Source: Pontixanthobacter aestiaquae
GTDB taxonomy: Bacteria > Pseudomonadota > Alphaproteobacteria > Sphingomonadales > Sphingomonadaceae
Direction: 5' to 3'
DNA: 64,000 nt
NCBI RefSeq assembly: GCF_009827455.1
Contig: NZ_WTYZ01000001.1
Coordinates: 2,795,685 to 2,859,684, forward strand
Made by a program: the position numbers and the translations under genes. Below, piece after piece: positions 1 through 64,000 of this stretch; the first letter of the stretch is position 1; the number at the start of each line of letters is the position of its first letter. A model generated the notes under the pieces. That model saw only the letters and a list, made by a program, of their open reading frames with translations. It made no database searches and had not been told where the DNA came from.

Positions 1-762
1 GATTAGTGGGATGTGCCGAAAGCCCCCGCTCGCCATCAGCGCCATGGCTTCGGCGACAGTCGCGTTGGTCCCTAGCGTTTGCGGCCCAGTCGTCATGACA
101 TCGCCAACCTCGCGATCAAGCGCGACGCCTCCTGCGACCACCCGGCTGCGCAGGTCTTTATCTGTAAAAATGCCCTCGAGCTTGCCATCCTCACACACGG
201 CCAGTGTGCTGACATTGCGCTGATGCATCAATTGCACCGCGTCTGCGATCTGCGTTGATGGGATACAGGAAACAGGCGTGGACCGACCGACCAGATTCCC
301 CACCTGCCGGTCGTCAAGCGCAAAGGAGCTGCCTTCTCGCAGCCGTGCCAGGGCGTGCCTGATCCGCGCTGCCTCATCTGCGGCGAAAAACTCCCTGAAA
401 TCTGGGGACTGTTTGCGCAATTCGTGAAACCGTTCGGCGGGGATTGCGTAAAGCAGCGTATCCTCAAGCGCGATCGTGGTATTTCGCACTTCCCCCCCGC
501 GCAGCAGCGAGGGATATGCGAATGTCGATCCCTCTTCGAGACGCGCTGTTAGATCTTTGCCGGCAAGGCGCAACTCCACAGCGCCCGACCTGATAACAAA
601 GAGGCTGTCATTGTGGTCTCCGGCAGTGAGAATGGAGTCGCCCGTTCGAGCATAGCGCACTGTTACCGTGCGGCTGAGTGCAGAACGCTCGGCTGGGATG
701 AGCGAAGCAAAGGGCGCAGTCCGCTCAAGAAAATTCGCAACTTCTGCAATTTCGACAGACAT
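1..762 (-). CDS. CNB/CBS-domain signalling protein, C-terminus cut by window edge
   Basis: The reverse strand reads open from an ATG at 762 to the window edge (254 codons, no stop), so only the N-terminal part is visible. A GGAGG Shine-Dalgarno lies just upstream. Residues about 5-125 look like a cyclic-nucleotide-binding domain, with TGDSILTAGD and a DSLFVIRSGAVEL strand. From about 155 two CBS motifs follow, with NVSTLAVCEDGKLEGIFTDK and VGDVMTTGPQTL. This CNB-CBS-CBS order is that of the DUF294 nucleotidyltransferase-like signal proteins, so a DUF294 domain is expected beyond the edge; that part is inference. The ligand is unknown. The gene is convergent with nothing and is separated from the dnaE2 stop by about 250 bases in which I see no gene. 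Confidence 0.85.
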   Translation of the reverse strand, partial: MSVEIAEVANFLERTAPFASLIPAERSALSRTVTVRYARTGDSILTAGDHNDSLFVIRSGAVELRLAGKDLTARLEEGSTFAYPSLLRGGEVRNTTIALEDTLLYAIPAERFHELRKQSPDFREFFAADEAARIRHALARLREGSSFALDDRQVGNLVGRSTPVSCIPSTQIADAVQLMHQRNVSTLAVCEDGKLEGIFTDKDLRSRVVAGGVALDREVGDVMTTGPQTLGTNATVAEAMALMASGGFRHIPLI

Positions 763-1013
763 TTTCCCTCCGTTACCTCGCATATAGTGAAACGGTATTG
801 GACAAAGGGATCAAGCCCTACTTTGGTCGAGCAACACCAGATAGCATTTGGAAATACTCGAAACGCTGGTCTGGATTGCGGGTCGCTTAGCGTTGAGGAA
901 ACGAATAATCGCTATTGTGGTCGCAAGCCGAACGACTGCTTTCCCGAGTCCGCAGAGCAAAACCCGACGGTCCGTTAACGGCCCAGTAGCGGACGTTGAG
1001 CTGTTTTGATGCT

Positions 1014-4000
1014 TCAGTGAAAATCCCGTGACTTCGGAATGATTTTTGCGTCACGCGGATGGCTACTTTGCATCGCGGGTAGCGCAGCAGGGCCAGATCC
1101 AATTTTTACCGGAAGGGGACTATTTATGTGATCTGCACGCGCAAGAGCTGGCGGAAAACTATCCTCGGACAATTCAGCGAGTTTGTGGCTCACATCGGTA
1201 AGATGAGTTGCAATCACATGCGTCACTTCATCATCGAACTCTATACGTCCGCGCACTTCCATCAAGCGAGAAGCCATGACGGTCTTGCGGAATTTCTCCA
1301 TCATATCTGGCCAGATAACGAGATTAATTACGCCGCTTTCGTCTTCCAGTGTGATGAAGCACACGCCTTTTGCACTGCCAGGCCGCTGCCGGATCAGCAC
1401 AATGCCAGCGACCTTGATATGCGAGCCGTTCTTACACCGCCGTAAGTTTGAAGCTGGAGTGAAGCTACGCATTGCCAGATCGCCGCGTAGGAAAGCCATC
1501 GGATGCGCCTTCAGAGATAGCCGCATTGTCTGGTAATCAGCCACTACGTGTTCGCTCAGCGGCATATCCGGCAAGGTGAATGCGCTAATCTCGCCACCTT
1601 CATCGCGGGCCTCTGCGGCAGCGAACAATGGCAAGTCGGGCAGACCCTTTACGCTTCGCGCATCCCACAATGCCTGCCTGCGATCCAGACCAATTGACCT
1701 GAAGGCATCAGCATCAGCCAAACGTTCAATTATCGCTGGGGAAAGCGCGGCACGGTGCTTCAGAGATGCAACGTCTGCAAACGGCCCTCCATGATCTCTA
1801 GCAGCCACCAACCTTGCTGCTGCTGCCTCGCCAAGCCCGTCTATTTGCCGGAAGCCAAGCCTGACACTGAAGCCTCTGTCTTCGAGCCGATTGTCCCATC
1901 TACTCTTGTTCACATCTACAGAGCGAACATTCACCCCGTGCTCGCTGGCATCGCGGACGATTTGCGCTGGCGCGTAGAATCCCATCGGCTGGGAGTTCAG
2001 CAGCGCTGCGCAGAAGGCTGCGGGATAGTGGCATTTCAGCCAGCTTGATACGTAAACCAGATGGGCAAAACTTGCTGCATGGCTTTCTGGGAATCCGTAT
2101 TCCCCAAACCCCTTGATCTGGTTGAAACAGCGTTCGGAAAAGTCTGGATCGTAACCACGAGCAATCATACGTCCGACCATCATATCCTGAAGCGCATCGA
2201 CCATGCCGCGTGACCGGAAAGTCGCCATCGCTTTGCGCAGCCGGTTGGCCTCCAATGGCGTAAACCTTGCAGCATCAAGCGCGATCTTCATCGCCTGTTC
2301 CTGAAAGATCGGAACGCCCAAAGTGCGTTGTAGGATCGAAGACAACTCATCCGGCGGACCATGTTCTGGTGACGGATAAGGGATTTCTACTGCTTCTTCG
2401 CCGCGCCGTCGTTTTAGATAAGGATGGACCATATCGCCCTGGATTGGCCCGGGCCGCACAATCGCAACCTGAATGACCAAATCATAAAACTCACGCGGTT
2501 TGAGGCGCGGCAGCATATTCATTTGCGCGCGGCTCTCGACCTGAAACACGCCAAGGCTGTCACCCTTTCTCAGCATGGCGTAGGTTTCGGGATCTTCGCG
2601 CGGGACGCTCGCGAGAGTGAGGTCGCGATTGTGATGCTCTTGCATCAGATCGAGACACTTGCGGATACAGGTCAGCATACCAAGTGCCAGCACATCGATT
2701 TTCAGAATGCCAAGCGCATCAATATCGTCCTTGTCCCATTCTATAAATGTCCGGTCAGGCATAGCGCCATTACCGATAGGCACGGTTTCAGTAAGTGCGC
2801 CTTGAGTAAGAATGAAACCGCCTACATGCTGCGATAAGTGACGCGGCATTCCGATCATCTGATCTGTTAGTGTTAGAACGCGCCGCAGATAAGGGTCGCG
2901 CAAATCCATACCGGTTTCGGTGACATTCTTCTCACCGATTTCTCGCCCGTGACTGCCCCATACCGTTTTGGCGAGCGCGCTGGTTACATCTTCGGATAGG
3001 CCCATTGCCTTGCCGACTTCGCGAATAGCCATTCGGGGGCGATAATGGATAACGGTAGCGCACAGACCGGCACGGCTACGTCCATAGCGACCATAAATAT
3101 ATTGGATGACGTCTTCGCGCCGCTCATGTTCAAAATCGACATCTATGTCAGGTGGCTCTTTGCGTTCTTCCGATATGAAGCGGTCGAACAGCAGAGCGTG
3201 CTGGGCTGGATCGACTGAGGTAATTTCCAAGCAATAACAAACCGCGCTGTTTGCCGCCGAACCGCGCCCCTGACACAGAATTGGCGGTTCTTGGTTCCGC
3301 GCAAAATCCACGATGTCTTTAATGGTCAGGAAATAGCGCGCAAGGTCGAGTTTCCCGATTAGCGCCAATTCTTTCTCGACGGTTTGACGGACCTTATCGG
3401 GTATGCCTTCCGGGTATCGGCCAAGGCTTCCTTCCCAAGTCAATTCTGCAAGCTGGTCTTGTGCAGTCTTGCCTTCCGGCACGATTTCTTCCGGATATTC
3501 ATACCGCAGCTCATCAAGCGAAAATGTGCAGGCATCGGCAACGTCCCGCGTGGCGGATATTGCGTGTGGCCAATCTGTGAACAAGCGCATCATCTCGTCC
3601 GGAGATTTAAGATACCGTTCGCCATTCGCTTTGAGGATAGGTGCAGCTTCGGCCAACGTTGTCTTGTTGCGAATGCATGCCATCACATCATGCAATGGCC
3701 GACGTTCCGGCAGATGGTAGCGAACGTCATTGGTAGCCAAAATGCTTAGACCGGCACGGCGAGCTAATGCGTCCAAGCGATTAATGCGCGACACATCATC
3801 GCCGCGATAAAGGTAGCAGACAGCAATGTTGCTTAAGCTTGGCAACGATTCTGATAATAAAGGCAGTATCTGCTCAAACTTCATTTGCTCATGGTCAGAC
3901 ACGAGCCTCAGATGCTTGGTATCGGCTGTTTTCTTTGGAAACGGTGCGGGATACTGGGCCGTATCCAAATCATGTGGCGGAATGACAATCAGCTGAATAT

Positions 4001-4442
4001 CTTGCTGCGCCGCCGCCAGCATTTCCAAAGTCAGATGGCATTCGCCCTTCTTCTGCCATTTGTGGTCGAGAGTTTGCATTTTGCCGTCCGAAAGCAACCG
4101 GCTCAAACGGCCATAGCCTGCGCGAGTTTTAGGGTAGGCAAGAAACGAAGGGGTGTCGATGAGATCAAGCCGTGCGCCGATAATCGGCCGCAGCTTGGCC
4201 TCTTTGGCCTCGGTGTGGAGCCGCACCACACCAGCCAAGGTGTTTCGGTCCGCAATGCCGATAGCGTGGTAGCCAAGCGTCTGTGCCTTCAGCGCTAGAT
4301 CAACCGCATCGGACGCGCCGCGCAGAAACGAGAAACAACTCGTCACCCCAAGCTCGACATAAGGCGCAGGCGGACTGGCTTTGAAATCACAGCCAATCTG
4401 TTTCAGAGATCGTTTGTCGGGAGTGAGCGGCGCATCAGGCAT
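1014..4442 (-). CDS. dnaE2: Error-prone DNA polymerase DnaE2
   Basis: This is a C-family DNA polymerase of 1142 residues, the catalytic subunit of the ImuA-ImuB-DnaE2 translesion mutasome. The N-terminal PHP domain opens with ELGVTSCFSFLRGASDA and ADRNTLAGVVRLH. The palm carries the acidic motif PPDIDVDFEHERRE, and an OB-fold stretch lies near the C-terminus (HIKVAGIVLIRQRPGSAKG). The length is usual for DnaE2, which lacks the C-terminal clamp/tau-binding extension of DnaE1. It is the last gene of imuA-imuB-dnaE2. Its ATG overlaps the imuB stop as TAATG, which suggests translational coupling. Induction probably comes from the LexA box upstream of imuA. The family links this enzyme to damage-induced mutagenesis. 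Confidence 0.96.
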   Translation of the reverse strand: MPDAPLTPDKRSLKQIGCDFKASPPAPYVELGVTSCFSFLRGASDAVDLALKAQTLGYHAIGIADRNTLAGVVRLHTEAKEAKLRPIIGARLDLIDTPSFLAYPKTRAGYGRLSRLLSDGKMQTLDHKWQKKGECHLTLEMLAAAQQDIQLIVIPPHDLDTAQYPAPFPKKTADTKHLRLVSDHEQMKFEQILPLLSESLPSLSNIAVCYLYRGDDVSRINRLDALARRAGLSILATNDVRYHLPERRPLHDVMACIRNKTTLAEAAPILKANGERYLKSPDEMMRLFTDWPHAISATRDVADACTFSLDELRYEYPEEIVPEGKTAQDQLAELTWEGSLGRYPEGIPDKVRQTVEKELALIGKLDLARYFLTIKDIVDFARNQEPPILCQGRGSAANSAVCYCLEITSVDPAQHALLFDRFISEERKEPPDIDVDFEHERREDVIQYIYGRYGRSRAGLCATVIHYRPRMAIREVGKAMGLSEDVTSALAKTVWGSHGREIGEKNVTETGMDLRDPYLRRVLTLTDQMIGMPRHLSQHVGGFILTQGALTETVPIGNGAMPDRTFIEWDKDDIDALGILKIDVLALGMLTCIRKCLDLMQEHHNRDLTLASVPREDPETYAMLRKGDSLGVFQVESRAQMNMLPRLKPREFYDLVIQVAIVRPGPIQGDMVHPYLKRRRGEEAVEIPYPSPEHGPPDELSSILQRTLGVPIFQEQAMKIALDAARFTPLEANRLRKAMATFRSRGMVDALQDMMVGRMIARGYDPDFSERCFNQIKGFGEYGFPESHAASFAHLVYVSSWLKCHYPAAFCAALLNSQPMGFYAPAQIVRDASEHGVNVRSVDVNKSRWDNRLEDRGFSVRLGFRQIDGLGEAAAARLVAARDHGGPFADVASLKHRAALSPAIIERLADADAFRSIGLDRRQALWDARSVKGLPDLPLFAAAEARDEGGEISAFTLPDMPLSEHVVADYQTMRLSLKAHPMAFLRGDLAMRSFTPASNLRRCKNGSHIKVAGIVLIRQRPGSAKGVCFITLEDESGVINLVIWPDMMEKFRKTVMASRLMEVRGRIEFDDEVTHVIATHLTDVSHKLAELSEDSFPPALARADHINSPLPVKIGSGPAALPAMQSSHPRDAKIIPKSRDFH

Positions 4443-5998
4443 TATGGAAACATGCCGTGCAAATACCAGTCAGGCGCGTTGCCGCGACCATCGCCGGTTA
4501 CGCCGTTACGGTATATCCAATAGCGCCTGCCCATATCGTCTTCGATCCGGTAATAATCTCTTAGACGGACATTGGAGCGCTCTTTCCACCATTCGGGCGA
4601 GATACGCTCCGGCCCTTCACTTCGAGCAATATCATGAACGTTGCCGCGCCAACGAAACTTGCGAGGAACGCCTTCCGGCGTTGCATAGACAACAGAGATG
4701 CGTTCGGCCCGCTCCAGCAGTTTTAATGGCCGCTGATAAAACTGCATCTCACTCTGGCTGGATTTGGCTACATTTGGTGAGGCAAACCTATACGAGCGCT
4801 CTGGCACATGACTGCGTGCAGTAATTGGCATTTGCACAGCATCGGGACCAAGCCGGGCTGTGATACGGTCAAGCATCTGCGGTAATGTCGTGCCGATATC
4901 CTCGTCGGCTTCGTCTATGCTCGCTTGAGCTAACGCTAAAGGCGCAGACCAAGTCGAGATTAGATCAACCTGATCTATACCGAAGCCTGCCTGCACATCA
5001 TCCAGCTTGGCTCCGAATAGGCGTACGATATGCGGAGCTTCACGTGTCGCTTCTGACAGCTCTAACGCGCGAACAATGACATCTCCGTCGACCCTGTACG
5101 CCCGCATTTCCAGCCGTCTCGTACCCATCCGCTCGCTTTCGAGTAGGCACACCAGATCATCCGCTAGATCAATGATTATCTGATCCAGCAGGCTACGGTG
5201 CAAAATCGGTTCCATCAGTCTGCGCGAGACGCGGAGCGGGTCTTTGCGATGAAGCGGAATCATCGGCTCAGGCACTTTACCGAGAAGCTGATCGAGCCGG
5301 ATTAGCGGATTGGTTTGCGGGTTTCGGTGATCGCGGAAACGGCGAGCAAGACTTTGGCGAGGGGCTTTGCTTAAGTCACCAATCGTTTTCAGGCCCAAGC
5401 GGCGCAGAAGCTTTGAAATGGAAGGGGTCAGGCGAAGCGCTGCCACGGGCAGATCGCTGAGGCTACGCATTGGATCATCATTGTCGCCGACGCAGTATTG
5501 ATTGCCATAATGCGACAACGCCCATGCTGCGCTTCCCGTGAATGCCATCGCACTGCGGCTTCGAAAACCGCGCTTCTCACAGTTCTGCGCAATATCGCGA
5601 AGCAATGCCTGCGGCCCGCCGTGTAGGTGGGTAGCATTGGTAACATCGAGCAAGATAGAATCTTCGCCATCGACCATGCTCCACGGACCCCATCGCTGCG
5701 CCCACAATGCGATCCGCTCCAGTGTCTTGCTGTCACCCGGCAAGTCGGCACTTTCGGATGATATCTCAGGATAAAGCGCGCGCGCATCGACCAGCCGCTG
5801 GCCTACTTGCACACCTGCTTGACGCGCTGCGTCGTTGACAGCCGTTATACGCGGCCCATGTGCGCTCTCGATTGTAAGAGCGAAAGCCAAGCTAGCACGC
5901 TCAGGCGCTGCCTGCTTCTGCCAGCGGTCTATCGCCAGATATGGCAACCATATCGAGACGATTTGCCGATGAGACGATTGTAAGCGCTCCATCGTCAT
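4442..5998 (-). CDS. imuB: ImuB, Y-family polymerase-like mutasome subunit
   Basis: ImuB is a catalytically inactive Y-family (DinB-like) protein that bridges the beta clamp, ImuA and DnaE2. The reading frame is open to 6157, but I place the start at 5998. There an ATG has GGAAG seven bases upstream, and the protein begins MTMERLQSSHRQIVSIWLPYLAIDRW, as ImuB proteins do (518 aa). Another ATG lies at 5992. The usual DxD metal-binding motif of active Y-family enzymes is replaced (IWLPYLAIDRW), as known for ImuB. The C-terminus has the family signature RLRDYYRIEDDMGRRYWIYR. The start lies inside the end of imuA, about 98 bases of overlap, and the stop overlaps dnaE2. Confidence 0.95.
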   Translation of the reverse strand: MTMERLQSSHRQIVSIWLPYLAIDRWQKQAAPERASLAFALTIESAHGPRITAVNDAARQAGVQVGQRLVDARALYPEISSESADLPGDSKTLERIALWAQRWGPWSMVDGEDSILLDVTNATHLHGGPQALLRDIAQNCEKRGFRSRSAMAFTGSAAWALSHYGNQYCVGDNDDPMRSLSDLPVAALRLTPSISKLLRRLGLKTIGDLSKAPRQSLARRFRDHRNPQTNPLIRLDQLLGKVPEPMIPLHRKDPLRVSRRLMEPILHRSLLDQIIIDLADDLVCLLESERMGTRRLEMRAYRVDGDVIVRALELSEATREAPHIVRLFGAKLDDVQAGFGIDQVDLISTWSAPLALAQASIDEADEDIGTTLPQMLDRITARLGPDAVQMPITARSHVPERSYRFASPNVAKSSQSEMQFYQRPLKLLERAERISVVYATPEGVPRKFRWRGNVHDIARSEGPERISPEWWKERSNVRLRDYYRIEDDMGRRYWIYRNGVTGDGRGNAPDWYLHGMFP

Positions 5999-6611
5999 GA
6001 CCCAGCTTCCAGCGTGAAGGTCGATACAATCGTGAGCGGAACAGCTCCGCATTCCAGACCGGACTGCCGGACGCTTTGGAGTTGGTGGCGCAAGGCAGCG
6101 ACATTGCCGCTTCGATATCCCAACGCATACGGGCCGCGCTGAGTGAACGCTCCGCATCGCCGCGTATCAGATACAGAGGAACGCCGTAATTCTCGCTGGC
6201 AAACGCCAATCGCCGCGATTGCGTAAAACCCAATGCTTTGGGATCGCCAGAAATCTCGCCAATGACAAAGCTGAGCGCTGAACATTTCAGCCCTTCTTCC
6301 AAAGCGAACAGGGCATCTTCAACTTTGTCAGCCGCGACATAGTGGCAGTCGTGCCGCAGGCTTTCTGGCAAACCGTAAAGATAGGGGACGCCTGAACGCT
6401 TGCGGGACCGTTCATCCTGAACCCACAGCCAAGGGCGGTCGCCTCCATGCTTTTGCGCCATAGCCATCGCAAACCCGCCTCCGGCTGCAGTATCGGAGCT
6501 GCAAAAGATTTCGGTTTGGGTAGGTGCATAGTCGATCTGCGGGTTCCATTGCGTGTCGGTTGATTGGCGCAGGCTCATCAATTGAGAGGCTTGGACCGTG
6601 GGAACTTCCAT
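5901..6611 (-). CDS. imuA: ImuA, RecA-like mutasome protein
   Basis: ImuA is a RecA-like accessory protein (236 aa) that works with ImuB and DnaE2 in SOS mutagenesis. Recognisable stretches are RPWLWVQDERSRKRSGVPYLYG, ALFALEEGLKC, ALSFVIGEISGDPKAL and LTQSRRL-like RRLAFASENYGVPLYLIRGD. The Walker A motif of RecA is degenerate (SSDTAAGGGFAMAMA), as is usual in ImuA. The ATG at 6611 lies 30 bases from the LexA box at 6641-6655. No clear Shine-Dalgarno is visible, and an internal ATG at 6578 is an alternative. It is the first gene of the mutasome operon. Confidence 0.92.
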   Translation of the reverse strand: MEVPTVQASQLMSLRQSTDTQWNPQIDYAPTQTEIFCSSDTAAGGGFAMAMAQKHGGDRPWLWVQDERSRKRSGVPYLYGLPESLRHDCHYVAADKVEDALFALEEGLKCSALSFVIGEISGDPKALGFTQSRRLAFASENYGVPLYLIRGDAERSLSAARMRWDIEAAMSLPCATNSKASGSPVWNAELFRSRLYRPSRWKLGHDDGALTIVSSANRLDMVAISGDRPLAEAGSA

Positions 6612-6640
6612 AGTTTACGATGTGCCTTTGCCGAATCATT

Positions 6641-6655
6641 GTTCTACTTATGTTC
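6641..6655. promoter_or_regulatory. LexA (SOS) box, alphaproteobacterial type
   Basis: The sequence GTTCTACTTATGTTC is a perfect GTTC-N7-GTTC direct repeat, the LexA operator known from Alphaproteobacteria. It lies between divergent imuA (ATG 30 bases away) and the SRAP-family gene (ATG 50 bases away), so one operator can control both. Confidence 0.9.
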
Positions 6656-6704
6656 CGCTTTACAGCGCCGATATGCAAGCCCAAAAAGAACGCCGGAGAA
6701 AAGT

Positions 6705-7310
6705 ATGTGCAACCTTTACCGCCTGAGCCAGTCCGTAACTGAGATCGCCAAGCTTTTTGATGCTGGCGGCAATCTCAACGCCAATTTACCCAGCCATATA
6801 TATCCAGCCTCAAATGGAATTGTCATCGAAAGCGGCTATCTGCGCTCAATGACTTGGGGCTTCCCGCTAGCTCAGAAGTCGAAAAAGACTGGCAAGCCGC
6901 AAAAACCCAAACCAGTCAACAATGCCCGAACCGACAAGCTCGACAGTTTCTTTTGGAATAATAGCTTTGCTGAACGACGCTGCCTGATCCCGCTATCTGC
7001 ATTTGCAGAAGCGCAAGGTGAGCGTGGCTCTATAACACGCACATGGATGTCTTTGGCTGACGATGAAGTGATGGTCTGCGCAGGAGTGTGGCGAGACAGC
7101 GATGAATGGGGACCGTGTTATTCGATGATTATGACTGACGCGTCTGAACAGATGAAACCGATCCACAACCGAATGCCGGTGATTTTGACAGCGCAGGATC
7201 GGGAACGATTTATTGATGGTGATGAAAGCGATGCCTTAGCATTGTGCACTCCGTTTAAAGGCGAGCTGGAGATCGATCAGACTGATGAGCCTTGGTTCAA
7301 CCGCAAGTGA
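6705..7310 (+). CDS. SOS response-associated peptidase, SRAP/YedK family
   Basis: This is an SRAP-domain protein of 201 aa. The family forms a thiazolidine DNA-protein crosslink with abasic sites in single-stranded DNA. After removal of Met the catalytic Cys2 is exposed (MCNLYRLSQ). Other family residues visible are the VNNAR motif (Asn73), Glu102 in SAFAEAQG and His154 in IHNRMPVIL. The frame is open from 6564, but the ATG at 6705 with GGAGA upstream gives the required Met-Cys start. The gene is divergent from imuA and shares the LexA box, so SOS induction is likely. Confidence 0.95.
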   Translation: MCNLYRLSQSVTEIAKLFDAGGNLNANLPSHIYPASNGIVIESGYLRSMTWGFPLAQKSKKTGKPQKPKPVNNARTDKLDSFFWNNSFAERRCLIPLSAFAEAQGERGSITRTWMSLADDEVMVCAGVWRDSDEWGPCYSMIMTDASEQMKPIHNRMPVILTAQDRERFIDGDESDALALCTPFKGELEIDQTDEPWFNRK

Positions 7311-7558
7311 CAGACTATCCCCGAACACCAGATGGCAGATATTTCGTTGTGAACCGCAAATTACGGCGTTTATCTAATCCTGAACTCGATCAAGATGATC
7401 GCGAATGTCTGGTAAAAGAACTTATGCAAACAAGGAGGCAAGTCGCTGCCGCTAATCGTGCTGCTGACGAACCGATGCTTAAAGATGCTCGACGCAAAGT
7501 GAACGCTGCGAAGATTGCCCTTGCCGAACGTGGTCCAGTCTGGTGGACGGATGGCTGA
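7292..7558 (+). CDS. Small conserved protein downstream of SRAP, ended by an early in-frame TGA
   Basis: This 88-residue protein overlaps the SRAP end by 19 bases. It begins with TDYPRTPDGRYFVVNRKLRR and continues with LVKELMQTRRQV and ERGPVWWTDG. I recall a small uncharacterised alphaproteobacterial family of this kind whose C-terminus continues after WWTDG with APDYNRH-type sequence. Here a TGA stands at 7556-7558, and the same frame continues with PDYNRYLAKNTPYARWFDEL to a TGA at 7628. The gene therefore appears C-terminally truncated by one nonsense codon, or read through. Its function is unknown. The protein is charged and helical, with no signal peptide. Confidence 0.72.
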   Translation: MVQPQVTDYPRTPDGRYFVVNRKLRRLSNPELDQDDRECLVKELMQTRRQVAAANRAADEPMLKDARRKVNAAKIALAERGPVWWTDG

Positions 7559-7630
7559 CCAGATTACAATCGCTATCTCGCTAAGAACACTCCATATGCA
7601 AGATGGTTTGACGAGCTTGAAAATTCTTGA
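7559..7630 (+). other. In-frame coding remnant behind the TGA stop
   Basis: Directly after the TGA at 7556-7558 the frame stays open for 23 codons (PDYNRYLAKNTPYARWFDEL, then ENS) up to a TGA at 7628-7630. The residues fit the expected C-terminus of the preceding small protein. This suggests one substitution that turned a sense codon, such as GGA or an Ala/Gly-type codon, into TGA. Confidence 0.6.
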
Positions 7631-8004
7631 CCAGCTAGGAAACGACCACTCGCACTTTGGCGCTTCCGAGCAATCAATTTTTCTCTTCTGCTTTCCACCC
7701 CAATTGCGGTCAAAAGCGTAGGTCAACAATTGGGTCGTTAGCTGTCAGTTTGCTTTTGGCCGTCTAGTTCCACAGAGCGGCCAGTCGGCTAACGACGCGA
7801 ATAGAGACCTTCCTGATCTTCCATAGCTTGGGAAAATTACGCCAAATATCAATCGGCAACCGATTACTACACTTGGAGAGTGACCGGCCATGAATAGCCC
7901 TGATATGATGTTATCCACATCTCCTAAAAATAAATCAGAGCCGTTCACCCCTGCAGAATATATTTCATTTTGAAGACTTACGTTTACTCGGTTCTACAGC
8001 CATT
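7631..8004. other. Gene-poor intergenic region before the RHS locus
   Basis: About 370 bases lie between the SRAP block and the RHS locus. I see no convincing gene, tRNA or terminator. Short open frames here lack a Shine-Dalgarno and family-like residues. Part of the leader of the next gene's signal peptide (in-frame sequence from about 7951) may lie here if translation starts at a non-ATG codon. Confidence 0.5.
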
Positions 8005-8586
8005 GTGCTCGTTCTAAGCACAACAAATGTTTTAGCACAGTCAAACGATGTAGAACATGAGTATGACGCACTTGGGCGTTTGATTGTCACGGAGGCCACG
8101 ACCGGCGCAAATACAGGTGATACGCAGTCTTTTTGTTTTGATGAGCTTGGCAATAGGGTAGATTTTAAGTCGAGCGATGATGCAACCAAGTTAAGTTGCG
8201 CACTGCCGCCTGCACCTCCACCTCCTACTCCGCCACCGCCGCCTCCACCGCCGCCTCCACCGCCGCCTCCCGCGAACAGCCCGCCAAACGCCGTGAACGA
8301 TAGCGTGGCAGGCGAGTGCTTCGGGCTAGCGTTCGTTAATCTAACAGCCAATGACAGCGACCCAGAGCCAAATTATCCGTTAAACTTGTTAGCAATTAGC
8401 GCAGGTTCTGGCGGACAAGCTTCAGCCGCAATTGTGACGAGCAGCGTTGTTGAAGTGTATTTCGGCGGGCAATACGACATCACGACTTTTACTTATACCG
8501 TTGAAGATTCGCTTGGTGCGACCGACACTGCGACTCTCACTGTCGCGAGTGCCTGCCAAGGTGGCGGCGGGTTGCCGCAGCAGTAG
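8005..8586 (+). CDS. Secreted YD-repeat / polyproline / Ig-like (cadherin-like) protein
   Basis: The frame encodes an RHS-like YD unit (VEHEYDALGRLIVTEATTG, then FCFDELGNRV), a run of about 20 prolines, and then a domain of the tandem Ig-like/VCBS type (PPNAVNDSVAGE, VNLTANDSDPEPN, ITTFTYTVEDSLGATDTATL). The GTG at 8005 is the only usual start near the N-terminus, but the in-frame sequence upstream (DLRLLGSTAIVLVLSTTNVLAQ) reads as a complete signal peptide without any ATG. The true start is therefore unclear, or the gene has lost it. The YD unit links it to the RHS gene that follows. It may be an RHS remnant fused to an Ig-like domain or an accessory surface protein. Its function is not known. 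Confidence 0.65.
   Translation: MLVLSTTNVLAQSNDVEHEYDALGRLIVTEATTGANTGDTQSFCFDELGNRVDFKSSDDATKLSCALPPAPPPPTPPPPPPPPPPPPPPANSPPNAVNDSVAGECFGLAFVNLTANDSDPEPNYPLNLLAISAGSGGQASAAIVTSSVVEVYFGGQYDITTFTYTVEDSLGATDTATLTVASACQGGGGLPQQ
8206..8275 (+). repeat. Proline-codon microsatellite (CCN runs)
   Basis: The region is a run of CCN codons built largely of ccgccgcctcca units repeated in tandem. It encodes an uninterrupted polyproline linker between the YD part and the Ig-like domain. Such runs vary in length by slippage, and long polyproline needs elongation factor P for translation. On the other strand it gives a meaningless polyglycine frame. Confidence 0.8.
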
Positions 8587-8635
8587 CCGTGTCGCTTAGT
8601 TTTGATTTCGCGCAATCGACTTTGGGGTAAATATC

Positions 8636-9106
8636 ATGATCCAATCCTTATCTTATCGAGCCTTGGGCAGCTTGACTGCTGTCGGCCTGGCGTTCACTTC
8701 AGTGCCTCTTGCAGCACAGGAAAAAAACAGTCCGGCGAAGCCGGAAGAGCTAGTCCCCGTATGTATGGCAAGGCCGCTGAGCGATGCGCCGCAGGTCAAA
8801 CGCGAGAAGCGCGGCCAGCCTTTCCGTATCCTCACAGTCGAGCGATCAGCAAAATCGCTTGAGGCGAAAGGCTTCCGCCGGGTCGATTGCGGGACCGCAG
8901 ATTTTGCGCGCGCGGACAAGAAGAACGCATGGCGGGACGAGATCTGCGAGCTCGCCAGCACCGGTAATGAGGCTGTCCAGAACCAATTGGAAAAGGCGTA
9001 TGGCGAGCGCCCTGCCGTCTTGTGCGCAAGCGCAGAGATGGCCGCTGGCCAATGGGAGCGAAAAGCCAAACCCAATCCGGCACCAAAACCGAAGGCCGAT
9101 GAGTGA
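8636..9106 (+). CDS. Secreted protein of unknown function, upstream of RHS
   Basis: This 156-residue protein starts with an evident Sec signal peptide (SLTAVGLAFTSVPLAAQ). The mature part has two or three cysteines (VPVCMARPL, RRVDCGTADF, EICELAS, VLCASAEM) and ends in a Lys/Pro-rich tail. I do not recognise the family. It lies 56 bases before the RHS gene in the same direction, so a shared transcript and a role in the export or processing of the RHS protein are possible but unproven. An alternative reading is an independent periplasmic protein. Confidence 0.75.
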   Translation: MIQSLSYRALGSLTAVGLAFTSVPLAAQEKNSPAKPEELVPVCMARPLSDAPQVKREKRGQPFRILTVERSAKSLEAKGFRRVDCGTADFARADKKNAWRDEICELASTGNEAVQNQLEKAYGERPAVLCASAEMAAGQWERKAKPNPAPKPKADE

Positions 9107-9162
9107 TCGAAGGCATTAGCTACGCCGTTTCCTAACACCCCTTTTTTACTTTGAGGCCGTCC

Positions 9163-12100
9163 ATGCGCACCAAGTCACTGTTTCTTTCGACCGCAGCCAT
9201 TTTTCCGGCGATCTTTGTGGCATCGCCTCTGGCGGCGCAGAGTATCACGCTTGATGCGCCGCCCGTCCGGCAGCCGCTCGATGAGAACGGCGTTGATTTA
9301 TCGACCGGTGATATCGTTGTGCCGTCATCGACAGTGGCCATCGGCGGAAGCGATGGCCTTGTTCATACAAGCGTTCGGGTGTCCGATGGTTGGCGGCACA
9401 ATTACATGCTCTCCATCGCGGTTCAGCCAGACGCGGCAGGTGATCTCTATGTTGTCCAACTGGGCGGTAGCACACGCCTGTTTAGAAAGAACGGTAGCAA
9501 TTTTGACCCGGAGGGAGCGGAGCTCGGGACGCTTACGGAAACTTCCAACGAGTTCGTCTATACTGGTCCAGGCGGTGTCGAGTACCGATTTAGCAAGGCG
9601 TTGGTTGCGAACGGTGAGAACTACTACGAGGCTGTCAATGCTGTGGGTACTCAAATAACAACACCAAACGGCTTCAAGACTAGCCTGTCTTATCGACAAG
9701 ATAGCTATCAGCTTGGTGCAATAGGCCAAATGTATACGATCCGCCTTCAGTCGGTAAATAACAACGCCAGCTATCAGCTAAAAATCGACTACGAGGCAGA
9801 AATGCTGGGCACCACAGTCACCGAAGCCGACGCTTGGTATCGGATCGAGCGTGTTACGGCGATCAACAATACCGAAGAATATTGTGATCCGGTAGCTGAC
9901 AATTGTACGCTAACAGAAGCTTGGCCGTATATTGACTATGACATTGAAGTATACGGCTCCAATGGAATCTTGTATGCGAACAATAAGGTTACCGATATCC
10001 TTGGCAGGGAGTCACAGTTTCATACGGATGGGAATAGCAGACTGGTCAAAGTCAAACGTCCTGGCGAAACCACGCCAGGCATGGAAATCGCATGGCAGAA
10101 CGACCGAGTTTCTAGCATCACTCATCAGGGCCAGTACACACGTACCTACACATGGACCGAGGCTAGCGGCGAGTTGACCTCTGTTTCCACTGACTCGCTT
10201 GGCCGTACACGAACCGTCGTCACCGACATCGATGAAGCGGTTGTTCTGAGCGACAAGGATGCGCTGAACAATACCACCAGCTACGCTTATGATAGCGAGG
10301 GTCGTGTCACTGAAGTAACCGCGCCTGAAGGCAACAAAACGCAGATCACCCGCGACGCGCGCGGGCGCGTCACCGAAGTCCGGCAGAAACCCAAAAACGG
10401 TCCGCTCGCCGATATCGTCACTACTTCAACCTATCCCGCGCTTACCAGCGGGACCACCTGCGCCAACGCCGTCACCTGCGACAGTCCGCTATCCACCACC
10501 GACCCGCGCGGTAACACCACCAATTACACGTATGATCCCGTCCATGGCGGCGTTTTGACAGTAGAGCTTCCCGCAGCGGGCACAGGCGAACCGCGTGCCA
10601 CAAGCACGTTCACCTATGCAAGCCAGACCGCCAAGATCAAAAACAGCAGCGGCAATCTGGTGCTCGCCGCTGATCCGATCACCAAGCCGGTTAGCGTTTC
10701 GCGCTGCCGCGTGGGCGCAAGCTGCGCGGGTACGGCGGATGAGCAGGTGATCGCAATCACCTATGACAATACGCAGGCGGAAAACCTTCAGCCCTATCAA
10801 GTTACCGCCAAGGCCGGTGATGGCACGCTCGCGCGGACGGTAACCACCCAATACGACCGTCTCGGCAATGTGCTGACCACGGATGGCCCGCTGGCGGGTG
10901 CGGTCGATGTGGCGCGCAATCACTACGACGATGCCGGGCAGCTTATTGGCAGTGTCTCGCCTGACCCGGACGGCGCAGGATCGCTCAAAAACCTCGCGAC
11001 GCGCATTACTTACAATGATGATGGTCAGGTTACCGTGCGCGAAAGCGGATCTGTGGCCGGACAGACAGAAGCGGATTGGGCCGGGTTCACAGTCGATACC
11101 AAAGCGGTGACCACCTATGATGAATTTGGCCGCGTCGAAACGTCGGCTCAGGTCGCGACCAGCGGGACCACGCAATATTCCATAGCGCAATATAGCTATG
11201 ATTATGCCGGGCGGCTCGAATGCACTGCGCAGCGGATGAATGCGCCAACCACCAGCACCGCACTGCCGGCGGATGCCTGTACGCCGATGACAGCGGGAAC
11301 GCATGGTGATGACCGCATAACGCGCACCTATTACGATGCCGCTGACCGCGTTACCGAGGTATGGTCCGGCGTCGGCACGGCGCTCGCCCAGCAAAGCAGC
11401 GAATATTCCTATACCAACAATGGGGCTGTTCGCTGGATGGAGGATGCGAAAGACAATCGCACGAGTTATTATCAGGATGGGTTCGACCGGAACTATCTGA
11501 TCCGCTATCCTGATCCCGCAAATCCCGGCACATCGCTGGCAACTGACCGCGAACTGGTTACATACGATGCGGCTGGCAATATCCTGTCCCATCGCAGCCG
11601 CCGTAACGAGCTGATCACTTTCACCTATGATGATTTGGGGCGCCTGACGCATAAAAACGTCCCCAATCGCGCTGGCCTTAGCACCACTCATACGCGCGAT
11701 GTCTATTATGGCTATGATCTGACCGGTGCGCTGACCTATGCCAACTTCTCCAGCCCAACTGGTGAAGGTCTAAGCTTCACCTATGATGCACTCGGTCAGC
11801 TAGTCACCGCGACTACCGATCTGGACGGGCAAAGCCGAACGCTAAGCTACCAGTATGATGACGCTGGTCGCCGTACGCGGATTACCCATCCTGACGCTGC
11901 CTATTTCACATATGACTGGGATCACGCAGGCCGCTTCAAACGGCTCAAAGCATCGACCGGCACAAGCCTGGTCACCAATGTCTTTGCTCAGAACGGCACA
12001 CTGCAACGCCGTGTACGCAGCGGAACTGCGCCGCAGGAATTCTTCTATTACGATGCGGCCAAGCGTCTCGATGAAATCTTTATCAACCATTCGGACAACA

Positions 12101-13557
12101 CCAAGGATGTGCGCACCGACTGGTCGTTTAACCCCGCCGGGCAAGTGATTGCAGAGAACATCGACAACAACCAGTTTGCAACGCACGCACTACCAACGGC
12201 CGACATCGACTACACCGCCAACGGCCTCAACCAATATACAGCCGTTGATGGCTTTACGCAGGATTATGACATTAACGGCAATCTCACCGTCAGCCGCCAA
12301 TCCGATGGCATGGGCGGTACGGACTCGACCACCTATATCTATGACACAGAGAACCGCTTGGTCAGTATCAGCGGCACCAGCAATGCAACGCTGACCTATG
12401 ACCCGTTCGGCAGGCTCTACCGCGTCACAGACGGGGTCACCAGTGACACACGGTTCCATTATGACGGCGATGCACTGGTGGGCGAATACAACGCCTCTGG
12501 CGCGCTTCTCGACCGCTATGTGCATGGGGTCAGCGCAGGCGATGATCCGCTCGTATGGTACGAGGGCAGCAGCACTGCGGTGGCGGATGCAAACTTCCTC
12601 TACACCGACCGCAGAGGCTCTGTGATGGCGGTGTTCCAGCGCGATGGCACGATCAAAGCGATCAACACCTATGACGAATACGGCGTCCCGGGACCAAGCG
12701 GCACCGCGCAAAACCTGGGCCGGTTCCGCTACACCGGGCAGACATGGATACCGGAGGCTGGCCTCTACTACTACAAAGCCCGCATGTACTCGCCCACGCT
12801 GGGCCGGTTTATGCAGACGGATCCCATTGGCTATGCCGATGGGATGAATTTGTACGCTTATGTTGGCAATGATCCAGTGAACTTTGTCGATCCGACGGGC
12901 ACGGTCGGTGAACAGGGTGTTGATCCAAATGCGCTTAACAGTGGGCCGATAATTGTCACTGCGCCTGGAAGTGGTTGCAGGGGTGGTGGCGGTATCTTAG
13001 TGTACCGTCCGGGTTGGGGCGACTACTCATGCGCTGATAGAGAAAGTATCAGTGGAGACTCGTTGTCACTGGAATTGGGGCTGTTTCAGGGTGGTGATGG
13101 AGCTGGCGGCGAGATTGTCGTCAATGGTTACACGAAATCTCGCCCTATAGATCGATTGAAGAAATCTCTGGGCGCTGACCCTTGCTCTATATTCTCAAGT
13201 GGATTGGCTAGCGAGGGCTTTGCTCCTTATCCGATTTCAACAGCGTCGTTGGCTTCATCGGTTGCGCACGCTATAGCGATGCATAATGGGAGCCGCCCAG
13301 GTAAAAGCGAATTCTCCAAAAAGTTTCTCAACCCAAAAAATTTGGCAGGAGCAATATCGGTGGCAGTGCAGGGTAATCCTATTGGAGATCTAACCGGCGC
13401 TCGATACTATACAGTGAATGTAGGTACAGAGGTTGGCTATGATGCCAAAAATTCTGGCTATACTAATTATTTAACTGTTATCGTAAGAAAGGTCGATGGA
13501 GTGGGCATCATTGGAACCGCGTTTCCAGGATGCAGCCCGATCATACTTGATCTATGA
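9163..13557 (+). CDS. RHS/YD-repeat polymorphic toxin with variable C-terminal tip
   Basis: This 1464-residue protein has a Sec signal peptide (KSLFLSTAAIFPAIFVASPLAAQ). Many YD repeats form the RHS shell (YAYDSEGRVTEV, FTYDDLGRLTHK, YQYDDAGRRTRI). The hallmark core is [20 protein letters not shown], then [18 protein letters not shown], ending at NDPVNFVDPTG near residue 1246. The last 218 residues are the variable tip. They carry IVVNG/IIVTAP motifs and then HAIAMH, SEFSKKF and IGTAFPG. I read this pattern as resembling BECR/EndoU-like ribonuclease toxins, which is inference. I prefer the ATG at 9163 to an upstream TTG because it opens the signal peptide. The stop overlaps the next gene as ATGA, typical of a toxin-immunity pair. 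Confidence 0.93.
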   Translation: MRTKSLFLSTAAIFPAIFVASPLAAQSITLDAPPVRQPLDENGVDLSTGDIVVPSSTVAIGGSDGLVHTSVRVSDGWRHNYMLSIAVQPDAAGDLYVVQLGGSTRLFRKNGSNFDPEGAELGTLTETSNEFVYTGPGGVEYRFSKALVANGENYYEAVNAVGTQITTPNGFKTSLSYRQDSYQLGAIGQMYTIRLQSVNNNASYQLKIDYEAEMLGTTVTEADAWYRIERVTAINNTEEYCDPVADNCTLTEAWPYIDYDIEVYGSNGILYANNKVTDILGRESQFHTDGNSRLVKVKRPGETTPGMEIAWQNDRVSSITHQGQYTRTYTWTEASGELTSVSTDSLGRTRTVVTDIDEAVVLSDKDALNNTTSYAYDSEGRVTEVTAPEGNKTQITRDARGRVTEVRQKPKNGPLADIVTTSTYPALTSGTTCANAVTCDSPLSTTDPRGNTTNYTYDPVHGGVLTVELPAAGTGEPRATSTFTYASQTAKIKNSSGNLVLAADPITKPVSVSRCRVGASCAGTADEQVIAITYDNTQAENLQPYQVTAKAGDGTLARTVTTQYDRLGNVLTTDGPLAGAVDVARNHYDDAGQLIGSVSPDPDGAGSLKNLATRITYNDDGQVTVRESGSVAGQTEADWAGFTVDTKAVTTYDEFGRVETSAQVATSGTTQYSIAQYSYDYAGRLECTAQRMNAPTTSTALPADACTPMTAGTHGDDRITRTYYDAADRVTEVWSGVGTALAQQSSEYSYTNNGAVRWMEDAKDNRTSYYQDGFDRNYLIRYPDPANPGTSLATDRELVTYDAAGNILSHRSRRNELITFTYDDLGRLTHKNVPNRAGLSTTHTRDVYYGYDLTGALTYANFSSPTGEGLSFTYDALGQLVTATTDLDGQSRTLSYQYDDAGRRTRITHPDAAYFTYDWDHAGRFKRLKASTGTSLVTNVFAQNGTLQRRVRSGTAPQEFFYYDAAKRLDEIFINHSDNTKDVRTDWSFNPAGQVIAENIDNNQFATHALPTADIDYTANGLNQYTAVDGFTQDYDINGNLTVSRQSDGMGGTDSTTYIYDTENRLVSISGTSNATLTYDPFGRLYRVTDGVTSDTRFHYDGDALVGEYNASGALLDRYVHGVSAGDDPLVWYEGSSTAVADANFLYTDRRGSVMAVFQRDGTIKAINTYDEYGVPGPSGTAQNLGRFRYTGQTWIPEAGLYYYKARMYSPTLGRFMQTDPIGYADGMNLYAYVGNDPVNFVDPTGTVGEQGVDPNALNSGPIIVTAPGSGCRGGGGILVYRPGWGDYSCADRESISGDSLSLELGLFQGGDGAGGEIVVNGYTKSRPIDRLKKSLGADPCSIFSSGLASEGFAPYPISTASLASSVAHAIAMHNGSRPGKSEFSKKFLNPKNLAGAISVAVQGNPIGDLTGARYYTVNVGTEVGYDAKNSGYTNYLTVIVRKVDGVGIIGTAFPGCSPIILDL
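12106..12900 (+). repeat. RHS core direct repeat, copy 1 (inside the full-length RHS gene)
   Basis: This segment, from the codons for DVRTDWSFN to DPTG, is repeated almost base for base at 14063-14857, an offset of 1957 bases. Identity is near complete over most of the length and drops in the last 60 or so bases before the tip. Such repeats let a full-length RHS gene swap its tip by homologous recombination. Confidence 0.93.
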
Positions 13558-14006
13558 ACCTTCAATTTACTTTTATTCCGAACACGATATCAGTGGCCTA
13601 TGATCAGCGCCTCTACTGCTTGCCGCAAGGTGCAGAGAAAGAGCCTTCATGTCAGGTAGAGCTCTCAATAAAAAATTTCAGATTTGTTGAAGACTTTGAA
13701 AACGCATACATTGCATATATTCATCTTATGGCAGTCTATAGGCATTTAGAGGACAAAAAATTGAGAGTCTTTTCACTTAAGTACGATCCAGTTTTCGATG
13801 TATATTATAATGGATGCGAAGTGATTCTTAAACGGAAACGCTTTGTTGCACGCTTTGAGCATTCAGTCATTCTAGAGGCGATTATGTACCTAGTGGATAA
13901 TATTTCGGAGGCGGTGAAGTCGAATGCAAAATCTCTAGCAGAGTCCCTTGAACTCGAAGTTGAGAAAGCTGTCAATTTCTACAATGGAATCAAGTATGCC
14001 GTATAG
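13554..14006 (+). CDS. Putative immunity protein of the RHS tip
   Basis: This 150-residue cytoplasmic-looking protein has no signal peptide and no membrane segment. Its ATG overlaps the RHS stop (ATGA). The region is visibly richer in A and T than the RHS core, as is common for tip-immunity modules acquired by transfer. The sequence (FRFVEDFENAYIAYIHLMAV, VFDVYYNGCEVIL) is not one I recognise. The immunity role is inferred only from its position directly after the toxin tip. A soluble immunity protein would suit a cytoplasmic target, such as the ribonuclease I suspect in the tip. Confidence 0.72.
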   Translation: MNLQFTFIPNTISVAYDQRLYCLPQGAEKEPSCQVELSIKNFRFVEDFENAYIAYIHLMAVYRHLEDKKLRVFSLKYDPVFDVYYNGCEVILKRKRFVARFEHSVILEAIMYLVDNISEAVKSNAKSLAESLELEVEKAVNFYNGIKYAV

Positions 14007-14032
14007 ACTAAGTCACTTGCCTTCATGCTTGC

Positions 14033-15493
14033 TTGTTCACAATCGCTACAGGCACCGCCCATGATGTGCGCACCGACTGGACGTTTAACCCCGCCGGGCA
14101 AGTGATTGCAGAGAACATCGACAACAACCAGTTTGCAACGCACGCACTACCAACGGCCGACATCGACTACACCGCCAACGGCCTCAACCAATATACAGCC
14201 GTTGATGGCTTTACGCAGGATTATGACATTAACGGCAATCTCACCGTCAGCCGCCAATCCGATGGCATGGGCGGTACGGACTCGACCACCTATATCTATG
14301 ACACAGAGAACCGCTTGGTCAGTATCAGCGGCACCAGCAATGCAACGCTGACCTATGACCCGTTCGGCAGGCTCTACCGCGTCACAGACGGGGTCACCAG
14401 TGACACACGGTTCCATTATGACGGCGATGCACTGGTGGGCGAATACAACGCCTCTGGCGCGCTTCTCGACCGCTATGTGCATGGGGTCAGCGCAGGCGAT
14501 GATCCGCTCGTATGGTACGAGGGCAGCAGCACTGCGGTGGCGGATGCAAACTTCCTCTACACCGACCGCAGAGGCTCTGTGATGGCGGTGTTCCAGCGCG
14601 ATGGCACGATCAAGGCGATCAACACCTATGACGAATACGGCGTTCCGGGACCAAGCGGCACCGCGCAGAATTTGGGCCGGTTCCGCTACACCGGGCAAAC
14701 ATGGATACCGGAGGCTGGGCTCTACTATTACAAAGCCCGCATGTACTCGCCCACGCTGGGCCGGTTTATGCAGACTGATCCGATTGGCTATGCCGATGGG
14801 ATGAATATGTACGCCTATGTGGGCAATGATCCGGTGAACTTCATCGATCCAACTGGCCTAAGCGAGGACGACTGCCCACCAAACGATCAAGAATGTCGTG
14901 ATCGAGAGGGAGATCGGTACTGGGAAGTTATCGCGATACGGAAAGAACTTCAGTTACGAGAAAGGGCATACGGCGGCGTTTTCTACGGTGTCCGCATAAA
15001 CGGTCCTGGTGTATACTATCCTAGGCCTGGCTTTGAGTTGATAGTCACTACGTTGGAAGAAGTATATGGGCCAGTGGATGACTTCATTACAGACACGAAC
15101 CCATTAATACCTGGGTCTGACGGCTGCAGTATCGCTGGAAAGGCGGCTGGATCTGCAAGTGCTTTTCTAGAAGGTGTCGCGGATTTTGCAGGGTCGGGAG
15201 CCGACTTAGGACTCGGCGCGATTGTGCTAACGAGAGGCGCGGTTCCTCCGCAAGTTTATGCCGCAACGGCAATCGCTGAAGGCGTCGCTATCTTCTCCGA
15301 TTTTGCGTCCGTTGCTCTAGATGGAGCAGCTGGTAATGACACAGAAGCTGGCTTAGAGCGAGCAACGCAAAACTTAATGCCAGGACGGCAAATAGCGACA
15401 CGACTTGGAGCAGACGAAGATTCTGGCGCAGCCGCTGCTAGGGCAGCTGGCCAACAACCGAACACAGCGCCTCGACGACGGTGCAGGTTTTAA
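14033..15493 (+). CDS. Orphan RHS core-plus-tip cassette without a proper start
   Basis: The frame (486 aa from a TTG) starts abruptly inside the RHS core. It repeats the core of the preceding RHS protein through DPTG (residue 275) and then carries an unrelated tip of about 210 residues. There is no signal peptide, ATG or Shine-Dalgarno, so it is probably silent and serves as a donor that can replace the tip of the full-length gene. The tip holds a long Gly/Ala-rich hydrophobic stretch ([20 protein letters not shown] and on to about residue 420), which suggests a membrane-acting or translocation segment, and it ends in Arg-rich RRRCRF. The toxin class is unknown. Confidence 0.8.
14063..14857 (+). 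repeat. RHS core direct repeat, copy 2 (orphan cassette)
   Basis: This is the second copy of the RHS core segment at 12106-12900. It is preceded by about 55 bases after the first immunity gene. The first divergent base is at the DVRTDW(S/T)F codon, and the copies diverge again over the final codons before DPTG. Confidence 0.93.
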
Positions 15494-15520
15494 ACCAAAA
15501 TATTTATTCTGGTGAGTATC

Positions 15521-15772
15521 ATGAAAAATCTAGCAATTATTGGAATGCTATTATCAATATTCATGCCTATTTCTCAATATTTCGATATGCCAGTTATTAG
15601 CTATTTTCTTTCAGGTCTGTGCGCAATGATTTTCATATATGGAGTTTGGCATTATTGGCCCATAGGTCGCCTAGATAGAGAAAGACTCGGGTTTAATATT
15701 TATTACTATTTCGTAGCAGCATGGTTTATTTGCGGGATTATTTCAACATATATTGATGTAGGGGCGCTTTGA
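15521..15772 (+). CDS. Small membrane protein, candidate immunity for the orphan tip
   Basis: The predicted product of 83 residues has about three hydrophobic segments (LAIIGMLLSIFMPI, VISYFLSGLCAMIFIYGVW, IYYYFVAAWFICGIISTYI). I use the ATG at 15521, with GGTGAG shortly upstream, rather than a GTG nine bases earlier. The gene is AT-rich compared with the neighbouring core. It follows the orphan RHS cassette by 27 bases, the position of an immunity gene. An integral membrane immunity protein fits a pore-forming or membrane-targeted tip. This is inference, since no family is recognised. Confidence 0.65.
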   Translation: MKNLAIIGMLLSIFMPISQYFDMPVISYFLSGLCAMIFIYGVWHYWPIGRLDRERLGFNIYYYFVAAWFICGIISTYIDVGAL

Positions 15773-16104
15773 GGCGAATTCGTGGTAAATGTGAGATTCG
15801 AGTTTTGCAAGGGCGGTTGATAGTGGATGCAATATAACGGGCGAAATTAGCGCTGAAACGCGTTATCGATACGACAGTCCATTGTCAGGCTTTGCTCTTC
15901 AGATTCCGTTGGCCTCCCAGCGCTTCCCTGCTTGACACTGCAGCGCGATATTTACTGTGCTAGTCTAGTCGTGGTCCTATAACCCGCCATCCGGCTCGGT
16001 AGCGCACGCAACGATGCTAACTACATACACGCCGACGGTCATAGCCAGCGTGATAGGGGCAAGGAAAAAACGGAACGATTACTGAGATTCGCCCTCAAGA
16101 GGCG
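15773..16104. other. Intergenic region between RHS and T4SS loci
   Basis: This stretch of about 330 bases separates the plus-strand RHS locus from the end of the minus-strand virB operon. No clear terminator is visible. The only item of note is a tiny minus-strand frame with a lipobox (15977-16042), listed separately. Confidence 0.5.
15977..16042 (-). CDS. Tiny lipoprotein-like frame, possible VirB7-type candidate
   Basis: From an ATG at 16042 the minus strand encodes 21 residues (MTVGVYVVSIVACATEPDGG, then L). The frame is open a further 13 codons upstream, with an Arg and a hydrophobic stretch (FRFFLAPITLA) but no ATG. SIVAC is a plausible lipobox, followed by a short hydrophilic tail. VirB7 proteins are small lipoproteins, and none is otherwise seen in this operon. 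The frame lies downstream of virB2 in the same direction. The absence of a Shine-Dalgarno and its small size make this a weak call; it may be chance. Confidence 0.25.
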   Translation of the reverse strand: MTVGVYVVSIVACATEPDGGL

Positions 16105-16476
16105 CTACCGATCATCACGAACTGACGCGCCGCCATATGGATTGTAATCCGACTGCGGCAACTCCTCGCGCGGACCAAGCTCTTCATTCTCGATCTGCGC
16201 AACCGGAAGCTGCACTGGCTCGCTAGACCTCAGCCCCATCAGGGCGGCAGCAATTGTCGGTGCGCCTAGCAGCAAAAAGCATCCCAACACCACGCGCAAA
16301 CCTTCGCGCACCGCAAGCCGCCCGCTCAGCAGCATCAGCCCAACATAGGCCACCGCAAGAACGCACAGCCCAATCGCAACACTACCAAGCAGCGTTCCGG
16401 TCAGCCAGTCCACAGCGTTTTGGAGTGCATTCGTCCCGGATGGTTCGAACAGTGACGCAGAGAATACCGCCAGCAT
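16105..16476 (-). CDS. virB2: VirB2-like (TrbC/VirB2 family) pilin subunit
   Basis: This 123-residue protein has two hydrophobic helices (about 27-50 and 60-80: LLGSVAIGLCVLAVAYVGLM and LRVVLGCFLLLGAPTIAAAL) joined by a short basic loop (SGRLAVREG), the layout of VirB2/TrbC pilins. The C-terminal 40 residues are acidic and proline-rich, which is longer than usual. It is the last gene of the virB operon, whereas virB2 normally stands before virB3. It lies 3 bases after virB11. The assignment rests on topology and context. Confidence 0.78.
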   Translation of the reverse strand: MLAVFSASLFEPSGTNALQNAVDWLTGTLLGSVAIGLCVLAVAYVGLMLLSGRLAVREGLRVVLGCFLLLGAPTIAAALMGLRSSEPVQLPVAQIENEELGPREELPQSDYNPYGGASVRDDR

Positions 16477-16479
16477 ATT

Positions 16480-17448
16480 CTACTCTGCCGCCAATATCTG
16501 CGAGACACGGCGCTTGCCTTCGCGCCGTTCAAGCTGGACGAACACATCAATGCTCTCGCGTACATAGTGACGCACATCATCGCGCGAAAGGCGAGAGCCG
16601 GTTTGTAGAACGAGCAACGCAAGCTGCTCGATAGCGCGCTGCGGTGTGTCGGCGTGGATGGTTGTAACCGAGCCAGGGTGGCCGGTGTTCACGGCACGCA
16701 GAAAGGTGAACGCCTCGCTGCCACGTAGCTCGCCCAGAATTATCCGATCAGGGCGCATACGAAGGGCTGCGATTAGCAGATCCTCAGCACTGACATCCGC
16801 CTCGCCCATTTGCCCGCGTGCCGCGATCATACCTACGGCATTGCGATGTGCGAGTTTAAGTTCCTCGGTGTCTTCAATCAGGATCAGGCGTTCGTTGGCG
16901 GGTATCTCCGCCAGCAAGCCGTTGAGGAAGGTCGTCTTGCCGGTAGAGGTGCCGCCTGAGATCAGGATATTGCGCCGGTTCACGACCGCGCTGCGAAGAA
17001 ACTCGACCGCCTCTGTACCGCCGAGCGTTTGATACGTCCGCTCTCGGTCGATCGCGGCCTTGCCGGCTTCCAATTGCAGAAAGGCCTCTCCATCCCCCCA
17101 ATCTTTGAGCGACATATTCGACGCGACATGCCGCCGGATTGCAATTGCATGGCCTGCTCTGGTCGCAGGCGGGGCAATGATTTGCACGCGCGATCCATCC
17201 GGTAGCGAAGCTGAGAGCAGCGGTTGATTGCGGTTGATACCTTGCGAGTTTGCCGCTGCGATCTGCCGCGACAAGCGCCCGAGCATTTGCTCGTTGAGTG
17301 TCTCGATTGTCTCGACCGTGATGCCTCCACCAATCGACTCAATCCAGACCTCGCACGGCCGATTGATGAAAATGTCGGTTACGTCGTCCCGCGCCAGAAC
17401 GGGTGCGAGCGGCGCAAGAAAGCTGTCAAGATAGTACCCGGCCTCCAC
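16480..17448 (-). CDS. virB11: VirB11-type secretion ATPase
   Basis: This is a hexameric traffic ATPase of the type IV secretion system (322 aa). The N-terminal domain contains VTDIFINRPCEVWIE. The C-terminal RecA-like domain has Walker A GGTSTGKTTFLN near residue 165, an Asp box (LILIEDTEELKL), Walker B (RPDRIILGELRGSEAF) and the His box (GHPGSVTTIHA). The start at 17448 follows the virB10 stop by 2 bases. It probably drives pilus assembly and substrate translocation at the inner membrane together with VirB4. Confidence 0.95.
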   Translation of the reverse strand: MEAGYYLDSFLAPLAPVLARDDVTDIFINRPCEVWIESIGGGITVETIETLNEQMLGRLSRQIAAANSQGINRNQPLLSASLPDGSRVQIIAPPATRAGHAIAIRRHVASNMSLKDWGDGEAFLQLEAGKAAIDRERTYQTLGGTEAVEFLRSAVVNRRNILISGGTSTGKTTFLNGLLAEIPANERLILIEDTEELKLAHRNAVGMIAARGQMGEADVSAEDLLIAALRMRPDRIILGELRGSEAFTFLRAVNTGHPGSVTTIHADTPQRAIEQLALLVLQTGSRLSRDDVRHYVRESIDVFVQLERREGKRRVSQILAAE

Positions 17449-17450
17449 AA

Positions 17451-18503
17451 TCAGAAATCGACGGTCGAGAAATCGAGATCACGAGCCACAAAGACTGACA
17501 CGCTGGTGCCGTGCTTGACCTTCAATGTGCGCTGCACCTGATTGCCATTCTGAATTTGCACGTTTTGCGTGCTGCCGGGCAAAGCCACGACAACGCCGCT
17601 GCCAATTTCCTGAGTGGCCAGCCCAACACCGATGTCGAGAACCGACTGCAGAATGGCGCCACCGAACCTTTGGAGAAACTTGCTATCAACCTTGCCCTTG
17701 ACGCCAGCTCTTCCAAGCGGGTCGGAGGACGGAGAGTCGAGCGCAATAGTCACTCCGTCAGGCCGGATCAGCCGCGTCCATTGGATCAGTGCACGGTTTT
17801 GCCCTGCCGCGAGACCAGAGTCGTACTCGCCGTAGAGACGGCTGCCGCGTTGGATCAGAATACGTGTGCCATCGAAACTGTAAATGTCGCGTTGGACCAA
17901 TGCGCGTGCTGCGCCTGGCCGCGTGGAATCAAGCGCTGTCTCTAGCACGGCAGGAATGACGGTCCCCTGCGGAATGGTTTGCGATGGTCTGACGAAGCGC
18001 TCTGCCTTGACGCGGCTGCCGGTTGCTGTTGCAATTTGCGCAGGCGGCCCATCATTCGATTGGAAGGCACTATCGAACACTATCGACGGCCTCTCCGGCG
18101 CGTAGGTTGGTGATGGTAGAGCAGGCGGAGTGAAAGCGGGAGCTTGTACCGCTCTATTAGTGACGGGGGCGGCGGGAGCACGGATAACTCGCGGCGGCGG
18201 TGTGACGGCTGGTTCTAATCGGCGCAATCGGACCGGCCGATTCTCCAGATCGGAATCTACCATGAGTGATTGCGGGATCGCGAGTGCGGGTGGAGCTGAT
18301 ATTCGACCTCCAGCGGTTTGAGACTGTATCGCGCCTGGTGGAGCATTCATTTCGGCGCGGTTTGCGCTCATTGTCGAGAAAATCCAGATCCCGCCAAGCG
18401 CTAGCAAGATTCCAAATGCCCACATGCCGAAATTGCCGCTCTGCCTGTTTGCGACAATGGGCAACCCGTCGTCAGGGGCGGCAGTAGTATCAGGAGTCGG
18501 CAC
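17451..18503 (-). CDS. virB10: VirB10 (TrbI/VirB10 family) core-complex protein
   Basis: VirB10 spans the envelope and forms the T4SS core with VirB7 and VirB9. One inner-membrane helix lies near residues 27-45 (MWAFGILLALGGIWIFSTM), followed by a long Pro-rich periplasmic linker and the TrbI/VirB10 beta-barrel domain (GTVIPAVLETALDSTRPG, RGSRLYGEYDSGL, TRLIRPDGVTIALDSP). The frame is open to 18596, but I choose the GTG at 18503, which has GGAG seven bases upstream and overlaps the virB9 end by 14 bases, giving 350 aa. The upstream Met start would place a large overlap inside virB9. Confidence 0.92.
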   Translation of the reverse strand: MPTPDTTAAPDDGLPIVANRQSGNFGMWAFGILLALGGIWIFSTMSANRAEMNAPPGAIQSQTAGGRISAPPALAIPQSLMVDSDLENRPVRLRRLEPAVTPPPRVIRAPAAPVTNRAVQAPAFTPPALPSPTYAPERPSIVFDSAFQSNDGPPAQIATATGSRVKAERFVRPSQTIPQGTVIPAVLETALDSTRPGAARALVQRDIYSFDGTRILIQRGSRLYGEYDSGLAAGQNRALIQWTRLIRPDGVTIALDSPSSDPLGRAGVKGKVDSKFLQRFGGAILQSVLDIGVGLATQEIGSGVVVALPGSTQNVQIQNGNQVQRTLKVKHGTSVSVFVARDLDFSTVDF

Positions 18504-19209
18504 TGTCTGGCTCCTGATTACGGCGCGCGGTGGCCTTTTCTTTGTCGATCCTGAAAACCAGTTCCGAATATACCCTGTCGATAACGAACACGCCATCGCG
18601 CATATAGCCGTTCACGACTTCCTCATCGCCGCCTGGACCGATAGCAAACACTGCGGGTAGCGCCTGTTCCGCTCCGAATAGGATCCTGGTCCTCAGCCCG
18701 TCATCGCTGATCTCAGCCGGACGGACCACACGGTCTCCTCTCAAGCGATATGCCCATCTCTTGCCGGTTGACTCAGGCCCGGCAAAAGTAGTCGTTGAGT
18801 CTGCCTCAGCGAAGGTGAACTTAACCAAATAGGCTGCACTCAAACCGAAAGCCGTCTGCACGCTGAATCGGTAGTCGCGGCGATTGGTCTGGACCAACAT
18901 TCGCGCCACGGCGTCATCGATCTGCGGGATTATAAGTAGACTATCCTGTTCGGCTGAGACGCGCACATCAAGTTGGTTCTGATTCTCAACCGATACACGC
19001 CTGATTTCCTCACCTGGTTCAAGCAAAACGGTCAGGCCCGTTTTTGGTAAGGCGGTTAGCAGCACTTCCTGTCCTGCGACCCAAGTTATGGACTGGATGC
19101 GAGGATTTTCGGCGCTTGGTACTGGGAGGACCTGGGCAGCTATTGGTGCCGCAAAAAGAGCCGCATAGACTGCGCAAGGTGAGGCTAAACGAAATATAAG
19201 ACGTTTCAC
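18490..19209 (-). CDS. virB9: VirB9 (TrbG/VirB9/CagX family) core-complex protein
   Basis: This periplasmic/outer-membrane T4SS core subunit has 239 aa. A signal peptide is present (RLASPCAVYAALFAAPIAAQ). The beta-rich body includes NRRDYRFSVQTAFG, AYLVKFTF and, near the C-terminus, RWAYRLRGDRVVRPAEISDD, typical of VirB9/CagX proteins. Its ATG overlaps the virB8 stop (ATGA). It would bind VirB7 and VirB10 in a standard system, but no convincing virB7 is present. Confidence 0.93.
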   Translation of the reverse strand: MKRLIFRLASPCAVYAALFAAPIAAQVLPVPSAENPRIQSITWVAGQEVLLTALPKTGLTVLLEPGEEIRRVSVENQNQLDVRVSAEQDSLLIIPQIDDAVARMLVQTNRRDYRFSVQTAFGLSAAYLVKFTFAEADSTTTFAGPESTGKRWAYRLRGDRVVRPAEISDDGLRTRILFGAEQALPAVFAIGPGGDEEVVNGYMRDGVFVIDRVYSELVFRIDKEKATARRNQEPDSADS

Positions 19210-19946
19210 TCCGATACCTCTGCCGCGGCCGTATTTGGTAATGACTGATCCCGAACTGCCTCTACTTCGGGCAACGTCTCCGCACTACGCCGATACCGGG
19301 TGACCTGAAAGCCTAGCGGATTCACGAACCGGTCGGCCTCGCTCATCTCTGCTGTCGAAAACTCATAGTCGATGACCGCAGCCCAGTATTCTGGCGGCCT
19401 GGCACGTCCGGTCTGATCCGTTTGCGTTGTTGTAAAGCGCACCATTGAGCGATTTGCAGCAAGCGACGAAATGCTGCGGATATCCGTGCGGATAATCCCG
19501 TCACGGCTCATGAATGATAACGGGCTAAGCGGATTGCCCCCCTGCATCAGATCAATGTAACGCTGACGTTCTGCACCGCTCGTTTGCAGCGTTATCTTGC
19601 GGTAATTGTCTTGCAGGGCGTCGAGATCAAAACCTTCACGCGCGTTCACATACTGCACCAAGAAGGACCGTGTCAGCGCAGTATCAGGTGCTACGGTCTG
19701 TTCATCAAGCGGTGCTAGCTCCTCTACATTTCCAGTCTGCCGGTCCACCAGCAGAGTGTATGGTTCGACCGTCTTAAGCGGCAGCAGGAAAACCAAAGCT
19801 ATCGCCTCAAGCAATGCAATTGTGCCCAATAATGCAGCTACAATCCATGCGCGGCGACTGGAGCGCTCGAGACTACCGGTAACGCTGTGGGCCCAGCTAT
19901 CGGGCAAGTCAGCTGGGTCCAGATCAGTATCGTGCGATGTGTTCAC
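19206..19946 (-). CDS. virB8: VirB8 inner-membrane assembly factor
   Basis: This 246-residue bitopic protein has a cytoplasmic N-terminus and one helix at about 34-56 (AWIVAALLGTIALLEAIALV). The periplasmic NTF2-like domain contains TVEPYTLLVDRQTGNVEEL, FLVQYVNAREGFD, QRYIDLM and PPEYWAAVIDYEFSTAEM. These are VirB8 features. It overlaps virB6 upstream and virB9 downstream by 4 bases each, so the operon is tightly coupled. VirB8 nucleates assembly of the translocation channel. Confidence 0.93.
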   Translation of the reverse strand: MNTSHDTDLDPADLPDSWAHSVTGSLERSSRRAWIVAALLGTIALLEAIALVFLLPLKTVEPYTLLVDRQTGNVEELAPLDEQTVAPDTALTRSFLVQYVNAREGFDLDALQDNYRKITLQTSGAERQRYIDLMQGGNPLSPLSFMSRDGIIRTDIRSISSLAANRSMVRFTTTQTDQTGRARPPEYWAAVIDYEFSTAEMSEADRFVNPLGFQVTRYRRSAETLPEVEAVRDQSLPNTAAAEVSE

Positions 19947-21154
19947 GATTCACGGTCCCCTCTCAATGAATCAAATCTATTCCGTCTTGCTGGGCTGCGG
20001 TAGGAGCTGCCCAGTCGAGCTGGTTCACGTGCTGCACCTTCTTTTCCGCCAGAAACCGCGCGATCCGTACTCGCAGCACCATCTTCAAGTAGAGATCGAT
20101 GTGACAATCGGCGTATCTCGGTATTCTGCTCACGTCTAACCACAGTTTCCACATTGTCCGCGATACGTTGGACTCTGGAGGGATTAACGCGGTCGCCCAT
20201 ATTCGCCAATATGGAGGCTTGTGGGTTGAACAAGTTTGTCATTTGTTCGGCTTTCAAAACCGGGATATTGATCCAACCCCGGGTGAAGGCGACTTTCGCA
20301 AGCAGCCAAATCAAAGCGAACTTAACAACCGCAAATGCTGCGGTGATCGCGAAAAGCTCAATAGGGGCCGATGGCACCGCATAGCCCAACGAGCGAACGC
20401 GCAGCGCATCGGCAAGCCACGGCTCCAAGATCGACAATTCAAACAGCGACGCAATTGTGATGCCGATAGAGCCGAGCATCGATAGGGTGAGGCCCTTGAT
20501 CCATCCTGAGAATAGCCCCCGTGTCGCTTCAAACAGAAGCAACCCGGCTGCCAAAGGTGCCAAAGCTAACAGCAAAGCAGCGGCAATTCTGATCAAAACG
20601 AGCGACCCCATAGTTCCCGATAGGAAGAACATCCGGCTGTAGCCGAGTGCAGTATCGTCTTGCAGCGATGTGCCAGAAAATGAGGCGCCGGTTTCCCCTC
20701 CTTCAAGCGCGACCCCAGTATTTCTCCCTGTCCCTAGCTCTGCCAGCCTGACCATCGCGGTATCGGCCTTCTGTAATCGATCCGCTAAACGCTCGCTATG
20801 GCCTGTCAATGCAGGTGCGGCGACAATGCTGGCCACTTGGGCCGGGCCGTCGACAACGACATCGTGAACAACAGTCCGGAAGGCCGGCCATGAGAATGCT
20901 ACCGTCAAAATGATCCCTATCTTGAGCAGATCGAACACCACGTCACGACCGCCCGGTGCCGGACCAAACAACAGCCGGATCGCAAACAGAGCAATAAAAA
21001 GTGTGAGCAGCCCGAGCATCACGTTCGAGGCAAGTGACCCCGGCTGCCCTAACGCTTGATAGCCATAGCTGCCCAGAAATTGGGCTTGGCAGTCGATATG
21101 ATCGATTACCCGCAGCAGGAAACGGTCGCCCGTAATGATGGTTGGACACGCCAT
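19943..21154 (-). CDS. virB6: VirB6 (TrbL/VirB6 family) polytopic inner-membrane protein
   Basis: This 403-residue protein has about six hydrophobic segments (VMLGLLTLFIALFAIRLLFG, ILTVAFSWPAFRTVV, LVLIRIAAALLLALAPLAAG, GLTLSMLGSIGITIASLF, LFAITAAFAVVKFALIWLLA). A conserved-type stretch, APLAAGLLLFEATRGLFSGW, matches VirB6/TrbL. The hydrophilic, basic C-terminus is cytoplasmic-looking. Its start shares a base with the virB4 stop. VirB6 forms part of the inner-membrane channel. Confidence 0.92.
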   Translation of the reverse strand: MACPTIITGDRFLLRVIDHIDCQAQFLGSYGYQALGQPGSLASNVMLGLLTLFIALFAIRLLFGPAPGGRDVVFDLLKIGIILTVAFSWPAFRTVVHDVVVDGPAQVASIVAAPALTGHSERLADRLQKADTAMVRLAELGTGRNTGVALEGGETGASFSGTSLQDDTALGYSRMFFLSGTMGSLVLIRIAAALLLALAPLAAGLLLFEATRGLFSGWIKGLTLSMLGSIGITIASLFELSILEPWLADALRVRSLGYAVPSAPIELFAITAAFAVVKFALIWLLAKVAFTRGWINIPVLKAEQMTNLFNPQASILANMGDRVNPSRVQRIADNVETVVRREQNTEIRRLSHRSLLEDGAASTDRAVSGGKEGAAREPARLGSSYRSPARRNRFDSLRGDRES

Positions 21155-23577
21155 CAGGCGGCTTTTTCGAGGAGTAAATGCATCCAGTTTGCTGGATCAG
21201 TTCCTGTTTTACCGACCAATTCGTCGAATAGCCGAACCGTGCTTTCACGCCCGGAAAGGATGGTGAGAAGCTCTTGCTCACCGCTTAAATCAAGCCTCGC
21301 AACCACACTCTCTTTACCGTGTTTGATCAAGAAACAATGCGAATTATCGGGAAGTGATTTGACCAGTTCGAACTCATGTGGGCTCAGTCCAAACCCTTGA
21401 ATATAATCCTCGGCTCGCGCTTTCGGGTTGATCATGAATATCTGCGTCGCGGCTTGCTCAATGATCGCGCTGGCAATCTGGCTCTCCAATGCGTCCTGGG
21501 CGCTTTGAGTTGCGAACCCGACAATACCGTTACGCTTCCGGATTGTCTTCTCCCAATCCTTGATCTTGCGAACAAACACAGGGTCATCAAGCGCTTTCCA
21601 TCCTTCATCAATAACCAGAATAGTCGGATTGCCGTCAAGCCGCTGTTCCACGCGGTGGAAGAAATAGAGCATTGCGGGTGTTCGTGCGACCGGATGATCC
21701 AGGATGGCGGTCATGTCGAACCCGACAGTATTCGCGGTCAGATCGGTAATGTCTTTGGGATTGTCGAACAGCCAAGCATGTTCGCCATCGCCAAACCATG
21801 GCTTCAACCGCGAGTAGAGATCACCAGGCGTCGGGCGATCTTGTCCGCGACACAGTTCGGCAAAATGGCGCAGTTGCCGCATCTCTTTCGGTTGCGCAAA
21901 ATTTGCCTCAAGCGCGTCCTTTAGCTGCTCCTGCTCGGCGCTCGTGACTTCCCCCACCAACAGAGTCAGCCATTCTTGTAGAAAAGCCGCATTTGCAGCA
22001 TTCTTCCGAAGCTGCAGGGGATTAAGCCCCGACTTAAAGGCCGGATCAAGTCGGTCGTAATTTCCGCCAATGGCCCGGATGAACAGTTCAGCACCGCGAT
22101 CTTTGTCGAAGAATATCGTCCGGGGACGAAACTTCTGAGCCTGCGCCAAAAGGAAATTAAGGACTACCGTTTTTCCCGAGCCGGATGGACCGATGATCGT
22201 AAAATTGCCAAGATCCTTCTGGTGGAAATTGAAGAAATATGGCCCCGCTGCCGTTGTCTCGAACAGAGTAACTGCTTCGCCCCAGTGGTTCCCATGGACT
22301 TTGCCCACGGGGAAATTGTGGAGGCTTGCCAATCCGGCGAAATTAGTTGTCGACACCAAGCCTCGCCGGGGAAGATAACGAAAATTACCGGGGAACTGCG
22401 ACCAGAAGGCAGGCTCGAGCGCAATGTCCTCTCGCACTGCATTGATGCCCAAATCAGCCATAAGAGCGATAACTTCAGCGACTTGCGTATCAAGCGTGGT
22501 CAAATTGTCAGCATGAATTGCGATAGTAGTGTGGTGTTCTCCAAAACCCGCCCGGCCCGCAGCCACTTCATCCTTCGCGTTGGTGAGCTCGTGACGCAGC
22601 GACAAAGCTTCGTCTTCTGCAGAGCGCATTCGGCGGAGCGCTAAATTCATCCGGCCCAATGCTTGTCGCCGTTCCACAAAAGCAAAGCTCTGGCTGACGT
22701 TGATCTCAAACGGCAGACGATAAAGCTCGTCAAACATACCCGGCATCGTCTGCCCGGGATAATCCTTGATCGACACCAAGGCCACAAACCGCCGCTCTAA
22801 AGGACCGCTGGGCGCAAGTTCTATAGCTTCTTGCCCAAAGCTTGCCCTGCGCGTCGGGATATGATGGCCTATGTCACCATGCGGTGTAGCAACTGGCCGC
22901 ATATCTCCATTGAACAAATAGGATAGGAACTCGATTGGCTCTGATCTCTCGCCAGAGTCACTCTCGTATCGCGACAACAATTGCGGATCATAGGCGCTGA
23001 GCGACGCCATTAGCGCTTCTCGTGCGCTGTCCAGTGCATGTTTTTCTGTCGCAAGCCGCAGAGCGATATTTTGCGACGATTTGGCGAACCATCCGCGCAC
23101 TCGTTCTGCCAATCCAATTTGCCCTTGAAGCGGGCGGCGGATGATCGTGAGGAATAATTCATTTATGTAGAGATGCTTGGCGCTCAGGCGCTCGCGCCAC
23201 CGCAGATCGAGCTTCTGCGAAAAATCGTCAACGTAATCACTGTCCAGCGTAACATCCGCCCGCCGGCGAATGACGTGGTGATAGATTGCAAAGCGTGAGC
23301 TACCCAATGTCCTGAGCATCGCATCCCGCAGCTCTGCGCGATAGTTGAGCTCGTCACTATCGGCAGTCTCGAACAATAATCCGCCCAAGCGAATGGTCTG
23401 CATCAACGTGCCATCGCGGGTCTGGATGGTAGAATCGTCCAAATGCCGCGCATACGGCAAATGCGCGCCTGCTGGTCTCTCATTGGCGATCACCTTGGGA
23501 TCACGAGTCAGCGCAGGTTTAATCAAGGGCGATAAGAATTGCATCGCCACATTCCGTAGTTTTTGACTCTCGGGCAA
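21154..23577 (-). CDS. virB4: VirB4 (CagE/TrbE family) T4SS ATPase
   Basis: This is the large T4SS ATPase (807 aa). The N-terminal CagE/TrbE/VirB4 domain includes YARHLDDSTIQTRDGTLMQT and DYPGQTMPGMFDELYRLPFE. The ATPase domain has Walker A IGPSGSGKTVVLNFLLAQAQ near residue 462, Walker B-like PTILVIDEGWKALDDPVF and the motif GIVGFATQSAQDALES. It starts inside the end of virB3. The first Met (23577) gives 55 bases of overlap, and a second Met (23544) gives 22; the choice is open. It energises pilus assembly and secretion. Confidence 0.95.
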   Translation of the reverse strand: MPESQKLRNVAMQFLSPLIKPALTRDPKVIANERPAGAHLPYARHLDDSTIQTRDGTLMQTIRLGGLLFETADSDELNYRAELRDAMLRTLGSSRFAIYHHVIRRRADVTLDSDYVDDFSQKLDLRWRERLSAKHLYINELFLTIIRRPLQGQIGLAERVRGWFAKSSQNIALRLATEKHALDSAREALMASLSAYDPQLLSRYESDSGERSEPIEFLSYLFNGDMRPVATPHGDIGHHIPTRRASFGQEAIELAPSGPLERRFVALVSIKDYPGQTMPGMFDELYRLPFEINVSQSFAFVERRQALGRMNLALRRMRSAEDEALSLRHELTNAKDEVAAGRAGFGEHHTTIAIHADNLTTLDTQVAEVIALMADLGINAVREDIALEPAFWSQFPGNFRYLPRRGLVSTTNFAGLASLHNFPVGKVHGNHWGEAVTLFETTAAGPYFFNFHQKDLGNFTIIGPSGSGKTVVLNFLLAQAQKFRPRTIFFDKDRGAELFIRAIGGNYDRLDPAFKSGLNPLQLRKNAANAAFLQEWLTLLVGEVTSAEQEQLKDALEANFAQPKEMRQLRHFAELCRGQDRPTPGDLYSRLKPWFGDGEHAWLFDNPKDITDLTANTVGFDMTAILDHPVARTPAMLYFFHRVEQRLDGNPTILVIDEGWKALDDPVFVRKIKDWEKTIRKRNGIVGFATQSAQDALESQIASAIIEQAATQIFMINPKARAEDYIQGFGLSPHEFELVKSLPDNSHCFLIKHGKESVVARLDLSGEQELLTILSGRESTVRLFDELVGKTGTDPANWMHLLLEKAA

Positions 23578-23810
23578 TTCCGCACGCGGGTGATCCAGAG
23601 ATCAAAAAAGCGCGGCTCATGCAAGCAGAGCAGCATCGCGATACCGTGCAGCGTAAGCGCCGCCAGCAATACCCAAAAGCTCCTGAAGACCAAAAACAAC
23701 TCAACAGCTATAATCACATTGATCACAAAGAATGTAAATGTGACGCCAGCGAACATCTGGGGACGGGTAAGCGCCACAAATAGCGTATCTCGTCTCAACT
23801 CATCACTCAT
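23523..23810 (-). CDS. virB3: VirB3 inner-membrane protein
   Basis: This 95-residue protein begins DTLFVALTRPQMFAGVTFTF, the VirB3 signature (LTRPxMxxGV), followed by two hydrophobic segments and the typical EPRFFDLWITRVRNCPR motif. It is the first recognisable gene of the minus-strand virB operon and overlaps virB4. About 250 bases lie between it and the integrase gene upstream. The operon promoter should be there, but no clear element is visible. Confidence 0.92.
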   Translation of the reverse strand: MSDELRRDTLFVALTRPQMFAGVTFTFFVINVIIAVELFLVFRSFWVLLAALTLHGIAMLLCLHEPRFFDLWITRVRNCPRVKNYGMWRCNSYRP

Positions 23811-24067
23811 CGAATCTCATTGCCCCCAATCACGACGACCTTGCCTTAGACTCGCCCCCGCTGGCAAGCCGCCATGGGAATGCAGGCAGAACTTGGTCAA
23901 AGATTATGGTTAGGCGTTGACATACATTGCGCTCCAGAAAGTCAACAAAGTAAAGTCTGGGGCCTAGTTGCATTTGACGAAAGCAGACGCGAACATCCTT
24001 GATAACGATGCCCTCTTTCACCCCACTAGCGGACGCCAGCTCGCTGAGAGCCAGCGCCCAAAAGCAG

Positions 24068-24700
24068 TCAAATCTCGGTCTTCTCAGCCAGGGTAAGTGC
24101 GTCTTCGATATCGACACCCAAGTACCGGACCGTATTCTCAATTTTCGAGTGCCCAAGCAGAATTTGAATTGCTCGAATGTTACCCGTGGCTTTGTAGATT
24201 ATCGAAGCCTTGGTCCTTCGAAGTGAGTGCGTCCCATATTCCTCCGGCCGCCGCCCAATTGCCTCCACCCATTCATCAACCAGCCTTGCGTATTGGCGTG
24301 TGCTGAGATGGCGTGAATGATCAACTCGACTGGGAAAGACAAAATCCTCAACGCTACCACCCCTGAGCTCGAGCCACGCGAACAAGCTTGCTCTTGCATC
24401 TGCGGCGATCTCAAATTGGACAGGTCGGCCTGTTTTTCGCTGGGTGATCGTGGCGCGTTTCCGAATGTCAGACCCTGACACCAGATCACCGATCTTTAGC
24501 TCGACCAGATCACAACCTCTGAGCTTGCTATCGATCGCCATGTCGAAAAGTGCTCGATCCCGAATGCGCTGCTCGCGATCAAGGAAGAACCGGATCGCCC
24601 AGATCTGCTTTTGTTTGAATGGCCGCTTAGGACCAATCTTCGCTCCAAAGTTCCAAGGCACGCGGTTTTGGGCGGCTGGATCAAACTGCGAATATGTCAT
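24068..24700 (-). CDS. Tyrosine recombinase/integrase, catalytic domain only
   Basis: This protein has 210 aa and all the residues of an active tyrosine recombinase: Arg61 (SKLRGCDLVELK), Lys89 (TQRKTGRP), His158 and Arg161 (THSLRRTKAS), His184 (LLGHSKIENT) and Tyr193 (VRYLGV). There is no separate N-terminal SAM-like core-binding or arm-binding domain, since the catalytic part begins near residue 40. Such short integrases are often found alone on chromosomes. The gene lies between the virB operon and the serine recombinase block and could belong to either, or to neither. The attachment site is not evident. Confidence 0.9.
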   Translation of the reverse strand: MTYSQFDPAAQNRVPWNFGAKIGPKRPFKQKQIWAIRFFLDREQRIRDRALFDMAIDSKLRGCDLVELKIGDLVSGSDIRKRATITQRKTGRPVQFEIAADARASLFAWLELRGGSVEDFVFPSRVDHSRHLSTRQYARLVDEWVEAIGRRPEEYGTHSLRRTKASIIYKATGNIRAIQILLGHSKIENTVRYLGVDIEDALTLAEKTEI

Positions 24701-25001
24701 CTACTTTCTCCTTGGCCGGGATGGCCTCGAAGAACGTCCGCTTTCCGTTGCTAAGAAATTGGGTCGCTACGGCTGAAACGGGGCAAAGCGAACACAAACC
24801 TAGCCGCCCGATGCGGAGTGAAAATTCAACCAACGCATCTGCGCGATAATCACAGATTCCATTCGACTTCCTGCGAACAGCAAGCATTGGTGCTCATGCG
24901 AGTCGACCGGTTCGGCCGCAGTGCCTGACAGCTCAAAGCTGCTCAGGCCTTGGTTGGTGAGCCCAGCATTATGCTGGCTCACCAACCAAGGAGAACCCAG
25001 C
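24701..25001. other. Intergenic region between two divergent recombinase units
   Basis: This region of about 300 bases lies between the tyrosine recombinase (minus) and the DUF3489 gene (plus). A 68-codon minus-strand frame at 24681-24887 has no ribosome binding site and is not called. The notable element is the long inverted repeat at 24948-24991. Confidence 0.55.
24948..24991 (+). repeat. Long near-perfect inverted repeat covering the DUF3489 ribosome binding site
   Basis: The left arm 24948-24969 and right arm 24971-24991 are complementary over 21 base pairs, with one extra C in the left arm and a single-base centre. The right arm ends in AAGG of the Shine-Dalgarno AAGGAG (24988-24993), and the DUF3489 ATG follows at 25002. 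As RNA it would form a strong hairpin that hides the ribosome binding site. As DNA it could be an operator or a recombinase binding site. Confidence 0.9.
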
Positions 25002-25358
25002 ATGACAACCGCAACCAAGACTTCCGCCAAAGCCCGCAATCGCCGCATGGCACGCATGCCTGCAGATCACGGCAACAACAACGAGAAGATAGGGGCGAAG
25101 AAGCCTGCTGCAGGAATTGCAAAGGCAGCTGCCAAACCCAGTGAGACACCGAAGAAACCGGCCAAGATCGAACTGGTCCTCATCATGTTGCGCCGTGCGG
25201 AAGGCGCAACGCTCGACCAAATGGTCGAAGCCACAGGCTGGCTTCCACATACCACACGAGCAGCACTGACGGGCCTGAAGAAGAAAGGTCATGTCATCAG
25301 CAGCGAGAAGATGGACGGCGTGCGCACCTACCACGTCGCGGCATCCAGTAACGCGTAA
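25002..25358 (+). CDS. DUF3489 domain protein
   Basis: The predicted product has 118 aa. The N-terminal half is low-complexity and rich in Lys, Ala and Pro (KARNRRMARM, AGIAKAAAKPSETPKKPAK). The C-terminal 60 residues form the DUF3489 winged-helix-like domain: LVLIMLRRAEGATLDQMVEA, TGWLPHTTRAALTGLKKKGH, then TYHV. The start is the ATG at 25002 with AAGGAG upstream. The longer open frame from 24921 runs through the inverted repeat and is not used. The stop overlaps the next gene as TAATG. The domain suggests DNA binding. In Alphaproteobacteria I know it as a neighbour of DUF2924 and a serine recombinase, as here, but its role is undetermined. Confidence 0.88.
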   Translation: MTTATKTSAKARNRRMARMPADHGNNNEKIGAKKPAAGIAKAAAKPSETPKKPAKIELVLIMLRRAEGATLDQMVEATGWLPHTTRAALTGLKKKGHVISSEKMDGVRTYHVAASSNA

Positions 25359-25810
25359 TGGATTTGGACGTGAAGATCGGGCGGCTTATTGAGATGAACC
25401 CGTCCCAGAAAAAGGCTGAGTGGCGCAAAGTGTTCGGCTCACCTGCGCCGCCAGCCTTTGGTATCGCATTGATGACCCGCGCTATCGCCGCCCGATATCA
25501 GGAGAAGGCGCTGGGCGGGCTCACCAAAGCGGAGCTGCGCATGCTCGAAGTCCAGTCGCGGAAAGATAAGCGCCATCCACGCTGTGTCAGGGCTACAAGC
25601 GTCAAACCCGGCACATGGCTCTCGCGCACATGGCATGGCGAAGTCCACGAAGTGGTGGTGCTCGAAGGGGCTTTTGAATATCGCGGCAGCCGATATCGCT
25701 CCCTCACCGCTATCGCCAAGCATATTACCGGCTCCGCATGGTCAGGCCCGCGCTTCTTCGGCCTACACAGCTCCCGCCTCGGAGCCTTGGGAGTGACGCG
25801 TCATGACTAG
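25358..25810 (+). CDS. DUF2924 domain protein
   Basis: This 150-residue basic protein belongs to the DUF2924 family. Characteristic stretches are EWRKVFGSPAPPAFG, LMTRAIAARYQEKALGGL, KPGTWLSRTWHGEVHEVVVL, FEYRGSRYRSLTAIAKHITG and SAWSGPRFFGL. The C-terminal part has the look of a RAMA-type DNA/chromatin-binding fold, which is inference. It is coupled to the DUF3489 gene (TAATG) and overlaps the recombinase start by 8 bases, so the three are translated together. It is probably an accessory DNA-binding factor for the recombinase. Confidence 0.9.
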   Translation: MDLDVKIGRLIEMNPSQKKAEWRKVFGSPAPPAFGIALMTRAIAARYQEKALGGLTKAELRMLEVQSRKDKRHPRCVRATSVKPGTWLSRTWHGEVHEVVVLEGAFEYRGSRYRSLTAIAKHITGSAWSGPRFFGLHSSRLGALGVTRHD

Positions 25811-27473
25811 CGATACGAAGACGATGCGCTGCGCGGTCTATACGCGCAAGTCCACCGAAGAGGGTCTCGATAAGGCGTTCAACAGTCTCGATGCCCAGCG
25901 CGAAGCTTGCGAGGCCTATATCCTGTCGCAGCAGCATGAGGGCTGGAAGGCGCTGCCCGATCTTTATGATGATGGCGGGTTCTCAGGCGGGAGCATGGAA
26001 CGCCCTGCTCTGTGCCAGCTACTCGACGATGTAAAGGCGGGCAAAATCGATGTGGTGGTCGTCTATAAGATTGACCGGCTAACGCGGGCGCTCGCTGACT
26101 TCGCAAAGATCGTCGATGTACTTGATCAAGCCGATGCCTCCTTTGTCAGTGTCACGCAGGCGTTCTCGACCACCACTTCGATGGGACGCCTGACCCTCAA
26201 TGTTCTGCTCTCTTTCGCGCAGTTCGAGCGCGAGGTCGGAGCCGAACGCATTCGGGACAAGATCGCCGCCAGCAAGGCCAAGGGCATGTGGATGGGCGGC
26301 GGGGTTCCGCTTGGTTACGAGGCGAAGGATCGCAAGCTTCAGGTCGTCCCAGATGAAGCAGCGACAGTTTGCGCGATCATGGAGCGGTATCTCGCGAGCG
26401 ATTCCATACGCACGCTCGTGGAAGAACTTCGCGACGACGGATACGTCAGCAAGCGTCGAGTGATGAAGGACGGGTCGGTTCGAGGCGGCGTGCCATTTAA
26501 GCGCGGCGCGCTAGCTTACATGCTGTCGAACCGTATCTACGTTGGCGAGGTGGTCCATAAGGATAACGTCTATCCCGGCGAACATGATGCGATCGTCAGT
26601 CGCGAACTTTTTGACGCCGTCCAAACTAAGCTAGCGGACCGAACTGCGAGCAACGATGGCACAGTGCGTAGGCGCATGTCGCTGCTCGCAGGGATGATCC
26701 GCGATGACCTTGATCGCCCAATGTCGCCTTGCCACACTCGTAATCATGGGCGGCGCTATTCCTATTACGCTTCCAATATGAACGACATTGCTTCCAGCCC
26801 TGCCCTGCGGCTGCCTGCCGGTGAGCTTGAACTATCGGTCAGGAACACTGTTGCCGCATGGCTGCGCAATGGAGATCGGGTACGCGAGTTGGCGGCAGGA
26901 CGAAGTGCCAAAGACATTGAGCGCCTGTTCGAGTGCTGTTCGGGTCTGGCGACACGCCTTGTCGCCGCGCCGATTGCAGAGGCTCGAACCTTGCTGGAGC
27001 AACTTGCACTACAGGTGTCGGTTACATCCAAAGGTGCCAGCGCGTCTTTTGAACTGGCTGTGCTGGGTTCGATGGCGGGGCTAACGGATATCCCAGAAAA
27101 ACGCATCAGCATCACCATTCCAACCAGTCAGTCTAATTATGGCCACGAACCTCGGCTGCGATTGGAACCGGCTGAATCCGGTTCAATCTCTCGCGATGAG
27201 CGGCTCGTTGAACTGGTCGCACGCGCGTTTGCGGCGCGGGAGCAACTGCTTGGTCTCGACCAACATCAACTTGACGCTCTGCCGGTAACCAAGCTTCGTC
27301 ATCTCCAGCGAACTGCGCGAGTAAGTTATCTTGACCCGGCAATCATCCGAGCCATACTCGGTGGAACGCAGCCATCGCGGCTTAGTGCCCGTTCCATATG
27401 GCGAATGAGCGACTTACCGCTCGACTGGGCCGGTCAGCGCCAGGCGCTTGGGGTCAACGCCGCACAATCATAA
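25803..27473 (+). CDS. Large serine recombinase
   Basis: This is a 556-residue recombinase. The resolvase catalytic domain spans about residues 8-155, with nucleophile Ser17 in AVYTRKSTEEG and conserved VVVYKIDRLTRALADFAKIV and QFEREVGAERIRDKIAASKA. The recombinase DNA-binding domain follows (about 165-290: RGGVPFKRGALAYMLSNRIY), then a reduced zinc-ribbon region (PMSPCHTRNHGRRYSYYAS) and a C-terminal helical part. Enzymes of this class integrate, excise or invert DNA between short att sites. It is the third gene of the DUF3489-DUF2924-recombinase unit and lies 180 bases from tRNA-Lys. A small hairpin (27497-27515) follows the stop but has no T-run after it. Confidence 0.95.
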   Translation: MTSDTKTMRCAVYTRKSTEEGLDKAFNSLDAQREACEAYILSQQHEGWKALPDLYDDGGFSGGSMERPALCQLLDDVKAGKIDVVVVYKIDRLTRALADFAKIVDVLDQADASFVSVTQAFSTTTSMGRLTLNVLLSFAQFEREVGAERIRDKIAASKAKGMWMGGGVPLGYEAKDRKLQVVPDEAATVCAIMERYLASDSIRTLVEELRDDGYVSKRRVMKDGSVRGGVPFKRGALAYMLSNRIYVGEVVHKDNVYPGEHDAIVSRELFDAVQTKLADRTASNDGTVRRRMSLLAGMIRDDLDRPMSPCHTRNHGRRYSYYASNMNDIASSPALRLPAGELELSVRNTVAAWLRNGDRVRELAAGRSAKDIERLFECCSGLATRLVAAPIAEARTLLEQLALQVSVTSKGASASFELAVLGSMAGLTDIPEKRISITIPTSQSNYGHEPRLRLEPAESGSISRDERLVELVARAFAAREQLLGLDQHQLDALPVTKLRHLQRTARVSYLDPAIIRAILGGTQPSRLSARSIWRMSDLPLDWAGQRQALGVNAAQS

Positions 27474-27655
27474 TATCGGTAGTAGGTCGTTTTTTGGGCG
27501 CAGAGAATCTGCGCCAAATACGCACGCAGTTGCGAGGTCAGTGCGTCTCTGTTTTGGATACTGCCGAGTTACTGCAAGGCAAAGTCACGGAAATGCGGGG
27601 AGAATTTTTGCTTCAGCTAGCCAACGTCGCGAATCACGAAACTTTTCAAACTGGG

Positions 27656-27731
27656 TGGTGAGCCCTGCTGGGTTCGAACCAGCGACCTACTGATTAAAAG
27701 TCAGTTGCTCTACCGACTGAGCTAAGGGCCC
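27656..27731 (-). tRNA. tRNA-Lys (anticodon TTT)
   Basis: The minus strand folds as a complete cloverleaf. The acceptor stem is GGGCCCT with AGGGCTC, the D-arm is AGCTCAGTCGGTAGAGC, and the anticodon loop CTTTTAA lies in a CTGA/TCAG stem. The T-arm is CTGGGTTCGAACCCAG in reverse orientation and CCA is encoded. The TTT anticodon reads Lys. Its 3' end faces the recombinase block on the left, a usual integration target. Confidence 0.96.
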
Positions 27732-27759
27732 ACATCACGTGGTATCGGTACCGGGGGCG

Positions 27760-28275
27760 TCACCTAGTGATGGGGCGCGGCTTGGTCAAGCGGGCAAATA
27801 GCTGTCTGAGCGATAAAGATGTCACCGGATCGCGCCAGTGGGGGGCTATCTCTGCTGCGGGACCCAAAACGAAGTCTCTTTTGCGAAACTCGGCATGGGG
27901 GACCCCAAGCGATTCGGAGACCCAGATACCCCCGCCCCACAGGACAATGTCTAAATCCAGAACGCGCGCTTGCCAGCGCCCCCCGCGGCGCGCGCCGAAG
28001 CCGCGTTCCGTATGCTTTAGCAGTGCTAGCAATTGATCGGGGCCAAGTTCGCTTTCGAGAATCAACGCAGCATTGGCGTAAATTCGGCTGGATGGGCCGA
28101 GAGGCGCGCTGTCGATGATCGTCGATTGTACGCGCACTACGCCTAGTTCTCCGAGTACATCGATCGCCGCTCCAACCACGCCGCGCGGAAGGCCGTGAAG
28201 CGGATGGCGGATATTGGAACCGAGCGCGATCAGATATGTCTGCGCCGAATAGCGCCGCTTCAGATGTCTTCGCAT
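27760..28275 (-). CDS. folK: HPPK, folate biosynthesis
   Basis: This is 2-amino-4-hydroxy-6-hydroxymethyldihydropteridine diphosphokinase (171 aa), which transfers pyrophosphate from ATP to the pterin in folate synthesis. It has the opening motif YLIALGSN, RIYANAALIL, and the signature ERGFGARRGGRWQARVLDLD (Arg-rich ATP site plus the catalytic Asp pair). I use the ATG at 28275, which overlaps the aguB stop by 16 bases. The frame is open further upstream, but that part is a shadow of aguB. The overlap suggests co-transcription with aguB. Confidence 0.93.
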   Translation of the reverse strand: MRRHLKRRYSAQTYLIALGSNIRHPLHGLPRGVVGAAIDVLGELGVVRVQSTIIDSAPLGPSSRIYANAALILESELGPDQLLALLKHTERGFGARRGGRWQARVLDLDIVLWGGGIWVSESLGVPHAEFRKRDFVLGPAAEIAPHWRDPVTSLSLRQLFARLTKPRPITR

Positions 28276-29111
28276 AGTCTGCCGTATAGCTGCGGTCTGC
28301 GGTCGCGGAAGAAGCCCATGCCTGCGCGGTGCTTGGCGGCAATGGCGAGATCGAATGTCGAGACGAGTACGCCGTCTTCCTCCGCGCCGAATTCGCACAC
28401 CAGATCACCCCATTCATTGGCGATGAAGCTGTGGCCGTAGAAGGACTGACCACCTTCTTTTCCAACACGATTGGCGGCGATCACCGGCATACAGTTGGAA
28501 ACCGCATGACCTTGCATCGCGCGGCGCCACATACGGCTCGTGTCGAGGTCTTCGTCATAAGGCTCGGAGCCAATCGCTGTGGGATAGAATAGTAGCTCTG
28601 CACCTTGCAGCGCCATCGCTCGTGCCGCCTCGGGATACCATTGGTCCCAGCAAATGCCGACGCCGATCCGCGCACCGAACACATCCCACACTTTGAAACC
28701 GTCATTGCCCGGGCGGAAATAGAATTTTTCCTCATAACCCGGCCCGTCCGGGATATGGCTTTTGCGGTATGTGCCGATCACTTCGCCATCCGCGCCAACC
28801 ATGGCGACGGTGTTGTAATAATGGTGTCCGTCACGTTCGAAAAAGCTGGTCGGGATCGCGACCTTCAACGTCTTTGCGAGCTTGCGCATTGCGATGACCG
28901 AAGGGTGTTCCAGCGTGGGCCTTGCGAGCGCGAAAAGCGCCTCGTCTTCCTCGCGGCAGAAATAAGGGCCGGAAAACAATTCGGGCGGCAGAATGATTTG
29001 TGCGCCCTTCTCCGCCGCATGCTCGACCAGCTGCGCGGCCGCATTGATATTCTCGGCCTCGTCATCCGAGCCGAGCGCAAGTTGGAGTGCGGCAACAGTA
29101 ACTTCGGTCAT
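28260..29111 (-). CDS. aguB: N-carbamoylputrescine amidase
   Basis: This nitrilase-superfamily amidohydrolase (283 aa) converts N-carbamoylputrescine to putrescine, CO2 and ammonia. The Glu-Lys-Cys triad is visible in PPELFSGPYFC, TYRKSHIPDGPGYEEKFYF and GVGICWDQWYPEAAR. The sequence after the Lys motif and EPYDEDLDTSRMWRRAMQGH are typical of AguB rather than other nitrilases. The ATG at 29111 starts MTEVTVAALQLALG; a longer open frame upstream lacks family residues. It lies between the SIMPL lipoprotein gene and folK. No agmatine deiminase gene is in the window. Confidence 0.93.
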   Translation of the reverse strand: MTEVTVAALQLALGSDDEAENINAAAQLVEHAAEKGAQIILPPELFSGPYFCREEDEALFALARPTLEHPSVIAMRKLAKTLKVAIPTSFFERDGHHYYNTVAMVGADGEVIGTYRKSHIPDGPGYEEKFYFRPGNDGFKVWDVFGARIGVGICWDQWYPEAARAMALQGAELLFYPTAIGSEPYDEDLDTSRMWRRAMQGHAVSNCMPVIAANRVGKEGGQSFYGHSFIANEWGDLVCEFGAEEDGVLVSTFDLAIAAKHRAGMGFFRDRRPQLYGRLCEDI

Positions 29112-29121
29112 GCGAGTGCGT

Positions 29122-29859
29122 TTATTTCGGCACGAGAGCGAAGTCCACCTGAACCGACACGCTGCTGGTGGTTTGGCCCGGCATGATGGTTCCGCTTTCC
29201 TCGGCCGCTTCATGCATCACGGCATCGGCGTAAACCGCTCGGGATACAGGCCGCGGTGCTCCCGGCAGATAGCGGCCACCCTGGCTGCCACCGCCATCAC
29301 GAATGGTGAGTACGCGGCTGATTTCCATATTGGCAGCCGCAGCGTATGCCTCTGCCCGGGCCCGTGCTGCCTTGAAGGCATTCCCGTAAGCCGTGTTGGC
29401 TGCAGCTTCCGGATTGGACATGCGCAGATCGGGGCCGCTCATGATATTTGCGCCTGCTTCACTCGCTGCGGTCACTGCATCACCCGCCCGGTCGATATCG
29501 CGCACGACCACGGTCACGATATTGTTCGCTTGATACTGGCCCTTCTTGGGGCCCCAATCGATCCGCCGGATACCGACGGCACGGGTCTGGATATCCTTTT
29601 CGGGCACGCCAGCCGATTTCAACGCGGTGACCAGCTTTTGCACCGCCTCCGCGTTGGCGCCGGTGGCAGCTTTGGCATCGCGCGCAAAACTCTCCACCCC
29701 GGCTTGAAAGCGCGCTTCATCGGGTCTGGTTTCAGCCTCTCCGGTCGCGCTTACCGACAATAATGTTTCATCGCTATCGACCCCGCGCGGATCGTATGGC
29801 GGATCACCACACGCAGTCAGCGACAACACGCAAAGCGGAATAAGAATCTGTTTGTTCAC
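29122..29859 (-). CDS. SIMPL-domain (DUF541) lipoprotein
   Basis: This SIMPL-family protein has 245 aa and a lipoprotein signal (ILIPLCVLSLTACGD, lipobox LTAC). The body has LLSVSATGEAETRPDEARFQ, AGVPEKDIQTRAVGIRRIDW, YQANNIVTVVVRDIDRAGDA and AFKAARARAEAYAAAANMEI, all typical of SIMPL. The start is read as GTG at 29859, since GGAGGG lies 6-7 bases upstream; an ATG at 29874 is the alternative. It stands 10 bases before aguB. The family is periplasmic and poorly understood, and is linked to envelope or oxidative stress in some bacteria. Confidence 0.9.
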   Translation of the reverse strand: MNKQILIPLCVLSLTACGDPPYDPRGVDSDETLLSVSATGEAETRPDEARFQAGVESFARDAKAATGANAEAVQKLVTALKSAGVPEKDIQTRAVGIRRIDWGPKKGQYQANNIVTVVVRDIDRAGDAVTAASEAGANIMSGPDLRMSNPEAAANTAYGNAFKAARARAEAYAAAANMEISRVLTIRDGGGSQGGRYLPGAPRPVSRAVYADAVMHEAAEESGTIMPGQTTSSVSVQVDFALVPK

Positions 29860-29938
29860 AAAAAAGCCCTCCATATGATACGCCATCACATGAAGGACTT
29901 TTGCTGACACTCGCATGAATGCCAGATGACGTGGAGCG

Positions 29939-30784
29939 TTACTTCGCCTTTTTGAACAGCAGCGTCATCCGGTCACTTTCGCCAATGGCCTGATATTCGC
30001 TGCGCCGCGGATCATCTGCTCCGGTGCCGAGGACCGGTGGCAGAGTCCATACGCCGCGTTCCCAATTGGCGGGATCTTTCGGATTGGCATTGATTTCGCT
30101 CTCGGCAGTCAGTTCAAAACCGTTGGCTTCGAAAATCGCGACAACATCCTGCTTGCGCATATAGCCGCGCTGGCGCGCGCCGTAATCATCGTAGCTTGCG
30201 CCTTCTGGGGCACGGTGCTGGACAACGCCAACCATGCCGTCATCCTTGAGCATCGTGCGAGCAGCTTTAAGCACTGCGTCAGCGCTATTGCCTATATTCA
30301 ACCCGTGCATTGACCGGAAAATAACCACGCGGTCGACTGTGCCGGCCACATCTTCGGGCATTTCGTCAGTTTCGAAGGCGGTAATGTCATCCGCTTCCAT
30401 ATCCATCGCTTCGGCAAGCCCGCTTTTGAAACTCTCTGTCCAACCTTTCGCACGTGCTTCCTGCGCACGCGTGCGATATTCACGGCCGTCGCTATCCTGA
30501 TTGAACGCAATATATTTGCCCTTTGGCATCACATAAGGTGCAAGGACGCGCGTATACCAACCGCCACCGGGGCCATATTCAGCGACCGTCATCGTCGGCT
30601 CGATCTGGAAGAAGGCCAGCGTTTCAGCCGGGTTACGATATTGATCGCGGGCACGGTCATCCGCGCGGTGATCGGATGCCAGAACCTCTGCAAGCGAGGC
30701 CATCTCGCCGTGATCATCCGCAATTGCGGGCGCCCCGATCGCCAAGGCAGCAACTGCGGCAGTAGCAGCAAAAATAGAACGCAT
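29939..30784 (-). CDS. Secreted class I SAM methyltransferase-like protein
   Basis: This 281-residue protein begins with a clear Sec signal peptide (FAATAAVAALAIGAPAIA). The mature part has a Rossmann methyltransferase fold: motif I VAEYGPGGGWYTRVLAPYV, VDRVVIFRSMHGL, and MLKDDGMVGVVQHRAPEG. It belongs to a group of exported putative methyltransferases common in Alphaproteobacteria. Whether it finds SAM outside the cytoplasm is unclear, so the activity may differ from methylation. It is divergent from msrA. Confidence 0.88.
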   Translation of the reverse strand: MRSIFAATAAVAALAIGAPAIADDHGEMASLAEVLASDHRADDRARDQYRNPAETLAFFQIEPTMTVAEYGPGGGWYTRVLAPYVMPKGKYIAFNQDSDGREYRTRAQEARAKGWTESFKSGLAEAMDMEADDITAFETDEMPEDVAGTVDRVVIFRSMHGLNIGNSADAVLKAARTMLKDDGMVGVVQHRAPEGASYDDYGARQRGYMRKQDVVAIFEANGFELTAESEINANPKDPANWERGVWTLPPVLGTGADDPRRSEYQAIGESDRMTLLFKKAK

Positions 30785-30919
30785 GACTTCTCTCCGGAAA
30801 GTGAGTGGATACTCTTATTGATCTGTGTGGCGCATTCTAAGGACGAACGCACCGATGACAAGGGAACTCATGCTTCCTATCTATGTTCCGGAACCAGATA
30901 ACAGAAAGCGAGACTTCCC

Positions 30920-31456
30920 ATGGCGGATACACAACAGGCAATCATTGCAGGCGGATGTTTCTGGTGCACAGAAGCGGTGTTCCGTGATGTGATCGGCGTG
31001 AGCGAAGTCGAAAGCGGCTATATCGGCGGCAATGTCAGCAACCCGACTTACAAACAGGTCTGCACCGGCACGACTGGCCATGCCGAAGGCATTCGCGTGA
31101 CATTCGATCCGGATGTGATTTCACTGCCGGAAATTTTCGATGTGTTCCTTGGCACGCATGATCCAACCCAGCTGAACCGCCAGGGCGGCGACGTCGGCAC
31201 CCAATATCGCAGCGCGATCTTCCCTCTGACGGAGGATCAACGCAGCGAGGCGGAAGCGGCAATTGCACGCTGGAACTCGGAGCATCCGGGGACTGCGGTG
31301 ACCACTGTCGAGGATGCCACACAATGGTATCCGGCGGAGGATTACCATCAGGAATATTGGGAAGGCGAAGGCAAGAGCAACCCCTATTGCCTCGCGGTCA
31401 TTCCGCCGAAGATCATGAAACTGCGCAAAAGCTTTCAGGACAAGGTGAAAAGCTGA
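30920..31456 (+). CDS. msrA: Peptide-methionine (S)-S-oxide reductase
   Basis: MsrA (178 aa) reduces methionine-S-sulfoxide in proteins and free methionine. The catalytic motif is IIAGGCFWCTEAVF, with the nucleophilic Cys in GCFW. Other family stretches are SGYIGGNVSNPTYKQVCTGT, GHAEGIRVTFDP, FWGTHD-like FLGTHDPTQLNRQGGDVGTQ and the C-terminal EDYHQEYWEG. No additional resolving-Cys tail is seen beyond VCTGT. The gene is separate from msrB (48355-48780). Confidence 0.97.
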   Translation: MADTQQAIIAGGCFWCTEAVFRDVIGVSEVESGYIGGNVSNPTYKQVCTGTTGHAEGIRVTFDPDVISLPEIFDVFLGTHDPTQLNRQGGDVGTQYRSAIFPLTEDQRSEAEAAIARWNSEHPGTAVTTVEDATQWYPAEDYHQEYWEGEGKSNPYCLAVIPPKIMKLRKSFQDKVKS

Positions 31457-31469
31457 GGCCGAGGCGAGC

Positions 31470-32303
31470 ATGGCGAATAGCGCACCCGATATTGAATTCA
31501 CGCATCATCGTGTGATCCGGTCCGATGGCCCGGTCACCTTCCAATGCTCTAAAGACCGCAACATATGGCCATGGCTGGCGCTACATCCACACCATCCGAT
31601 TGCGCTGCAAAATCTGCAATATTGGGCGAGTGTCGAGGCGGGGCGAGAGCGCGGGACTTTCGACGGGACCAGATGGACTGCGCTGACATGGACCAAATGG
31701 TCCTGCGGTGCAGGTGATGTCGGCCCGCCGGTCCGCGGCGTTTCAGAGAATGTGGACGCGGACGGCAAGCTCCAGAGCAAGCTGACTTTCTTCGATGCCC
31801 GCGATGCCATGGTCTCCACCATGTACAGCATCGGTGTAGAGTTTCGGACCCGCGATTTTGAAGCGTGGCGCGCGAAAGCGAAGCAGGACTCCGAGCCAGA
31901 GGTTGATCCCGCCTCTTTCTCATATGCCGAACCCGAAGCCGTCGGCAGTGCCGGTGTCGGTCCCTCGTTTCTATCACCGTTACAGGATAGCCAGGCACCC
32001 CACGCCCTCGGCCTGATGACATTGGACAACGCTTTCCCGCCAGCGCATCCGTTTATGAGCGGGTCAGGCGATCATGTGAACGCAACGCATCTGGCAGAGG
32101 CCGTGCATCAGTTCATGCATCTGCTTGAAAACGGCGCTCCACTGCGGATCACAGGCGGCGAAATGCGCTTCACGCGCTATGTCGAGTTGGGGCGCGTCTT
32201 CACGGTCGAATTGGTCGAGCGCAGCGCCACGTCAGTATCGGCCAAGATTGTTCAAGGCGGGCGCGATTGCACGCACGTCACGCTGCAGTTCGAAGCTGCG
32301 TGA
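31470..32303 (+). CDS. Uncharacterised protein with hotdog-like C-terminal half
   Basis: This 277-residue soluble protein starts 13 bases after msrA. The N-terminal half has a Trp-rich segment (RNIWPWLALHPHHP, YWASVEAGRERGTFDGTRWT, LTWTKWSCGAGDVGPPVRG). The C-terminal half (HPFMSGSGDHVNATHLAEAV, GAPLRITGGEMRFTRYVELG, VFTVELVER) looks like a hotdog fold of the AfsA/FabZ type. I cannot assign a substrate. The position after msrA suggests a shared transcript but says little about function. Confidence 0.72.
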   Translation: MANSAPDIEFTHHRVIRSDGPVTFQCSKDRNIWPWLALHPHHPIALQNLQYWASVEAGRERGTFDGTRWTALTWTKWSCGAGDVGPPVRGVSENVDADGKLQSKLTFFDARDAMVSTMYSIGVEFRTRDFEAWRAKAKQDSEPEVDPASFSYAEPEAVGSAGVGPSFLSPLQDSQAPHALGLMTLDNAFPPAHPFMSGSGDHVNATHLAEAVHQFMHLLENGAPLRITGGEMRFTRYVELGRVFTVELVERSATSVSAKIVQGGRDCTHVTLQFEAA

Positions 32304-32316
32304 CCGAACGGGTGGT

Positions 32317-32688
32317 TCACTCCCTATCGACCAGTAGCAATATCTTTGTCGACATAATGAATGGGGTGTTCTGAAAATCATCGCCCGGACTGTCGTCTTT
32401 AAACGCCGCCTCCACCGTTACATTCAACGTCCTGCGTGAAGCGTCTTCGACCGAAATAAACGGTTCGATCTTGAGCTTTTCCAGATGGTGATCGTTCTTG
32501 GTTTCAAAATGAAAAGCGCTGATCGCCGCTTCATGCCGGCTCACGCCGGATGGAAAGGTCACTTGCGTTCTGCCGGTTAAAGTACCCGTCGAGCGGAAAT
32601 TCCCATTGAACCGCCCACCTTCCAACCTTCGCTCGGTGTCGGTGCTGGCCACCTCAAGCTGAAGGTTCACTGTCCGAAAGTCCAACAT
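32317..32688 (-). CDS. Uncharacterised protein with one GD-H module
   Basis: This 123-residue protein has no signal peptide. Its C-terminal two thirds (AISAFHFETKNDHHLEKLKI, then VEAAFKDDSPGDDFQNTPFI) match the module repeated in the neighbouring gene at 32707-33456. The shared features are a hydrophobic-Phe strand, an (G/N)DHH turn, a second strand and AAFKDxxxGD. The N-terminal 45 residues are unrelated. It is downstream of the larger gene by 18 bases on the same strand, so they form a two-gene unit. No function is known to me. Confidence 0.7.
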   Translation of the reverse strand: MLDFRTVNLQLEVASTDTERRLEGGRFNGNFRSTGTLTGRTQVTFPSGVSRHEAAISAFHFETKNDHHLEKLKIEPFISVEDASRRTLNVTVEAAFKDDSPGDDFQNTPFIMSTKILLLVDRE

Positions 32689-32706
32689 CGACTTGCCCTC
32701 TCCACT

Positions 32707-33456
32707 TCATCGTAAGCTGAAATAGTCGACCTTCCACTGAATGATCTCATGCATGTCATTGTCCTGGAATTGAACCGTATGGTTCGGCAGGTCGACGCCC
32801 AGCCGGAGCAGATGTGCATCGCCTCCGTCGGTTCGGTGCAAATAGATAAAGGAAAATCCGCTCAACACACGTTCGCTTGGTCCACCTAGCTGCGGGGGAA
32901 CCATCGTTCGGTTGTTGCCTCGATCAAAATTGTCCCCTGCCTGCCGATAGTCACTCGCAACCTGATCCGCGGGCACCAGAACGAATTGCAGTGTACCCCG
33001 GACCGTTTCGTTTCCACCGATCTTGTCGTTGAAGTTGACCAGTACACCGCCTTGCCGCTCCGACGGCATGATGAGTACAACTCTGATATGCTGATCTCCC
33101 GAACCGAAATCGAAATCGAATCCGCTAAGGGCAAATCGCATATTGCTGTTAAGGCCCGGAATATCGACCCAAGTGGCTCGCCCATCTTCCATGGTGAACT
33201 CGACTGATCCCGGCGTTCCCGGCACACGAACGTAACAGCCCGTCAGGTTCCAAGGATCGCCGTCGTCTTGATCCTTAAACGCCGCTGAAATTTGGTTCGT
33301 TCCTTTCAGCAGCCGGATCTGTTGAATATGGTGGTCGCCGTTCGCAAAGCGGAAATCAAACGACTGCAGCGCGTGATTGTCATCTGGTTGAATACCCGAC
33401 AACGGGATATTGGACACACCGCGTCGTTCAGAAGCGTCAAAGTTCATTACCGACAT
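32707..33456 (-). CDS. Uncharacterised protein of three GD-H modules
   Basis: The protein (249 aa from the ATG at 33456 with GGGAG five bases upstream; nine more codons are open) consists of three tandem beta-rich modules. They begin ALQSFDFRFANGDHHIQQIR, ALSGFDFDFGSGDQHIRVVL and VLSGFSFIYLHRTDGGDAHL, near residues 23, 103 and 191. The first two end in AAFKDQDDGDPW and NFNDKIGGNE. The third is looser. There is no signal peptide or membrane segment. I do not recognise the family. A repeated beta-sandwich that binds a ligand or assembles is a reasonable guess only. The upstream 200 bases are AT-rich. Confidence 0.75.
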   Translation of the reverse strand: MSVMNFDASERRGVSNIPLSGIQPDDNHALQSFDFRFANGDHHIQQIRLLKGTNQISAAFKDQDDGDPWNLTGCYVRVPGTPGSVEFTMEDGRATWVDIPGLNSNMRFALSGFDFDFGSGDQHIRVVLIMPSERQGGVLVNFNDKIGGNETVRGTLQFVLVPADQVASDYRQAGDNFDRGNNRTMVPPQLGGPSERVLSGFSFIYLHRTDGGDAHLLRLGVDLPNHTVQFQDNDMHEIIQWKVDYFSLR

Positions 33457-33683
33457 TACCACTCCCTTATAATAATATTCCATTTTCTTGGCTTATTGCC
33501 AGAGAATATTATGAGTGCAGTAATATTAGTTTAAATTTTGAATAGCGAATTGGTAAATGTTATAAGTTAACTGGGATTAATGACGGCATTTTTGAGAATT
33601 TTTTACTTCACGTATCATGTCATTTAGGTTGATTGACGATACACCTATAGGTTTGTTGCGCGGGAAACCGACGCAACCCGCGG

Positions 33684-34157
33684 CTAGCGATATTTTGCCG
33701 CAGTGATGAATTCACCGAAGGACTCGCACCACACGACTACGGTTGAGTATTCCTCGATATCCACGCCTTCTGGAATGTTGAGCAGGAATCCGTCGAAGCT
33801 CTTTACGGGGCCGATCCGAACAGCCTGTGACTTGATCGGTTCAAACTCGTCTTCATGCTCAACGAACTCCTTGGTCAGATAGACCATGTAATCGGGCCCG
33901 GGAGCGAGTTCGCCCTGGTGCGCGATGCTGTCTGCCGACACGCTGATGGTTCCATCACCCCAATGCAGAGCGTCGACGCCGCGCAGATCGCGGGTTAGCT
34001 CAACGCTATATCGTGATTGCGCCGCCTGCTGCTCCAGAACCGCTGCATCGGGCGCGGATTCTGCCGTCAGAATCGGCAGGAAATAGATGCCTGCTGCAAA
34101 GCCAATGGCCGCGGCTGCGCCATGGGTGATGGCCAGTAGGATAATGCGTTTCATCAA
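33684..34157 (-). CDS. DM13-domain protein, membrane anchored
   Basis: This 157-residue protein starts with one hydrophobic segment (IILLAITHGAAAAIGFAAGIYF) that can be a signal anchor. The rest is a DM13 domain: HQGELAPGPDYMVYLTKEFV, KSQAVRIGPVKSFDGFLLNI and YSTVVVWCESFGEFITAAKY, with the single conserved Cys in VVWCESF. DM13 domains are thought to take part in redox or electron-transfer steps outside the cytoplasm. It lies 27 bases downstream of the RNA methyltransferase gene on the same strand. Confidence 0.88.
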   Translation of the reverse strand: MMKRIILLAITHGAAAAIGFAAGIYFLPILTAESAPDAAVLEQQAAQSRYSVELTRDLRGVDALHWGDGTISVSADSIAHQGELAPGPDYMVYLTKEFVEHEDEFEPIKSQAVRIGPVKSFDGFLLNIPEGVDIEEYSTVVVWCESFGEFITAAKYR

Positions 34158-34184
34158 TTTCTCTCCCTCTAAATCCAGCGCGGC

Positions 34185-35420
34185 TTATTTCCGCCAGCGT
34201 CCCACGAAGAACCCGTCCAACCCGCCAGCATCAGCAAGCATCCCAGGGTCGGTCTTCAGCCAGCCATCTTTGGTTGGCTCCAAGCCGCCGGGTAATTCTT
34301 CGCTCGTGATCGGAACTGGCGCCAAATTGACACTCTCGGCCTGAGCCTCACCTTCTGAACTTTCCAGTGAACAGACGGCATAGATCAGCGTCGAACCCTC
34401 GGGCAGCCATTCCACGGCCCGTTCCAGCAAAGCGTTTTGCAGCTCCGCCTGTTCTTCGATCTGGCGCTCTCCGATACGGTGGACCACATCGGGATGGCGG
34501 CGGCAGGTACCGGTTGCGGTGCACGGCGCGTCCAGCAGGATCGCATCGAACTGCTTGGCGGGCCGCCACGTAAGCGCATTGGCTTTGATGATCTCAGCCT
34601 GCAAACCCGTGCGCTCGAGATTCTGGCGGACTCTATCCAATCGCCGCTCGCTGATATCCAGCGCAGTCACATTCCATCCAGCCGCTGCAAGCTGCATCGT
34701 TTTCCCGCCTGGAGCAGCGCACAGATCGAGCACGCGCTTGCCTGCACCCGGTCCGAGCAAGCGTGCGGGCAATGTCGCGGCCAGATCCTGCACCCACCAA
34801 TCGCCATCCTTATAGCTGGGAAGTTGATCAATCGGGGTGCCGCGCGGCAGGCGGATATGGCCGGGCGCGAGCGAGATACCGCCCATCGCTTCCGCACGCT
34901 CTTCCGTCTGCGACCAATCCTTTAACGCGAGATCCAGCGGCGGCGGAGTGACGATACCGGCGGCAATCGCGTCAGCGCGGTCGCCCCAGCGAAATTCGAC
35001 TTCTGGAGCCAGGGTCGGGATATCAGGCAGCACCAGCCCATCACGCTTGTTAAGGGTCGAGAACACCCCATGCGCCAACCTGCGTGGGCCACCCGTCAGC
35101 AATGGCAATGCCGTGGCGATCACCGCATGCGGCGGTGTATCGAGCCGCAACCATTGCGCCAGCATCAGCCGTAACACTGAACGGGGCTTAGCATCATGCG
35201 GCAGCGGCTTTTTCATTGCGCTGTCGATCATCATATCGAGATCGGTAAGCCAGCGCAGCGTTTCACCCGCAATTGCCCGGGCCAAGGCTTGATCGGCTGG
35301 TCCACGTATCCGGCGCAGCGCATTGCGCTCGACCGTTTCCAACGTTTCACCGCGATGCAGCACCGCATCAATCATCTGCAGCGCAGCGCGCCGTGCGGGT
35401 AATCCCGAAATATCTGACAT
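34185..35420 (-). CDS. RsmB/NOP-family RNA m5C methyltransferase
   Basis: This 411-residue enzyme has an N-terminal NusB-like helical domain (ARRAALQMIDAVLHRGETLE) and a C-terminal SAM methyltransferase domain. Motif I is VLDLCAAPGGKTMQLAAAGW. Motif IV contains the catalytic-type DAPCTATGTCRRHPDV, and motif VI has YAVCSLESSEGEAQ, giving the two Cys of m5C RNA methyltransferases. The closest known role is methylation of 16S rRNA C967 by RsmB, though the exact target is not certain. It is divergent from the DUF1674 gene. Confidence 0.93.
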   Translation of the reverse strand: MSDISGLPARRAALQMIDAVLHRGETLETVERNALRRIRGPADQALARAIAGETLRWLTDLDMMIDSAMKKPLPHDAKPRSVLRLMLAQWLRLDTPPHAVIATALPLLTGGPRRLAHGVFSTLNKRDGLVLPDIPTLAPEVEFRWGDRADAIAAGIVTPPPLDLALKDWSQTEERAEAMGGISLAPGHIRLPRGTPIDQLPSYKDGDWWVQDLAATLPARLLGPGAGKRVLDLCAAPGGKTMQLAAAGWNVTALDISERRLDRVRQNLERTGLQAEIIKANALTWRPAKQFDAILLDAPCTATGTCRRHPDVVHRIGERQIEEQAELQNALLERAVEWLPEGSTLIYAVCSLESSEGEAQAESVNLAPVPITSEELPGGLEPTKDGWLKTDPGMLADAGGLDGFFVGRWRK

Positions 35421-35474
35421 GCCGTTCCTTTAGGCGGGCTTGAAACCATCCGCCACCCCGCGCGTTAGGCCAAC

Positions 35475-35645
35475 ATGACCAAGGAAAAATCAGAAGCCGC
35501 AAAATCGTTCGATAAGCCTGCGCATTGGACAAACGATCCGGTGCCCGAACCAAAGAAAGTCAACCCGGAAAAGGACGAACCGCGAGACTTGTCGCCCACC
35601 CGCTACGGCGATTGGGTGAAAGACGGCATAGCCTGGGATTTTTGA
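35475..35645 (+). CDS. DUF1674 / SDHAF4-family small protein
   Basis: A 56-codon gene starts with ATG at 35475 (MTKEKSEAAKSFDKPAHWTN) and ends RDLSPTRYGDWVKDGIAWDF. The terminal PTRYGDW...GIAxDF motif is the signature of DUF1674, the bacterial relatives of succinate dehydrogenase assembly factor 4. The length is normal for the family. It is divergent from the RNA methyltransferase, with only 54 bases between the two starts. The stop is followed at once by the intergenic element at 35646. A role in SDH flavoprotein maturation is known for the eukaryotic family and is only inferred here. Confidence 0.88.
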   Translation: MTKEKSEAAKSFDKPAHWTNDPVPEPKKVNPEKDEPRDLSPTRYGDWVKDGIAWDF

Positions 35646-35914
35646 GGGATTCTTTGATTGGCCTCGGGCGCCGGCGGTCGCATCCGCTCCCTTTGGCTTC
35701 CGCGCTAACCGCGCGTCGGGCAGTCGCCCTCTGACTGCCGTGACCAAGGTTCAGAGCGAATGAAGATGATTGGAGTGGTTCGGTTCACGACCAGTGAACC
35801 GCAAGGCCGGAGTCAGAGCCGAAGGCGCAGACGGCCAAAGGCCACCTGCACGGCCGCCCGAGCTTGTGCGAGGTAGCCAAGGAATGCGGATGCATTCCGC
35901 CCCGCGACTGAGGG
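35646..35914. repeat. Structured intergenic element, copy A
   Basis: This element is homologous to 48806-49059. Conserved blocks are GGCCTC..GCGCCGGCG.TCGCATCC at the left, GCAAGGCCG in the middle, and CGGCCGCCCGAGCTT, then TGCGAGGTAGCCAAG and CGACTGAGGG, at the right. Hairpin 1 (35781-35801) has stem GGTTCAC/GTGAACC around loop GACCA. Hairpin 2 (35881-35898) has stem GGAATGC/GCATTCC around loop GGAT. In the other copy the stems differ by paired changes. It fills the gap between the DUF1674 stop and the P450 stop. Strand of function unknown. Confidence 0.82.
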
Positions 35915-35915
35915 T

Positions 35916-37304
35916 CTAAGATAAACTCTTAAATCTCACCTTCAGCCCGTCTTTTGGCTGAGGGATCGGCCAAGCTTTCCAGGCCGGATCATAGCCCTCT
36001 TCAATCTCGATCTGATATCGCGTCAGTATTTGCGCCATCAGAACTTTCACCTGCATGTAAGCAAAGTGCAGGCCGAGACACATATGCGCTCCGCCGCCAA
36101 ACGGCACCCATGCATATTTATGGCGCGCCTTTACCTGTTCGGGCGTGAAGCGCATCGGATCGAATTTCTCCGGCTCCGGCCAGTGTTCTTCCATATGATG
36201 CACATATTGCGCGTTAATCCCGACATGGGTGCCCGCCGGAATTTTATATCCGCCAAACTCGAACTCGCGCAACGCACGACGCGGAGTGGAAGGCACCGGC
36301 GGGATCATCCGCAGCGCTTCCTTGAACGCCATCTCGGTCAGTTCCAGCTTGCCCAGATCATCATAGCCAAGGTCGCTTGCGCCGCCGGTTATCGCGAGGA
36401 TCTCAGCGCGCAGCTTTTCTTGCCATTCGGGGTTTTTCGCCAACAGATAGATCAGTGACGTGGCGCTGGATGTGATCGTGTCATGTGCCGCCATCATCAG
36501 GAAATTCATGTGATCGACGACTTCATCGACCGGCAGCAGCGAGCCGTCCTCGCGCTCCGCAGTCGCAAACTGGCTGAACATATCCTGCCCGCCGCCCTCT
36601 TTGCGGCGGCGATGCGTTTCCTTGGTGAAATAATCGACCAGAAACTCGCGTCCCTTCACGCCTTTGCGCATCAGCGTGAATGGTAGCGGATGACGGATCG
36701 GCGCGACCGAGGCCTGCACCATATAGACAAAGGCTTCGTTGATCTTATCGGCTTCGGGTCCCCACTCGATCCCGATAAAACTGTCCGCGGCCAGATCGAG
36801 CGTTAGCTTCTTGATCGCGGGATAGAACAGCATTTGATCGCCGCCCCAATCCTTCACTGCATCAGAGATTCCGCGATTAAGGCTGCCCGCATAATGCCGC
36901 ATCGGCCCCGGCTTGAACGCAATCGACAATGCCTTGCGGTCGGCCCGGTGATGGTCGAAATCCATCAGCATCAACCCGCGCGGGAACAATTGGTCGAGGA
37001 TCGGACCCCAGCCTTGCTCCGATGAAAACAACTTCTGGCGGTCGAACAGAACCAATTCGTTCGCATCTGCACCTACAAGAGCCACGACCCAGCCGCCAAA
37101 GGCCTTATTGCGGTATACCGTGCCGTACTTCTCAACCATATCCTTGGTAAAACCGTGCGGATCAGCCAGCATTTTGAAGGTGTTGCCGACAATCGGATAG
37201 CCGCCTTCGCCCGGAATATGCGCCAAGTCGGCAGGCTCGGGATTACCCTCCGTCCAATGGGTAAGAGTAGTTTCAGCGGTTTGATCAGCAGCAAGTGTGG
37301 CCAT
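35916..37304 (-). CDS. Cytochrome P450
   Basis: This soluble bacterial P450 has 462 aa and no membrane anchor. Landmarks are the I-helix MAAHDTITSSATSLIYLL, the K-helix ExxR in FKEALRMIPPVPSTPRRALR, and the haem-binding loop WVPFGGGAHMCLGLHFAYMQ with the axial Cys. The N-terminal proline-rich region (IPGEGGYPIVGNTFKMLADP) is also typical. The substrate is unknown; the size and the FGGGAHMCLG loop recall CYP51/CYP120-like or sphingomonad terpenoid/carotenoid oxidases, a loose comparison. It stands alone, downstream of nothing obviously related, with no ferredoxin partner nearby. Confidence 0.94.
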   Translation of the reverse strand: MATLAADQTAETTLTHWTEGNPEPADLAHIPGEGGYPIVGNTFKMLADPHGFTKDMVEKYGTVYRNKAFGGWVVALVGADANELVLFDRQKLFSSEQGWGPILDQLFPRGLMLMDFDHHRADRKALSIAFKPGPMRHYAGSLNRGISDAVKDWGGDQMLFYPAIKKLTLDLAADSFIGIEWGPEADKINEAFVYMVQASVAPIRHPLPFTLMRKGVKGREFLVDYFTKETHRRRKEGGGQDMFSQFATAEREDGSLLPVDEVVDHMNFLMMAAHDTITSSATSLIYLLAKNPEWQEKLRAEILAITGGASDLGYDDLGKLELTEMAFKEALRMIPPVPSTPRRALREFEFGGYKIPAGTHVGINAQYVHHMEEHWPEPEKFDPMRFTPEQVKARHKYAWVPFGGGAHMCLGLHFAYMQVKVLMAQILTRYQIEIEEGYDPAWKAWPIPQPKDGLKVRFKSLS

Positions 37305-37361
37305 CTATTCCTCGGTGTCGTTGAACTGGCTTACTGACATCGGTGTAAGTAATTAGTTAAA

Positions 37362-38387
37362 CTATGTCCAGCCCGACAATTCGCGGCGGATGATATGCTC
37401 CAGCATATCCATGCCCGGCGTGCCGGTATTGAGGCAGGAAAGCGCAGCAAAATTCTCTCCGCCAGCTTCTTCGAACTGTTCTTTGCCTTCCAGCGCCAGT
37501 TCTTCCAGCGTTTCCAGACAATCGGCGGAGAAGCCCGGCGCCGCGATGGCGATATTCTTCACACCTTCGCCTGCCAGCCGTTCGAGCGTGTCATCGGTCG
37601 CCGGTTCCAGCCACTTGGCATTGCCGAAGCGCGATTGGAAACTCGTTTCAAACCGCATGCTTTTGCGAGGCGTCATGCGCTCTTCCAAAAGCCGCGCGGT
37701 CTTGCGGCAATGGCAATGATAGGGATCACCCAGATCGAGCGTGCGCTGCGGCATCCCGTGAAAGCTCAGCAGCAAGACTTCGGGATCGAAATCGAGCGCG
37801 TCCAGCTGCGCCGTCAAATCCTTCGACAGCGCATCGATATAGGCGGGGTCATCGTGATATGGCGGGAGCGTGCGCAGCGAAGCCTGCCAGCGCATTTCCT
37901 TGAGCTTCTCCGCCGCCTTGTCGATCACCGTCGCGGTGGTTGCGCCCGAATATTGCGGATAGAGCGGCGCGAGTAGAATCCGGTCGCAGCCTGAATCCAT
38001 CAATTTCTGTATCTCATCGGGAATGCTGGGCTTTCCATAGCGCATTGCCCACGACACATTTACGGCGTCGCCCAACCGTTCTTGCAGCCGTTCGGCTTGC
38101 CCTCGGGTGATGTACTCCAGAGGTGAACCTTCTTCGGTCCAGACTTTCTTATACGCAGCCGCAGATTTTTTGGGCCGCGTGTTCAGAATGATCCCGCGCA
38201 GGATTGGTTGCCAGGCAATCGGCGGGATTTCCACAACGCGGCGGTCCGACAGAAATTCCGCCAGATAGGTCTTTACCGATTGCGTTGTCGGCGCCTCGGG
38301 CGTGCCGAGATTGATCACCAGCACGCCGACCTTCCCGCTGTTAACCGGCGGGTGGTCCGAGGGGAGCCGTTGATCTTGCCACGTCAT
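37362..38387 (-). CDS. hemH: Ferrochelatase
   Basis: HemH (341 aa) inserts Fe2+ into protoporphyrin IX, the last step of protohaem synthesis. Visible motifs are VGVLVINLGTPEAPTTQSVK, the metal-site region LLSFHGMPQRTLDLGDPYHC (with catalytic-type His in SFHG) and IAIAAPGFSADCLETLEELA with the conserved Glu residues. An HCHC run follows the HGMP motif. It starts 6 bases after the molybdo-oxidase stop, so it is the last gene of the mrp-oxidase-hemH run. Confidence 0.96.
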   Translation of the reverse strand: MTWQDQRLPSDHPPVNSGKVGVLVINLGTPEAPTTQSVKTYLAEFLSDRRVVEIPPIAWQPILRGIILNTRPKKSAAAYKKVWTEEGSPLEYITRGQAERLQERLGDAVNVSWAMRYGKPSIPDEIQKLMDSGCDRILLAPLYPQYSGATTATVIDKAAEKLKEMRWQASLRTLPPYHDDPAYIDALSKDLTAQLDALDFDPEVLLLSFHGMPQRTLDLGDPYHCHCRKTARLLEERMTPRKSMRFETSFQSRFGNAKWLEPATDDTLERLAGEGVKNIAIAAPGFSADCLETLEELALEGKEQFEEAGGENFAALSCLNTGTPGMDMLEHIIRRELSGWT

Positions 38388-38393
38388 CCGCTG

Positions 38394-40679
38394 TTACAGG
38401 CCTTCTGAAAACAAGGGTAGACGGCGGAACCGTATTCCGGTTGCTGAGAATAATGCATTTGCAATAGCCGGTGCGCACACCGCTGCTCCTAATTCCCCTG
38501 GATCGAAAGGATCTTGTTCGCTGGCGATGAAATCCACTTCAATCTCCGGACAATCGGCCAGCACCGGCAGATCAAGCTGCGACAGGCGCTGATTGGTTGG
38601 CAAACCGCCAGAATAGCGGGTGCTCGACCCCCTCGCTAGAGACAGACCGAAGATCAGACCACCCTCTATTTGCTGCCGTGCAATATCCAGATTGACGATC
38701 CGGCCTATATCCACCGCTGCACTCAGCTTGATAACGCGTAGCCCGCCCTCGTCGCGGCGCGCAGTGGCAATGCACGCAATTCGCCCGCCGCTTTGGAGTG
38801 ATCCCATCAGATGACAGGCAAGCCCCTGCCCGCTTTGATCGCGCCCGCCATCCCACTGGGCGAGCCTCGCTGCACGCTGTAAACAGCTGACCATGCGCGT
38901 ATCATTACCGAGCATCTCAATCCGGTACGACAAAGGTTCGCGCCCGAACATCGCGGCTGTCTCGTCAATGAAGGATTCGACAAAAAAGGCGGTGTAGCTA
39001 TGCGCATTGCCGCGCATTCTGGCGGTACCATGGCCGATATCGGTCGGCACATGGTCAATAGCGACATGCGGAATACCGTAAGGCGGCATCGCGCCCTCCA
39101 CCGCTAGCGGGTCCGCCTTGCCGGCAGCAGCCCGCCGCGCGGCCCATGCAGTTTTGTTGTTGAACAGGCGCTCGCCAAATTCATGCGTGGTCGATGGGAC
39201 AGCAACACGCACATGCATCGCATTGATCCGCCCGTTTGCGCCGGGAACAAGCTCCGCCCAGAGCAACCCCGACGCGGGTGTGCGTGGCAATCCCGCCAGA
39301 TGCTCCTGCCAGCGCGACCAGATAAGTTGCACCGGACGCGGGCGTTCCTTGGAAAGCTCACGCGCGATCAAGGCCACTTCAATTGCGTGGTCATGCTCCA
39401 GCCGCCGGTCGAAGCTGCCTCCTGCCGGCATCGGATAGAGGATCACATCTTCGACCGGCACGCCAATCGCTTTTGCCGCTGCCTCGCGCGCTTTCTCTGG
39501 CGCTTGGCTGGCGATCCATAGTTCCAGCTTGCCATCGGCGTAGCGCGCAGTCGCGCTGGCGGTTTCAAGCGGTGCATGAAGCGCAGGCTCAACGTGATAG
39601 CGGCGGGCGATATCGCGTTCTTTCAGCGCTTCGCTGCCTTCGCCGCGCGTGGCAATACGGAATGCTTCTCCACCCGGAACAGCTTCATCGAAGGCTCGGT
39701 CGGAGCGGTCGCTTTCGGCCACATTCGATACGGAAAACCGCGGCTTCATTGCTTCGACTGCCTGATCCGCGCTCCACCAGTCGGTCGCCGCCACGGCCAG
39801 CCAGCGCTTGCCTTTTATGATCCCGACAATGCGGTCATCACCAGCAAAGGCCTTCTCATCGAAGCCGCTTAATTCGGCTTGTTCGAGCGGGCCGTGTTTG
39901 ATCGCGGCATAGACCATGTCAGGCAGCCTCACGTCACCGGCAAACAGATGCGTCCCGTCTACCTTTGAAGGCAGGTCGAGCCTTGGAAATGCGGTGTCGC
40001 CCTGCGCAGGACCGGCAATAGGCCGCTCGGAGGGAAATTCGGATCTGAGCGGCGCCGGATCGGGAGCCTCACGCTGCGCAGCTGCTTCAACCAATTCTGC
40101 AAAGGAAAGCTGTTTTTCCTCGTGAACGATAAATCCGCCACGCGCATAACATTCTTCCAACGGCGCGCCCCACCGCTCCGCCGCTTCTGCAGTCAGCATC
40201 CCGCGCGCAGACGCGGCTGCTTCGCGGCACGGCAGTTCATAAGCGGCCAGCGACGTCCCGTCCGCAGTCGCAGAGAAGCGTGAGATTTGCGCGTACCGTT
40301 CGGCCAATATCGTATCCGGTTCGCCCGCCAGCTCAGGCATGGCTGGCATCCATAAAGCCGACCATTTTGCCGCAAGCGGGATATTGGCATAGGCACCGCT
40401 TACCGGCGCGGGTTCAACCGCCACTTGCCGCCAGTCGGCCCCGAGTTCCTGCGCAATGATCTGCGGCAAGATCGTGCTGACCCCCTGCCCCATTTCCATC
40501 TGCGGGACAGCGACGGTCACAACCCCGTCATTGGCGATCTTCAGCCATGCATCGAAAGCATACTCCCCCTCAGCGGGTGTTAACGGCGTGGGAAAGGCCC
40601 GTGGGCGCAACCCCCATGCGACCAGCAGGCCGCCGCCAACCGCAGCGCCAACCAGCACTCCGCGTCGGCTGATCGCCAT
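38394..40679 (-). CDS. Xanthine dehydrogenase family molybdopterin-binding subunit (IorB-like)
   Basis: This is the large subunit of a molybdenum hydroxylase (761 aa) of the isoquinoline 1-oxidoreductase/aldehyde oxidase type. The N-terminus has a Tat-like signal (MAISRRGVLVGAAVGGGLLV), then the typical GVVTVAVPQMEMGQGVSTIL, AYANIPLAAKW and GTARMRGNAHSYTAFFVESF. The C-terminus has GGLIFGLSLARG and GELGAAVCAPAIANALF. The partner [2Fe-2S] subunit is not adjacent. Substrate unknown. The gene lies 2 bases after mrp and 6 before hemH. Confidence 0.9.
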   Translation of the reverse strand: MAISRRGVLVGAAVGGGLLVAWGLRPRAFPTPLTPAEGEYAFDAWLKIANDGVVTVAVPQMEMGQGVSTILPQIIAQELGADWRQVAVEPAPVSGAYANIPLAAKWSALWMPAMPELAGEPDTILAERYAQISRFSATADGTSLAAYELPCREAAASARGMLTAEAAERWGAPLEECYARGGFIVHEEKQLSFAELVEAAAQREAPDPAPLRSEFPSERPIAGPAQGDTAFPRLDLPSKVDGTHLFAGDVRLPDMVYAAIKHGPLEQAELSGFDEKAFAGDDRIVGIIKGKRWLAVAATDWWSADQAVEAMKPRFSVSNVAESDRSDRAFDEAVPGGEAFRIATRGEGSEALKERDIARRYHVEPALHAPLETASATARYADGKLELWIASQAPEKAREAAAKAIGVPVEDVILYPMPAGGSFDRRLEHDHAIEVALIARELSKERPRPVQLIWSRWQEHLAGLPRTPASGLLWAELVPGANGRINAMHVRVAVPSTTHEFGERLFNNKTAWAARRAAAGKADPLAVEGAMPPYGIPHVAIDHVPTDIGHGTARMRGNAHSYTAFFVESFIDETAAMFGREPLSYRIEMLGNDTRMVSCLQRAARLAQWDGGRDQSGQGLACHLMGSLQSGGRIACIATARRDEGGLRVIKLSAAVDIGRIVNLDIARQQIEGGLIFGLSLARGSSTRYSGGLPTNQRLSQLDLPVLADCPEIEVDFIASEQDPFDPGELGAAVCAPAIANALFSATGIRFRRLPLFSEGL

Positions 40680-40681
40680 GG

Positions 40682-41680
40682 TCAGACCGCCTCTGTGGCG
40701 GGAGCTTTATCCAGCCATTCTGAAAGGCGCTTTGCCACAATCTGGAAGCCTTCTGCTTCCGGGCCATCGCCGGCAGCGGGCGGCGTACCTGCATCGCTGG
40801 CCGCACGAATTTCGAGCGCCAGAGGAATCCGGCCGAGGAATGGAATACCCGTAGCATCCGCCGCTGCTTCGACGCCGCCTTTGCCAAACGGATCGCTCAC
40901 CTCTCCGCAATGCGGGCAGGCATAGCCGGACATGTTCTCGACCAGACCGATGATCGGCACTTTACCTGAATCGAACAGATTGGCGGCGCGCTGCGCGTCG
41001 ATCAGCGCGAGGTCCTGCGGCGTCGATACGATTACTGCGCCCGCCGGTTTGAACTTCGATAGCATGGTCAGCTGCACGTCGCCGGTGCCGGGCGGCAAAT
41101 CGATCAGCAGCACTTCGGTATCGCCCCAATGCGCATCAACCAATTGGGCCATCGCATTACCCGCCATCGGGCCGCGCCATGCCAATGCTTTGCCGGGTTC
41201 GACCAGATGCCCCATCGACAAGAGGGGTATGCCATGCGGGCTTGGTACCGGCACCAGCTTGTCATCGCGCGCTTCCGGTTTCTCACCCTTATTGTTGAGG
41301 ATCGTGGGCTGCGAAGGGCCGTAAACGTCAGCGTCAACCACTCCGACCTTGCGCCCCATACGGAATAGCGCAACCGCAAGATTGGCCGTCAGTGTGGATT
41401 TACCCACGCCGCCTTTGCCTGATCCAACAGCTATAATTATCGGAACCTTTGGTGGTGGCGGTGCGGGCGCTTTATCGGCCACCATTGCCACGCGGACTTC
41501 GGTGACGCCCTCCGCCTCACCGATAATTTGCTTAACCGCAGATTCCAGACCGTCGCGACTTTCGGCTTCCAGCCCTGCTGCGTCGAGCACCAGAGTTGCC
41601 CTGCCATCCGCTAATTTGATCGACTGCACGCGTGCGGCGACCGAGTCCGGAAGTCGTGCCTTCAAAGCCTGTTCGTCCAT
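40682..41680 (-). CDS. Mrp/NBP35-family Fe-S cluster carrier ATPase
   Basis: This P-loop ATPase (332 aa) carries and delivers Fe-S clusters. An N-terminal MIP18/DUF59-like domain comes first, then the deviant Walker [57 protein letters not shown] and the cluster-binding [15 protein letters not shown]. The open frame extends 20 codons further, but the ATG at 41680 ([17 protein letters not shown]) is the natural start. It is divergent from hflK and heads the operon-like series with the molybdo-oxidase and hemH, which both relate to metal cofactors. Confidence 0.94.
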
Positions 41681-41753
41681 GGCAAAAGGCCCTAGCAGCA
41701 AAATCGCACCTGCAACCCCTGTTTTTCCTGCAATCGACACCTATAAAGAGTTC

Positions 41754-42902
41754 ATGAGCACATTTGGCGATTACACGAGAAATATCGGGCTGGCGATGGC
41801 TGGCAAGAGTCCTTGGGGCAATGACGGGGGCGACAAACCCGAATCCGGTTCGGGCGGCGAGTCCGGCGGCGACAAACCCAAAGGCCCGCGCAATCCATGG
41901 CTACCCGGCGGCGGCAATGGCAATGCGCCCGAAGAGCCGCGCCGCTCGGCCAATATCGAAGATATTTTCAAGAACCGCGGCAAAGGCGGCGGCGGACCGG
42001 GCGGTCCCAGCTTCCAGATGCCTCGGCGCCCCGGCGGCAAGAGCTGGCTGCCGTTCATCATCGGACTGATTGTAATTGCAGGGCTGGCGTCAACCAGCCT
42101 CCACCTTGTCGCTGCGCAAGAGCAAGCCGTGGTAAAGACGCTGGGTAATTACACCCGCACATTGAGCCCGGGGCTGCATTTGTCGGCACCCTATCCAATC
42201 GAGACCGTCGACATAGAAGACGTCCAAGGCGTCCGCACTGTCCGCATTCCTGACAGCGGACAGGAGGTCAAACTTATCCTTACAGGCGATCAAAATCTTG
42301 TCGATTTGAGCTATATTGTTCGCTGGAACATCAATGATCTAGAAGATTTCAAATTCCGGCTTGTCGAACCTATCGAAACAGTTAGCGAGGCAGCCGAAGC
42401 CGCAATGCGCGCTTCGGTCGCCGAAAAAGAACTGGACGAAACTTTTTCCGGTCAGGGCCGTGCGTCAATCGAACAGGATGTACGCGAACGCATGCAAGCG
42501 ACGCTCGATTCGTATCAAGCCGGCATTCGCGTGCTCGGTGTCGAAATTGAGAAAGCCGATCCGCCTGCTCAGGTGGTGGATGCTTTCCGCGACGTGCAGG
42601 TTGCAGAGCAAAATGCTGATGCTGCGCGCAATCAGGCGCAGGGTTATGCGCAACAAGTGCTCGCGACTGCTCAAGGTGAGGCCGAGGCCTTTAACAAGGT
42701 CTATGAAGAGTACCGAATGGCACCAGAAGTCACGCGTCAACGTATGTATTATGAAACAATGGAGCGTATTCTCAGCCAAACCGACAAGACAGTGATTGAA
42801 GCGGATGGCGTGACCCCGTACCTGCCACTGCCCGAAGTGAGGCGAAGGAGCACTAATCCGCCGACAGCCGTTACCCCTGCGCCTAATTCAGGAGGGCAAT
42901 GA
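41754..42902 (+). CDS. hflK: FtsH protease modulator HflK
   Basis: HflK (382 aa) is a membrane SPFH/band-7 protein that forms with HflC a cage around FtsH. The N-terminus is Gly-rich (GNDGGDKPESGSGGESGG), followed by a transmembrane helix (LPFIIGLIVIAGLASTSLHL) and the band-7 domain (EQAVVKTLGNYTRTLSPGLH, DQNLVDLSYIVRWNINDLED). A long helical coiled-coil part (QVAEQNADAARNQAQGYAQQ) ends the protein. I use the ATG at 41754 with AAAGAG upstream; an ATG at 41796 (MAGKSPWG) is an alternative. It overlaps hflC as ATGA. Confidence 0.95.
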   Translation: MSTFGDYTRNIGLAMAGKSPWGNDGGDKPESGSGGESGGDKPKGPRNPWLPGGGNGNAPEEPRRSANIEDIFKNRGKGGGGPGGPSFQMPRRPGGKSWLPFIIGLIVIAGLASTSLHLVAAQEQAVVKTLGNYTRTLSPGLHLSAPYPIETVDIEDVQGVRTVRIPDSGQEVKLILTGDQNLVDLSYIVRWNINDLEDFKFRLVEPIETVSEAAEAAMRASVAEKELDETFSGQGRASIEQDVRERMQATLDSYQAGIRVLGVEIEKADPPAQVVDAFRDVQVAEQNADAARNQAQGYAQQVLATAQGEAEAFNKVYEEYRMAPEVTRQRMYYETMERILSQTDKTVIEADGVTPYLPLPEVRRRSTNPPTAVTPAPNSGGQ

Positions 42903-43738
42903 AAATGGAAAATCTCTGGAACAATTACCGTAGCGCTGTGATACTTACAGGCCTTGCAATCATTGCCTTCTTCACCAGCGCCTACATCGTACCAGAAGAA
43001 GAGCAGGTCGTCGTTATCCGGACGGGTGAGCCTGTTGGCACTGTGAACACGCCGAATGGGTCTACGGGCGCGGGACTCTATTTCCGGATTCCACTCATCG
43101 AGTCGGTCCGACGGATCGAAAAGCGTCTGCTTGATCTGGAGATGACTGACGAGGAGGTGCTGTCTAATGACCAGCAGCGTCTATTGGTCAATGCCTACGC
43201 TCGCTTCCGTATCACTGATCCCGTAAGAATGGTCGAACGCGCGGGGACTACCGATGGTGTTCGAACCGCGCTAGAGCCAATTCTTAACTCGGTGCTGCGG
43301 CAGGAATTGGGCCGCCGGACATTCCAAGATATGCTGACCGCTGAACGCGGCGCAGCACTGGCCAATGTTCGTACCAACCTTGATCGTCAGGCAAAGCAAT
43401 ATGGCGCCGAAGTCGTCAATGTGCAGATCAAACGCACTGACTTACCGGAAGCGCCGCTTGAGTCAGCCTTTCGCCGGATGGAATCAGATCGCGAACGCGA
43501 AGCTAGAACTATTAGGTCACAAGGCGCCCGTGACGCTGTCATTATCCGCGCCGAAGCCGACGCAGAAGCCGCGAAAACATACGCAGATGCTTTCGGCAAA
43601 GATGCGCGTTTTTATGATTTCTACCGCGCCATGAAGAGTTACGAAACAACCTTCGCCAATCGCGAAGGCGGACCAGAGAACAGCATGGTCCTGTCGCCGG
43701 ACAATGAATATCTGCGGCAGTTCCGCGGTCGCCGCTAA
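42899..43738 (+). CDS. hflC: FtsH protease modulator HflC
   Basis: HflC (279 aa) is the partner of HflK. It has an N-terminal membrane helix (AVILTGLAIIAFFTSAYIV), the band-7 region (EEEQVVVIRTGEPVG, GAGLYFRIPLIESVRRIEKR, LLVNAYARFRITDPVRMVER) and a C-terminal helix ending NREGGPENSMVLSPDNEYLR. The motif KRTDLPEAPLESAFRRMESD is typical of HflC. Its ATG overlaps the hflK stop. With degP downstream this forms an envelope protein quality-control group. Confidence 0.96.
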   Translation: MKMENLWNNYRSAVILTGLAIIAFFTSAYIVPEEEQVVVIRTGEPVGTVNTPNGSTGAGLYFRIPLIESVRRIEKRLLDLEMTDEEVLSNDQQRLLVNAYARFRITDPVRMVERAGTTDGVRTALEPILNSVLRQELGRRTFQDMLTAERGAALANVRTNLDRQAKQYGAEVVNVQIKRTDLPEAPLESAFRRMESDREREARTIRSQGARDAVIIRAEADAEAAKTYADAFGKDARFYDFYRAMKSYETTFANREGGPENSMVLSPDNEYLRQFRGRR

Positions 43739-43908
43739 GCAGCGCTGGCAAGGAACGCTCCTCGCATAAAGACGTTGGTCGAGCGAGGAACCGCATTGGT
43801 CGGCGACTACATCTGTCGTTCAATCGGCGTTCAGGGCGTTTGTCCTGATGTGCATGCGGGGAATTTTGGCGCAGCGATGCGCCCAGTAATGAAGAGGAAT
43901 AGAAGGAC

Positions 43909-45447
43909 GTGAAGCCTGTGCGATATGCTTATGGATTGACCTCCGCGCTGCTGGTTGGCGGCGCAGCCATCTCCTTGGTCGGGGGATACCCCGCAGGAGC
44001 CCAAACCGCTCAAAATGAAGGCATCGAGATGCAACGCGCGGTACCCCGCGCCGGTGCTCCCGAGAGCTTCGCCAATCTGACCGAGCAATTGCAGCCTGCC
44101 GTCGTCAATATCTCGACCCGTCAGCGGATCGAAGTGTCCGGCAGTCGCAACCCGTTTGCTGGCACGCCATTCGAAGGCATGTTCGGCAACCGGCGCGGCG
44201 GCGGCAACGCAGAGCCGCAATTCCGCGAAGGCCAATCACTCGGTTCGGGCTTTATCATTTCGGCTGACGGTTTTGTTGTCACCAACAATCACGTTGTCAG
44301 CCCCAACGGTCGCGGCACGGTAGAGGAAATTACCGTCACTCTGCCCGATGGCCAAGAATATGACGCTGAATTGATTGGTGCCGACGCAGATTCGGATCTG
44401 GCAGTATTGAAAATCAAACGGTCCGATCCATTCCCCTTCGTCAAGTTCGGAGAGTCGGATGAGGCCCGTGTGGGTGACTGGGTTATTGCAATCGGCAACC
44501 CCTTCGGCCTTGGCGGGACGGTAACGAGCGGCATCGTGTCATCGGTGCTGCGCAACACCGGCAGCGGGGCGTATGACCGCTACATCCAGACTGACGCGAG
44601 CATCAATCGTGGTAATTCGGGTGGCCCACTATTCGACATGCAGGGCAACGTGATCGGCATTAATAATGCGATCTATTCGCCATCGGGTGGCAGCGTCGGG
44701 ATCGGTTTTGCTATCCCGGCAGAAGTCGCCTCACCTATTGTTGATCAACTGAAGTCAGGCGAGGCAATCGAACGCGGCTTCCTCGGCGTCAGCATTCAGC
44801 CGGTTGACGAAGATCTGGCCGCATCGCTCGGCCTGCCCAAAAATCAGGGCGAATTTGTTCAACTGGTTCAGCCCGATGCCGCAGCGGACAAAGCCGGCAT
44901 TCGCGCAGGCGATATCGTCACCAAAGTTGACGGAAAAGCTGTTACGCAGGACCAGACGCTGTCGTTCCTCGTAGCGAATGTAAAGCCGGGCGAGACGATT
45001 CCGATCGAACTCTACCGCGAAGGCAAACGGCGGACTGTACAAGCGACCGTTGGCAAACGTCCTAGCGCGGAAGAAATGCGTGAACAGCAGATGTTCAGCC
45101 AGGATGAAGAGCCGGAAATGCCCGATGAGGCAGAGAACGAAAGCCCGATCATCGAAAAACTGGGTCTCCAAGTTGTTCCTTTGACGCCGACAATCAATCG
45201 CCGGCTTGGCGTAAGCAGCGATACCGAAGGCCTTGCGATTGTGGCCGTTGACCGCAACTCCGACGCCGCGCGCAAGGGCCTCCAACGCCGCGACATTATC
45301 AAATCGGCCAATTACCAGCCGGTCAATTCGGTTGAGGATCTGGAAAAGGCCGTGACCGACGCGGAACAAGATGGCCGCGACGCCGTGCTGCTGCAGTTCC
45401 AGCGTCCCGGCGGACCAACCGTCTACCGCGCGGTGCGCATTCGCTAA
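43909..45447 (+). CDS. degP: Do-family periplasmic serine protease (DegP-like)
   Basis: This 512-residue HtrA/Do protease has an N-terminal signal segment (YGLTSALLVGGAAISLVGGYPAGAQ). The trypsin-like domain has His in FVVTNNHVVSPNGRG, Asp in ADSDLAVLKIKRSDP and Ser in NRGNSGGPLFDMQGNVIGIN. Two PDZ domains follow (RGFLGVSIQPVDEDLAASLG; GLQVVPLTPTINRRLGVSSD). The start is a GTG at 43909; a second GTG at 43918 is possible. A strong terminator lies 20 bases after the stop. It degrades or refolds damaged envelope proteins. Confidence 0.95.
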   Translation: MKPVRYAYGLTSALLVGGAAISLVGGYPAGAQTAQNEGIEMQRAVPRAGAPESFANLTEQLQPAVVNISTRQRIEVSGSRNPFAGTPFEGMFGNRRGGGNAEPQFREGQSLGSGFIISADGFVVTNNHVVSPNGRGTVEEITVTLPDGQEYDAELIGADADSDLAVLKIKRSDPFPFVKFGESDEARVGDWVIAIGNPFGLGGTVTSGIVSSVLRNTGSGAYDRYIQTDASINRGNSGGPLFDMQGNVIGINNAIYSPSGGSVGIGFAIPAEVASPIVDQLKSGEAIERGFLGVSIQPVDEDLAASLGLPKNQGEFVQLVQPDAAADKAGIRAGDIVTKVDGKAVTQDQTLSFLVANVKPGETIPIELYREGKRRTVQATVGKRPSAEEMREQQMFSQDEEPEMPDEAENESPIIEKLGLQVVPLTPTINRRLGVSSDTEGLAIVAVDRNSDAARKGLQRRDIIKSANYQPVNSVEDLEKAVTDAEQDGRDAVLLQFQRPGGPTVYRAVRIR

Positions 45448-45468
45448 GCGCCTTTCGAGCACAAAAGA

Positions 45469-45501
45469 GGCCCCGTCAGGTTCGTCTGGCGGGGCCTTTT
45501 T
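45469..45501 (+). terminator. Rho-independent terminator after degP
   Basis: The hairpin GGCCCCGTCAG/CTGGCGGGGCC has a short loop (GTTCGT region) and is followed by five T residues. It ends the hflK-hflC-degP transcript. Confidence 0.92.
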
Positions 45502-45518
45502 GTTTGCCGGTCAAATCA

Positions 45519-45941
45519 TCAATTTTGCGGAGGTACGCTACGGTAATTATTTACCAAATCGAGGCGGGCAACGCATGTCCAGTCATTTGAGCGTTTTGTC
45601 GAACCTAGCGCCCGATAATTGACTTCTCCTGACGCGTGATAGGTATAGTAACTAGCCGTCCCAGAACCGCGAATGCCGAAAAATCCGCAGTCTTTCTTGC
45701 CATTCTTGTTTGCCTCTTGATCGTGACACACTCTAGCAAAAATCCGTTGCTTGCACTTGTTTTGGTATATCACAGTCATCTTGTCGCCACTCCAACTGTG
45801 GCTGCTATATTGCAAACAAGGGACGTCCCTGGACAGCTTTCCATCCCAACAGCCATCCTCGTCGATCGAGTTGGAATAGGTTGCCGACGCGGAGGATGAT
45901 GCAACCAGAACGGCCGAAAATAAGGCTAGGCGTAGTGACAT
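45519..45941 (-). CDS. Secreted cysteine-rich protein of unknown function
   Basis: This 140-residue protein has a Sec signal peptide (LALFSAVLVASSSASA). The mature part is small and carries about six cysteines (DEDGCWDG, VPCLQY, NKCKQRI, RVCHDQ, KKDCGFFG, DWTCVARL), which suggests disulfide bonds in the periplasm or outside the cell. I do not recognise the family. It is convergent with degP and shares with it only the terminator-bearing gap. The gene is somewhat richer in A and T than its neighbours, so recent acquisition is possible. Confidence 0.75.
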   Translation of the reverse strand: MSLRLALFSAVLVASSSASATYSNSIDEDGCWDGKLSRDVPCLQYSSHSWSGDKMTVIYQNKCKQRIFARVCHDQEANKNGKKDCGFFGIRGSGTASYYTYHASGEVNYRALGSTKRSNDWTCVARLDLVNNYRSVPPQN

Positions 45942-46056
45942 AGTTTCCCCATACTCGTCCAGGATACGGTTTTGAGCGGCCAGACCCAGTGTCCTTGTAA
46001 GCGCGATTCACTCCAAGAAGCAATTCCGACCTGAGTGAGGCCCAGCCTGGCTACTG

Positions 46057-48234
46057 CTACTGCTGAGGCAATGGTGATGCCGGAACGCTCGGCCTTGGTG
46101 AAGGCGTTGGCTGGACTGCACGCTGGGCGGGCTGCTGGGCTGGTTTTGGTGCTGCTGGCCGTTCGCCAATCGCACGATCGAGAAAATCGTCACTGACTGC
46201 CGGCGGCGCGTTGTTTTGCGGAACTTGCGGCCGCTCTGCAGCATTGCCTGTCTGCTCCCCGCCTTCCACGGCGGGATCAGCATTGCGCTCGCCATCACCC
46301 AGCCCGGGCTCGATAAGATTGCCCTGCTCGTCGATATAATAATAATCTTCCGGATCACCGAAATAGAACTCGTCGTCAGGTTCAAGCTGCCATTCGGGCA
46401 ACTTGAGTTCGGTGTTGAACTGCTCGATCGGGCGATCTTTCACCGCATAGCGCATATAGGCTGCGAAGGCTTGCGCAGGCGCGCGTCCGCCCTGCAATCC
46501 GCGGACCCGCTTGGCATCGTCACGGCCCATCCATACGCCGGTGGTGATCCCGCTGGAGAAGCCGATGAACCAGCCATCCTTGTTGGACGATGTGGTGCCG
46601 GTCTTGCCTGCAACAGGGCGGCCGATCTGCGCCGCCCGGCCTGTCCCGGTATTCACTGCGGTTTGCAGCAAATCGGTAATCCCCGCTGCGACATATTCGG
46701 GTACCAGGCGGGTGGCACGCTTTCTCTCATGTTCATACAGCGTTTCACCGTCAGCAGTTGTCACTTTGACGATGCCATAAGGCTCCACCGAATTGCCGCC
46801 AGCCGAGACGGCCGCAAAGGCGCGCGTCATGTCGATAACGCGGGTCTCGCTGCTCCCCAGCACCATCGAAGGGTATGTCTGGATCGGCGTGGTGATGCCG
46901 AACCGCTTGGCCATGCTGGCCACTGTGCCGAAGCCGACTTCATAGCCGAGCTGCGCCGCGACGGTATTCTTGGAATAGGCGAACGCCGTGCGGACATCGA
47001 TATCGCCTGCATAGCTGCCACCCGAATTGCGCGGGGTCCAGCCGTCGATGGTGGTCTGCACATCTTTGACCGGCGCATCGGGCGTATATCCAGCCTCGAG
47101 CGCGGAGAGATAGACGAACAGTTTCCACGCCGATCCAGGTTGGCGCACCGCATCGGTCGCGCGGTTGTAATTGGTTTCGACATAGTCGGTACCGCCGATC
47201 ATCGCGAGGATCGCACCATCGCGGTCGAGGCTGACCAACGCACCCTGCGCGCCTTCGGGCGTGTTCGATTTGATCGATGTCGCAGCAGTACGCTGCATCC
47301 CGACGTCGAGCGTAGTCCACACCTCGATCGGCTCGAAGGTTTCGGGTAACAGCAAATCCAGCTGAGGCAGCGCCCAATCGGTAAAGTAGCGGACCGAATT
47401 CTGCCCGCGCTCTTCCTTCAGATTCACAGTGGTCGGGTCCACTGTAACATTCGGGTCGATCCGGCCCTGCTCTTTCATCAGGCGTAGCACTACCTGCGCG
47501 CGGTCCACCGCCGCCTGCACGTCAGCCGTCGGCGAGTATCGCGACGGGGCCTTCACCAATCCTGCGATAATTGCGGCTTCGGCAGTCTCAAGTTCGGTCG
47601 CAGGGTGGCTGAAGAACTTCCGGCTTGCGCTGTCGATCCCGTAAGCTCCACCGCCGAAATACACCTTGTTAAGATAGAGCTCGAGAATCTGTTCCTTGGA
47701 GAACTTGCTCTCCATCGCCAACGCCAGAACCGCTTCGCGCATTTTCCGGTCGAGCGTCCGGTTGGAGTTGAGGAATACGTTGCGCGCCAATTGCTGCGTG
47801 ATAGTCGATGTCGCGCCGAAGCGCTTATCGCCCGTCGCCCATACCCATGTGGCACGCGCCAAACCGATCGGATCAACCCCGAAATGGCTGTAATAGCGGC
47901 GATCTTCGACCGAGATCATCGCATCTTTCATCACCTGCGGAATTTCGTCGCTATTGAGCCATTTCCCGAAAGTCGGGCCCAGCTCGACAATCTCGGTTCC
48001 GTCACGCGCGCGGACGATAATGGTCTGCGCGTTTTGAGTGGCTTTTAGCTCCTGATAGCTGGGCAAGGAACGCGCGGCGAAGACAATTGCAAGGCCCAGA
48101 AACAGCACGCCAAGCAGCGCCACGCCGCCACCCCACATGAACAGCCGCCGAAACCACAAGCGCCAGCCGGTCGGCTTCGCTTTATCTGTTCTACGGCCTG
48201 CCGCGGCTTTCCGCCTGCTGCCACGCTTTGCCAT
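46057..48234 (-). CDS. Class A penicillin-binding protein (PBP1A family)
   Basis: This bifunctional peptidoglycan synthase has 725 aa. A basic cytoplasmic N-terminus and one membrane helix (GGGVALLGVLFLGLAIVFAA) come first. The GT51 glycosyltransferase domain has the catalytic Glu in ISVEDRRYYSHFGVDPIGLA, then GATSTITQQLARNVFLNSNR. The transpeptidase domain has the Ser nucleophile in RQPGSAWKLFVYLSALEAG, AYSKNTVAAQLG and KTGTTSSNKDGWFIGFS. The C-terminal about 110 residues are acidic and then Pro/Gln-rich and probably disordered. It builds and cross-links murein at the inner-membrane surface. Confidence 0.95.
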   Translation of the reverse strand: MAKRGSRRKAAAGRRTDKAKPTGWRLWFRRLFMWGGGVALLGVLFLGLAIVFAARSLPSYQELKATQNAQTIIVRARDGTEIVELGPTFGKWLNSDEIPQVMKDAMISVEDRRYYSHFGVDPIGLARATWVWATGDKRFGATSTITQQLARNVFLNSNRTLDRKMREAVLALAMESKFSKEQILELYLNKVYFGGGAYGIDSASRKFFSHPATELETAEAAIIAGLVKAPSRYSPTADVQAAVDRAQVVLRLMKEQGRIDPNVTVDPTTVNLKEERGQNSVRYFTDWALPQLDLLLPETFEPIEVWTTLDVGMQRTAATSIKSNTPEGAQGALVSLDRDGAILAMIGGTDYVETNYNRATDAVRQPGSAWKLFVYLSALEAGYTPDAPVKDVQTTIDGWTPRNSGGSYAGDIDVRTAFAYSKNTVAAQLGYEVGFGTVASMAKRFGITTPIQTYPSMVLGSSETRVIDMTRAFAAVSAGGNSVEPYGIVKVTTADGETLYEHERKRATRLVPEYVAAGITDLLQTAVNTGTGRAAQIGRPVAGKTGTTSSNKDGWFIGFSSGITTGVWMGRDDAKRVRGLQGGRAPAQAFAAYMRYAVKDRPIEQFNTELKLPEWQLEPDDEFYFGDPEDYYYIDEQGNLIEPGLGDGERNADPAVEGGEQTGNAAERPQVPQNNAPPAVSDDFLDRAIGERPAAPKPAQQPAQRAVQPTPSPRPSVPASPLPQQ

Positions 48235-48354
48235 ATAACCCGGTCATCCATGTGGCGGCGCCTAGCGCCAAACTACTCCCATGCACTGCATAGGGCAGTT
48301 GTAACGCGGCGTGAACGGGTAAAGTGAATTGATGCCCAGCGTTAGGTTTTGAGC

Positions 48355-48780
48355 CTAACCCTTGGGAACGTCTTTCAAAATGCCATCCGGATTGAAATCG
48401 AGCGACGCACTGTTGATGCAATAGCGCAATCCGCCCTGATCCGGCGGTCCATCGGGAAACACATGACCCAGATGACCGCCGCAATTGGAGCAGGTAACTT
48501 CGGTCCGGATCATACCGTGCGAAGTGTCACGATGCTCCGCCACCATATCGCCATCAGCAGGCTTGGTGAAAGCAGGCCAGCCGCAGCCGGAATTGTATTT
48601 CGCATCGCTGGCGAACAGCTTGGTCCCGCACGCCGCGCAGGTATATTCGCCCTCTTCGAAATGCTTGTCATATTCACCGGTAAATGCGCGCTCGGTTCCT
48701 TTCTCGCGAAGGATATGAAACTGCTCAGGCGTCAGCTTTTCGCGCCACTCTGCATCAGTGGTGGTCTTGGGATCGGACAT
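48355..48780 (-). CDS. msrB: Peptide-methionine (R)-S-oxide reductase
   Basis: MsrB (141 aa) reduces methionine-R-sulfoxide. Zinc is bound by two CxxC pairs ([11 protein letters not shown] and [14 protein letters not shown]). The catalytic Cys lies in [24 protein letters not shown] and [10 protein letters not shown] are further family motifs. The start at 48780 is followed upstream by the intergenic element copy B. It lies upstream of the PBP gene by 120 bases on the same strand but is probably independent. Confidence 0.97.
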
Positions 48781-48805
48781 TCGGTATCTCCTTTATCGGA
48801 AATAT

Positions 48806-49059
48806 GGGGATTTTTTGTTTGGCCTCAAGCGCCGGCGCTCGCATCCGCTCACTTGGCTATCCTCGCTTTCGCTCCCTTACGGTCGCTCCGCTGCGGGCGG
48901 GCCGCTTGGCCCTATGGCTGCCGCGACCAAGATCGTGCACTATACTGATCGCTTGAAATGGTCCGGTCCGCGACTAGCGGACCGCAAGGCCGACCGGCCG
49001 CCCGAGCTTATGCGAGGTAGCCAAGCGGCGCGGATGCGCCGCGCCCGGCGACTGAGGGG
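48806..49059. repeat. Structured intergenic element, copy B
   Basis: This is the second copy of the element at 35646-35914, in the same orientation. Hairpin 1 (48964-48984) has stem GGTCCGC/GCGGACC around loop GACTA. Hairpin 2 (49025-49042) has stem GCGGCGC/GCGCCGC around loop GGAT. The blocks GGCCTC, GCGCCGGCG, GCATCCGCTC, CGGCCGCCCGAGCTT, GCGAGGTAGCCAAG and CGACTGAGGG match copy A. It fills the gap of about 300 bases between msrB and the GST gene; I see no protein gene in it. Confidence 0.82.
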
Positions 49060-49086
49060 CTTATCGCCAGATCAGCTCAAAACACA

Positions 49087-49758
49087 CTACGCATTCACAT
49101 CCGCATAGTGGCTGGGCGGCTGGATCACTTCCATCCGTTCGCTCAGCAGCGGCCTGAAGCTCGGACGGCTTTTGAAGACCGAGTACCAGCCCTTAGTCTG
49201 CTCGTGCCCGTTCCAATCAATCCCGCCCAGATAATCCGCCACGCTGATTTGTGCTGCGGCTGTCAGATCGGCGAGGCTCATCCGCGAACCGGCAAGCCAC
49301 GGGCGCGTGTCGATCAGATAATCCATGTAATCCAAGTGACCATGCGCCATTTTCATTGCGCGCGCCAAAGCCCGCGAGTCCGGTGGTTGGCGCAGGATCA
49401 GGCGTTTCTTCATCCGTTCATGCAGCAGCGGTGCGGTAACGTCGGCGAAGAAATTTTCGTCAAACAGAGCAATCAGCCGGCGGATTTCGGCGCGATCTTT
49501 GACCGTGCCATTGATCATCGGCGATTGATCGACGGTCTCTTCGAAATATTCGCAAATCGCGCGGCTATCGCACAGCGCGATCTTCTTCTCTGCATCGTGC
49601 AGCACCGGCGTGCGGCCAGCGGGGTTCAGTTCCCAGAACTCGTCGCTGCCTTCCCACGGATTCTCGCGCCACAATTCATAGCCGACGCCCTTCTCGCTCA
49701 GCAGCAAGCGGACTTTGCGGCTGAACGGGCACAATGGAAATTGATAGAGACGCCACAT
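49087..49758 (-). CDS. Glutathione S-transferase family protein
   Basis: This 223-residue protein has an N-terminal thioredoxin-fold domain (YQFPLCPFSRKVRLLLSEKG with a CPFS active-site motif, ENPWEGSDEFWELNPAGRTP, DSRAICEYFEE) and an all-helical C-terminal domain (DTRPWLAGSRMSLADLTAAA, QISVADYLGGIDWNGH). A Cys at the active site suggests an omega/beta-like or stringent-starvation-like GST with thiol-transferase chemistry rather than a Tyr/Ser conjugating enzyme. It stands upstream of the intergenic element. Confidence 0.92.
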   Translation of the reverse strand: MWRLYQFPLCPFSRKVRLLLSEKGVGYELWRENPWEGSDEFWELNPAGRTPVLHDAEKKIALCDSRAICEYFEETVDQSPMINGTVKDRAEIRRLIALFDENFFADVTAPLLHERMKKRLILRQPPDSRALARAMKMAHGHLDYMDYLIDTRPWLAGSRMSLADLTAAAQISVADYLGGIDWNGHEQTKGWYSVFKSRPSFRPLLSERMEVIQPPSHYADVNA

Positions 49759-49826
49759 GTTACTCTATTGCCTCAAGCATTTGCGGGCGTCCACAATTGT
49801 GACACCGCGTTGTGAAAATTGTGACG

Positions 49827-50198
49827 CTAAACGCCCGATCCTTCAAGCAGCAGCAAACAAGACGGCATGACCTGATGCACTTCGCCTGCGGCTGACATCT
49901 TTTGCGCCTCTGCTCGGAGCATCGCGGCCACCGCATCGCGAGTGAGCCCCTTGCTATCCATCAATCCGGCAGAGAAGCGGACAAAAAACTCCTGGCCCCG
50001 CTCGGCTAGCGGAGGATAGCCGAGCGCTTTCTCGTCACCCGTAGCCTGCGCACCGGCAATGATCGCGAAGGCGGCGGAGCAGCGCAGTGCGGTTCTCTGT
50101 TCCAGGCTGAGAGCCGCACCGGGCCCGGATTGCGCAGCGGCCGGAACATGAAAAACCATACCGGCAGCGAGCAAGGAAGTCGTCAAAAACAGTTTCAT
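49827..50198 (-). CDS. Small exported protein of unknown function
   Basis: The ATG at 50198 gives a 123-residue protein with a Sec signal peptide (FLTTSLLAAGMVFHVPAAAQ). An upstream open frame to 50303 is unlikely, since it would put the signal internally. The mature part (LRCSAAFAIIAGAQATGDEK, GQEFFVRFSAGLMDSKGLTR, VMPSCLLLLEG) has two cysteines that could pair. I recognise a common sphingomonad-type small periplasmic protein but no named function. It is divergent from the aldehyde dehydrogenase operon. Confidence 0.8.
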   Translation of the reverse strand: MKLFLTTSLLAAGMVFHVPAAAQSGPGAALSLEQRTALRCSAAFAIIAGAQATGDEKALGYPPLAERGQEFFVRFSAGLMDSKGLTRDAVAAMLRAEAQKMSAAGEVHQVMPSCLLLLEGSGV

Positions 50199-50314
50199 TC
50201 CCGCCCAATACAGCGCTTGGGCTGAACCTTCGACTACCAATTTATCTGATTGTCTCGAAACTTTCCGCCGTCCTGCCCATTGGCTCAGCAACACATACAT
50301 CAAAGGACACTGAC

Positions 50315-51745
50315 ATGAGCGATTACCCTTCCCTGCATCTTCTTATTGGCGGCGATCAGATTTCGGGCGATGGTCGCAAGACAGAGGATGTCCTCAATCC
50401 GGCAACCGGCGACACTCTTGCGGCATTGCCGCATGCCACCAGCGATGATCTCGACCGGGCGCTCGATAATGCCGAGCAGGGTTTTCGCGAATGGCGCAAT
50501 ACATCCGCCGACAAGCGCGCGAGCATTCTCACCAAAGCCGCCGGGCTGATCAAGGAACGCGCGGGCGATATTGCGCAGGCGCTCACGCGCGAACAAGGCA
50601 AGCCAATTGGCGAAGCCAAAGGCGAGACCATGTATGCCGCGATGCTCCTCGAATTCTATGCCGGTGAGTGCAAGCGGCTGTATGGCCGGACACTGGTTCG
50701 CCCCGAAGGCAGCCGGGTCGAAATCCAGTATCATCCGGTTGGTCCCGTCGCAGGCTTCGCGCCGTGGAACTTCCCTACGCTCAATGTGATGCGAAAAATC
50801 GGCGGCGCGCTCGCAGCAGGCTGTTCGACTATCGTCAAGCCGAGCGAGGAGACCCCTGCTTCGGGCATCGCCATCGTGCAGGCACTGCTCGACGCAGGCG
50901 TACCGGGCAATGTCGTACAATGCGTATTCGGCGTGCCCAGCGATGTCAGCGAACATCTGCTCGCCAGCCCGATCATCCGCAAGCTCACTTTCACAGGCTC
51001 GACGCCGGTCGGAAAGCATCTGGCCAAGCTGGCCGCGGACGATCTGAAAGTAACGACTATGGAACTGGGCGGTCACGGCCCCGTGCTGGTCTTCAAAGAC
51101 AGCGACGTGGACAACGTGCTCGACACAATGGTCAGCAACAAATTCCGCAATGCCGGGCAAGTCTGTGTCAGTCCCACGCGGTTCCTGGTCGAGGAAGATG
51201 TGTTCGAAAAGTTCCGTGACGGCTTTGTCGAGCGCGCCGAGAAAATCAAAGTCGGCAATGGTTTGGAGGATGGCGTGCAAATGGGTCCGATGGCCAATGC
51301 GCGCGGGGTCGACGGGATTCAGGACAAGATTGCAAATGCAGTCGACAAGGGCGCGAAGCTGCTGACCGGCGGCGAGAGGATTGGCAATCAGGGATATTTC
51401 CATCAGCCCACGGTGTTGGCCGAGGTCCCGACCGATGCCGACATTATGAATGAAGAACCTTTCGGCCCGGTCGCGATCCTCAACCCGATGGCGGGAGAAG
51501 AGGCGATGATCGAGGAAGCCAACCGCCTGCCCTACGGCCTCGCAGCTTACGCATGGACCCAAGATCCTGCGCGCCGCCGCCGTCTGGCCGCCGAGGTCGA
51601 AGCGGGAATGCTGGCGATCAACACCGGCGGCGTGTCGGCGGTCGACGCGCCGTTCGGCGGCGTCAAATGGTCAGGCTATGGCAGCGAAGACGGCCGCGAA
51701 GGCGTGATGGCCTGCATGGTGCCCAAAACCATTCACGAAGGTTGA
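50315..51745 (+). CDS. NAD(P)-dependent aldehyde (succinate-semialdehyde type) dehydrogenase
   Basis: This aldehyde dehydrogenase has 476 aa. The NAD-binding region shows PVAGFAPWNFPTLNVMRKIG and LTFTGSTPVGKHL. The catalytic Glu lies in TTMELGGHGPVLVF and the Cys in FRNAGQVCVSPTRFL. The overall pattern (EEPFGPVAILNPMAG, VEAGMLAINTGGVSAVDAPF) is closest to succinate-semialdehyde/glutarate-semialdehyde dehydrogenases. As the first gene of a cluster with adhC and fghA it may oxidise aldehydes from C1 or fatty-aldehyde metabolism. The true substrate is open. Confidence 0.92.
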   Translation: MSDYPSLHLLIGGDQISGDGRKTEDVLNPATGDTLAALPHATSDDLDRALDNAEQGFREWRNTSADKRASILTKAAGLIKERAGDIAQALTREQGKPIGEAKGETMYAAMLLEFYAGECKRLYGRTLVRPEGSRVEIQYHPVGPVAGFAPWNFPTLNVMRKIGGALAAGCSTIVKPSEETPASGIAIVQALLDAGVPGNVVQCVFGVPSDVSEHLLASPIIRKLTFTGSTPVGKHLAKLAADDLKVTTMELGGHGPVLVFKDSDVDNVLDTMVSNKFRNAGQVCVSPTRFLVEEDVFEKFRDGFVERAEKIKVGNGLEDGVQMGPMANARGVDGIQDKIANAVDKGAKLLTGGERIGNQGYFHQPTVLAEVPTDADIMNEEPFGPVAILNPMAGEEAMIEEANRLPYGLAAYAWTQDPARRRRLAAEVEAGMLAINTGGVSAVDAPFGGVKWSGYGSEDGREGVMACMVPKTIHEG

Positions 51746-51802
51746 CGCGCAGCGTTCCAGTCTCGAAAAGCAACCTGCCCCAACAGAGGAGAGTCCCCGC
51801 CC

Positions 51803-52909
51803 ATGAAAACCCGCGCTGCCGTTGCTTTTGAAGCCAAGAAACCGCTCGAGATTGTCGAACTCGATCTGGAAGGGCCGAAAGAGGGCGAAGTGCTGGTCGA
51901 GATCATGGCGACGGGCATCTGCCACACCGACGCCTACACGCTCGACGGGCTGGACAGCGAAGGTCTGTTCCCTTCGGTCTTGGGGCACGAAGGCGCAGGA
52001 ATTGTTCGCGAGGTTGGCGCGGGCGTGACCTCGGTTGTGCCCGATGATCACGTTATCCCGCTTTACACGCCGGAATGCCGCCAATGCAAAATGTGTCTGA
52101 GCGGCAAAACCAACCTGTGCAGCGCGATCCGCGAGACACAGGGCAAAGGTCTGATGCCCGATAGTACGTCGCGCTTCTCCTACAAGGGCGAGACGATCTA
52201 CCATTATATGGGCTGCTCGACCTTCTCGAACTTCACCGTCTTACCTGAAATCGCTGTGGCAAAAATTCGCGAAGACGCGCCATTCAAGACCAGCTGTTAC
52301 ATCGGCTGCGGCGTAACCACAGGCGTGGGGGCGGTAACAAACACCGCGAAGGTTCAGCCAGGTGATACTGTTGTTGTCTTCGGCCTGGGCGGGATTGGCC
52401 TCAATGTGCTGCAAGGCGCGAAGATGGCCGGCGCAGACCGGATTGTCGGCGTCGACATCAATCCCGACCGAGAGGAATGGGGCCGCAAATTCGGGATGAC
52501 CGACTTTGTGAACCCCAAGGAAGTTGGCGATGTGGTCGCAACGCTGGTCAATATGCTCGATGGCGGCGCCGATTATACGTTCGACTGCACCGGCAATACC
52601 GATGTCATGCGCCAGGCGCTCGAAAGCTGTCACAAAGGCTGGGGCACATCGATTATCATCGGCGTGGCGGAAGCGGGCAAGGAGATTGCCACCCGCCCTT
52701 TCCAACTCGTCACCGGCCGCAACTGGCGCGGCACGGCCTTCGGTGGCGCGAAAGGCCGAACCGACGTGCCCAAGATCGTCGACTGGTATATGAACGGCAA
52801 AATCCAGATCGACCCGATGATCACCCACACGCTTACGCTTGACGAAATCAATAAGGGCTTCGATCTGATGCATGCAGGCGAGAGCATCCGCAGCGTGGTG
52901 GTGTATTGA
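51803..52909 (+). CDS. adhC: S-(hydroxymethyl)glutathione dehydrogenase / class III alcohol dehydrogenase
   Basis: This zinc alcohol dehydrogenase (368 aa) oxidises S-hydroxymethylglutathione to S-formylglutathione, the central step of glutathione-dependent formaldehyde detoxification. The catalytic zinc site is [15 protein letters not shown] with [20 protein letters not shown]. Four structural-zinc cysteines lie in [20 protein letters not shown]. The NAD fold is [40 protein letters not shown] and the long size fit class III. The preceding GAGGAG provides a good ribosome binding site. Its stop overlaps the cupin start. Confidence 0.96.
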
Positions 52910-53277
52910 TGGCAGCCGTTACCCCGACAAAAGTCGATCTGGCGGACAAGTTCAGCCAATTTTCCGACCATTGGGCGCCGCGCATCGTTGCGCGCTATAA
53001 TGACAATGAAGTCCGTCTCGCTAAGGCAGAGGGCGATTTCCAGTGGCACAGCCATGCCGATAGCGACGAGCTGTTTCTGGTCGTCAAGGGCAGGCTCACG
53101 ATGGAATTTCGCGACCGGACCGAAACGCTCGAAGCAGGCCAGATGATTGTGATCCCGCGCGGCGTCGAACATCGCCCCCGCGCGCTGGACGGTGAAGTGG
53201 AGATGATAATCATCGATCCCAAAGATACTGCCAATACCGGCAATCCCGAAACTGCGACCAAAGCGGTCGAAATTTAG
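52909..53277 (+). CDS. Cupin-domain protein
   Basis: This single-domain cupin has 122 aa. Motif 1 is FQWHSHADSDELFLVVKGRL, with the metal-binding His-x-His-x4-Glu. Motif 2 is MIVIPRGVEHRPRALDG, with the third His. The ATG at 52909 overlaps the adhC stop (TGATG). The position between adhC and fghA suggests a role in aldehyde or thiol chemistry, but the cupin fold gives no specific reaction. Confidence 0.88.
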   Translation: MAAVTPTKVDLADKFSQFSDHWAPRIVARYNDNEVRLAKAEGDFQWHSHADSDELFLVVKGRLTMEFRDRTETLEAGQMIVIPRGVEHRPRALDGEVEMIIIDPKDTANTGNPETATKAVEI

Positions 53278-53288
53278 GAGAGAATACA

Positions 53289-53681
53289 ATGCTGAACCAT
53301 ATCATGATTGGCTCTGGCGACATCGAGAAGTCGAAGAGTTTCTACAATGCCGTACTGGGCGTGCTGGGTGCGGGCGAGCCGATGGCGCATGTCAATGACA
53401 CCGGCCAGACGCGCCTGTTCTACAGCCATGACGGATCGACTTTCAGCATTAGCGAGCCGATCAATGGCAAGCCGGTCGAGCCTTCCAATGGCAGCACCAT
53501 CGGCTTTGCCTGCAACTCGCCCGAGCAAATTCAGGAACTGCACGATGTCGCAGTCGCCAATGGCGGCACCAGCATCGAAGATCCTCCGGGCCTGCGCGAG
53601 GGCAGCATGGGGCCAATGTATCTGTGCTATTTCACCGATCCAGATGGCCATAAAATCTGCGGCATTCACCGCCCGGGCTGA
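53289..53681 (+). CDS. VOC/glyoxalase-family protein, copy 1
   Basis: This small vicinal-oxygen-chelate protein has 130 aa in two beta-alpha-beta-beta-beta modules: HIMIGSGDIEKSKSFYNAVL and GTSIEDPPGLREGSMGPMYL, ending CYFTDPDGHKICGIHR. AGGAG lies just upstream of the ATG. It resembles the next gene across its length, so the two probably arose by duplication. VOC proteins include glyoxalase I and metal-dependent lyases or dioxygenases. A role for this one in handling glutathione-aldehyde adducts is inferred from the operon alone. Confidence 0.9.
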   Translation: MLNHIMIGSGDIEKSKSFYNAVLGVLGAGEPMAHVNDTGQTRLFYSHDGSTFSISEPINGKPVEPSNGSTIGFACNSPEQIQELHDVAVANGGTSIEDPPGLREGSMGPMYLCYFTDPDGHKICGIHRPG

Positions 53682-53710
53682 TCCACCTACCCCTTTTAGG
53701 AGATACAACA

Positions 53711-54091
53711 ATGTTTAGCCACGTAATGGTCGGCGCCGACGATATCGACGCCGCCAAAAAATTCTATGATGCCTGCTTTATCGCATTGGGCGGACGCGAA
53801 GGGTCAGTCGATCCCAAAGGCCGCGTGATGTATATCAAGGACGGCAGCATTTTCATCGTGACCAAGCCGATCGACGGCAACCCGGCCTGCCACGCCAATG
53901 GCGGAACCATCGGCTTTGCCGTCGATAGCCCCGAAATGGCCGAAGCATGGCACGCCGCCGGCCTCGCCAATGGCGGAACAGCCATCGAAGACCCGCCGGG
54001 TATCCGGGAAGGCGGCGGCATGAAAATGCACCTCGCCTATCTGCGCGACCCGGCAGGCAACAAAGTCTGCACCATGATGCGAATGGGGTAA
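53711..54091 (+). CDS. VOC/glyoxalase-family protein, copy 2
   Basis: This 126-residue VOC protein parallels the previous one: FSHVMVGADDIDAAKKFYDA, GSIFIVTKPIDGNPACHANG, GTAIEDPPGIREGGGMKMHL and RDPAGNKVCTMMRMG. The shared GG(T)xIEDPPGxREG block is distinctive. It lies between copy 1 and fghA with 29 and 10 bases of spacing, so it is part of the same operon. Function as for copy 1; the two may form a heterodimer or act on different substrates. Confidence 0.9.
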   Translation: MFSHVMVGADDIDAAKKFYDACFIALGGREGSVDPKGRVMYIKDGSIFIVTKPIDGNPACHANGGTIGFAVDSPEMAEAWHAAGLANGGTAIEDPPGIREGGGMKMHLAYLRDPAGNKVCTMMRMG

Positions 54092-54101
54092 CTTTCCAGC
54101 A

Positions 54102-54941
54102 ATGGAAACACTGAGCGAAAACCGTGCTTTCGGCGGAGTGCAAGGGGTTTACTCCCACGCCTCCGCCGAAACCGGCACGGAGATGACATTCTCTGCCTAT
54201 GTGCCCCCGCATGACGAGGGCGCGAAGCTGCCGGTGCTGTGGTATCTCTCCGGCCTGACCTGCACCCACGCCAATGTCACCGATAAAGGGGACTACCGCT
54301 CAGCCTGCGCCGAACATGGCGTGATCTTCATCGCGCCAGATACGTCTCCGCGCGGAGAGAATGTACCGGACGACGAAGCCTATGATTTCGGCCAAGGCGC
54401 GGGCTTTTATGTCGATGCGACGAAGGACCCGTGGGCCAAGACCTACCGCATGCGCAGCTACATCGAAAGCGAGCTGCCCGCGCTGATCGCCGAACATTTC
54501 CCCGCTGCCGATATGACCCGCCAGGGGATTACCGGCCATTCGATGGGCGGCCATGGCGCGCTGACTGTCGCTTTACGAAATCCCGACCGCTTCAAAAGCG
54601 TTAGCGCCTTTGCACCGATTGTCAGCCCGCTACACTGCCCTTGGGGCGAGAAAGCGCTGGGAGGCTATTTGGGACCGGATCGCGATACTTGGCGCGAATA
54701 TGATGCCTGCGCCCTGATCGACGGCGGCGCGAAACTTGCGAACCTGTTGGTCGACCAAGGCACCGCCGACGATTTCCTGAAAGACCAGCTCAAAACCGGC
54801 CTGCTCGCCCTCGCCTGCAAAAAGGCAGGCATTCCCGCGCAGATCAGAATGCAGGAGGGGTATGACCATTCCTACTACTTCATATCGACCTTCATGGCCG
54901 ACCATGTGAAATGGCATGCGGAGCGGATGCTGGGTGGCTGA
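54102..54941 (+). CDS. fghA: S-formylglutathione hydrolase
   Basis: FghA (279 aa) hydrolyses S-formylglutathione to formate and glutathione, completing the AdhC pathway. It is an alpha/beta hydrolase of the esterase D group: LPVLWYLSGLTCTHANVTDK (oxyanion region), the nucleophile Ser in ITGHSMGGHGALTVALR, and the His in YDHSYYFISTFMADH. It is the last gene of the aldehyde dehydrogenase-adhC-cupin-VOC-VOC-fghA operon. The downstream gap holds several repeats. Confidence 0.96.
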   Translation: METLSENRAFGGVQGVYSHASAETGTEMTFSAYVPPHDEGAKLPVLWYLSGLTCTHANVTDKGDYRSACAEHGVIFIAPDTSPRGENVPDDEAYDFGQGAGFYVDATKDPWAKTYRMRSYIESELPALIAEHFPAADMTRQGITGHSMGGHGALTVALRNPDRFKSVSAFAPIVSPLHCPWGEKALGGYLGPDRDTWREYDACALIDGGAKLANLLVDQGTADDFLKDQLKTGLLALACKKAGIPAQIRMQEGYDHSYYFISTFMADHVKWHAERMLGG

Positions 54942-55418
54942 ATGTCGGAATGCATATCCATGGATTGCCGCGTCGCTTCGCTCCTCGCAATGACGAATAG
55001 CGGCAAATACCGGACGCGGCTTCGATTTTCCTACACCCACCCGGCCTGCTACTCCGCACCCCGCTCTTTCACATTGTGGGTCTTGTCGTGATGATATAGC
55101 GGACGGAATAGGCCGCGTGTTCCTGTCCGTCCGGTTGGCGGAATGGAACTATTGGCTTTATGATTCAGTACTTTAACTCGAGTAAGCGAAAGTGACACGG
55201 TGTCACCTTTGTCCGGTTCTGTCGTAACAGAACCAACACATCCAACCCGTCATTGTCCTTTGGACAGCTTCGCTTCCCCGCGAACGCGGGGACCCAGGTT
55301 GGCTTGGTTTTAGGTTACTCTGGATTGTCCAAAGGACAATGACGGGTCATAAACGAGGCGCCCAATTTAACCCTTTGAACCCTGTTCCACATGTTCCATC
55401 CATTCAGGAACGCGGGAT
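54942..55418. other. Palindrome-rich intergenic region between fghA and metW
   Basis: No gene is visible in these 477 bases. The segment at about 54958-54995 (GGATTGCCGCGTCGCTTCGC, then TCCTCGCAATGACG) belongs to a repeat found in many bacterial genomes. Further in are the exact palindrome GTGACAC-G-GTGTCAC (55192-55206), a hairpin GGTTCTGT-CGTA-ACAGAACC (55215-55234) and the long inverted repeat at 55245-55347. The region may end transcription from both convergent operons. Confidence 0.75.
55245..55347. repeat. Inverted repeat of 22 bp arms with an inner palindrome
   Basis: The left arm 55245-55266 (ACCCGTCATTGTCC, then TTTGGACA) is exactly complementary to the right arm 55326-55347. Between them lies CCCCGCG-AA-CGCGGGG, a second perfect hairpin. 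The structure is of the REP/MITE-like intergenic type and lies between two convergent genes. Confidence 0.88.
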
Positions 55419-56021
55419 CTAAACTGAACTTCGCTCCACTTCGAACAGCGCATATTCGGCGCGCCAGTTTGCACCGCCCTCGCCGATTTCGCGTTCATTC
55501 GTGAAGAACCAACGATTGGCGATTTGGACCCCCAGATCATCGGCCAACGCTTCGAAATCTTTGACGGTCACATGGTGGATATTCTGCGTTTCATACCACG
55601 TTACCGGCAGATGCCGCGTTACCGGCATCCGGCCCCGGCTCAGCAGCGCCCAGCGCATTCTCCAATAGGCGAAATTGGGGAAGCTGACGAAGGCGCGGCG
55701 GCCGACGCGGAGCAGTTCCTGCATCATCCGGTCGGGGCGCTCGGCGGTTTGCAAAGTTTGGCTGAGAATGGCGTAGTCGAACGCGCCATCGGGATAAAAG
55801 GACAGATCGCGGTCGGCATCACCCTGCACCACGCTGAGCCCCCGCGCGACGCAGCGTTCGACGCAGGCACCGTCGATCTCGATCCCGCGCGCATCGACGT
55901 GTTTCTGATCGCGGAGAGCCGCCATCAGCACGCCGTCACCGCAGCCGACATCCAAGGCGCGGCTGCCCGGTTCGACATGGTCGAGGATGACAGCGAGATC
56001 GGGGCGCAAAGCGGAAGTCAT
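55419..56021 (-). CDS. metW: Methionine biosynthesis protein MetW
   Basis: MetW (200 aa) is a small SAM-methyltransferase-like protein that acts with MetX in methionine synthesis. Motif I is [20 protein letters not shown]. Further signatures are [54 protein letters not shown] and [20 protein letters not shown], all typical of MetW. Its start overlaps the metX stop by 4 bases, so the two are one operon. MetW is thought to stabilise or activate MetX; no methyltransferase reaction is proven. Confidence 0.95.
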
Positions 56022-57124
56022 TCGATGAACCCCTTCACCACGCGGTCAAGTTCGGGCACGTCGAGCAGGAAGCTATCGTGACCGAAAGGCGCGCTGAGCT
56101 CGACAAAGCTGACCGGCGCGCCTGCTGCATTCAGCGCGTGGACCACATGGCGGCTCTCAGCGGTGGGATAGAGCCAGTCGCTGTCGAAGCTGATCAGACA
56201 GAAACGCGCAGTCGTTCCAGCAAAGGCGTTTGCAAGAAGTCCGCCATGCTCCTCCGCCAGATCGAAATAGTCCATTGCGCGGGTGATATAGAGATAGCTG
56301 TTGGCATCGAACCGGCGGGTGAAACCGCTGCCCTGGTACCGCAAATAGCTTTCGACCTGAAAATCGGCATCGAAGCCAAACGTTTTCTCGGCGCGATCTT
56401 GCAGTCGCCGCCCGAATTTATCGGTCAGGCCTGCTTCCGAAAGATAGGTAATATGCGCCGCCATCCGCGCGACCGCGAGACCGGCATCGGGGGTTTTGCC
56501 GCTGGCGTAGTAATCACCCTCTGCCCAGTTGGGATCGGCCATAATGGCTTGGCGGCCAACCTCGTGAAAGGCAATATTCTGCGCAGAATGGCGCGCGGTC
56601 GTGGCAATCGCCAAAATTCGCGCAGCCCGCTCGGGGAAGTTTGCAGCAAGGCTCAGCGCTTGCATTCCGCCCATCGAACCACCCACGACCGTGTGCAATT
56701 GCTCGATCTCGAGGGCGTCCAGCAAGCCGACCAGTCCGCGCACCATGTCGCGGATCGTCAGAACCGGAAAACGCATCGCATATGGCTTGCCATCGGGCGC
56801 ATCGGACGCCGGTCCGGTCGAACCCATACAGCTACCGATCACATTGGCGCAGATCACATGGAAGCGGTCTGTATCGATCGGCTTACCGGGGCCGACCATC
56901 CGCTCCCACCAGCCGGGCTTGCCTGTCACAGGATGCTCGCTGGCGACGAATTGATCGCCGGTTAGTGCGTGACAGAGCAGGATCGCGTTGCCCTTGTCCG
57001 GCGCCAGCTCGCCATAGGTTTCATACGCAATCGACACGCCCTCCAGCGCCTCACCGCTGTCGAGCGGGAGCGGATGGGGTAAAATGAGGGACTTCGATTG
57101 CACGTTCAAAGCAGGCCTTGGCAT
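56018..57124 (-). CDS. metX: Homoserine O-acetyltransferase
   Basis: MetX (368 aa) acetylates (or succinylates) homoserine, the first committed step to methionine. It is an alpha/beta hydrolase: [40 protein letters not shown], the nucleophile Ser in [20 protein letters not shown], and the His in [17 protein letters not shown]. The ATG at 57124 lies one codon inside a GTG. No Shine-Dalgarno is evident. The gap to divergent hisC is short and filled by a repeat, so I see no SAM-II riboswitch. Confidence 0.94.
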
Positions 57125-57138
57125 CACAAAAAGAACGG

Positions 57139-57210
57139 TGCTTCGACAAGCTCAGCACGAACGGATTTAGAATGTCGCTCCTTAACCGTTCACCCTGAGC
57201 TTGTCGAAGG
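57139..57210. repeat. Inverted pair of GAGCTTGTCGAAG-type repeats
   Basis: The left unit (57139-57164, TGCTTCGACAAGCTCAGCAC, then GAACGG) and the right unit (57185-57210, CCGTTCACCCTGAGCTTGTC, then GAAGG) are inverted copies with three mismatches. The motif is a widespread intergenic repeat. It occupies the divergent promoter region of metX and hisC. Confidence 0.85.
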
Positions 57211-57240
57211 GTCGTATTTGTTTATGAGCCAATAGCTGTA

Positions 57241-58341
57241 ATGTCAGACAAACCTTCCCCGAAACCCTGGATCAACGCGATTCACGCCTATGTGCCCGGC
57301 AAAGCACATGCGGATGACGGGCGCGAGCTGGTCAAGCTATCCGCAAACGAAAATCCGTTGGGGAGCAGCCCGGCTGCTTTAGCTGCTTTTGCTAAGGCCA
57401 GAGCGCCAGCAGGCTATCCTGATCCGGACTCCGGCGATTTGCGAGCCGCGATCGGCGAACTGCATGATATCGACCCGGCGCGAATTGTTTGCGGAACAGG
57501 GTCTGACGAATTGCTCAATCTGGCAGCGCAAGCCTATGCCGGTCCGGGTGACGAAGTGCTGTTCAGCAATTTCAGCTTTGCGGTTTACGAAATTGCCGCG
57601 CGGCGTTGCGGTGCGACACCCATTATCGCTCCGGACAAAGATTACGGAACCGATGTTGATGCGCTGATAGCTGCAGCGACAGACAAAACACGCGTGGTGT
57701 TTGTCGCCAACCCGAATAATCCAACCGGAAGCTATCTGCCTGCATCGGAGATTGCGCGATTGCATGCAGCCCTCCCCGCCGACGTGCTGTTTGTACTCGA
57801 CCAAGCCTATGCGGAATATCTCACTGCCGAAGAGGATGATGGCGGACTTACTTTGGTAGCCGATACCGCAAATGTGCTGGTCACCCGCACATTCTCCAAA
57901 ATTTACGGCCTGGCAGGCGAACGCATTGGTTGGGCGACCGGCCACCCCGACATTATCGGCTCTCTCAATCGCATCCGCGGGCCTTTTAACGTGACCAATC
58001 ACGGACAAGCGGCAGCTTTGGCAGCGGTTGGCGATCAGGCATTTGTGACTGCGTCTCGTGAACATAATGCGGCAGAGCTTGCACGCTTTGTCGAGGTCAT
58101 CGAGGGCTTAGGCAATCATGGACTGCGCCCGCTACCCAGCAAGGCTAATTTTCTGCTGGTGCTGTTCGAGGGCAATCTGACTGCAGAGCAAGCCTATAAA
58201 GCGCTGGCGGATGGCGGTTACGCGACCCGGTGGCTGCCCGGTGCTGGGCTGCCGCATGGATTGCGCATTACCATCGGGACATCGAAGCAAATGGCAGATG
58301 TCACTCGTATCCTCCGCGAGCTGACCGAGACTGCGCAATGA
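57241..58341 (+). CDS. hisC: Histidinol-phosphate aminotransferase family
   Basis: This fold-type I PLP enzyme has 366 aa. It shows [60 protein letters not shown], the PLP-linked Lys in [20 protein letters not shown] and the substrate Arg in [12 protein letters not shown]. Because it overlaps tyrA (ATGA), it may act mainly as the aromatic (phenylpyruvate, prephenate) aminotransferase in Tyr/Phe synthesis, as in other Alphaproteobacteria, and may also serve His synthesis. Confidence 0.92.
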
Positions 58342-59267
58342 GCGGCACTCCGGTCATTCAGCATGTTGCGATTATCGGCTTGGGCCTGCTGGGCGGGTCA
58401 ATCGGGCTGGCTATAGCAAAACATGCTCCCGGCATTGCCACGACAGGATACGACACCGATCCCGCGACGCGCGAAAAAGCGCGCGAAAGGGAGCTCGTCG
58501 GCACTGTGCTCGATAGTGCCGCAGAGGCAGTCGCGGCGGCTGACCTGGTCATCCTGTGCGTACCCGTGGGCGCAATGGGCTTTGCTGCCGAGGCGATATG
58601 TGATGCGCTACCGGCGGGCGCGATCATCAGCGATGTCGGCTCGTCCAAGCAATCGGTCGCGGATGCGTTGAAAGCGGCTCTCCCGGATCATTGCATCATT
58701 CCCGCCCACCCCGTTGCCGGCACCGAGCAGAGCGGACCAGATGCCGGTTTTGCCGAATTGTTCGAGCACCGCTGGTGCATTCTGACACCGGCTGATGATG
58801 CTCCTACTGAGGCGGTCGACGCACTAAGCCGGTTCTGGACGGGCCTCGGGTCGAATGTTGAACTGATGGGCGCAGAACACCACGATCTGGTGCTCGCTGT
58901 AACGAGCCATATTCCGCATTTGATTGCCTATACTATCGTCGGCACGGCGTCCGATTTGGAGGATGTGACCCGCAGCGAAGTGATCAAATATTCGGCCGGC
59001 GGCTTCCGCGATTTTACCCGTATTGCGGCCTCGGACCCGACTATGTGGCGCGACGTGTTCCTGACCAACAAGGATGCAGTGCTGGAAATGCTCGGCCGCT
59101 TTACAGAAGATCTGACCGCTTTGCAGCGCGCGATCCGGCGCGGCGATGGCGATGCCTTGCACGACCTGTTCACCAAGACCCGCGCAATCCGCCGGTCAAT
59201 CATCGAGCAGGGCCAAGACGATGCACGGCCCGATTTCGGCCGAAGCGACCACTCGGGCGATCATTAG
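58338..59267 (+). CDS. tyrA: Prephenate/arogenate dehydrogenase family protein
   Basis: This enzyme (309 aa) makes the tyrosine precursor from prephenate or arogenate. It has the Rossmann motif [50 protein letters not shown] and the active-site His in [20 protein letters not shown]. The helical dimer part includes [20 protein letters not shown]. No ACT or chorismate mutase domain is present. The ATG at 58338 overlaps the hisC stop. The stop overlaps the convergent plsC stop by a few bases. Confidence 0.93.
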
Positions 59268-59944
59268 TCGTTGAGCACGTTTATCGCGGCGAGCACCCGC
59301 GCCTCAATTTCCTCACGCGGTAGGCCCGGCGGGATTGGATCACCAAATTTGTACGTGATCGTGCCCGGCCGCTTCAGAAGGCGGTGATAGAGCGGGCCGC
59401 TATTCACTGCGACCGGGATGACCGGCAATTTGATCAGCTTGTACAATCCGGCAAATCCGGCCTGTAATTCACCGCGTTCGCCATGCGGAATCCGTGTCCC
59501 TTCGGGGAAGATCACTAGCGGGCGGTCCATGGCGGACAATGTCTTTGCCGCTGAAATCATCGAGCGGAGTGCTTTTGCGCCTTGCTCCCTCGCGACCGGC
59601 ACACAGCCATAGATGCGCGCCCCCCAGCCCCAGAAGGGAATGCGGAACAGTTCCTGCTTTGCAAAGGGTGCGGGCCAATGGAAATTGGCGGGTGCGTCCA
59701 GAGCCTCGAAAAAACTTTCATGCTTAATGGCATAGAAAACGGCCCCCTCTGCCTTGTCCCCTTCAGTCTCGACATTGATTCCAACAAAGACGCGCAAACA
59801 CCAGCGGTGAAAGTTGCACCAGCACCGCACCGCACGGCGGAACATCGGCACGCTGAAATGCATCACTGAAACCGCCCACAGAATGTAAAACGTGCTCAAC
59901 AAATAGAAGGTCAGATAGAACCCGAGATTTCGAAATAGCAGCAT
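59264..59944 (-). CDS. plsC: 1-acyl-sn-glycerol-3-phosphate acyltransferase
   Basis: This lysophosphatidic acid acyltransferase has 226 aa. An N-terminal hydrophobic segment (GFYLTFYLLSTFYILWAVSV) anchors it. Block 1 is YAIKHESFFEALD, which has Glu in the place of the usual Asp of HxxxxD, as seen in many alphaproteobacterial members. Block 3 is PLVIFPEGTRIPHGERGELQ, with PEGTR. LPVIPVAVNSGPLYHRLL is block 4. It is the last gene of ftsE-ftsX-ydcF-plsC. It acts in phosphatidic acid synthesis at the inner membrane. Confidence 0.93.
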   Translation of the reverse strand: MLLFRNLGFYLTFYLLSTFYILWAVSVMHFSVPMFRRAVRCWCNFHRWCLRVFVGINVETEGDKAEGAVFYAIKHESFFEALDAPANFHWPAPFAKQELFRIPFWGWGARIYGCVPVAREQGAKALRSMISAAKTLSAMDRPLVIFPEGTRIPHGERGELQAGFAGLYKLIKLPVIPVAVNSGPLYHRLLKRPGTITYKFGDPIPPGLPREEIEARVLAAINVLND

Positions 59945-59950
59945 GGTTTT

Positions 59951-60481
59951 CTAGCCCCGGAACAAGCCGATCACGCGGCTCGCCAGAAATTTGTGATACT
60001 CAAGAAAAAGAATTCGCAGAGACGGCTCGGACGGGACCGCATCTTCAACGATTGTGATGGCTGGCGGGATGGTGTTGCGGAGCTCATTGGCCGCACGGCG
60101 CATGTGCCAGTCGGTTGTTACCAAGCGGATAGAGCGAATGTTCTTGGCCTTAAGCCATTCGGCGGTCTCAGTTGCATTGCCGCGCGTATCCACCGCGTCG
60201 AAACCCAATACGACGCAGCACTGCATTACATCCATCGGTACATCGAATTGCGCTGCGAATTCGCCCGGTTTCACTTCTGGGTCAACACCGGTGACAAGCA
60301 TTATTCGCGCATCATCCGCCTCCAGCAGTTCCAAACCCCGCTCGATCCGCCCCGCTGCCCCCGTAGGAACCACAACGACCCGGCTTTCATCATCGGCAAC
60401 CGGGCCAGGCAGAGTGAGAGTGAACGTCAAAAAGCCGGCGAACCAGATGATCGCAACGAAGGCGAAAACACGTCTTATCAC
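59951..60481 (-). CDS. YdcF/ElyC-like (DUF218) envelope protein
   Basis: This 176-residue protein has an N-terminal membrane anchor (VFAFVAIIWFAGFLTFTLTL) and a DUF218 domain: VVVPTGAAGRIERGLELLEA, MLVTGVDPEVKPGEFAAQF, DTRGNATETAEWLKAKNIRS, IRLVTTDWHMRRAANELRNT. The DWHMxRA motif is characteristic of YdcF family proteins. The start overlaps the ftsX stop (ATGA). The family is linked to envelope biogenesis (ElyC, SanA), and the position between ftsX and plsC fits that. Confidence 0.9.
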   Translation of the reverse strand: MIRRVFAFVAIIWFAGFLTFTLTLPGPVADDESRVVVVPTGAAGRIERGLELLEADDARIMLVTGVDPEVKPGEFAAQFDVPMDVMQCCVVLGFDAVDTRGNATETAEWLKAKNIRSIRLVTTDWHMRRAANELRNTIPPAITIVEDAVPSEPSLRILFLEYHKFLASRVIGLFRG

Positions 60482-61422
60482 AGCATTCGCCTCAATGCAG
60501 AGACGACTGTAAAACGCGCGGTCAACATCGCGATGGCGACCGCAATGAAAGGAATAATTGCTATCAATATCCAGTCGAGCGAGCCGAGGCCGCCACCAGA
60601 CATCATACCAGAACCGAGCGCGCTAAATTCCTGTCCAAGAAACAATACAGCGCCCAGTCCAAGAGCCAAGCCCACCGCGCCGCCAAGTGTAGCGTCGAAG
60701 CCGATAGAGCGTTCGAAAATGCGCGCGATCTGCGTATCGGTTCCGCCAAGCAAATGAACGATTTCGATAGTATCCCGATTGGTGCCAAGTGCACTGCGCG
60801 CCGCAAGCCAAACCGCTGCCGCGCTGGTCAGGCCCAACAGAATGACCAATGCACCCGATAGCCACTGAAGCGAACTGATGGTCGAGAAGACAGGCGCGAG
60901 CCAGCTCGATTGTGCATCAATCCGCGCTGCTGGTGCTGCAGCCTCCAGAATGCCCCGCAAAGTGTCCAGCGTTTCCTCAGTCGCGTCTTCACGCAAGCGC
61001 ACATCAATCAAAGCAGGCATTGGGACAGCTTCATTATCAGTGCCCACGCCCAGCCAAGGCTCAAGCAAGGCATCCAACTCTTCATCCGGTACGCGGCGCG
61101 TCGATGCGACTGCGGGGTGTTCCGCAAGCAGCGCTTCTGCCGCTACTGCTTGCCGGCTCCTCTCTTCGCTGGACGCTTCGACAATTTGAACGATCACGCC
61201 ACCGGCAAGCTCGGCACGCGCGGTAGACGCCACATTGTTGAGCGCCAATCCACCAGCCGCCGCAATAACGGTAAGTGTGACCATGATGGCGATCACCCAC
61301 GGCATCGGTCCAGCCAGCCTTGCCTGAGGGACCAGCTGCGCTGCACGCTCTCCTCGAAACGGCTTTAGGCCGCGCGCGGTCTTCCGACCCAGTGCTGGGG
61401 GCTTCGACGTTGTTTCGCTCAC
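60478..61422 (-). CDS. ftsX: Cell division protein FtsX
   Basis: FtsX (314 aa) is the membrane subunit of the FtsEX complex, which regulates septal peptidoglycan hydrolysis. Four hydrophobic segments are seen (PWVIAIMVTLTVIAAAGGLA; LQWLSGALVILLGLTSAAAV; LGGAVGLALGLGAVLFLGQ; LDWILIAIIPFIAVAIAMLT) with a periplasmic loop between the first two. The motif TIEIVHLLGGTDTQIARIFE is typical of FtsX. Its start overlaps ftsE (ATGA). Confidence 0.94.
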   Translation of the reverse strand: MSETTSKPPALGRKTARGLKPFRGERAAQLVPQARLAGPMPWVIAIMVTLTVIAAAGGLALNNVASTARAELAGGVIVQIVEASSEERSRQAVAAEALLAEHPAVASTRRVPDEELDALLEPWLGVGTDNEAVPMPALIDVRLREDATEETLDTLRGILEAAAPAARIDAQSSWLAPVFSTISSLQWLSGALVILLGLTSAAAVWLAARSALGTNRDTIEIVHLLGGTDTQIARIFERSIGFDATLGGAVGLALGLGAVLFLGQEFSALGSGMMSGGGLGSLDWILIAIIPFIAVAIAMLTARFTVVSALRRML

Positions 61423-62144
61423 GCTTTACCCCCCGATGCTTTCGGCGGGTAGCGCAACGCTCCGGTCGGATCATTCAGGCGTCCCTTGTCGAGCCGCATG
61501 ATCAGCGATTCCGGCACTTTCTTGAGCAAATGCACATCGTGAGTCGCGACAATCACGGTCGTGCCAAGACGGTTGAGCGACTCAAACAGTCGTAGCAGCT
61601 TCAACGCCATCTCGGGATCGACGTTACCTGTCGGCTCGTCGGCCACCAGCATGTCAGGACGGCCGATAACGGCGCGTGCGATCGCGACGCGTTGTTGTTC
61701 GCCACCGGATAAAGTTGCTGGTCTTGCGTCATGGCGATGCCCTAGCCCGACCCAATCAAGCATGTCGGTCACCGGCTTCACCAGATCGGCTTCGCGTACA
61801 CCCGACACGCGCAGGGGCAGCGCCACATTGTCGAATGCCGACAAATGGGGGATCAAGCGAAAATCCTGAAATACAACGCCCAAACGTCTGCGAAACGAGG
61901 GAAGCCGGTCGCGAGGAAGCGTGATGACGTCGGTTCCGAACATCCGGATTGCACCGCGCGATGGCCTTTGCGCGAGGTAGAGCAGCTTCAAAAGCGAGGT
62001 TTTGCCCGCCCCGCTGGCTCCCGTCAAAAAGTAGAAGCTGCCCGGATGCAGCGTGAAGGACACGTCGCTGAGTACCTCGCGATCCTGGCCATACCGCAGC
62101 CCGACATTGTCGAAAGTTATGCCTTCGCCCGCATTTGCCTTCAT
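61419..62144 (-). CDS. ftsE: Cell division ATP-binding protein FtsE
   Basis: FtsE (241 aa) is the ABC ATPase partner of FtsX. It has Walker A FLTGASGAGKTSLLKLLYLA, the Q-loop and RLGVVFQDFRLIPHLSAFDN, the signature ATLSGGEQQRVAIARAVIGR, Walker B MLVADEPTGNVDPEMALKLL and the H-loop TVIVATHDVHLLKKVPE. It is the first gene of the operon and is divergent from the zinc-ribbon gene; about 156 bases lie between the starts. Confidence 0.96.
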   Translation of the reverse strand: MKANAGEGITFDNVGLRYGQDREVLSDVSFTLHPGSFYFLTGASGAGKTSLLKLLYLAQRPSRGAIRMFGTDVITLPRDRLPSFRRRLGVVFQDFRLIPHLSAFDNVALPLRVSGVREADLVKPVTDMLDWVGLGHRHDARPATLSGGEQQRVAIARAVIGRPDMLVADEPTGNVDPEMALKLLRLFESLNRLGTTVIVATHDVHLLKKVPESLIMRLDKGRLNDPTGALRYPPKASGGKA

Positions 62145-62300
62145 GACAGGTACCGTGGGACGGGCCGATAGGGGCAGTAAAATTTCATTACGCCGCGCCT
62201 ATAGCCGTCCTTCGGTGTGGAAAAAAGCCACCGTTCAACCTGCCCACAGTCAGCTAAGCCTTGTTGCGATTCGCACACAGTCGTAAGACGGCTGTTAAGT

Positions 62301-63206
62301 ATGATCATCGCCTGCCCCGCCTGTTCCACGAAATATGTCGTTCCAGACACCGCCATCGGTGTCGACGGGCGGACTGTGCGCTGCGCCAAATGCCGTCATA
62401 GCTGGCACCAGGATGGCCCCGAACTCGATCTTGGCGAGTATCAAGATACTCCTGCCAAAGAGCCGGAAACGGATCAGCAAGCCGCAAAGGAAACACCGGC
62501 GCCAGAGCGCGAGGCAATGCCTGAAGCTGCCAAGCCCGGTTTTACCAATACCCATGTGCCCGAACCAAAATCTGCGCCAGCGCAGACCGAAGTTACCCAA
62601 CCCGAATCGAATGTGTCCGTTGAACAAGAACGGACCGATACGGCCAAGCCGGAAGAAGATAATTTCCCGGCCCCGCCGCCAACCGTGGTAGAAACCGAGC
62701 CTCAGCCGCAACCCGAACCGAAAACGTTCTACTATGACGAAACCTCGCAATTTGATTACGAACCACCGTTCCGCTCACGCCGTAACCCGCTAAAAATCTG
62801 GACAGCGGCGGCAGCATTCTTTGCATTTGTTGCACTGGGCACAGTTGTCGCTGTTAGCTACTATGGACTGCCAGACTGGATGCCGGTCAAGAAACCTACC
62901 TTTGCAGTCGCGCAGCCCGACTTGGTGCTTGATTTCCCCGCTGACCAGCAGGACCGCAGGACATTGCCTGACGGTTCTGAATATTTCGGTGCGAGCGGTA
63001 CGATCACCAACACCGGACGCGAAACGCGCAACGTCCCATCGATACTGGTCGTGATGCGTGACGAACGCAATTCGCCTGTCTATCAATGGGAAGTTGTCCC
63101 CCCGCAAAGCACTCTGGCTCCGGGTGAGAGTTTGACCATAAATGAGGCGGTCACCTCAGTCCCGAAACGTGCCAAAGTCGCAGAGATCGGCTGGAAACCC
63201 AGCTAG
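62301..63206 (+). CDS. Zinc-ribbon (MJ0042-type) membrane protein with DUF3426-like domain
   Basis: The ATG at 62301 gives a 301-residue protein. The N-terminal 36 residues form a zinc ribbon with two CxxC pairs (IIACPACSTKYVVPDTAIGV and TVRCAKCRHSWHQ). A long acidic, Pro/Glu-rich linker follows, then a membrane helix near 175-200 (IWTAAAAFFAFVALGTVVAV). The C-terminal domain is DUF3426-like (GSEYFGASGTITNTGRETRN, VPSILVVMRDERNSPVYQWE). This zinc_ribbon_5-TM-DUF3426 layout is common next to ftsEX in Alphaproteobacteria. Its function is not established. Confidence 0.9.
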   Translation: MIIACPACSTKYVVPDTAIGVDGRTVRCAKCRHSWHQDGPELDLGEYQDTPAKEPETDQQAAKETPAPEREAMPEAAKPGFTNTHVPEPKSAPAQTEVTQPESNVSVEQERTDTAKPEEDNFPAPPPTVVETEPQPQPEPKTFYYDETSQFDYEPPFRSRRNPLKIWTAAAAFFAFVALGTVVAVSYYGLPDWMPVKKPTFAVAQPDLVLDFPADQQDRRTLPDGSEYFGASGTITNTGRETRNVPSILVVMRDERNSPVYQWEVVPPQSTLAPGESLTINEAVTSVPKRAKVAEIGWKPS

Positions 63207-63342
63207 GCTGTCAGCCCGGTTCAAACACGTTCTCAAAAGAATATCGATGCACTGCAAAGCCGAGCTTGCGCGGGGTCAGACGCTTTGCTAGTGGCGCGCT
63301 CCTACCAAGCGGGGCCAGCATGCTCGCCCCAGCTGACTGTGT

Positions 63343-63429
63343 GCGGTCGTGGCGGAACTGGTAGACGCGCAACGTTGAGGTCGTTGTGGGCTAACGCCCG
63401 TGGAAGTTCGAGTCTTCTCGACCGCACCA
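63343..63429 (+). tRNA. tRNA-Leu (anticodon GAG)
   Basis: The cloverleaf is complete. The acceptor stem is GCGGTCG with CGACCGC, the D-arm is TGGCGGAACTGGTAGACGCG, and the anticodon stem-loop is CAACG-TTGAGGT-CGTTG (GAG). A long variable arm (TGGGCTAACGCCCG) is typical of leucine tRNAs. The T-arm is AAGTTCGAGTCTT, and CCA is encoded. Confidence 0.96.
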
Positions 63430-63782
63430 AACAGTCCCGAGTGGGCTTCAACATATCGCTGGAAGTTGGACTGCAGCCAAGAACGGCGCAGTTCTGCGTC
63501 GCTTTGCCGCTAGCGCTTCTATCATTGCGGTCAGAGACGGTCGATCAATCAAGACAGAAACGACCGAAAAAATCTGAATAATTCTCTGGCGTTTCTGATG
63601 CCGACTGCAATGGTGAAATCAAACTTCGAGCGACGGCAGCTTTGCGCCCTATTTTCGGTCGTTCGATTGGTTACGAACTTTGCCCGAAACCTACCGATTA
63701 CTTGTCCAAAAAGCGATAGCAGCAATGCCGCCATGATTTGCAGCTTGGCGAGCACAGACCATTTTGCCAAGAAGTTACTCTT
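63430..63782. other. Gene-poor region after tRNA-Leu
   Basis: About 350 bases lie between tRNA-Leu and the frame at 63783. The open frames on both strands are short and carry no family-like residues or ribosome binding sites. I see no terminator or clear repeat. Position right after a tRNA and before a defence-like gene suggests the edge of an accessory region. Confidence 0.45.
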
Positions 63783-63962
63783 ATGAACTTTCTCGACAAA
63801 CAGATTTCGCCACCCCGCGATTGGGCCAAATTTGAAGATTTAGCTCGTTCTCTGTTTGCAGCGATTTACAACAACCCTCTGGCGGCCAAAAACGGAAGGC
63901 AGGGTCAGCCGCAACATGGGGTATGTTCCCCGTCAGCGCCTATGGCACAGATTAGCGGTTGA
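63783..63962 (+). pseudogene. N-terminal fragment of a restriction-endonuclease-like defence protein
   Basis: From ATG 63783 the frame reads MNFLDKQISPPRDWAKFEDL, ARSLFAAIYNNPLAAKNGRQ and GQPQHGV. This resembles the N-terminus of PD-(D/E)xK nuclease-like domains found on many anti-phage NTPase proteins, where NGRxGQPQxGVD is followed by the catalytic region. Here the similarity ends after GV; the remaining residues (CSPSAPMAQISG) are unlike the family and a stop follows. The gene is thus broken by a frameshift or by an insertion near 63920, at GGGGTATGTTCCCC. The recognition is from memory, and the break cannot be resolved at the window edge. Confidence 0.55.
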
Positions 63963-64000
63963 AGTTTAGGAGTGTTTTGGTTCTCGTCGCAGTGACGAAG

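Follow-up and report, generated by a model that had tools for sequence, protein, structure and literature searches.

A Probable REP/BIME-like System of Five-Hairpin Repeats in Sphingomonadales, with a Terminase Small Subunit-like Protein as Candidate Partner

The window analyzed here, a stretch of 64,000 nt from the genome of Pontixanthobacter aestiaquae, holds two intergenic copies of an element that is a dispersed repeat and not a single non-coding RNA gene. We consider it probable (about 0.6) that this element belongs to a structured repeat system of the REP/BIME (REPIN) type, with a protein resembling the small subunit of phage terminases (TerS) as its candidate partner.

Results

Two Gaps in the Window Hold the Same Composite Element

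The first-pass annotation had described one element with covarying hairpins in two gaps. Both occurrences were recovered on re-reading, i.e., copy A at 35646..35914 (from sequence, repeat search and sister-genome comparison) and copy B at 48807..49061 (from sequence, repeat search and site comparison), each a composite given without strand. The stem changes were also as described. The first stem is GGTTCAC/GTGAACC in copy A versus GGTCCGC/GCGGACC in copy B, with loops GACCA and GACTA, and differs at two pairs; the second, with the loop GGAT, is GGAATGC/GCATTCC versus GCGGCGC/GCGCCGC and differs at four. All six differences preserve pairing. The conserved flanking blocks correspond to three direct-repeat families (D5, D6 and D8; 80-84% identity in a repeat search of the window). 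Beyond that description we found three further hairpins (GGCC-GACC-GGCC, CCGAGC-TTRT-GCGAGG with tandem G.A, and CCC-...-GGG), inverted left halves (35646 to ~35750 and 48807 to ~48937) and a high copy number.

The repeating unit, which is represented by 96 positions in our covariance model R1, is about 100 nt long and consists of five consecutive hairpins. Reading from the 5' end, these are H1 (8 bp, loop GACYA), the spacer CAA, H2 (4 bp, loop GACC), H3 (CCGAGC-TTAT-GCGAGG), the spacer AGCCAA, H4 (up to 7 bp, loop GGAT) and H5 (CCC-...-GGG), followed by an A-rich 3' tail with the consensus end CTAAACAAAAGACTC; many copies continue as far as GACTC (both by eye).

In copy A the hairpins H1 (CGGTTCAC GACCA GTGAACCG, 35781..35801), H3 (CCGAGC TTGT GCGAGG with tandem G.A mismatches in a C-G/G-C frame, 35858..35873) and H4 (GGAATGC GGAT GCATTCC, 35881..35898) lie on the + strand, H1 and H4 being assigned from both sequence and covariation. 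About 45 extra nt within the H2 block are missing from copy B and from the orthologue in genome G004 (by eye). A short reading frame on the + strand ends in TGA directly before the element, whose A-rich right tail reaches to ~35931 and into the 3' end of an ORF on the - strand at 35916-37304 (both by eye); we take this ORF to be P450-like. The right unit of copy B (48963..49058, + strand, 96 nt) is a full R1 match of 112.9 bits (G000:C1:2844647-2844742, where G000 is the genome of the window), itself one of the 32 sequences used to build R1, and its fold is only modestly better than shuffles (z -1.66). All five hairpins are on the + strand, i.e., H1 (CGGTCCGC GACTA GCGGACCG, 48964..48984), H2 (GGCC GACC GGCC, 48988..48999; GCGC/GCGC or GGGC/GCCC in other copies), H3 (CCGAGC TTAT GCGAGG with tandem G.A, 49002..49017), H4 (GCGGCGC GGAT GCGCCGC, 49025..49042) and H5 (CCC GGCGACTGA GGG, forming the unit's outer end, 49044..49058).

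Each window copy thus combines a unit with a divergent one placed head-to-head, the left halves being recognized by shared sequence of family D6 on the - strand at 35646..35750 (outer end TTTGATTGGCCTC) and 48807..48937 (outer end TTTGTTTGGCCTCAAGCGCCGG). Both left halves are absent from the R1 matches and fold no better than shuffles (z -0.92 in copy A, +0.50 in copy B), and we reject them as folding units. At 11 other places in the same genome R1 detects the inverted partner directly, and there are further copies in which the left half is too divergent for the model.

Two other repeats were seen in the window. A 300-nt direct repeat (12096-12395 and 14053-14352, 1957 nt apart) is 98% identical, and an inverted repeat with TTCGACAAGCTCAGCACGAACGG at 57128-57222, to which strings in L066, L182 and L208 are similar by eye, looks like a separate short dispersed repeat.

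The Unit Is Dispersed through the Genome and the Order

A blastn search started from the right part of copy A found 33 places in G000, and R1 gave 41 matches there at E<=0.01, a count that may be a lower bound as 150 of 1810 first-look candidates were scored. Given these numbers, the resemblance between the two gaps is not due to chance. R1 is based on alignment A1, which contains 32 units chosen from 40 trimmed units, eight being left out. The copies are dispersed and, by approximate ORF calls, intergenic; gene context judged by ORF length was too noisy for counting orientations. Units occur alone, in 100-nt tandems (G018) or as head-to-head inverted pairs, and 22 of the 41 matches form 11 head-to-head neighbor pairs, the only adjacent arrangement among them.

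The search of related genomes that the annotation had proposed, using a covariance model, gave matches in 41 of 147 genomes of the order. By blastn, units were present in 25 of 60 genomes (G000 is counted in both figures). Among 150 genomes of the phylum there were units in five, four of them from the same family (G000 included) and one from another family of the class. A search for the exact core pattern returned 99 stretches, 80 of which were fetched; they came from Pontixanthobacter, Qipengyuania, Croceicoccus, Erythrobacter, Sphingomonas, Rhizorhabdus, Sphingosinicella and others, as well as from some metagenome-assembled genomes labelled Rhodospirillaceae or Alphaproteobacteria. No phage record matched at E<=1e-5, and eight of 72,556 plasmid records did match (seven Sphingobium, one Niveispirillum), so the repeat can sit on large plasmids without being typical of them; a phage or plasmid element was rejected on these counts.

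Several variants were noted in passing. Weak unit matches in G193 (L131, L135), from another family of the class, may be due to chance or transfer. A unit variant in G058 (L067, L068) lies between the 23S and 5S rRNA genes (seen for L067); blastn found it at four places, and the two examined look near-identical. In G015 (L062, L064, L065), a genome lacking any TerS-like match at E<=1e-10, a unit subtype with the third hairpin GCGCCGCAGGCGC forms clusters in which a CGTCATGCCGGACTTGATCCGGCAT repeat is interspersed.

Pairing Is Conserved in 108 Distinct Sequences and One Strand Is Probably Favored

In alignment A1, double changes occur at 16 of the 26 pairs, with a covariation score of 0.300 as against 0.099 in shuffles and at most 0.064 when slid. 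In a larger set (117 matches, 108 distinct rows), whose alignment, being fitted to the model, is biased in its favor, 94.1% of 2680 cells were paired, 21 of 26 pairs had double changes, and the score was 0.510 (0.122 shuffled, at most 0.050 slid). Selection on the structure, or at least its maintenance, which had been proposed from two copies, is therefore supported by 108 distinct sequences.

The stem of H3 has an unusual composition in these 108 rows. GA stands opposite GA in 60 and GCA opposite GA in 12, Watson-Crick pairs are found in 14 (CC/GG in six, CG/CG in four, GC/GC in four), and in the last 22 the combination is a different one or missing. The GA/GA combination also occurs 11 times in H1 (AG/AG once) and five times in H4. 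The mirror pattern, TC opposite TC, which would be expected if the other strand folded, was found in none of the 108 rows. G-T cells (65) exceeded A-C cells (40), a raw count, without a formal test, over rows that are related. Single-sequence DNA folding energies did not separate the strands, the complement folding about as well, and we rejected them as a strand test. The strand assignment rests on the G.A and G-T patterns for that reason, and the recurrence of tandem G.A on one strand would point to one folded strand, either RNA or single-stranded DNA. In a 5'-CGAG-3' frame, sheared G.A pairs in tandem are stable whether the strand is RNA or DNA, so that the data indicate the strand and not the nucleic acid.

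Hairpin-templated correction together with gene conversion among the copies could also produce apparent covariation if the fold were not under selection, and the exchange of whole hairpins at the same site in sister species (by eye) fits such a process. However, templated correction would yield perfect palindromes, whereas 60 of the 108 H3 stems keep tandem G.A mismatches, all on the same strand, 14 others are Watson-Crick paired, and the loops remain conserved. We regard correction without selection as very improbable.

Comparison with Known RNA Families

The Rfam comparison that had been suggested gave no match at or above threshold on either window copy or in three other strong units. At gathering scores the only match in the whole window was to a tRNA, and in 14 longer unit sources the matches at or above gathering were to rRNA and tRNA beside the units. 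Below threshold, the twister-sister ribozyme (RF02681) aligned end to end with the right unit of copy B (17.7 bits), the two having CCGCAAGGCCGAC in common. That the units are degenerate twister-sister ribozymes is nevertheless extremely improbable, and we rejected it. The gathering score is 34, and neither copy A nor any of the three other strong units, searched over stretches just as short, matched RF02681. RF02681 was also not listed for the 14 longer sources, a result that does not serve as a control, since in a search of that size 17.7 bits would miss the E limit. The P1/P2 pairs around GCAAG did not covary beyond shuffles (140 of 500 shuffles reached the percentage paired and 211 of 500 the score), whereas the competing local hairpin did (0 of 500). 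The likeness is therefore limited to a short common sequence and a weak match in one unit, and differs from membership of the family in its sub-threshold score, its failure to recur in other units and its unsupported pairing.

A broader alternative is that the element is a functional RNA or 3'-UTR element, e.g., a small RNA or mRNA stabilizer, that spread by duplication and was kept for its RNA function. The strong covariation and the excess of G-T over A-C cells would suit this, as would several copies lying within a few nt of a stop codon (from a rough ORF call). Against it are the failure to match any Rfam family at threshold and the finding, described below, that orthologous sites hold a different element, an inverted one or none. 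In addition, the two folding strands of a composite are on opposite DNA strands, so that one transcript holds only one of them. We think a functional RNA quite improbable. An intrinsic terminator was rejected by eye, the A-rich tail being on the wrong side for a U-run. Of the two readings offered at first, i.e., a non-coding RNA or a structured mobile element, the second is thus supported, and the first finds no backing in Rfam or in the opposed folding strands.

Occupied, Empty and Exchanged Sites in Sister Genomes

The copy A site is filled in G000 and G004 and empty in G007, G005, G003, G002 and G006, G004 and G007 being of the same genus as G000; G001 gave no flank match. At the copy B site, an oppositely oriented pair next to a truncated end is found in G004, and elements with remnants in G007 and G005. 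G001 and G006 show no more than a short GCCTCAAGC string, and no element is seen in G002 or G003 (all by eye). Ten further copies from G000 were compared, of which L007 lacked a usable flank match. Among the nine left, eight sites are filled in G004 and one (L002) is empty; in G007 six are filled, L028 is reduced to a remnant, and for two a single flank was found. By eye, the occupant of a shared site is inverted at L025 (in both species) and L019 (in G007), hairpins have been exchanged at L011 and L014, and L005 is nearly identical in G000 and G004.

Because sites are empty, inverted or module-swapped in sister species, the repeat moves or is recurrently replaced, although the eight of nine sites already filled in G004 indicate that many insertions are old, which counts against this. 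Since whole hairpins appear to be swapped, the six changes that distinguish copy A from copy B do not have to represent as many independent compensatory mutations, and they may reflect module exchange as well as compensation. Simple vertical covariation between the two copies is weakened to that extent.

In the flanks of L009, L015, L028 and L158, solo element ends of ~25-40 nt (e.g., TTTGTTTTAGCCCCTCAGTCGCCGG) directly adjoin full elements (by eye), and look as if one end remained or only the 3' end was copied.

Mobility could also be that of a MITE, i.e., a non-autonomous DNA transposon with terminal inverted repeats (GAGTCTTTTGTTTAGYC...) that is moved by an ordinary transposase, the TerS-like gene described below being a passenger or preferred neighbor. 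The outer ends of the composites are indeed inverted repeats, truncated solo ends lie beside full copies (by eye), and a TerS locus in G003 has units at a non-syntenic place. However, single and tandem units without a second end exist, no transposase is prominent among the recurrent neighboring ORFs, and no target-site duplication could be resolved in the diverged flanks of the compared sites. The one-sided G.A structure and deep covariation would also be unexpected for a plain MITE, and we consider it unlikely that the element is one.

A TerS-like Gene Family Lies beside the Units

A pair of units in G000 (at 2186553, - strand, and 2187668, + strand) encloses a gene for a 274-residue protein (G000:C1:2186817-2187638). 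The protein had nothing above cut-offs in Pfam or NCBIfam and no match at E<=1 in a sequence search of the PDB. In PHROGs, three members of its family matched phrog_4044, terminase small subunit (E = 1.3e-21, 5.7e-21 and 1.8e-25). The predicted structure is of moderate quality (pLDDT 74, pTM 0.40) and matched 17 viral predicted structures at E<=0.001, of which seven are named, five of these as small terminases; matches to PDB structures were weak (best E 0.17), although small terminases took the first three places. The candidate partner gene thus shows homology to terminase small subunits both by sequence and by predicted fold.

The family shares with the terminase small subunits of phages and gene transfer agents a helix-turn-helix, PHROG 4044 and the predicted fold, and differs in its long charged C-terminal part and in its dispersed paralogues, many of which adjoin repeats. 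There were 2021 homologues at E<=1e-8; the named ones among 120 of these are called hypothetical or uncharacterized, one also "helix-turn-helix domain-containing". TerS-like matches at E<=1e-10 occur in 72 of 98 genomes. A motif near TTTTCCTAC...AATCTGC, perhaps a promoter or operator, is found a short distance upstream of many TerS-like genes, whether or not these have units (L181-L194, L206-L210; by eye).

TerS-like genes are found beside units far more often than expected by chance. Among 94 loci chosen solely for holding a unit (~85 distinct after nine overlaps were removed), 12, in 12 different genomes, carry a TerS-like gene at E<=1e-3, the weakest match being 2.4e-37; the chance expectation is well under one, estimated from the few TerS genes per 3-Mb genome. 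The same is true of 21 of the 80 named core-pattern loci, some of which share genomes with the 94-locus set. In the 80 loci, TerS-like genes have a density of 0.12 per kb within 1 kb of a unit and 0.024 at 1-2 kb, and there were none in 348 kb at 2-8 kb from units. When neighboring ORFs were clustered, the TerS-like family was the largest in both sets, with six loci in the first (next five and four, the cluster of five being, by eye, the repeat read out of frame) and ten in the second (next three).

The association is incomplete in both directions, which counts against a strict partnership. Of 22 TerS-like genes within the genus, half (11) are accompanied by a unit at E<=0.01 in the stretch retrieved and the other 11 are not, four of the five in G000 being among the latter, and two of the 41 unit matches in G000 flank a TerS-like gene. 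When the best TerS locus of each of 30 genomes (out of the 72 with a match) was examined, six had an R1 match at E<=0.01, a figure that is partly low because other unit subtypes (L186, L181) escape R1. Four genomes, i.e., G002 (77% complete), G015, G018 and G058, have units and no TerS-like match at E<=1e-10. Across 60 common genomes, units are present in 12 of 12 with a TerS match below 1e-50 versus 13 of 48 others, a comparison confounded by kinship.

The gaps between gene and unit range from 50 to 1562 nt for 22 TerS-like ORF hits (domains of one ORF merged), and in 20 of these the unit is upstream of the gene. That position would suit a TerS-like protein that is a mere regulator, adjacent units being operators or leader structures for its own gene and dispersed units by-products. 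However, the tail of the unit points away from the gene in 15 of the 20, i.e., the unit reads away from it, and in G000 the gene is flanked by so few of the unit matches that such a regulatory role has, in our judgment, little probability.

Discussion

Among known systems, the repeat most resembles REP and BIME elements. REP, BIME and REPIN elements with their RAYT (TnpA-REP) genes, also termed REPtrons, are dispersed intergenic structured repeats with inverted pairing, modular mosaics and irregular stem pairs, and the gene family is flanked by repeats (PMC2817692, PMC8266576). The present repeat has all of these features, the inverted palindromic pairs being represented by the 11 head-to-head pairs in G000. 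It differs in that the unit is ~100 nt long and has five hairpins, where REPs have one in 20-50 nt, in having tens of copies instead of hundreds, and in that the associated gene is TerS-like. The unit is not a single palindrome of 20-50 nt with a GTAG (or CGTC) tag; GTAG is present in 11 of 32 A1 units (directly after H3 in ten, both window copies included) and CGTC in five of 32, neither being conserved. The CGTC-tagged REPs of Alphaproteobacteria, including S. chlorophenolicum and S. wittichii, are palindromic repeats from the same bacterial class (PMC3733652); they are 20-40 bp long and carry the tag, the unit here being longer and multi-hairpin. Erythrobacter cryptus appears in the RepRanger table of REP counts (PMC12306157). 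Titles and abstracts contained no recognizable description of the present repeat, subscription papers lying mostly outside the scope of that search.

The Y1 (RAYT) family PF01797 had no match in G000, and five of 14 control genomes were positive; there is accordingly no cognate RAYT flanked by repeats in this genome, and a RAYT-driven REP (Y1/HUH) was rejected. A reverse-transcriptase retro-element, which the 3'-end-only fragments (by eye) had suggested, was rejected likewise, as PF00078 had no match in G000 (three of 14 controls positive). Because neither enzyme was found, we propose that it is the TerS-like protein that recognizes the folded strand. One folded single strand would be the form recognized, with the TerS-like protein as the recognition partner, as RAYT is for REPs. 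The protein would act with some nuclease or replication step, and the repeat would spread via a single-stranded intermediate into tolerant intergenic sites. The TerS-like protein may in this way mobilize the repeat. We know of no nuclease in TerS proteins, so that the moving activity is missing from the scheme, which counts against it. The more specific proposal, that a domesticated phage TerS-like protein is the sequence- and structure-specific agent that recognizes five-hairpin single strands and spreads them through Sphingomonadales, as a REP system that evolved independently of HUH transposases, is put forward as tentative.

REP-like elements rank with the most common repeats of bacteria, and to our knowledge those REP systems that are tied to a protein use HUH (RAYT) enzymes. 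For annotation, gaps such as the two described here should be read as repeats and not as non-coding RNA genes. If the proposal is correct, a repeat of different build, together with a virus-derived packaging protein, would represent a second, independent solution, and a large family of unnamed proteins would acquire a role. The protein and the folded strand offer a pair with which this can be tested.
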